Source of the DNA: a virus
Length of the DNA stretch: 30,792 nt
Strand: one strand, 5' to 3'
Virus record (IMG/VR): IMGVR_UViG_3300032236_001533
Coordinates: 1-30,792 of that record
Positions 1-30,792 of the stretch are shown here, one piece after another. A program made the translations under genes and the position numbers. The notes under the pieces were generated by a model. The model had not been told where the DNA came from. It saw only the letters and a program-made list of their open reading frames with translations, and did no database searches. Position 1 is the first letter of the stretch, and every line of letters begins with the position of its first letter.

Positions 1-4303: not shown

Positions 4304-5026
4304 ATGGAACTTCATAAAAAAGAAAAAGAAAAGAAACACGCATTGGCATTGATTCGTGAGCGAACTAAATTGTGGAATGAGTTGCGTCAAATTAAGCCAA
4401 TTAAATTGGATAAACCAATTCAACATGGATATGTTCGTACTTTAGAATTACGAAACGAAATTAAATATCGTAATGATTATTTAAATATTAAAAAAGCATT
4501 TGAATTGTGTGGATATCGCAGTGCATATCATTCTGATAAAAATTTTATCAAAAAAACAAAAAAAGGAACTGTTGAGAAACATGCTCATATGGCGACAGTG
4601 ATAGACCCTCGTTTTCGTTTTTATTGGAGTGAGGATAAGCGAGTATCTGATATTCTTAAAATTGAAGAATCCAAAAAATATTTAACTCACTGTGGAATTT
4701 GGTGGAATTGTTCATGTAAAGAACATGATAATCATCGTACTCCAAAAGATTTTCGTTGTCATTTTTCATTTAAATATCCGTGGATGATTGAGGAAAAAAC
4801 AAAACCTCATATGTTGACGCATTACACACCTAAAGACAGTGAAATCGAAAGTCGATTGTCCGAAATTAATAATATATTGCAAAATTATCAATATGATAAA
4901 CTTTTATATCCTCGTGATGGATATACTAAAGAAACTCTAAGTGATTGGAGTTCATATAAATATGATGATAAAAAATATTATCATACTTCCGATTTTCACA
5001 TTGATAATGAAATCGAATTAATTTAA
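4304..5026 (+). CDS. Phage protein of unknown function, 240 residues
   Basis: No family recognised. It opens with a Lys/Glu helix (MELHKKEKEKKHALALIRERTKLW) and has a central aromatic region with WWNCSCKEHDNHRTPKDFRCHFSF around residues 133-155. The Cys and His residues clustered there could hold a metal. No signal peptide or membrane segment. It is followed after 7 nt by a strong terminator shared with the convergent HNH gene. The open frame from tRNA-Cys to 4301 (ending VVKSD) lies just upstream and could be a small partner gene with a non-ATG start, but this is unsupported. Confidence 0.75.
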   Translation: MELHKKEKEKKHALALIRERTKLWNELRQIKPIKLDKPIQHGYVRTLELRNEIKYRNDYLNIKKAFELCGYRSAYHSDKNFIKKTKKGTVEKHAHMATVIDPRFRFYWSEDKRVSDILKIEESKKYLTHCGIWWNCSCKEHDNHRTPKDFRCHFSFKYPWMIEEKTKPHMLTHYTPKDSEIESRLSEINNILQNYQYDKLLYPRDGYTKETLSDWSSYKYDDKKYYHTSDFHIDNEIELI

Positions 5027-5030
5027 CAAA

Positions 5031-5063
5031 AAAGCTCTGAGAGAAATCTCAGAGCTTTTTTTA
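5031..5063. terminator. Bidirectional terminator
   Basis: A 10-bp stem AGCTCTGAGA / TCTCAGAGCT with a GAAA loop, flanked by A's and seven T's. It lies between the convergent genes at 4304 (+) and 5066 (-), so it can serve both strands. Confidence 0.9.
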
Positions 5064-5065
5064 TT

Positions 5066-5479
5066 TCATCCACTAATTATTTTTTTCAAATTTTTCATAT
5101 CGTAACCTTTTAATTCACCTAATTTTGAATGTTCAATTCTAAATTTATTAACATCGTCCAGAACATGATCATTATTATTTTTAAAATTGCCGTTGTGACC
5201 AAGATGTAAATGGTGATTTTCTATAATAGTATTTTTTCCGTCATCATCATTTTCGCAAAGAGTAATAAAATTTGTAGGTTCCAATTCTAATTCGGGAAAT
5301 AAATGAAATGGTTTGATATGATGAACTTGAACATGATCGGTTCTTCCGCAAGCGGCACATGCAGGATTATCTTTTAAATGTTTATTTCTTACATTTTCCC
5401 AATGAGGGCTTCGTAATACAGCAGGTTTTCCTTTTTTTACATCTTCTTTTAATAAATTATGAATATTATTGTGTTTCAT
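5066..5479 (-). CDS. HNH endonuclease
   Basis: The 137-residue protein carries an HNH core in residues about 40-95. CAACG provides a CxxC zinc pair, VQVHHIKPFHLFPEL contains the paired His of the motif, then LxxxNFITLCEN, and HHLHLGHNGNF closes the fold. HNH enzymes nick or cut DNA using one bound metal ion at the His-Asn-His site. In phages they act as free-standing homing enzymes or in DNA packaging. With no terminase nearby, a homing or nuclease role is more likely. It is one of few - strand genes in the window. Stop is TGA. It could be a late insertion into the array region. Confidence 0.88.
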   Translation of the reverse strand: MKHNNIHNLLKEDVKKGKPAVLRSPHWENVRNKHLKDNPACAACGRTDHVQVHHIKPFHLFPELELEPTNFITLCENDDDGKNTIIENHHLHLGHNGNFKNNNDHVLDDVNKFRIEHSKLGELKGYDMKNLKKIISG

Positions 5480-5500
5480 TAAAATATATATAATTAAGTT

Positions 5501-5659
5501 ATGACTTTATATCAAAAATATATTAATTTACGTGACGAAATTTTAAAACATAAATGGATTGAGAGTGAGAAAGCTCATCGTGATATTGGATTTGAAAATG
5601 CGTTAATTGATTGGATGGAGCATCATCGAAAGAATTGGATAAAGGCAAAAAAACGTTGA
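5501..5659 (+). CDS. Small conserved-looking phage protein
   Basis: A 52-residue protein with the string ESEKAHRDIGFENALIDW followed by MEHHRKNW. The pattern ExEKAxxDIGFExAxxDWxxxHRxxW is one I associate with small conserved proteins in phages and bacteria, but I cannot give a function. It is entirely helical in appearance, with no Cys or membrane segment. It is divergent from the HNH gene at 5479, and ATATATATAA lies just upstream. The stop (TGA) overlaps the -35 region of the promoter at 5656. Confidence 0.72.
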   Translation: MTLYQKYINLRDEILKHKWIESEKAHRDIGFENALIDWMEHHRKNWIKAKKR

Positions 5660-5683
5660 CAACCATAACTAACCTGATAAGAT
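5656..5683 (+). promoter_or_regulatory. Sigma70-type promoter TTGACA-N16-TAAGAT
   Basis: -35 TTGACA (5656-5661) and -10 TAAGAT (5678-5683) at 16 bp spacing. A start about 7 nt downstream would fall near 5690, only 2 nt before the ATG at 5692. The transcript for the amber gene and its suppressor tRNA would therefore be essentially leaderless. Confidence 0.7.
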
Positions 5684-5691
5684 AGACCTAT

Positions 5692-5946
5692 ATGACAACA
5701 CTATAGAATTGCAAAGAAGCCGTATTTCACTTTAACAAAGCTCATTTAGTAGATTCAAACATACCAATGTGGGTATTAAAAACTAAAGGGCAAACTTATT
5801 ATGTGAATCATGTTACATCAAATGTAGGATGGACAACAAAGGAAACTCCTGATAATCCACATACAAAAGGTAGTATTAAATTTAAAAACGTTGATGTCGT
5901 CATTGACGATAATAGTGAAGCAATTTTAAATGCGTCCGTAGTTTAA
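5692..5946 (+). CDS. Small phage protein with in-frame amber codon
   Basis: Reading from ATG 5692 gives MTTL, then TAG at 5704-5706, then NCKEAVFHFNKAHL, IPMWVLKTKGQTYYVNHV and TKGSIKFKNVDVVID, ending at TAA 5944. I recall phage homologues that include the VFHFNKAHL segment before IPMWVLK, so the amber lies inside the coding region. No ATG, GTG or TTG occurs in frame between the TAG and that segment. The next ATG (5767) would drop it. The 3' end overlaps the amber-decoding tRNA at 5932, so both share one transcript. The protein is probably beta-rich; role unknown. If TAG is read, it has 84 residues. Alternative: a decayed gene or an internal start at 5767. Confidence 0.65.
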
Positions 5947-6006
5947 TGGTTAAAACAGTCGTCTCTAAAACGACATTTATGGGTTCGAATCCCATCGTTC
6001 GCACCA
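5932..6006 (+). tRNA. Amber-suppressor tRNA (CTA)
   Basis: Anticodon stem GTCGT/ACGAC encloses CTCTAAA, so the anticodon is CTA and reads UAG. D stem GTTT/AAAC with GG in the loop, T stem ATGGG/CCCAT with TTCGAAT, discriminator A, CCA encoded. The acceptor GCGTCCG/CGTTCGC has two central mismatches (T-T and C-T). The core CGTCTC-n-AAAACG is shared with tRNA-Trp at 2857, differing at one base of the anticodon. A Trp origin is possible; the charged amino acid is unknown. Confidence 0.88.
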
Positions 6007-6020
6007 ATTTATAAAAGTAT

Positions 6021-6362
6021 ATGAAAAAGAAAAATAATAAAAAAATTAAAGGAACATTCACTGGAAGTATTGATGAATTGTTGGAACATACATCAACATT
6101 AGATCCAGATATTAGCAATGCGGATTTGCAATCGGCTCAACGTGAAGCTGGTATTGAGTATATAATGAAAATAGAGAATGTGGACCGTGAACAAGCTGAA
6201 GAAATTTATAATGAAATTGCATTAATGGAAGTTTCATCTGTAGTAGAAGATTTAGTAAAAAAGGGTATTATGGAACTTCAAGGATATGATGAAAATGGAG
6301 AACCCAAGTATGGATTGACCGAATTGGGTAAAAAGATGGCTGAACAACTAAAGGATGAATAA
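6021..6362 (+). CDS. Winged-helix-like phage protein
   Basis: The 113-residue protein begins with a basic KKKNNKKIKG stretch. Residues about 70-110 read VSSVVEDLVKKGIMELQGYDENGEPKYGLTELGKKMAEQL. This helix, turn, strand-GYDENGEP-strand, helix layout is typical of a winged-helix domain, so DNA binding or regulation is possible. There is no specific family match. It starts 14 nt after the CCA of the amber tRNA, with only an A/T-rich leader, and its stop overlaps the next ATG (TAATG), indicating translational coupling to the gene at 6362. Confidence 0.65.
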   Translation: MKKKNNKKIKGTFTGSIDELLEHTSTLDPDISNADLQSAQREAGIEYIMKIENVDREQAEEIYNEIALMEVSSVVEDLVKKGIMELQGYDENGEPKYGLTELGKKMAEQLKDE

Positions 6363-6532
6363 TGATTACATTATTATTTTATTTTTCACTTGGAATATCG
6401 GTTTATGCAGTAATAGTTTTTTTTATTGTAAAATTTTGCGGCATCAATTCTATGTATGAGAGAAGCATAGAATATGAAAAAGAAATTCAAGCCCCTAAAG
6501 TGGAAGAAAATGATAAAAGTAATTCCAAGTAA
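6362..6532 (+). CDS. Small membrane protein
   Basis: A 56-residue protein with one strongly hydrophobic segment at the N-terminus (ITLLFYFSLGISVYAVIVFFIV, residues 2-23) followed by a charged tail (SIEYEKEIQAPKVEEN). It would be a single-span inner-membrane protein with a cytoplasmic or periplasmic acidic tail. Its ATG overlaps the stop of the previous gene by one base, and its 3' end overlaps the first 59 nt of the nuclease-like gene at 6474 in another frame. Such tight packing supports a coupled operon. No holin or lysis gene signature can be assigned. Confidence 0.6.
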   Translation: MITLLFYFSLGISVYAVIVFFIVKFCGINSMYERSIEYEKEIQAPKVEENDKSNSK

Positions 6533-6992
6533 ATCTCAAATTTCATTGGCCAAGAAAAAAGCTAAGGAAATGGGAACACTCAAAAATTCAATAACAGAAG
6601 GTAAAGGAAATGTTTATGGATTTTTGGGTGAAATTTTAGTTTCATCTTTGATCGAAGGTCGTAACAAAAATACATTTGATTTTGATATTATCAAAAACGA
6701 AACTACAATTGATGTCAAAACAAAAACTTGCACTAGTGAACCTAAAGATCATTACTATTGTAGTGTTGCCGCCTTTAATACAAAGCAGCAATGTGATATT
6801 TATGTATTTGTAAGAATAATGGAAGATTTTAGTAGTGCATGGATATTAGGAGGTTGTACAAAAGAGTATTTTTATAAGAATGCTACATTTAATAAAGCAG
6901 GATCAATTGATGAATCTTCTTCATTTAAATGGAAATTCAAAGCAGATTGTTATAATTTACCTATTGGTAAGTTGAAGCAAATAGCAATTTAA
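6474..6992 (+). CDS. PD-(D/E)xK-like nuclease
   Basis: The 172-residue protein contains the layout of a restriction-endonuclease-like fold. VYGFLGEILVSSLIEG carries the early Glu, DFDIIKNETTIDVKTK carries a conserved Asp and the closing D-V-K of the catalytic motif, followed by beta strands (YYCSVAAF, CDIYVFVRI). These enzymes cut DNA with metal bound by the D and E/D residues. In phages they include resolvases and host-genome nucleases. The basic N-terminus (KKKFKPLKWKKMIK) fits DNA binding. It overlaps the upstream membrane-protein gene. Exact substrate unknown; the call rests on motif order only. Confidence 0.6.
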   Translation: MKKKFKPLKWKKMIKVIPSKSQISLAKKKAKEMGTLKNSITEGKGNVYGFLGEILVSSLIEGRNKNTFDFDIIKNETTIDVKTKTCTSEPKDHYYCSVAAFNTKQQCDIYVFVRIMEDFSSAWILGGCTKEYFYKNATFNKAGSIDESSSFKWKFKADCYNLPIGKLKQIAI

Positions 6993-7030
6993 AACAATAG
7001 TTAGCTTTTTTCTTTATATTTATAGGATAT

Positions 7031-7582
7031 ATGATATCACTGTCTACTATTGTTCGTCAGTTAATAACTGAAAAAATGACATTTAAAAGTCTATTGTCTT
7101 ATGTCAATAATGCACGTAAGGCAAAGGGAAAAAAGATGTCGGTCTCTCCTTTAGCTGGAACTGCAAGTAGTGACGGTGAAAATTGGAATTTTTCATATAA
7201 GAGTTTTCCTGAGCATATTACGACCGGCAATCGTTTTAAAGGTAGAATTACTTTTGAAAATACAAATATAGATAAAAATAAAAGTGCAGAAAATATCTAT
7301 TGCAGTGTAGATTGCGGATGTCCTGACTATAAATACAGATGGGCATATGCCAATAATAATAAAGATGCAGGTCCAATGGGAAATGATAGTTTAAATCAAT
7401 GTAATGGAGAAACTCCTTCGATTACAAATCCATATTTAACTCCCGGACTTTGTAAACATTTAGTTAGTCTACATAAATATTTACAAACAAAATTAGAAGA
7501 AAGTCAGCAACCTACAATTGATGCAAAATTAAATGAGATTGTTACAAACAATCCTAATTTTACATTTAATGTAGAAGAGTAA
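7031..7582 (+). CDS. SWIM-like zinc-finger phage protein
   Basis: The 183-residue product has CSVDCGCPDYKYRWAYANNN at about residues 96-115 and GLCKHLVSLHKYLQTKL near 143-160. The CxC ... CxH spacing with a following helix is the SWIM zinc-finger pattern, used for DNA or protein binding. Similar proteins with an N-terminal ARKAKGKKMS-like basic stretch occur in large myoviruses, where some are associated with the capsid; this is from memory. The NxxTPGLCKH loop and many Asn suggest an extended surface loop. The gene stands alone, with a strong promoter starting just after it. Confidence 0.6.
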   Translation: MISLSTIVRQLITEKMTFKSLLSYVNNARKAKGKKMSVSPLAGTASSDGENWNFSYKSFPEHITTGNRFKGRITFENTNIDKNKSAENIYCSVDCGCPDYKYRWAYANNNKDAGPMGNDSLNQCNGETPSITNPYLTPGLCKHLVSLHKYLQTKLEESQQPTIDAKLNEIVTNNPNFTFNVEE

Positions 7583-7595
7583 GGTTAAAAAACAG

Positions 7596-7624
7596 TTGAC
7601 ACGTTTCGGTTTCTTTGTTACTAT
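7596..7624 (+). promoter_or_regulatory. Sigma70 promoter TTGACA-N17-TACTAT
   Basis: Consensus -35 (7596-7601), 17-bp spacer and -10 TACTAT (7619-7624). It leaves a leader of about 80 nt before the secreted beta-barrel gene at 7710. The leader has the inverted piece AATCAATTGATGAG and no clear Shine-Dalgarno apart from AAGAAAG. Confidence 0.7.
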
Positions 7625-7709
7625 GTATGGCATAATCAATTGATGAGAGATTTTTAAGCTCTTAATAAATTGGTTATATCAACAAAAACAAAAGAAAGAA
7701 TAATATATT

Positions 7710-8183
7710 ATGAAGAAACTATTGTTAACAGCAGTACTCGCTCTTGCCACCGTAGCATTTAATGCTAGTGCATTGGACTTTGCCATTACCGGCACAGGAG
7801 CAACCCAAACTCAAGGTTCCCAACGTTCTGCATTTAGTGCTGAACTTCGATTGGAAAAGTTTGTAACTACTAATATTAGTGTTGCATACGTTCAAGGAAT
7901 CTGCACAGCAGCACCTGCGGTTCGCGGAACCAGTGAATTGCTCGTTGCCTATAACAAGAATTATAGTTTGTTTGGTATAAAGAACCAAGCATATGTTGGT
8001 GCTGGAGGCCGAATTGGATATGGTGATGCAGAGTTTGGTGCGTCTCTCGGACCTGTCGCTGGTAATCGTTTGTTCTTGAAAGACAACGTTTATGTTTTGA
8101 CCCAAGTTAATTATGATGTTGGTGTCAATCGTGCAACCGATAATGTTGTTCGTTATAGTGTCGGTTTAGGTGCTCGATTCTAA
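7710..8183 (+). CDS. Secreted/outer-membrane beta-barrel-like protein
   Basis: The 157-residue protein has a clear Sec signal peptide: MKK, hydrophobic LLLTAVLALATVAF, then NASA with probable cleavage before LDF (residue about 22). The mature part alternates polar and apolar residues with many Gly, Ala and aromatic positions (AYVGAGGRIGYGDAEFGASL), and it ends YSVGLGARF with C-terminal Phe, the usual outer-membrane barrel signature. It would insert in the host outer membrane, where phages place exclusion or receptor-masking proteins; that role is inference. Two Cys-free barrel halves surround one Cys. It has its own strong promoter and terminator, so it is an independent unit. The call implies a diderm host. 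Confidence 0.75.
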   Translation: MKKLLLTAVLALATVAFNASALDFAITGTGATQTQGSQRSAFSAELRLEKFVTTNISVAYVQGICTAAPAVRGTSELLVAYNKNYSLFGIKNQAYVGAGGRIGYGDAEFGASLGPVAGNRLFLKDNVYVLTQVNYDVGVNRATDNVVRYSVGLGARF

Positions 8184-8207
8184 ACATAACCAAATAAAAA
8201 TTAAAAG

Positions 8208-8240
8208 ATTGGCACCAGTAAAATGGTGCCAATTTTCCTT
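8208..8240 (+). terminator. Rho-independent terminator
   Basis: TTGGCACCA and TGGTGCCAA form a 9-bp stem with a GTAAAA loop followed by TTTTCCTTT. It ends the barrel-protein transcript. Confidence 0.85.
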
Positions 8241-8260
8241 TATATAATGAAAGGAAAAAT

Positions 8261-8476
8261 ATGGCACACTTAATTAAATTAAATGTATTAGATCCAAGTC
8301 ACGACGGCGATGCAAAAAATCGTACTTACATTCCAACCCTCGTTAATTTGGATATGGTAGTTAATATTGAACCTTCAAAAATTCATAGTTTAATTTTTAC
8401 CAAAAATAATCAGCAACCAATTCGCGTAAAAGAAAATCTGGATGAAATTCTTAAAGCGAGTAAATGTTGTAAATAA
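8261..8476 (+). CDS. Small phage protein, unknown (FlbD-like layout)
   Basis: A 71-residue protein of the form MAHLIKLNVLDPS ... YIPTLVNLDMVVNIEPSKIHSLIFTKNNQQPIRVKENLDEILK. The order (short strand, variable loop, V-N-D, I-P, strand-turn with NN, VKE and final helix) recalls FlbD-type and related small beta proteins that appear in phages, but identity is too low by eye to assert. It ends KCCK, an unusual Cys pair. ATATAATGAAAGGAAAAATATG shows an AAGGAAA Shine-Dalgarno-like run 6-7 nt before the start, one of the few in the window. Confidence 0.6.
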   Translation: MAHLIKLNVLDPSHDGDAKNRTYIPTLVNLDMVVNIEPSKIHSLIFTKNNQQPIRVKENLDEILKASKCCK

Positions 8477-8560
8477 AATAAATCAAATCAAATAACATCT
8501 TCTATATATTAACCGAACATGATTCAATTTGAATCATACAAAATTAAAAACAAATAAATT

Positions 8561-8695
8561 ATGGCTACATCAAAAACAACTAATACTAAGTCTGCAAAGA
8601 CAACCAAGACAACCGCAAAGACAACTAAGGTAACTAAGCCAGTTGCAAAGAAGACAACTAAGTCTTCTGGTACTACAAAAACTTCTGGTAAGTAA
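8561..8695 (+). CDS. Lys/Thr/Ser-rich basic peptide
   Basis: A 44-residue low-complexity peptide (MATSKTTNTKSAKTTKTTAK at the start, then KVTKPVAKKTTKSSG and a Gly-Lys end). More than half is Lys and Thr, resembling the tails of histone-H1-like bacterial proteins. A nucleic-acid-condensing or decoy role is possible. The DNA itself is repetitive (AAGACAAC units), so slippage could alter its length. It shares its first codons with the basic peptide at 3195. The leader is A-rich without Shine-Dalgarno, and a TATATATTA box lies about 50 nt upstream. Confidence 0.65.
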   Translation: MATSKTTNTKSAKTTKTTAKTTKVTKPVAKKTTKSSGTTKTSGK

Positions 8696-8743
8696 TTGTA
8701 AAAAAATGAATGTTTTCAAAATTTGATGATATATATTCTTACA

Positions 8744-8885
8744 ATGAACTCATTCGTACAATTATCCGTCGTAGGACCAGCACTCTCAAGTGCTGCGCCA
8801 CAACCTAGTTTGGTACTAGGATAACCAACGGATACGTGTTTAAGTTTAAACCCCGTTGGCCCTAAAAATCCAACGGGGTTTTTTG
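8744..8885 (+). ncRNA. Small structured RNA with terminator
   Basis: Two neat hairpins, AGCACT-ctca-AGTGCT and CCTAGT-ttgg-TACTAGG, precede a strong terminator (CCCCGTTGG / CCAACGGGG plus T's). ATATATATTC lies just upstream. A short frame (8744-8824, MNSFVQLSVVGPALSS...) spans the hairpins and could be a leader peptide or chance. A compact phage small RNA or attenuated leader is the best reading. Confidence 0.5.
8851..8885 (+). terminator. Rho-independent terminator
   Basis: CCCCGTTGG pairs with CCAACGGGG around a CCCTAAAAAT loop and is followed by TTTTTTG. It closes the small RNA upstream and isolates the tRNA promoters that follow. Confidence 0.9.
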
Positions 8886-8898
8886 TTTGAGAAAGTAG

Positions 8899-8926
8899 TT
8901 GACGATTTAAAAGAATGATGTAAGAT
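8899..8926 (+). promoter_or_regulatory. Promoter TTGACG-N16-TAAGAT (first of tandem pair)
   Basis: -35 TTGACG (8899-8904), 16 bp, -10 TAAGAT (8921-8926). It points toward the second tRNA array. Confidence 0.6.
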
Positions 8927-8989
8927 ATGTGGACTGTTAACGACGGTGTTGCTCAAAAAGAGGTTGAAGAAAAAAGAGTAACAAAGCTG

Positions 8990-9017
8990 TTGACAACGAT
9001 GAAAAGAGTGCTAAGAT
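8990..9017 (+). promoter_or_regulatory. Promoter TTGACA-N16-TAAGAT (second of tandem pair)
   Basis: Perfect -35 TTGACA (8990-8995), 16 bp, -10 TAAGAT (9012-9017). A hairpin GCTAA-gatag-TTAGC overlaps the -10. Together with the promoter 91 bp upstream, it probably drives tRNA-Val and the rest of the second array. Confidence 0.72.
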
Positions 9018-9172
9018 AGTTAGCACAATGAAGGTTGAAAGTATTTAACGCATTTAGAAATTTTGAGCGTACAATCAAAACCGTAGAGGCGAGCCGTGGG
9101 AAATCGGAGACGCCGGTTCAATGAAAATTGGGCTACCAACGATAGGTGCACAAATCCTTAAATTTATTAAAT
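9018..9172 (+). other. Structured leader of second tRNA array
   Basis: No gene seen. A nested hairpin GGCG/CGCC enclosing CCG/CGG lies around 9091-9117, followed by ACC-aacgata-GGT. It may be the 5' leader cleaved from the array transcript, or an unidentified small RNA. Confidence 0.4.
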
Positions 9173-9247
9173 GGGCGGTTAGCTCAGGGGTAGAGTAGCT
9201 GATTTACACTCAGTTTGTCGGAGGTTCAAATCCTTCACCGCCTACCA
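9173..9247 (+). tRNA. tRNA-Val (TAC)
   Basis: Acceptor GGGCGGT/ACCGCCT, D stem GCTC/GAGT, anticodon stem GCTGA/TCAGT around TTTACAC (TAC), T stem GGAGG/CCTTC with TTCAAAT, discriminator A, CCA encoded. Confidence 0.94.
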
Positions 9248-9252
9248 TTTTT

Positions 9253-9315
9253 AGAGGGACGATCTTCAATTTGTGAGAAGAGTATATTATCACACTATCT
9301 TGTGGGTAAGTCCAT
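9253..9315 (+). other. Small structured spacer RNA
   Basis: GGAC near 9256 can pair with GTCC near 9310, enclosing hairpins TCTTC/GAAGA and CACA/TGTG. It is tRNA-sized but has no T loop or CCA. Unassigned. Confidence 0.25.
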
Positions 9316-9328
9316 TGAATTTAATTAT

Positions 9329-9404
9329 CGGGGTGTAATGTCAAAAGTAGACGGCCTGTTTTGGAGACAGGAGGTTGAGATTGCAAAATTCTCCATCCCG
9401 ACCA
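9329..9404 (+). tRNA. tRNA-Pro (TGG)
   Basis: Acceptor CGGGGTG/CATCCCG, anticodon stem CCTGT/ACAGG around TTTGGAG (TGG), variable AGGTT, discriminator A, CCA encoded. The D stem GTC/GAC has a loop without GG, and the T arm (GAGA/TCTC) has a nonstandard loop starting TTGC. Functional status less certain than the next Pro tRNA. Confidence 0.82.
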
Positions 9405-9411
9405 TTTTTTT

Positions 9412-9485
9412 CGGAGTGTAGCTCAACTTGGTAGAGCACTTGCTTTGGGAGCAAGTTGTTGCAGGTTCAAATCCTGTCACTCCGA
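9412..9485 (+). tRNA. tRNA-Pro (TGG), canonical copy
   Basis: Acceptor CGGAGTG/CACTCCG, D stem GCTC/GAGC, anticodon stem CTTGC/GCAAG around TTTGGGA (TGG), T stem GCAGG/CCTGT with TTCAAAT. The 3' end is A-CAC, so CCA is not encoded, an exception in this array. Confidence 0.93.
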
Positions 9486-9493
9486 CACTTTTT

Positions 9494-9601
9494 AAGATAC
9501 ACACAGCAACAAATATAAATACATCATGGAATGAAATGCCTTGTCTGCGGACCATGAAAAAAACGCAGGTCAGAAGCAAAACTGTAAATAAGTTGTATCT
9601 T
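9494..9601 (+). ncRNA. AGATAC-frame element, copy 4 (pseudoknot cargo)
   Basis: AAGATACA (9494-9501) pairs TGTATCTT (9594-9601), with CACAGCAACAAA following the 5' arm. The cargo contains CATGG/CCATG interleaved with CTGCG/CGCAG, an H-type pseudoknot. No tRNA parts are seen. A T4-late-like TATAAATA occurs at 9514 but is probably incidental. Confidence 0.6.
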
Positions 9602-9615
9602 GTTTATTTAATAAC

Positions 9616-9699
9616 GGGCATGTGGCGTAATAGAAGCCGCGTTAGTCTTAGAAACTAATGGAGTAATCCGTGTAGGTGCAAGTCCTACCATGCCTACCA
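9616..9699 (+). tRNA. tRNA-Leu (TAG)
   Basis: Acceptor GGGCATG/CATGCCT, anticodon stem TTAGT/ACTAA around CTTAGAA (TAG, reads CTA/CTG), variable hairpin GGA/TCC, T stem GTAGG/CCTAC with loop TGCAAGT (not TTC), discriminator A, CCA encoded. Confidence 0.92.
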
Positions 9700-9704
9700 A
9701 ATTT

Positions 9705-9920
9705 ATGAATAAAATAAAAAGTCCTGAGATGCAAAAAAGAATAGATGCTTTAAACGAAGCAACATTAAATGCGATAAGAACAGCGGGATTAACCAGAGCG
9801 CGAATGAACGCAATTGAAAAAAAGATTCAAAATAATGAATCTTATTCAGATGTAGAATATGAACAATATTTGTTAGATTGTAAATATTTTCAACGACATA
9901 CGTCGTTAAAGAAAATATAA
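9705..9920 (+). CDS. Small helical protein between tRNAs
   Basis: A 71-residue protein, MNKIKSPEMQKRIDALNEAT then a helical, charged body (RARMNAIEKKIQNNESYSDV, YLLDCKYFQRHTSLKKI). No family recognised. The start is taken at 9705 because the upstream ATG (9690) lies inside tRNA-Leu. The ATG is only 5 nt after the tRNA CCA, so tRNA 3' processing would leave a leaderless or nearly leaderless message. Stop TAA; the next gene begins 14 nt later. Confidence 0.65.
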   Translation: MNKIKSPEMQKRIDALNEATLNAIRTAGLTRARMNAIEKKIQNNESYSDVEYEQYLLDCKYFQRHTSLKKI

Positions 9921-9934
9921 ACTATTTATTGTAT

Positions 9935-10123
9935 ATGATCAATTCAAATGATAGAAAAAAAATGAAAGGGCCAAAAGAATTAGAGTCCGAGCTTGAAAAA
10001 TATCAAGATTTATACGATAAGTACGAAAACAATCCTATTAAGCAAGCAGAAATGCAAGTTAAAATTGCAAATTGTATGCGACAATTGCAATTATGGGATA
10101 CCCTCAGAAATAGCATTAAATAA
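9935..10123 (+). CDS. Small coiled-coil protein
   Basis: A 62-residue, highly charged helical protein (MKGPKELESELEKYQDLYDK in the N-terminal half, then KQAEMQVKIANCMRQLQLWD). Heptad-like Leu/Ile spacing suggests a short coiled coil. No family recognised. It follows the gene at 9705 closely and the two are probably co-translated from the tRNA transcript. The chosen start is the ATG at 9935; a TTG two codons upstream is an alternative. Confidence 0.6.
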   Translation: MINSNDRKKMKGPKELESELEKYQDLYDKYENNPIKQAEMQVKIANCMRQLQLWDTLRNSIK

Positions 10124-10132
10124 TTTTAAAAT

Positions 10133-10208
10133 GGGGTAGTAGCATAATTGGCGATGCACCACTTTTGCAAAGTGAAGATTGTGGGTTCAAGTCCCACCTA
10201 CTCCACCA
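10133..10208 (+). tRNA. tRNA-Ala (TGC)
   Basis: Acceptor GGGGTAG/CTACTCC, D stem GCAT/ATGC with GG, anticodon stem CACT/AGTG around TTTGCAA (TGC), T stem GTGGG/CCCAC with TTCAAGT, discriminator A, CCA encoded. The third acceptor pair is G-T, which is the G3-U70 identity element of alanine. Confidence 0.95.
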
Positions 10209-10212
10209 CTTT

Positions 10213-10380
10213 ATGAAAACAAAAAATAAACGCATTGCACATGAAGAAAAATACATTTTGTTTCTTGAGACAAGATTAAAAAGTGCAAATTTTAAAGCGA
10301 ATGTTAGTGCAGATGAATTTAGTAAAACTCAAGATAAGCTTAAAAAAGCAAAACTCGTACTCAAAGTACTAAAAACATAA
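10213..10380 (+). CDS. Small helical protein between tRNAs
   Basis: A 55-residue basic, helical protein (MKTKNKRIAHEEKYILFLET ... DEFSKTQDKLKKAKLVLKVL). The C-terminal part has regular hydrophobic spacing compatible with a coiled coil or amphipathic helix. No family recognised. The ATG is 4 nt after the CCA of tRNA-Ala, too close for a Shine-Dalgarno on a processed message. Stop TAA, then tRNA-Leu 11 nt later. Confidence 0.6.
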   Translation: MKTKNKRIAHEEKYILFLETRLKSANFKANVSADEFSKTQDKLKKAKLVLKVLKT

Positions 10381-10391
10381 ATTTACATAAT

Positions 10392-10477
10392 GGCCGCGTG
10401 GATTAAAGCGAAACTAGCAGAAGCGGTAGATTCAAAATCTACAGTCCTTGAAGGTGCAATTCCTTTCGCGGCTACCA
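10392..10477 (+). tRNA. tRNA-Leu (CAA) with extra helix
   Basis: Acceptor GGCCGCG/CGCGGCT, anticodon stem GTAGA/TCTAC around TTCAAAA (CAA, reads TTG), T stem GAAGG/CCTTT with loop TGCAATT, discriminator A, CCA encoded. GGATT after the acceptor can pair with AGTCC in the variable region, enclosing the D and anticodon arms. The same helix recurs with different bases at 10545. Confidence 0.88.
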
Positions 10478-10483
10478 ATTTAT

Positions 10484-10533
10484 AGATACATACAGCAACA
10501 AAATCTCTTCTCGAAAAAGAAACAAATGTATCT
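10484..10533 (+). ncRNA. AGATAC-frame element, copy 5 (minimal)
   Basis: AGATACAT (10484-10491) pairs perfectly with ATGTATCT (10526-10533), ACAGCAACAAA following the 5' arm. The cargo is only a small hairpin (TTCT/AGAA). The shortest copy at 50 nt, and useful for defining the conserved core. Confidence 0.62.
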
Positions 10534-10544
10534 TGTTTAATAAT

Positions 10545-10630
10545 GGGCATGTGGACGAAAGCGAAATTAGAAGAAGCGATAGACTTAAGATCTGTTGTCC
10601 TTGGGGGTGCAAGTCCCTTCGTGCCTACCA
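10545..10630 (+). tRNA. tRNA-Leu (TAA) with extra helix
   Basis: Acceptor GGGCATG/CGTGCCT, anticodon stem ATAGA/TCTGT around CTTAAGA (TAA, reads TTA/TTG), T loop TGCAAGT, discriminator A, CCA encoded. GGAC after the acceptor pairs with GTCC in the variable region, matching GGATT/AGTCC in the sister Leu tRNA. Confidence 0.88.
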
Positions 10631-10641
10631 ATTTTTAAAAT

Positions 10642-10717
10642 GGGCCAGTAGCATCAATGTAATGCATCTCACTTGCAATGAGAATATTGCGGGTTCAAGT
10701 CCCGTCTGTGTCCACCA
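10642..10717 (+). tRNA. tRNA-Ala (TGC), second copy
   Basis: Anticodon stem TCTCA/TGAGA around CTTGCAA (TGC), T stem GCGGG/CCCGT with TTCAAGT. The acceptor GGGCCAG pairs with CTG-t-GTCC, leaving one bulged T on the 3' strand. G3-T70 is retained. Discriminator A, CCA encoded. Confidence 0.87.
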
Positions 10718-10725
10718 ATTTTTAG

Positions 10726-10797
10726 TTGAATGTTTGTGGTTGGGATCGGGTAGTCGTATGCCGCCAACGTATTTTAAGCGACACATAAACATTCACA
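10726..10797 (+). ncRNA. Pseudoknot RNA closed by 9-bp helix
   Basis: TGAATGTTT near 10726 pairs with AAACATTCA near 10790. Inside, GTTGG/CCAAC and GTCG/CGAC interleave as an H-type pseudoknot, the same topology as the cargo of the frame element at 9494. No tRNA signature. Function unknown. Confidence 0.45.
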
Positions 10798-10799
10798 AT

Positions 10800-10873
10800 G
10801 CGGGTATGATGTAATGGTAGCCTGAAGCACTTCCAATGCCTATGCGAGAGTTCGATTCTCTCTACCCGCTCCA
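10800..10873 (+). tRNA. tRNA-Gly (TCC)
   Basis: Acceptor GCGGGTA/TACCCGC, anticodon stem AAGCA/TGCCT (one mismatch) around CTTCCAA (TCC, reads GGA/GGG), T stem GAGAG/CTCTC with TTCGATT, discriminator T, CCA encoded. Confidence 0.92.
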
Positions 10874-10883
10874 ATTTCAAGAT

Positions 10884-10958
10884 TGCTCTTTAGTATAATG
10901 GCTATTATGACTCGCTTTGAACGAGAAGACGGTGGTTCAATTCCATCAAGAGCAGCCA
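10884..10958 (+). tRNA. tRNA-Gln (TTG)
   Basis: Acceptor TGCTCTT/AAGAGCA, anticodon stem CTCG/CGAG around CTTTGAA (TTG, reads CAA/CAG), T stem GGTGG/CCATC with TTCAATT, discriminator G, CCA encoded. Confidence 0.93.
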
Positions 10959-10965
10959 ATTTAAT

Positions 10966-11162
10966 GAGTCTGTAGCTTAATTGATATCTGAAACCGATAA
11001 TTTGGTTGCATGTGACTGAATTATAAGAAAGTAAGATGCGTTGAACACATCGGGATAATCAAATTTCGTGTTTGATTATTGAAGTAATTCAACTGAGTGT
11101 GTATTACGAAAGCACCAACCCTAAGAAGGTAGATATGGGTACGAATCCCATTAGACTCACCA
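10966..11162 (+). tRNA. tRNA-Leu (AAG) with large D-loop insertion
   Basis: Acceptor GAGTCTG/TAGACTC, T stem ATGGG/CCCAT (loop TACGAAT), discriminator A and CCA frame a 197-nt unit. D stem GCTT near 10977 pairs with AAGC near 11112. The anticodon arm CAACC/GGTAG around CTAAGAA (AAG) follows normally. About 130 nt therefore sit in the D loop, with hairpins ATAATT/AATTAT, GATAATCAAA/TTTGATTATT and TTGAA-gtaa-TTCAA. No group I or II core is recognised. It may be an unknown intron, or the tRNA may work with the insertion. Confidence 0.68.
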
Positions 11163-11165
11163 ATT

Positions 11166-11477
11166 TTGACACAAGCGATCCTACGCTGAGATTATATCTT
11201 AGAGGAAGTTCGATGCTGCACAGCAGATGATTGGGAGAATGTAAGTTAACTTCATATTGCCCATAATGATTAAAAGATTGCAATTCCGTGGAAGCAAGGA
11301 GCAGTCCGGTTAACCTTAATTCGATAACACCACAAATTAGCAGTAATCCTAAAGTGTCCGAGTGTAGTGCTGCACGTTATCAGGACAAGGTTGGAGCAGC
11401 AATTTTTAACAAATTGCCAATAGAAATATTGAGATAAATGTAGGAATAGAACAGAACATCGGCTACGGCTATGTCAA
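11166..11477 (+). ncRNA. rnpB: RNase P RNA (bacterial type A-like)
   Basis: Catalytic RNA that cuts 5' leaders from pre-tRNAs. P1 is TTGACA (11166-11171) with TGTCAA (11472-11477). P2 is TCCTAC (11179-11184) with GTAGGA (11440-11445). P3 is the hairpin CTGAGAT-tat-ATCTTAG (11186-11202). The conserved GAGGAAGTTCG is followed by P4: CGATG (11211-11215) with CATCG (11457-11461), inside ACAGAAcATCGGCTAC, which matches the 3' conserved box of bacterial RNase P (ACAGAA-CCGGC-UUAU), with the bulged T beside P4 kept. A P8-like hairpin (TGGG/CCCA) and GGAGCA box lie between. At 312 nt it is slightly shorter than host RNAs. It sits right after tRNA-Leu and may use a host or no protein partner. Confidence 0.85.
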
Positions 11478-11481
11478 TTTC

Positions 11482-11568
11482 AACACAAACACCCGAAAGA
11501 AGTATTTCATAAGGGTTTGGGCGCATGTGCCGCATTGCTTTTTAGCGTATAATAGCACGGTTTGTGTT
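11482..11568 (+). ncRNA. Stem-closed RNA downstream of RNase P RNA
   Basis: AACACAAAC (11482-11490) pairs perfectly with GTTTGTGTT (11560-11568). Inside are ACCC/GGGT and GTGC/GCAC hairpins. No T-run follows directly. It could be a 3' extension of the RNase P transcript, a terminator-like structure or a separate small RNA. Confidence 0.45.
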
Positions 11569-11630
11569 AGATTAATTTTGTATAAAAAATAATTCGAACG
11601 TTCATTCTTTTCTTACATATTTATGTATGT

Positions 11631-12308
11631 ATGAATAAAAAAAGAACAAGTATTATTTGGAAGATATCGGATGAAAAATTTATAGATTTAGTAAAAATAA
11701 GTAAAACCATGTCAGAATTACTAGGATATTTTTGGATGGAAAATAAAGGCGGAAATTATAAAACATGTAGAAAACGAATATCTGAATTACAGATTGATAC
11801 TAGTCATTTCTTAAAAAGAACCGATTCCAGTAATTATTCAAGAAGAGTGACAAAAACTAAATTAATTGATAAATTAACTGTCAATTCTAATTATAATAGA
11901 TATCACTTAAAAAAATTATTAATTAAGTATGATCTAATAAAATATGAATGTTCAAAATGTAAAAATAATGGAATCTGGGAAAATGAAAAATTAACTCTTC
12001 AATTAGAACATAAAAATGGGATATCAAATGATAATCGAATTGAAAATTTAACATTTTTGTGTCCGAATTGTCATAGTCAGACTAACACATTTGCAGGTAG
12101 ATCTTTTAATAAACACAAAATTAAACCATCGGATATAAATCCAAACTGGAGAAATAATCCAAAATATAGCACTAGAAAAGTAGTCAGACCAACAAAAGAA
12201 ATTCTTGAAATAGAGTTAAAAACTAATACACTGGTTAGTTTAGGAAAAAAATATAGAGTATCTGATAACGCTGTAAGAAAATGGTGTAAAACGTATGGCT
12301 TAATTTAA
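11631..12308 (+). CDS. HNH homing-type endonuclease
   Basis: The 225-residue protein has a central HNH domain. CSKCKNNG (about residue 107) and CPNCHSQT (about 145) give two CxxC zinc pairs, and LTLQLEHKNGISNDNRIENLTFLCPNC carries the catalytic His, the DNR helix and the Asn-Leu-x-x-L-C strand. The C-terminus (SLGKKYRVSDNAVRKWCKTYG) is a helix-turn-helix for DNA recognition. Such proteins are typical phage homing endonucleases that spread between phage genomes. Its position between the RNase P RNA and tRNA-Gln suggests insertion into the RNA array, possibly targeting one of the RNA genes. Very AT-rich. Confidence 0.92.
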   Translation: MNKKRTSIIWKISDEKFIDLVKISKTMSELLGYFWMENKGGNYKTCRKRISELQIDTSHFLKRTDSSNYSRRVTKTKLIDKLTVNSNYNRYHLKKLLIKYDLIKYECSKCKNNGIWENEKLTLQLEHKNGISNDNRIENLTFLCPNCHSQTNTFAGRSFNKHKIKPSDINPNWRNNPKYSTRKVVRPTKEILEIELKTNTLVSLGKKYRVSDNAVRKWCKTYGLI

Positions 12309-12321
12309 ATTAATTTTTAAC

Positions 12322-12396
12322 TGGGGATTATTATAACGGCTATTATGTCTCGCTTTGAACGAGAAGAAGTAGGTTCGATTCCTTCATCCCCTGCCA
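12322..12396 (+). tRNA. tRNA-Gln (TTG), second copy
   Basis: Anticodon stem CTCG/CGAG around CTTTGAA (TTG), nearly the same D and anticodon arms as the tRNA at 10884. Acceptor TGGGGAT/ATCCCCT has a T-T first pair. The T stem has one mismatch. Discriminator G, CCA encoded. Confidence 0.9.
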
Positions 12397-12403
12397 ATTT
12401 TAT

Positions 12404-13138
12404 ATGTTAAAAGAATTGATTAATAATGCCAACAATATTGTTGCATTTACTGGAGCGGGAATTAGCACTGAAAGTGGAATTCCTGATTTTCGCAGTACTG
12501 GTGGATTGTATACAAGTGGACCATTTGAAGGAATGGAACCTGAAGATATTCTTTCTCGTCGCACATTGAGAAACAATCCAGCATTGTTATCTTTATTTTA
12601 CAAAGAACGATTGCTCAAATTGGTTGATAAACAACCAAACAAAGCGCACTTTGCTCTTGCAAAATTAGAAGAGCAAGGAAAATTAAAAGCTGTTGTTACA
12701 CAAAATATTGATGGATTGCATGTAAAAGCTGGATCTAAAAATGTTTTAGAATTGCATGGCACTTGTAAAACTTTTAGATGCATCAATGGATGCAAACAGA
12801 CTATTGATGTTACACAATATCTTAATATGTGTAATGAACAACAAATTCCTAAGTGTCCAATTTGCACGTTGGGAATTATTCGACCAAACACTGTATTATT
12901 TGATGAATGGTTGGATGATGTTGTTTTTGAAACGGCACAGAAAGCAATTGCTGAATGTGATTTATTGTTAGCGATTGGCAGTAGTTTACAGGTTATGCCA
13001 GCATGTAGTTTGTTGTTTGATCGCAATCCACAATGCAAGTTGGTAATTATTAATAATACTCCTACTGCATTTGATCAGTTTGCCGCACTTGTTTTACGAG
13101 AAAGTTGTGGGCAACTGTTGGACGATGCGCTAAAATAA
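12404..13138 (+). CDS. Sir2-family NAD-dependent deacylase
   Basis: The 244-residue protein is a full-length bacterial-type sirtuin. FTGAGIS (about residue 15-21) with GIPDFRS forms the NAD-binding start. TQNIDGLH (about 99-106) and the catalytic His in LHG (about 118) are intact. Four Cys (CKTFRC ... KCPIC region) bind structural zinc. GSSLQVMPA and IINNTP complete the Rossmann fold. It would remove acyl groups from lysines using NAD+. Its phage role is not shown here; modification of host proteins or NAD metabolism are inferences. It starts 8 nt after the CCA of tRNA-Gln, with no room for a normal leader, and is followed by a bidirectional terminator. Confidence 0.95.
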   Translation: MLKELINNANNIVAFTGAGISTESGIPDFRSTGGLYTSGPFEGMEPEDILSRRTLRNNPALLSLFYKERLLKLVDKQPNKAHFALAKLEEQGKLKAVVTQNIDGLHVKAGSKNVLELHGTCKTFRCINGCKQTIDVTQYLNMCNEQQIPKCPICTLGIIRPNTVLFDEWLDDVVFETAQKAIAECDLLLAIGSSLQVMPACSLLFDRNPQCKLVIINNTPTAFDQFAALVLRESCGQLLDDALK

Positions 13139-13141
13139 AAA

Positions 13142-13166
13142 AGCCGCAAATTAATGCGGCTTTCTG
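13142..13166. terminator. Bidirectional terminator
   Basis: AAAGCCGCA / TGCGGCTTT hairpin with A-run upstream and T-run on the opposite strand. It separates the Sir2 gene (+) from the convergent small membrane-protein gene (-). Confidence 0.8.
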
Positions 13167-13181
13167 AAATGTTCTTTTAAT

Positions 13182-13325
13182 TTACTTTTTGTTGACAGCA
13201 TCTTGAACTTTAGCTGCTACATCTTTTGCAGCTTGATCAATTTGGGCAGTTTTCTTAGGATTGTTTTTCACAAAAATGAAAACGCCAACGGCGGCTGCAA
13301 CTACTAATACAATTGTTAATATCAT
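13182..13325 (-). CDS. Small membrane protein
   Basis: A 47-residue protein, MILTIVLVVAAAVGVFIFV followed by KNNPKKTAQIDQAAKDVAAK and KVQDAVNKK. One N-terminal transmembrane segment and an amphipathic alanine-rich helix resemble the short YtxH-like layout seen in small envelope proteins. A Shine-Dalgarno-like AAGGAT lies 7-8 nt before the start, and the palindromic TATTTATAAATA 25 nt upstream offers a T4-late-like promoter on this strand. It converges on the Sir2 gene across a shared terminator. Function unknown; a lysis or exclusion role cannot be argued from sequence. Confidence 0.68.
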   Translation of the reverse strand: MILTIVLVVAAAVGVFIFVKNNPKKTAQIDQAAKDVAAKVQDAVNKK

Positions 13326-13390
13326 AATTTATCCTTTGTTAGATTATATTTATAAATATCAAATCAAAAGGCTAAAATCTAATTTTTTAT

Positions 13391-13767
13391 GGGCACATAC
13401 TGGTATCGATTTAATATACTAGATATGCTAGGCATGTGGAAGATGATGGTTGGCTTCCTTAAAAATCCATTAAAAACTAAATGCAGAAGAAGTAATTGCA
13501 TATGACCTCGTCGCTGACGAAGTCGCAGTCGTAGCCTAATTTTAGGTTATCCAGTTGTTATAAGATATCTGATAATATAATAACTGACATTAATCAGAGT
13601 AAATAATAAAATTTGATTGTGTTTTATTATTGACCTTTAAGCAATCTCAAGGATAGTCTTGTTAGACATTTGTTATGACTATCACAAATAAAAGAAAATG
13701 TATAAACATGTAGTCTGGTATAGTTAATATGTTAAAGACACGGGTTCAACTCCCGTTGTGTCCACCA
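13391..13767 (+). ncRNA. ssrA: tmRNA (one-piece) with 18-residue tag
   Basis: tmRNA rescues stalled ribosomes and tags the nascent protein. Acceptor GGGCACA (13391-13397) pairs with TGTGTCC (13757-13763), with the third pair G-T, the alanine identity element. T arm ACGGG-TTCAACT-CCCGT, discriminator A, CCA encoded. The 5' end (CTGGTATCGA) follows the tmRNA CTGGATTCGAC pattern. AAAAACTAAAT precedes the resume codon GCA at 13483, aligned with AAAAAATAGTC of E. coli. The frame then encodes AEEVIAYDLVADEVAVVA and stops at TAA 13537. The tag is longer than the 10-residue E. coli tag but ends in the usual small hydrophobic residues. Pseudoknot-rich 3' half follows. Confidence 0.92.
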
Positions 13768-13778
13768 ATTTATTAAAT

Positions 13779-13982
13779 ATGAAAAAAACGACAAAATCTG
13801 GCGTCACCAAACAAATTGTTATTAATGTGTTTGAATCATTTGAATCATTAAAACAAAAGAACAATCCTAATAATGAACCAACAGGTCATTTTACAGGACG
13901 TTGTTCAAAATGTGGTAGTAATGATTTATGGGATGATAATATGCATTATGGATGTAATACTTGCGGTGCATTTCTTTTATAA
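13779..13982 (+). CDS. Small zinc-ribbon protein
   Basis: A 67-residue protein with CSKCGSNDLWDD and CNTCGAFLL, two CxxC pairs 14 residues apart, a classic zinc ribbon. The N-terminus (MKKTTKSGVTKQIVINVFES) is basic and probably contacts nucleic acid or a partner. The start is taken at 13779 because upstream codons lie within the tmRNA 3' end. The ATG is 11 nt after the tmRNA CCA, so it is likely co-transcribed and made leader-poor by processing. No specific family assigned. Confidence 0.72.
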   Translation: MKKTTKSGVTKQIVINVFESFESLKQKNNPNNEPTGHFTGRCSKCGSNDLWDDNMHYGCNTCGAFLL

Positions 13983-14034
13983 TTTAGTTGTAAAAAATTA
14001 AATGAATTGAAAATATAGATGCTATATATTGCAT

Positions 14035-14223
14035 ATGGCAAAGTTATCATTAGCGGAAAAAGAAAAAAAAGTTTACGAGTTAACTGAAAAATTAATTTTT
14101 ACCAAAAAAGATTTTAAGGATGTAGCTGCTGGTTACAAAGATAAAATCAAAGAATTGGAAAATGAAATTAAAGCAGTTGTTGAAGATGGTGATGTAGTAA
14201 CTCCTGTTGCACCAGAAGATTAA
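14035..14223 (+). CDS. Small coiled-coil protein
   Basis: A 62-residue protein with a long Lys/Glu helix (AKLSLAEKEKKVYELTEKLI ... KDKIKELENEIKAVVED) and an acidic Pro/Val tail. It is predicted to form a short coiled coil. It resembles small phage proteins of unknown function only in general character. TATATATTGC lies about 9 nt upstream of the ATG. Stop TAA, with tRNA-Ser 18 nt later. Confidence 0.62.
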   Translation: MAKLSLAEKEKKVYELTEKLIFTKKDFKDVAAGYKDKIKELENEIKAVVEDGDVVTPVAPED

Positions 14224-14241
14224 GTTGTTCTTTTAAATAAT

Positions 14242-14331
14242 GGAAAGGTGGCTGAGTGGACTAAGGCGATTGTCTTGAAAACAATAGGGGCTTAAAAACC
14301 TCCGGGGGTTCGAATCCCTCTCTTTCCTCCA
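14242..14331 (+). tRNA. tRNA-Ser (TGA)
   Basis: Acceptor GGAAAGG/TCTTTCC, anticodon stem ATTGT/ACAAT around CTTGAAA (TGA, reads TCA), long class II variable arm, T loop TTCGAAT, discriminator T, CCA encoded. Confidence 0.94.
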
Positions 14332-14335
14332 ATTT

Positions 14336-14512
14336 ATAGTTGTAGATTGGTATACCGATACGTAAATACCGGATTGAGGATCATGCCGGTTGTCTTGACG
14401 TTAAAAAAGTAAATGCTTGAATGCAGTGAAAGTCAAGAAAAGTGGTACGACTGAAACAGTGCTATGGTAGCTTTACGAATAATAAAGCAAGGTCAGAACA
14501 AACTATCAATTT
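14336..14512 (+). ncRNA. Structured RNA between two tRNA-Ser genes
   Basis: ATAGTT near 14337 can pair with AACTAT near 14504. Inside are ACCGG/CCGGT, CTTGAC/GTCAAG and GCTTTA-cgaataa-TAAAGC hairpins. About 175 nt with no ORF and no tRNA signature. It may be a novel phage RNA or a tRNA that took up insertions beyond recognition. Confidence 0.45.
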
Positions 14513-14521
14513 ACAGCTAAT

Positions 14522-14613
14522 GGATAGATGGCTGAGTGGCCGAAAGCGAAAGTTTGCTAAACTTTTGTACGTGTAAAAGCGTACCACAGGTTCGAATCCT
14601 GTTCTATCCGCCA
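14522..14613 (+). tRNA. tRNA-Ser (GCT)
   Basis: Acceptor GGATAGA/TCTATCC, anticodon stem AAAGT/ACTTT around TTGCTAA (GCT, reads AGC/AGT), class II variable arm GTACG/CGTAC, T loop TTCGAAT, discriminator G, CCA encoded. Last tRNA of the window. Confidence 0.96.
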
Positions 14614-14625
14614 ATTTATATAGTA

Positions 14626-14659
14626 ACCGTCAACATTTTTATATGTTGACGGTTTTTTC
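14626..14659 (+). terminator. Terminator, repeat copy 1
   Basis: ACCGTCAACA / TGTTGACGGT hairpin (14626-14653) plus TTTTT. It ends the second tRNA array. An almost identical copy lies at 15205. Its right arm contains TTGACGG, which mimics a -35 box, but the matching TATTAT abuts the ATG at 14675. Confidence 0.88.
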
Positions 14660-14674
14660 GTATACTTATATTAT

Positions 14675-15184
14675 ATGAATTTATTTAGTGATACATTTGA
14701 AAGACACAAACAATTGATGTATGAATCATTATCCAATAATTGGGAAGATCAAGTTGATTGGAATGATGTAATAAATACAGTTGGGGATTCTCCAATTTCT
14801 TCTCGTTTAGATTCTATATTTGAATCTATAGAAGAAGCGGAACTGAAAAATAAAATGAATATAGATAGTAGACCCACTGAAGATTTTTGGAAAATGTTTG
14901 ATGAACTGCCAGAACAAGCAAAGATATCTGCTCGTAGAAATTTTGAATTATTTAAAGATAATCCACTAAATCCAATATTAAGATTTCATTTATTGCAAGC
15001 CACAAAAAATATATATAGTATAAATGTAGGTGGTTCATTTCGAGCGATTGGTTTTCAAGAAACTCCAATTCAAACAATAGGCGCACCTATTAAAAATATG
15101 TTTATTCGTTGGATATGGATAGGACATCATTCTAAATATGATAAAGTAACTAAAAATATTAACAGAATAAAAAATAAATTATAA
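14675..15184 (+). CDS. RelE/ParE-like toxin-domain protein
   Basis: The 169-residue protein has an acidic N-terminal half and a C-terminal half from about residue 68 (FWKMFDELPEQAKISARRNFEL, NPLNPILRFHLL, YSINVGGSFRAIGF, WIWIGHHSKYDKV). The order FxxLPxxxxxxARxxFxLFxxNPxHPxLxFxxL, YSVxVxxxYRAxG, WxWIGxHxxYDKL is the signature of RelE/ParE-type toxins. These cut mRNA or poison gyrase. A linked separate antitoxin is not seen; the N-terminal part could be a built-in neutraliser. The gene stands alone between two copies of the same terminator. The exact start is uncertain because the only promoter candidate overlaps it. Confidence 0.7.
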   Translation: MNLFSDTFERHKQLMYESLSNNWEDQVDWNDVINTVGDSPISSRLDSIFESIEEAELKNKMNIDSRPTEDFWKMFDELPEQAKISARRNFELFKDNPLNPILRFHLLQATKNIYSINVGGSFRAIGFQETPIQTIGAPIKNMFIRWIWIGHHSKYDKVTKNINRIKNKL

Positions 15185-15204
15185 CTTATAAAATAAAATC
15201 AATC

Positions 15205-15240
15205 GCCGTCAACATTTTTATATGTTGACGGCTTTTTTAT
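15205..15240 (+). terminator. Terminator, repeat copy 2
   Basis: GCCGTCAACA / TGTTGACGGC hairpin (15205-15232) plus TTTTTT. Identical to copy 1 except that the outer A-T pair has become G-C, which preserves the helix. Ends the RelE/ParE-like gene. Confidence 0.9.
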
Positions 15241-15253
15241 TTTACTGTATATT
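15225..15253 (+). promoter_or_regulatory. Promoter overlapping terminator (TTGACG-N17-TATATT)
   Basis: The right arm of the terminator supplies TTGACG (15225-15230); TATATT follows at 15248-15253 after 17 bp. A start near 15260 suits the DHFR gene at 15275. Terminator and promoter would share bases. Confidence 0.5.
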
Positions 15254-15274
15254 GCAACGTAAGTTAAAAAAAAT

Positions 15275-15790
15275 ATGAAAGCAATTGCTGCAATGGGAGC
15301 CAATAGAGTTATTGGAAAAGATTATACACTTCCTTGGCCAAACATTAAAGAAGATTTTAAGTGGTTCAAAGAATTTACCACGGGCAAAATATTGATTGTT
15401 GGACACAAAACATTCAGCACTTTACCTGTTCTAAAGAACAGAAACCTTATTGTGTTAACACGATACAGTTCTAAAGAACAAACTATTGATGAAATTATAA
15501 ATCATAAGCAAGGTTATGATCCAATCAATAATATGGGGTATTGTTATCGAAACCAAGAAAATATTCTTAATTTGCACTCAAACCATAAAGACAATTTGGT
15601 TGTAATTGGTGGTGCCAAAACATATGAATTATTTCTTCCATATATAACCGAATTCTATGTTACTCATGTAAAAGGCGAATATGATGGTGATACATTTATG
15701 CCGCCGTTTGAGCATCTATTTGATAAACAAGAAGTTATAAGAGAATTTGAATGTGTCCATAAAGTTTTGAAGTATTACAAGACAGTTTGA
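15275..15790 (+). CDS. folA: Dihydrofolate reductase
   Basis: Reduces dihydrofolate to tetrahydrofolate with NADPH, replacing the cofactor oxidised by the thymidylate synthase encoded 2 kb downstream. The 171-residue protein has the DHFR landmarks: MKAIAAMGANRVIGKDYTLPW at the N-terminus, the active-site Asp in KEDFKWFKEFT, GKILIVGHKTFSTLP for cofactor binding, VVIGGAKTYELFLP and the FYVTHVKGEYDGDTFMP substrate strand. Length is normal. It begins 14-15 nt after the promoter-terminator overlap and is followed closely by the glycosyltransferase. Confidence 0.95.
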   Translation: MKAIAAMGANRVIGKDYTLPWPNIKEDFKWFKEFTTGKILIVGHKTFSTLPVLKNRNLIVLTRYSSKEQTIDEIINHKQGYDPINNMGYCYRNQENILNLHSNHKDNLVVIGGAKTYELFLPYITEFYVTHVKGEYDGDTFMPPFEHLFDKQEVIREFECVHKVLKYYKTV

Positions 15791-15805
15791 TATATATACC
15801 ATGTT

Positions 15806-16582
15806 ATGTTTAATTATATGTTTTCATTGATCCAAAAATTTTTAAATTTGAAACAAAATAAACCTTCAGTTGTTTCAAATATATCTACATTTAAACCAAA
15901 TTCTGTGGTTATTTTAGTACCGGTTGCACATAACATCGAACCATCTGTAGATGAAGTATTAAGACAATTAGAAAATCGCGGGTATACAGTGCGTAGAAAA
16001 TATGGATTTAGTGCAATTGACCAAGGACGTTGTGTAATGGCACAGCAAGCACTTGATGATGGGTTTGAACATTTGTTTTGGATTGATGCAGATGTTTGTT
16101 TTTGGCAATATGATATTGATAAAGTAATTCAGTCAGGATTGCCATTTGTTAGTGCTCCTTATAGTGTTAAAGGTTGGCCTGCGTTGACAACTGAATTTGT
16201 TGATAAGAATATTAAATTGGGAGAAAATGGCGGATTGTATGAAGTTATTTATGCCGCCACCGGATTTATGTATACTCATCGAAGTGTATATCAAAAAATA
16301 ATTGATAAATTTAACATGCAACGTGTTAAAATTTGGGGAGGTCAATATGAAGTATATCCATTCTTTTTACCATTATTGGTCGATGGTCAATATCTAGGTG
16401 AAGATTTTTCATTTTGCCATAGATTGCGTGATGCCGGAATCAAATTATATTGCGACACTCGCATTCAATTATCTCATATAGGAAAATACAGTTATAGTTT
16501 TGCATTTTTGGACAATGGTGGACATCCAATTGAACCAAAAAATATTAACTATACGCAATCGGTTACTGATAAAAAATATTAA
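15806..16582 (+). CDS. GT-A glycosyltransferase-like protein
   Basis: The 258-residue protein has a nucleotide-sugar transferase core. VVILVPVAHNIEPSVDEVLR is the first Rossmann strand-helix, FWIDADVCFWQ at about residues 90-100 is the metal-binding DxD, and LGEDFSFCHRLRDAGIKLYC (about 198-217) is the late acidic motif common in glycosyltransferases that act on small acceptors. The His-rich end (LSHIGKYSY) fits. Phages use these enzymes to decorate DNA bases, virion proteins or host surface polysaccharide; the target cannot be told. TATATATACC lies about 9-14 nt upstream. Confidence 0.8.
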   Translation: MFNYMFSLIQKFLNLKQNKPSVVSNISTFKPNSVVILVPVAHNIEPSVDEVLRQLENRGYTVRRKYGFSAIDQGRCVMAQQALDDGFEHLFWIDADVCFWQYDIDKVIQSGLPFVSAPYSVKGWPALTTEFVDKNIKLGENGGLYEVIYAATGFMYTHRSVYQKIIDKFNMQRVKIWGGQYEVYPFFLPLLVDGQYLGEDFSFCHRLRDAGIKLYCDTRIQLSHIGKYSYSFAFLDNGGHPIEPKNINYTQSVTDKKY

Positions 16583-16798
16583 TTATTTTTTTATTGCATC
16601 TTGGGTAGGAGAACTATCTGTATTAGTAGGTCCGTTTGATGGAGTTTTTTGTCCAAAATACCAACCAACTGCTGCCATTACTAAACTATTGAGAACATCA
16701 TTTTTATATGAAGTAAATACAGTAATTGTAAATACTAATACTAAAAATAATACAATAATTGCTCTTACTGAAACGCCGCCTATGTTTGATTCATTCAT
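16583..16798 (-). CDS. Small membrane protein, two spans
   Basis: Starting from the second Met it has about 71 residues (MNESNIGGVSVRAIIVLFLV). Two hydrophobic segments, VSVRAIIVLFLVLVFTITVF and a shorter VLNSLVMAAVGWYFGQK, are followed by a polar Ser/Thr/Pro tail. The VMAAVGWYFGQK end is a motif common in small phage or prophage membrane proteins of holin-like size, but no lysis cluster is present. The upstream ATG (16810) is an alternative start. It is convergent with the glycosyltransferase; the two stop codons nearly touch. Confidence 0.65.
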   Translation of the reverse strand: MNESNIGGVSVRAIIVLFLVLVFTITVFTSYKNDVLNSLVMAAVGWYFGQKTPSNGPTNTDSSPTQDAIKK

Positions 16799-16868
16799 AT
16801 AATTATACATATTAGATTCTTTTAAAAAAACTTGAAACTTCTTTGGGATAGTATAAACTTTCTACACA

Positions 16869-17333
16869 ATGAATGATAAAATTAATTATTGCTTGAGTGA
16901 AACTTACAAGCATGTAAAAAAAGTTCAAAGAAATATTAATTTATTTGTCACTGATTTAATTCATCGTGGAGAAAATCATGACAATAGTAAATTTGAAGAA
17001 CCTGAATTGAGTACGTTTGCAGAAAATACTCATAAATTAGGAACCACTGAATATGGTACTCCTGAATATAAACAACTAATGGATAGTGTTCGTCCTGCAA
17101 TTAATCATCATTATTCTAAAAATCGTCATCATCCAGAACATTGGACAAATGGTATTGAAGATATGACTTTAATTGATTTATGTGAAATGTTAGCGGATTG
17201 GAAAGCGGCAACCGAAAGAAACAAAGACGGAAATATTAGAAAGAGTATTGAGATTAATGCAAAAAAATATAATATGAGTCCGCAACTCCGAACTATTTTT
17301 GAAAACACTGTCAGAGAATATTTTAAAGACTAA
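16869..17333 (+). CDS. DUF5662-like phage protein
   Basis: The 154-residue protein carries HGHD-type metal-ligand-rich stretches: GENHDNSKFEEPELSTFAEN (about 38-57), YGTPEYKQLMDS, INHHYSKNRHHPEHW and LIDLCEMLADWKAATERN. This run of HD-S-K-F, HH, HHPEHW and E-M-x-x-D-W-K-A-A-x-x-R matches the DUF5662 family, common in phages and resembling HD-type phosphohydrolases. The His/Asp set could bind two metals; an enzyme role is inferred, not shown. It sits in the nucleotide-metabolism block ahead of thymidylate synthase and overlaps nothing; the next gene starts 3 nt later. Confidence 0.82.
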   Translation: MNDKINYCLSETYKHVKKVQRNINLFVTDLIHRGENHDNSKFEEPELSTFAENTHKLGTTEYGTPEYKQLMDSVRPAINHHYSKNRHHPEHWTNGIEDMTLIDLCEMLADWKAATERNKDGNIRKSIEINAKKYNMSPQLRTIFENTVREYFKD

Positions 17334-17335
17334 TT

Positions 17336-17917
17336 ATGAGTGGTTACGGTCTTGATAAAGATAGTGCAATTTGGTGGACACGGGTCGAAACATTTAAATA
17401 TGGAGCGACTCATGCATCAAGTTATAATTATTGTTATGCAGACGCATTAGATTTTAGTGTAGCTCGATCATTATCTGTTGTAACAAAAAATTCAATTCTC
17501 AACTTTTCAAAAATTATAATTAACAACGTATTTCCTTTATTTGATGATACGTTATATTTTTATACTTTTATTTTATCACACGGAAGTGATATTTTAAAAT
17601 TTCTAATAAAATATGAAAGTAAATCAAATAAATATTTAATTGATATTATTACAAAATTTGTAGAAACAAATTATTACTATGAATTTATTTCATTTGGAGA
17701 ATTAGTACAATTATTTCCTGACAGTACAGTTGATGATAATGACCAACTTATTAAATGGGTTGATGAAGTAATTAGTTTAAACGCAAAAGCCGTTGCCGAT
17801 TTTAAAGGTGGAAAAATGGGCGCATTAAATAGTCTTAAGGGACAAGTAATGAAATTAAGTAAAGGAAAAGCAAATATCAATACAGTTGGAGACATTTTTT
17901 TAGAAAAATTAAAATAA
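17336..17917 (+). CDS. Protein with GatB/YqeY-like C-terminal domain
   Basis: The 193-residue protein has an N-terminal part (residues 1-95) of unknown type and a C-terminal part from about 105 onward: LIKWVDEVISLNAKAVADFK, GGKMGALNSLKGQVMKLSKG and KANINTVGDIFLEKL. This follows the pattern at the end of GatB (VDEVIxxNPKAVxDYxxGKxKALxFLVGQVMKxxxGKANPxxVxxLLxxKL). In GatCAB that domain grips the tRNA during amidation of Glu-tRNA(Gln) or Asp-tRNA(Asn). There is no catalytic GatB cradle here, so it may bind tRNA without catalysis. Its presence in a tRNA-rich phage is notable. It is packed 3 nt behind the DUF5662 gene and 3 nt ahead of thyA. Confidence 0.7.
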   Translation: MSGYGLDKDSAIWWTRVETFKYGATHASSYNYCYADALDFSVARSLSVVTKNSILNFSKIIINNVFPLFDDTLYFYTFILSHGSDILKFLIKYESKSNKYLIDIITKFVETNYYYEFISFGELVQLFPDSTVDDNDQLIKWVDEVISLNAKAVADFKGGKMGALNSLKGQVMKLSKGKANINTVGDIFLEKLK

Positions 17918-17920
17918 TAT

Positions 17921-18784
17921 ATGAATAAAGTAGATACTGAATATTTTCGAATCGTTAATGATATATTAACAAATGGGCGACTCAAGAAGAATCGAACCGG
18001 TGTAGATTGTTTAACTATTGCCGGTGCCATGTTTCAACACGACATGAGCGACGGTTTTCCACTATTAACCAGTCGTAAAATGCCATTCAAATCAACCAAA
18101 GTTGAACTTGAATTTTTCATAAAAGGACTTAAAAGCAAGAAGTGGTTGCAAGATAGAGGATGCCGTTATTGGGATGGTTGGTGCAATCCCAATATAGTTC
18201 CTTATGGTAATGACGAAGATACCAAAAAGAAAATGGCAGCCGAAGATGATTTGGGATTGATTTATGGAAAACAATGGAGAGATTTTCACGATCCTCATGC
18301 AGATTATAGTGTATTCCATGGCGTTGATCAACTACAAAATATAGTTAATACATTAAAAACAAATCCAGACGATAGACGAATGCTTTGCAATGCGTGGAAT
18401 CCATTGGCATTGGATCATATGGCACTTCCGCCTTGCCACTATAGTTGGCAAGTAACCGTTATTGATGGATATTTGAATCTGGCATGGAATCAAAGATCCG
18501 TAGATATTGCGTGCAACCAGTCAATTGTTACATATGCACTATTGTTACATCTACTTGCAAAAGAATCTGGGTTGAAAGAAGGTAAATTGATTGGATTTTT
18601 AATGGATACACACATATATGTAAACCACCTTGAAGGACTTAAAAAACAATTGACTCAAGAAACATATCCGGCACCAACTATTAAAACCGATAAGTTCACT
18701 TCAATATTTGATTGGAGTTATGAGGACACTGAATTGATAGATTATCAATCCAGCGGACCTATTAAATTTGACGTTGCAATTTAA
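17921..18784 (+). CDS. thyA: Thymidylate synthase
   Basis: Converts dUMP to dTMP using methylene-tetrahydrofolate. The 287-residue protein has the full ThyA signature: RTGVDCLTIAGAMFQHDM, FPLLTSRKMPFKS, GLIYGKQWRDF, DDRRMLCNAWNP, LPPCHYSWQ with the catalytic Cys at about residue 172, RSVDIACNQ and LMDTHIYVNHLEGL. It pairs with the DHFR at 15275. A GIY-YIG nuclease follows directly, as in T4 where I-TevI sits in the td intron, but here the reading frame is uninterrupted. Confidence 0.97.
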   Translation: MNKVDTEYFRIVNDILTNGRLKKNRTGVDCLTIAGAMFQHDMSDGFPLLTSRKMPFKSTKVELEFFIKGLKSKKWLQDRGCRYWDGWCNPNIVPYGNDEDTKKKMAAEDDLGLIYGKQWRDFHDPHADYSVFHGVDQLQNIVNTLKTNPDDRRMLCNAWNPLALDHMALPPCHYSWQVTVIDGYLNLAWNQRSVDIACNQSIVTYALLLHLLAKESGLKEGKLIGFLMDTHIYVNHLEGLKKQLTQETYPAPTIKTDKFTSIFDWSYEDTELIDYQSSGPIKFDVAI

Positions 18785-18815
18785 TATTTTTTATAAGTCC
18801 ATACTACTTATTAGT

Positions 18816-19589
18816 ATGGAAAATAAAACTTTTTTTGTCTATGTGTATAAAAATCCGTTAAAAAATTTCGTTATTTTTTATGTGGGATATGGAGATCATT
18901 TAAGAAAAACCGGTGGTTGCCGAGCATATGATCATCTAAATGAAGTTAAACGAGGTAGAGTGTCTAATAATCTTCATAAGTATTATACTATTAAACAAAT
19001 ATTAGATAGTGGATCTTCTCCTGTGATAGAAATCATACTTGATAATGTTACAAAAAGAGAAGCGACTGATTTAGAAAAAGAATTGAGACTGAAGTATAAA
19101 GATACATTAACAAACATTGCAGATGGTGGAGATGGCGGAAATACATTCACTAATCAACCATTGTGGAAAAAAGATATAATACGACAAAAATTAAAGAATA
19201 AAATTCCAACAGTTCATTCCGATGAATGGAAAAAACAACTATCGGAAATGAGAAAAAAAGACGGAAATCCGTTCTATGGAAAAAAACATACCGACACAAC
19301 AAAAGAAAAATGTGGATCAGTATGGAGAGGTAAAAAAATACCGTCTGATATTGTAAACAAACGACAAACTCTAACTATTTACAAATTAGAGTTGCCTGAT
19401 GGAACAATTATGACAATGACAGGAAGAGTTGAATACGAAAATTTTTTCAGAAATTATAACAGTCAAAAATCAAAATCGGAAAAGATAAGTTGGCAATTAT
19501 TGTTGAAAAACAAAAGTTTGAAAGGATATAAATTATCTATAATTGGATCAATTAAAAAATCCGACTATACTAAAAATAGTACTCTATGA
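18816..19589 (+). CDS. GIY-YIG homing endonuclease
   Basis: The 257-residue protein begins KTFFVYVYKNPLKNFVIFYV then GYGDH, the GIY-YIG core (here VYVYK...FYVGYG). It is followed by a helix with LHKYYTIKQIL and conserved Glu (EIIL, LEKEL). The middle shows NUMOD3-type repeats: GNPFYGKKHTDTTKEKCGSV and MRKKDGNPFYGKKH, DNA-minor-groove contacts typical of such enzymes. The C-terminal third is likely further DNA-binding. The start is ATG 18816 rather than the upstream codon inside thyA. Its stop overlaps the next ATG (ATGA). Located immediately after thyA, a frequent target of homing enzymes. Confidence 0.88.
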   Translation: MENKTFFVYVYKNPLKNFVIFYVGYGDHLRKTGGCRAYDHLNEVKRGRVSNNLHKYYTIKQILDSGSSPVIEIILDNVTKREATDLEKELRLKYKDTLTNIADGGDGGNTFTNQPLWKKDIIRQKLKNKIPTVHSDEWKKQLSEMRKKDGNPFYGKKHTDTTKEKCGSVWRGKKIPSDIVNKRQTLTIYKLELPDGTIMTMTGRVEYENFFRNYNSQKSKSEKISWQLLLKNKSLKGYKLSIIGSIKKSDYTKNSTL

Positions 19590-19786
19590 AAACATTAGAA
19601 CAACATAACGAAGAATTTATTGCAAATCACAAAAAAGCCACGACGTTTCCAAGAAAGAATGGAATTGCATGTCCAAAATGCAATAAAGAATTGAGTGATG
19701 TAAGCAACTGGGTTTTATTGTCATGGCCAACTCAAAAAGAAGTAATATGTGAATCGTGTGGACACAAAGGATATGCATTTTGTTAA
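19586..19786 (+). CDS. Small zinc-ribbon protein
   Basis: A 66-residue protein with CPKCNKELSDVSNW and CESCGHKGYAFC: two CxxC pairs form a zinc ribbon. The spacing is 30 residues, with LLSWPTQKEVI between. Similar small ribbon proteins are common in phages, with unknown partners. The ATG overlaps the stop of the GIY-YIG gene, so it may be translationally coupled and could date from before that insertion. Confidence 0.78.
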   Translation: MKTLEQHNEEFIANHKKATTFPRKNGIACPKCNKELSDVSNWVLLSWPTQKEVICESCGHKGYAFC

Positions 19787-19805
19787 AAACTCAAAATAAA
19801 AAAGC

Positions 19806-19834
19806 TTGAAAAGTGTTTCTACTTACTATATATT
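19806..19834 (+). promoter_or_regulatory. Promoter TTGAAA-N17-TATATT
   Basis: -35 TTGAAA (19806-19811), 17 bp, -10 TATATT (19829-19834), about 65 nt ahead of the vWA gene. A hairpin TTG..GTGCG/CGCAC..CAA follows in the leader. Confidence 0.5.
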
Positions 19835-19901
19835 GTAGTGCGTTAGGTGTCAATAGCTTATCGCACAATACTTAACAATTAACAATTAAACATTAGAAAT
19901 T

Positions 19902-20909
19902 ATGTCAAATCCTATTCAAAATTATATTAATCATATTGTATTCGTAGTAGATCGATCAGGTTCAATGCAAGGTCTCACAGCAGACGTTATTAAAGTTTTT
20001 GATTCTCAAATTAAACATCTCGCAATTCGAAGCAAAGAATTAGATCAAGAAACCCGCGTCACCGTGTATCTTTTTAACAACTCAGTAAGTTGTTTAGTAT
20101 ATGACAAGGACGTTTTGAGATTACCAAGTCTCGCACAATATTATGTACCTAATGGTGGCACAGCACTTATTGATGGAACAGTCACTGCATTAGATGATTT
20201 ATCAGCAACTCCTCAAAAATACGGAGATCATGCTTTTCTTGCATACGTCATGACTGATGGAGAAGAAAACGCGAGTACCAACACGTCAAATGTATTATCA
20301 AATCGAATCAAATCACTTCCTGATAATTGGACAGTTGCTGTTTTAGTGCCAGATCAAACCGGCGTTCATGAAGCCAAGAAATTTGGATTTCCGGCAAATA
20401 ACATCCAAATATGGAATACGACCGCTGGTGGTATTGCAAAGGCAGGCGAAGCAATGAAGGTTGCTACTGATAATTTCATGAAGGCACGTGCAACTGGTGT
20501 GCGCGGCACTAAGAATTTGTTCGATTTGGACATTACTAAATTGACAAAGAGTGCAGTAATGAATTCATTGAATGAATTAAATCCTACCGATTATCATTTG
20601 CTTCCAGTGCAAACTGATAGTGTTATCAAGCCATTTGTTGAGAGTTGGACCAAGGTATCATATGTTAATGGAAGCGCATATTATCAATTAACAAAACCCG
20701 AAAAGGTTCAATCATATAAGCAAATTGCAATTCAAGATAAAGTTAATGGTAAAATTTACAGCGGCGTTAATGCACGTACAATGTTAAATTTACCAGCACA
20801 AGAAGTCAAAGTTAATCCTGCTTCGCATGGAACTTATGATATTTTTGTACAAAGTACTAGTTTTAATCGTAAATTGATTAAGGGTACAAAGTTACTTGTT
20901 ATCAAGTAA
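19902..20909 (+). CDS. von Willebrand factor A domain protein
   Basis: The 335-residue protein has a vWA domain in residues about 10-190. HIVFVVDRSGSMQG supplies the MIDAS DxSxS motif, TALIDGT and the later MTDGEENAS give the other metal ligands, and WTVAVLVP is the last core strand. The C-terminal 140 residues (NLFDLDITKLTKS onward, ending RKLIKGTKLLVIK) are beta-rich and match no family I know. Metal-dependent protein binding is expected. Related phage proteins occur near tellurium-resistance-like genes, but no such genes are adjacent here. Codon use is slightly less AT-biased (CGC, GGC present) than its neighbours. Confidence 0.86.
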   Translation: MSNPIQNYINHIVFVVDRSGSMQGLTADVIKVFDSQIKHLAIRSKELDQETRVTVYLFNNSVSCLVYDKDVLRLPSLAQYYVPNGGTALIDGTVTALDDLSATPQKYGDHAFLAYVMTDGEENASTNTSNVLSNRIKSLPDNWTVAVLVPDQTGVHEAKKFGFPANNIQIWNTTAGGIAKAGEAMKVATDNFMKARATGVRGTKNLFDLDITKLTKSAVMNSLNELNPTDYHLLPVQTDSVIKPFVESWTKVSYVNGSAYYQLTKPEKVQSYKQIAIQDKVNGKIYSGVNARTMLNLPAQEVKVNPASHGTYDIFVQSTSFNRKLIKGTKLLVIK

Positions 20910-20929
20910 ATAATAAATTATAATGATGC

Positions 20930-20968
20930 CGTTATTTTAATTCTAAATATAAATAACGGCATCTTTTT
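20930..20968 (+). terminator. Terminator with TATAAATA in its loop side
   Basis: GATGCCGTTATTT (20925 region) pairs with AAATAACGGCATC and is followed by TTTTTG. It ends the vWA transcript. TATAAATA (20948-20955) lies in the hairpin; at 30 nt from the next ATG it could also be a T4-type late promoter. Confidence 0.75.
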
Positions 20969-20984
20969 GATAAATTCAATTCTC

Positions 20985-21476
20985 ATGGCAAGACCAAAAA
21001 AGACAATTAAAAATGAAGATTTCAAATCTAAACTCGCAAAAAAATTGAAGATGTCTTCAGAAATAACTGAACCATCTGAGTTAGATGAAGTTAATATTAA
21101 ACCAAAGAAAGTAAAAAAATTATCAAAGTCCGAAGAAACTGAATTAGAAGATGATATTATTGGTAAGTCATTTAAAATAATTCCAGTATCATTTCCTCCA
21201 TCAACGATTGAGTATGATTCATTTTATAATATTCCAAAAGAGAATATTGTAACAAAAAATACTGATCTTGGAACTCGCGTGATTGTTGCAAAATATCCGG
21301 CATTTTATAAAATTTATCTGATTAAATATCATGAAAAAGGAACTCCGTTTTATCCAAATGGTGGAGTCGAAGTGTATAATTCTACATTTGATATGAAACA
21401 AAGTTTCCCATTACAAAGTGTGGCGGTGCATCCTACAAAAAAGGATAAATACAGAGTAACTATAATCGACGAATAA
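20985..21476 (+). CDS. Phage protein of unknown function, 163 residues
   Basis: Begins MARPKKTIKNEDFKSKLAKK, a basic AT-hook-like start, followed by an acidic Lys/Glu linker (KSEETELEDDII). A C-terminal globular part of about 95 residues (SFKIIPVSFPPSTIEYDSFY, RVIVAKYPAFYKIYLIKYHE, FDMKQSFPLQSVAVHP) looks beta-rich. No family recognised. DNA binding through the N-terminus is possible. The start is taken at 20985 instead of an earlier Met because that one lies in the terminator region. Confidence 0.65.
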   Translation: MARPKKTIKNEDFKSKLAKKLKMSSEITEPSELDEVNIKPKKVKKLSKSEETELEDDIIGKSFKIIPVSFPPSTIEYDSFYNIPKENIVTKNTDLGTRVIVAKYPAFYKIYLIKYHEKGTPFYPNGGVEVYNSTFDMKQSFPLQSVAVHPTKKDKYRVTIIDE

Positions 21477-21612
21477 AAATTATAATAACTCGACAGACTA
21501 AGAGTGATAGAGTACTCTCATACGTACAAATTAATTTAAAGTCATGACTGGTTATCATGACATGTTACAATAAAACCAATAAATAAAAAACATAAATTAG
21601 GAATAGCATAAT
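21477..21612 (+). other. Non-coding gap with two hairpins
   Basis: AGAGT/ACTCT and GTCATGA-ctggtta-TCATGAC hairpins precede an A/T-rich leader of the gene at 21613. It could be a small terminator or regulatory leader; no promoter consensus is clear. Confidence 0.35.
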
Positions 21613-21828
21613 ATGGCTACTAAAGCAGTGAATCAAGACAATGGAACAACTTCTAACAAGAAGTTTGTTGTTACCCGCAGTGGAGTTCGTGTATCTGATC
21701 GCGAATATGATAATGTTAATGATGCCGGTGATGAAGTGGCACATTGGAAAAAGATCGTATCTCGTTGGCCAGATGGGTCGAAAATTAGTGTTGAAGAATA
21801 TAATGATAAGAAACATCGTGTATATTAA
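21613..21828 (+). CDS. Small phage protein, unknown
   Basis: A 71-residue protein; the C-terminal 50 residues read VVTRSGVRVSDREYDNVNDA then EVAHWKKIVSRWPDGSKISV and EEYNDKKHRVY. Compact alpha/beta character with a conserved-looking GVRVSxREY and RWPDG. I associate such short proteins with large myoviruses, but no function is known to me. The gene pair with 21832 (3 nt gap) looks co-translated. Confidence 0.62.
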   Translation: MATKAVNQDNGTTSNKKFVVTRSGVRVSDREYDNVNDAGDEVAHWKKIVSRWPDGSKISVEEYNDKKHRVY

Positions 21829-21831
21829 TCT

Positions 21832-22077
21832 ATGAATAAAACAAATACCACAGGATTGCGTGAAGCGATTGTAAATGCAACATCAGTTGATGAAGTTGAA
21901 TCACTATTAAAGCAAGGATATGATACTTTCACGGTTGCTAGTGAAAGAACCAAGCGTAGTTGGAAGTTATCTGCCAGAAAGCGATTAATTCAATTGCAAA
22001 AAACTAATTCAGCGTCAGAAGAAGGTTCTGAACAAAAGGTAACTAAAAAGTCACAAAAGAAGAGTGTAAAAAAGTAA
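21832..22077 (+). CDS. Small helical protein, unknown
   Basis: An 81-residue protein, helical N-terminus (TTGLREAIVNATSVDEVESL) and a Lys/Ser/Gln-rich C-terminus (KVTKKSQKKSVKK). The basic tail is likely to bind nucleic acid. No family recognised. It ends just before an A/T-rich stretch and the terminator at 22109. Confidence 0.62.
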   Translation: MNKTNTTGLREAIVNATSVDEVESLLKQGYDTFTVASERTKRSWKLSARKRLIQLQKTNSASEEGSEQKVTKKSQKKSVKK

Positions 22078-22104
22078 GTATATATACATATATATTTATA
22101 AAAT

Positions 22105-22140
22105 AAAACGTCACTAAATTCAATTTAGTGACGTTTTTTT
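22105..22140 (+). terminator. Rho-independent terminator
   Basis: CGTCACTAAA (22109) pairs with TTTAGTGACG around TTCAA and is followed by TTTTTTT. The upstream TATATATACATATATAT is AT-rich and may hold a promoter. Confidence 0.9.
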
Positions 22141-22175
22141 GTTTTTGTAATAGTCTTACCGATATTTATTTACGT

Positions 22176-22523
22176 ATGCCAAAAAGTAAAAAAACAAAGT
22201 CGTCATACACGCCATATTTGTTGCCATCAAATTTTGAGGAAATGGATAAATTTATTGAATTAAATAAAACGGTTATGACTGAGCAGGTTGTCGCCTCTAT
22301 CGAATATGCGCTTGAAAAAAATATTCCCGTTGTTGAAGTTTTCAAATTTAAAAGTTCTGATTTTGTTATAACTCTATCATATGATAGTTTTCAAAACAAT
22401 CTTGAGAATGTTTACAAATATTACATTGACACAGAAAACTATGAATTATGTGCCAGAGTAAAAAAGTTAGAAGATAAATTAAATGCAATTTCTTATAAAT
22501 TAATTACGCATGAAAAAAAATAA
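22176..22523 (+). CDS. Phage protein of unknown function, 115 residues
   Basis: Starts MPKSKKTKSSYTPYLLPSNF and is followed by an acidic helical core (EEMDKFIELNKTVMTEQVVA, VYKYYIDTENYELCARVKKL). Probably alpha/beta. The ATG at 22176 is chosen over the earlier frame-mate codon lying in the terminator. It overlaps the PhoH gene by 14 nt in a different frame, so the two are likely translationally coupled; a PhoH-partner role is an inference only. Confidence 0.65.
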   Translation: MPKSKKTKSSYTPYLLPSNFEEMDKFIELNKTVMTEQVVASIEYALEKNIPVVEVFKFKSSDFVITLSYDSFQNNLENVYKYYIDTENYELCARVKKLEDKLNAISYKLITHEKK

Positions 22524-23229
22524 AACAAAAAAAGATAACAGTCCTGTAGTTTATCAAAAAAATAAAATCAAAAGTGAATTAACTATTGATCAACGCGAAT
22601 TAACGGAAAAGCAAAAAAAATTCATTGAAATTGCAATGAATAAAAATACAAAATTAATGTTTATTAGTGGACCGGCAGGTACATCAAAAACATATATAAG
22701 TATTTATGTTGCTTTAACATTGATGAATCAAAAGAAAGTTAGTGATTTATTATATTTGCGTAGTGCAGTAGAAAGCAGTGAAAGTAAAATTGGATTTTTA
22801 CCGGGAGAAGCCAATGAGAAGATGTCGCCTTACATGCAACCTTTATTAGAAAAGCTATCTGAATTACTACCAAAAGGTGAAGTGGATATGTTGGAAAAGG
22901 ATGGTAGAGTATCTAGTGTTCCTATTGGATTCTTGCGTGGTTTGAATTGGAATGCTAAAGCAATTGTTGCTGATGAAGCTCAAAATATGACACAAAAAGA
23001 GCTTATTACTCTTATGACCCGTGTTGGTGAATTTAGTAAAGTATTTATATTAGGTGATCCAGAACAAGCTGATATTGGAAATAAGAGTGGGTTTTTAAAA
23101 TTAATGAACCATTTTGATGATGCTGATAGTCAAGAAAATGGAATTTATACATTTAAATTTGACGAAGAAGATATCGTAAGAAGTGGATTAGTAAAATACA
23201 TCATTAAAAAAATAAAAAAATTATACTGA
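22510..23229 (+). CDS. phoH: PhoH-family ATPase
   Basis: The 239-residue protein is a PhoH-type P-loop ATPase, very common in large phages, with unclear role (RNA helicase-like or nuclease-linked). Walker A GPAGTSKT is at about residue 54, Walker B plus glutamate IVADEAQNMTQ at about 156, ILGDPEQAD follows as sensor, and the arginine-bearing LYLRSAVESSESKIGFLPGE segment is typical. N-terminal Lys-rich extension of 30 residues. Its stop TGA is followed by TATATA boxes and the fibre gene cluster. Confidence 0.95.
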   Translation: MKKNKTKKDNSPVVYQKNKIKSELTIDQRELTEKQKKFIEIAMNKNTKLMFISGPAGTSKTYISIYVALTLMNQKKVSDLLYLRSAVESSESKIGFLPGEANEKMSPYMQPLLEKLSELLPKGEVDMLEKDGRVSSVPIGFLRGLNWNAKAIVADEAQNMTQKELITLMTRVGEFSKVFILGDPEQADIGNKSGFLKLMNHFDDADSQENGIYTFKFDEEDIVRSGLVKYIIKKIKKLY

Positions 23230-23255
23230 TATATACTTATATATATTAAAAGCAT

Positions 23256-30792: not shown

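Follow-up and report, generated by a model that had tools for sequence, protein, structure and literature searches.

The window analysed here, a stretch of 30,792 nucleotides of viral DNA (IMG/VR record IMGVR_UViG_3300032236_001533), carries 28 predicted tRNA genes and a tmRNA gene (13391–13767; RF00023, 103.9 bits) on one strand throughout. All features of the window described below lie on the plus strand. The upstream part of the array includes a tRNA-Gln gene (10884–10958) and an interrupted tRNA-like gene (10966–11162), the CCA end of which directly precedes an RNA extending from 11166 to 11477. The 3′ half of the tRNA-like gene scores 21.3 bits as a tRNA. It has a GAGTCTG acceptor strand, an ATGGG/CCCAT T-arm and a TAGACTC-ACCA end, and its apparent interruption of approx. 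120 nt has no intron match in Rfam; no anticodon arm was recognised. Just 3′ of the RNA follows an element of approx. 90 nt (11484–11573) that is conserved in contigs L001, L003, L009, L010 and L044. Its closing stem has changed on both sides (CACAAAC/GTTTGTG, GACAAAC/GTTTGTC and GGACAAAT/ATTTGTCC) and it has no match in Rfam; judged from these paired changes, it is a structured RNA of no known family. The tag encoded by the tmRNA ends in VVA, as compared with VAA or LAA in relatives. The window itself is a fragment without terminase or portal genes, but phage-type protein families are present.

A preliminary description of this DNA had assigned the RNA at 11166–11477 to RNase P and proposed that P1, P2, P3 and P4 all form. 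The coordinates proved exact, running from P1 to P1′, and the four helices were all recovered. P1 pairs TTGACA (11166–11171) with TGTCAA (11472–11477) and shows compensatory changes in relatives. P2 pairs TCCTAC (11179–11184) with GTAGGA (11440–11445); all 90 pairs are kept in 15 RNAs, with two-sided change at three of six positions, and the GC after its 5′ strand leads into P3 in relatives. The P3 hairpin (CTGAGAT/ATCTTAG, 11186–11202), which closes on the first G of GAGG, likewise keeps all of its pairs (75/75 in 15 RNAs). CR-I (11202–11215) consists of GAGGA and the P4 5′ strand AGT[T]CGATG with the bulged T at 11210, and CR-V (11451–11464) of ACAGAA and the P4 3′ strand CATCGGCT. On either strand, the alignment of P4 with E. 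coli AAG[U]CCGGG/CCCGGCUU is gap-free, the bulged U being kept, and 128 of 128 pairs as well as the bulged T are retained in 16 RNAs. The two-sided change from the E. coli helix that had been proposed for P4 (CGATG/CATCG) is real, and relatives add the paired types CGCTG/CAGCG, CGCGG/CCGCG, CGCCG/CGGCG, CGGGG/CCCCG and CAGGG/CCCTG. The bulged T and ACAGAA are kept as described, whereas the supposed CGGCTA box is the P4 3′ strand extended by a single base. A descriptor combining GAGGAA, an 8-bp bulged P4 and ACAGAA matched once in the window and never in 400 dinucleotide shuffles (both strands), which is more than expected by chance.

The remaining elements of the catalytic domain follow in order. 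The 5′ strand of P5 (CTGC, 11216–11219) pairs with GCAG (11340–11343), which together with J5/15 (TAA) occupies 11340–11346; the helix occurs as CTGC/GCAG, CATC/GATG, CTCC/GGAG and CTTC/GAAG, with 64 of 64 pairs kept. The P6 pseudoknot joins CAGCA (11221–11225) to TGCTG (11368–11372) in the P17 loop and is found as CAGCA/TGCTG, AAGCA/TGCTT and TAGAA/TTCTA (80/80 pairs). P15 (TCC 11347–11349/GGA 11393–11395) encloses P16 (GTCC 11356–11359/GGAC 11383–11386), P17 (GTG 11362–11364/CAC 11373–11375) and the GGU motif (11389–11391). All pairs are kept in P15 and P17 (48/48 each) and 62 of 64 in P16, a generous count since partners were picked for best pairing. Between P15 and P18 lies an extra hairpin (GCAATTT/AAATTGC, 11399–11417) with two-sided changes in relatives. 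P18 itself (CAATA-GAAA-TATTG, 11418–11431) is capped by a GNRA loop and is missing from L028, L069 and L039; J18/2 (AGATAAAT) and the 3′ strand of P2 complete this part (11432–11445). In the three near-identical RNAs of L004, L006 and L007, P18 exceeds 100 nt. The overall order is P1, P2, P3, P4, P5, P6, a variable slot, P5′, J5/15, P15, P16, P17 with P6′ in its loop, P16′, GGU, P15′, the extra hairpin, P18, P2′, P4′ and P1′. A first assignment, in which ACCACAAATTAGCAGTAATCC represented CR-II/CR-III and the hairpin at 11399–11417 represented P15, left the GGU motif missing. It was dropped because covariation in P5, P6 and P15 identifies GCAG-TAA-TCC as P5′-J5/15-P15, with GGU present.

These counts rest on segmentation by hand of 16 RNAs with several helix types per helix. 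Shuffles of the individual helices P2, P4, P5, P6 and P15 gave only weak support because there are few distinct helix types. In an alignment of seven RNAs, 92.8% of the paired cells were paired, and two-sided change was found at 33 of 55 pairs, compared with 15.7±2.4 after shuffling and 3 to 11 with the partner strand slid. The tested structure was drawn from one of the seven aligned RNAs, which introduces a somewhat favourable bias. P1, P2 and P3 are present in fixed order together with the P2/P4 pseudoknot, as are the class A hallmarks P6, P16 and P17, which class B RNase P RNAs do not have, and the catalytic elements are kept in all 16 segmented RNAs. By comparative sequence evidence, the RNA is a full class A catalytic domain comprising P1 to P6, P15 to P18, both pseudoknots, the bulged U and GGU. 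The preliminary description did not include P5, P6 and P15 to P18, nor did it mention that the specificity domain is almost entirely lost or that a wider family exists in phages.

The slot that would hold the specificity domain (11226–11339) has conserved edges, GATGATTGGGAG and ACCACAAATTA, and a variable middle. The E. coli specificity domain measures approx. 150 nt; the slot comprises 114 nt in the window and 40 to 168 nt in relatives. No clear fold and no match to the P7–P14 helices was found in the 114 nt of the window. L069, L020, L036 and L047 have a shape consisting of the catalytic domain only. In L046 (minus strand; reverse complement from 3359), the slot contains a reading frame of 48 codons. 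It has two CxxC motifs, resembles a small zinc ribbon and has its stop codon within the RNase P RNA itself.

The test suggested in the preliminary description, a search with the bacterial class A model RF00010 (gathering score 100 bits), failed on the window, which gave no match at E≤10 and nothing even at permissive thresholds. RF00010 was equally silent on the window's own group, and a cmscan of the window against all Rfam families revealed no match to the Pyrobaculum-type minimal RNase P RNA. Rfam matches to SCARNA7 and sRNA P1 were dismissed as chance. Single-sequence folding energy of the RNA was ordinary (z = −0.59). Given the silence of RF00010 and the ordinary folding, the sequence alone would leave the RNase P claim open, and the proof lies in the comparison with relatives.

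R1, a covariance model built from seven RNAs with the window's own clade excluded, matched the window at 11160–11484 with 207.6 bits (E=2e-58). It also recovered bacterial rnpB at the positions found by RF00010 in Acinetobacter, Acidithiobacillus and a mislabelled 'Microcystis phage' record (L022). The scores of these three bacterial sequences were 32.4 bits for L022 (E=1.7e-7), 21.4 bits for L023 (E=2.7e-4) and 13.3 bits for L078 (E=0.007). Another Acidithiobacillus match (L021) sits in a dnaX-like gene and was rejected as chance. Across 60 whole Pseudomonadota genomes, searched with stricter filters, R1 produced a single weak match of 24.1 bits, indicating that R1 alone is insensitive to ordinary rnpB. 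From the other side, RF00010 matched relatives in a gradient with E-values from 4e-54 to 3e-8. L038 and L045 lie above the cut-off (162.5 bits each, E=4e-54), followed by L049 (66.7 bits), L039 (63.9), L066 (59.1), L025 (48.6), L028 (44.1), L069 (42.3), L024 (37.3) and L050 (26.6). L069 is additionally matched by the archaeal RNase P model RF00373 (E=1.7e-9). As far as homology can be read from sequence, the RNA at 11166–11477 is an RNase P RNA homologue, supported from both sides, the intermediates being the main support. The identity originally proposed was thus upheld by the held-out model and by the relatives that match Rfam, not by RF00010 on the window.

Relatives were collected by pattern searches of viral DNA. 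A 22-base P4 pattern yielded seven stretches and a second pattern two more; a relaxed P4 pattern returned 55 stretches, in part overlapping the earlier finds, and a descriptor requiring a matching downstream P4 partner approx. 30 contigs. The covariance model added L048, L051, L059 and L061. In total, approx. 35 IMG/VR phage contigs besides the window carry such an RNA, near-duplicates counted; the whole viral collection was not searched with the model. A BLAST search of 50,697 phage records revealed no relative, and the first 50 kb of the jumbo phage XacN1, which has many tRNAs, contained no R1 match. Within the tRNA array of XacN1 (L079), 2.5 kb (36560–39053) are without any annotated feature.

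Several carriers are long, namely L008 (303 kb), L039 (358 kb), L040 (365 kb) and L061 (350 kb), although all are metagenome contigs and possibly incomplete. Terminase (PF03237) was found in 13 of the 29 carrier records searched, and the T4-type portal protein (PF07230) also in 13 of 29, compared with none of 14 control genomes. Carriers encoding both are, on the strength of these protein families, large T4-like phages, and the presence of these genes on related contigs corroborates the earlier view that the gene is phage-borne. The same applies to its proximity to tRNA genes, seen in the window and at 28 of 30 relative loci scanned, where tRNA genes often exceed ten; several members of the window's group also have a tmRNA. 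In L001 a tRNA-Gln gene ends a few bases 5′ of the RNase P RNA, and in L028 and L033 a tRNA gene lies directly 3′ of it. The protein subunit RnpA (PF00825) was not found in the window or in 28 related contigs, but a phage partner could have been missed as the contigs may be incomplete.

Compared with bacterial class A RNase P RNA (RF00010; E. coli M1 RNA), the phage RNA has the same order and topology of P1 to P6 and P15 to P18, both pseudoknots, the bulged U, CR-I, CR-V, J5/15 and GGU. It differs in being unseen by RF00010, in the replacement of P7 to P14 by a variable slot, in the extra hairpin before P18 and in being encoded by a phage. The closest natural analogue is the minimal RNase P RNA of Pyrobaculum, reportedly described by Lai and coworkers in 2010. 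In this RNA, termed type P, nearly all of the specificity domain is absent while the catalytic domain is present (PMC4919922). It is archaeal and cellular, whereas the phage RNA keeps the class A elements P6, P16, P17 and usually P18; no alignment between the two was made. In CPR bacteria, RNase P RNAs have diverged and lost several helices, and they were found only at lowered Rfam thresholds (PMC8172020). Those described are cellular and lack P12 to P14, P18 or P15, whereas the phage RNA has lost the specificity domain nearly whole. The engineered E. coli catalytic domain (CP RPR) shares with the phage RNA the removal of the S-domain, the P6-type pairing and a dispensable P18; CP RPR is stimulated by C5 (PMC5839562). 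CP RPR is a laboratory construct, and the phage RNA looks like its natural counterpart, its activity being inferred.

What the RNA does has to be deduced from what it has kept. Established RNase P work assigns the binding of metal and of the cleavage site to P4 with its bulged U, CR-I and CR-V, binding of the tRNA 3′ CCA to GGU, and binding of the residue at the cut to the AA of J5/15. All of these pieces are kept in the phage RNA, and CCA is encoded by 26 of the 28 tRNA predictions in the window, which fits the kept GGU motif. We therefore consider it likely that the phage RNase P RNA, essentially a catalytic domain, matures the phage tRNAs and tmRNA together with host RnpA, with transcription, catalysis, partner and substrates all being inferred. 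The RNA would be transcribed together with the tRNA array, fold into the class A core (P4 with bulged U, CR-I, CR-V, P5-P6-P15-P17 and the GGU loop), bind the host RNase P protein and cleave the 5′ leaders of the many phage pre-tRNAs and of the tmRNA, a likely substrate in the same array. With a reduced specificity domain, contacts to the T-loop would have to count for less than the acceptor stem, the GGU-CCA contact and the protein. Pre-tmRNA is among the substrates of bacterial RNase P (PMC4919922). The E. coli catalytic domain without S-domain still cleaves, approx. 100-fold more slowly on a model substrate; C5 stimulates it strongly, a pairing of the P6 type is used and P18 can be dispensed with (PMC5839562). 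The pattern in the phage family, with P6 kept and P18 sometimes lost, parallels these results and was counted in favour of a ribozyme; the 100-fold slower cleavage was counted against it.

Since no RnpA was found on the phage contigs, the host protein should be the one bound, and the RNA might instead act as a mimic without catalytic activity, sequestering host RnpA, slowing maturation of host tRNAs and aiding shut-off. The reduced specificity domain would agree with such a decoy. We regard this as improbable, because the active-site elements (P4 with its bulged U, CR-I, CR-V, the AA of J5/15 and GGU), retained together with the helices, go beyond what a decoy needs and the RNA is located among tRNA genes that require processing. 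There is also only a slim chance that the ribozyme acts on particular phage transcripts, such as interrupted tRNAs, tmRNA or the downstream structured element, rather than on tRNAs generally. The domain that reads the T-loop is reduced and unusual RNAs adjoin on both sides (10966–11162 and 11484–11573), but GGU is kept for the CCA that 26 of 28 tRNAs encode, and arrays lie near 28 of 30 loci. A degraded or passing host rnpB copy without function, as the variable slot and the long inserts in some members might suggest, is very unlikely, since almost all helices have changed in a compensatory manner among approx. 35 contigs, which excludes neutral decay, and no R1 match in the 60 Pseudomonadota genomes came near phage scores (best 24.1 bits).

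Beyond the proposed maturation of phage tRNAs and tmRNA with host RnpA, a wider scenario is possible but remains tentative. Large T4-like phages may maintain a widespread lineage of natural bacterial-type RNase P RNAs that are little more than a catalytic domain, making tRNA and tmRNA maturation independent of the host RNase P RNA and perhaps of its protein too.

A full-text literature search, outside the coverage of which most subscription papers fall, did not reveal any description of a gene for RNase P RNA in a phage or other virus. Two candidate precedents were rejected. One is 'Microcystis phage MaAM05, complete genome' (L022, MW495066.1), a record that resembles a bacterial contig and has a full rnpB along with fliM, glyS and fabI in the stretch read. 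The other is the rnpB of Acinetobacter phage MD-2021a, which appears to be host DNA next to a prophage. Stretches resembling rnpB also occur in the gut 'Bacteriophage sp.' records H4 and H5. Our results suggest that the phage RNA is a variant form of RNase P RNA that is new within the literature searched. As most such RNAs fall below the Rfam threshold, more of them probably remain unannotated. RNase P RNA is a near-universal ribozyme, one of few, and in the papers searched it was reported only from cells and organelles. The phage family offers a small (approx. 200 nt) ribozyme of the bacterial type for mechanistic and structural work, and a form carried by viruses would extend the takeover of translation by phages from tRNAs and tmRNA to the enzyme that processes them.
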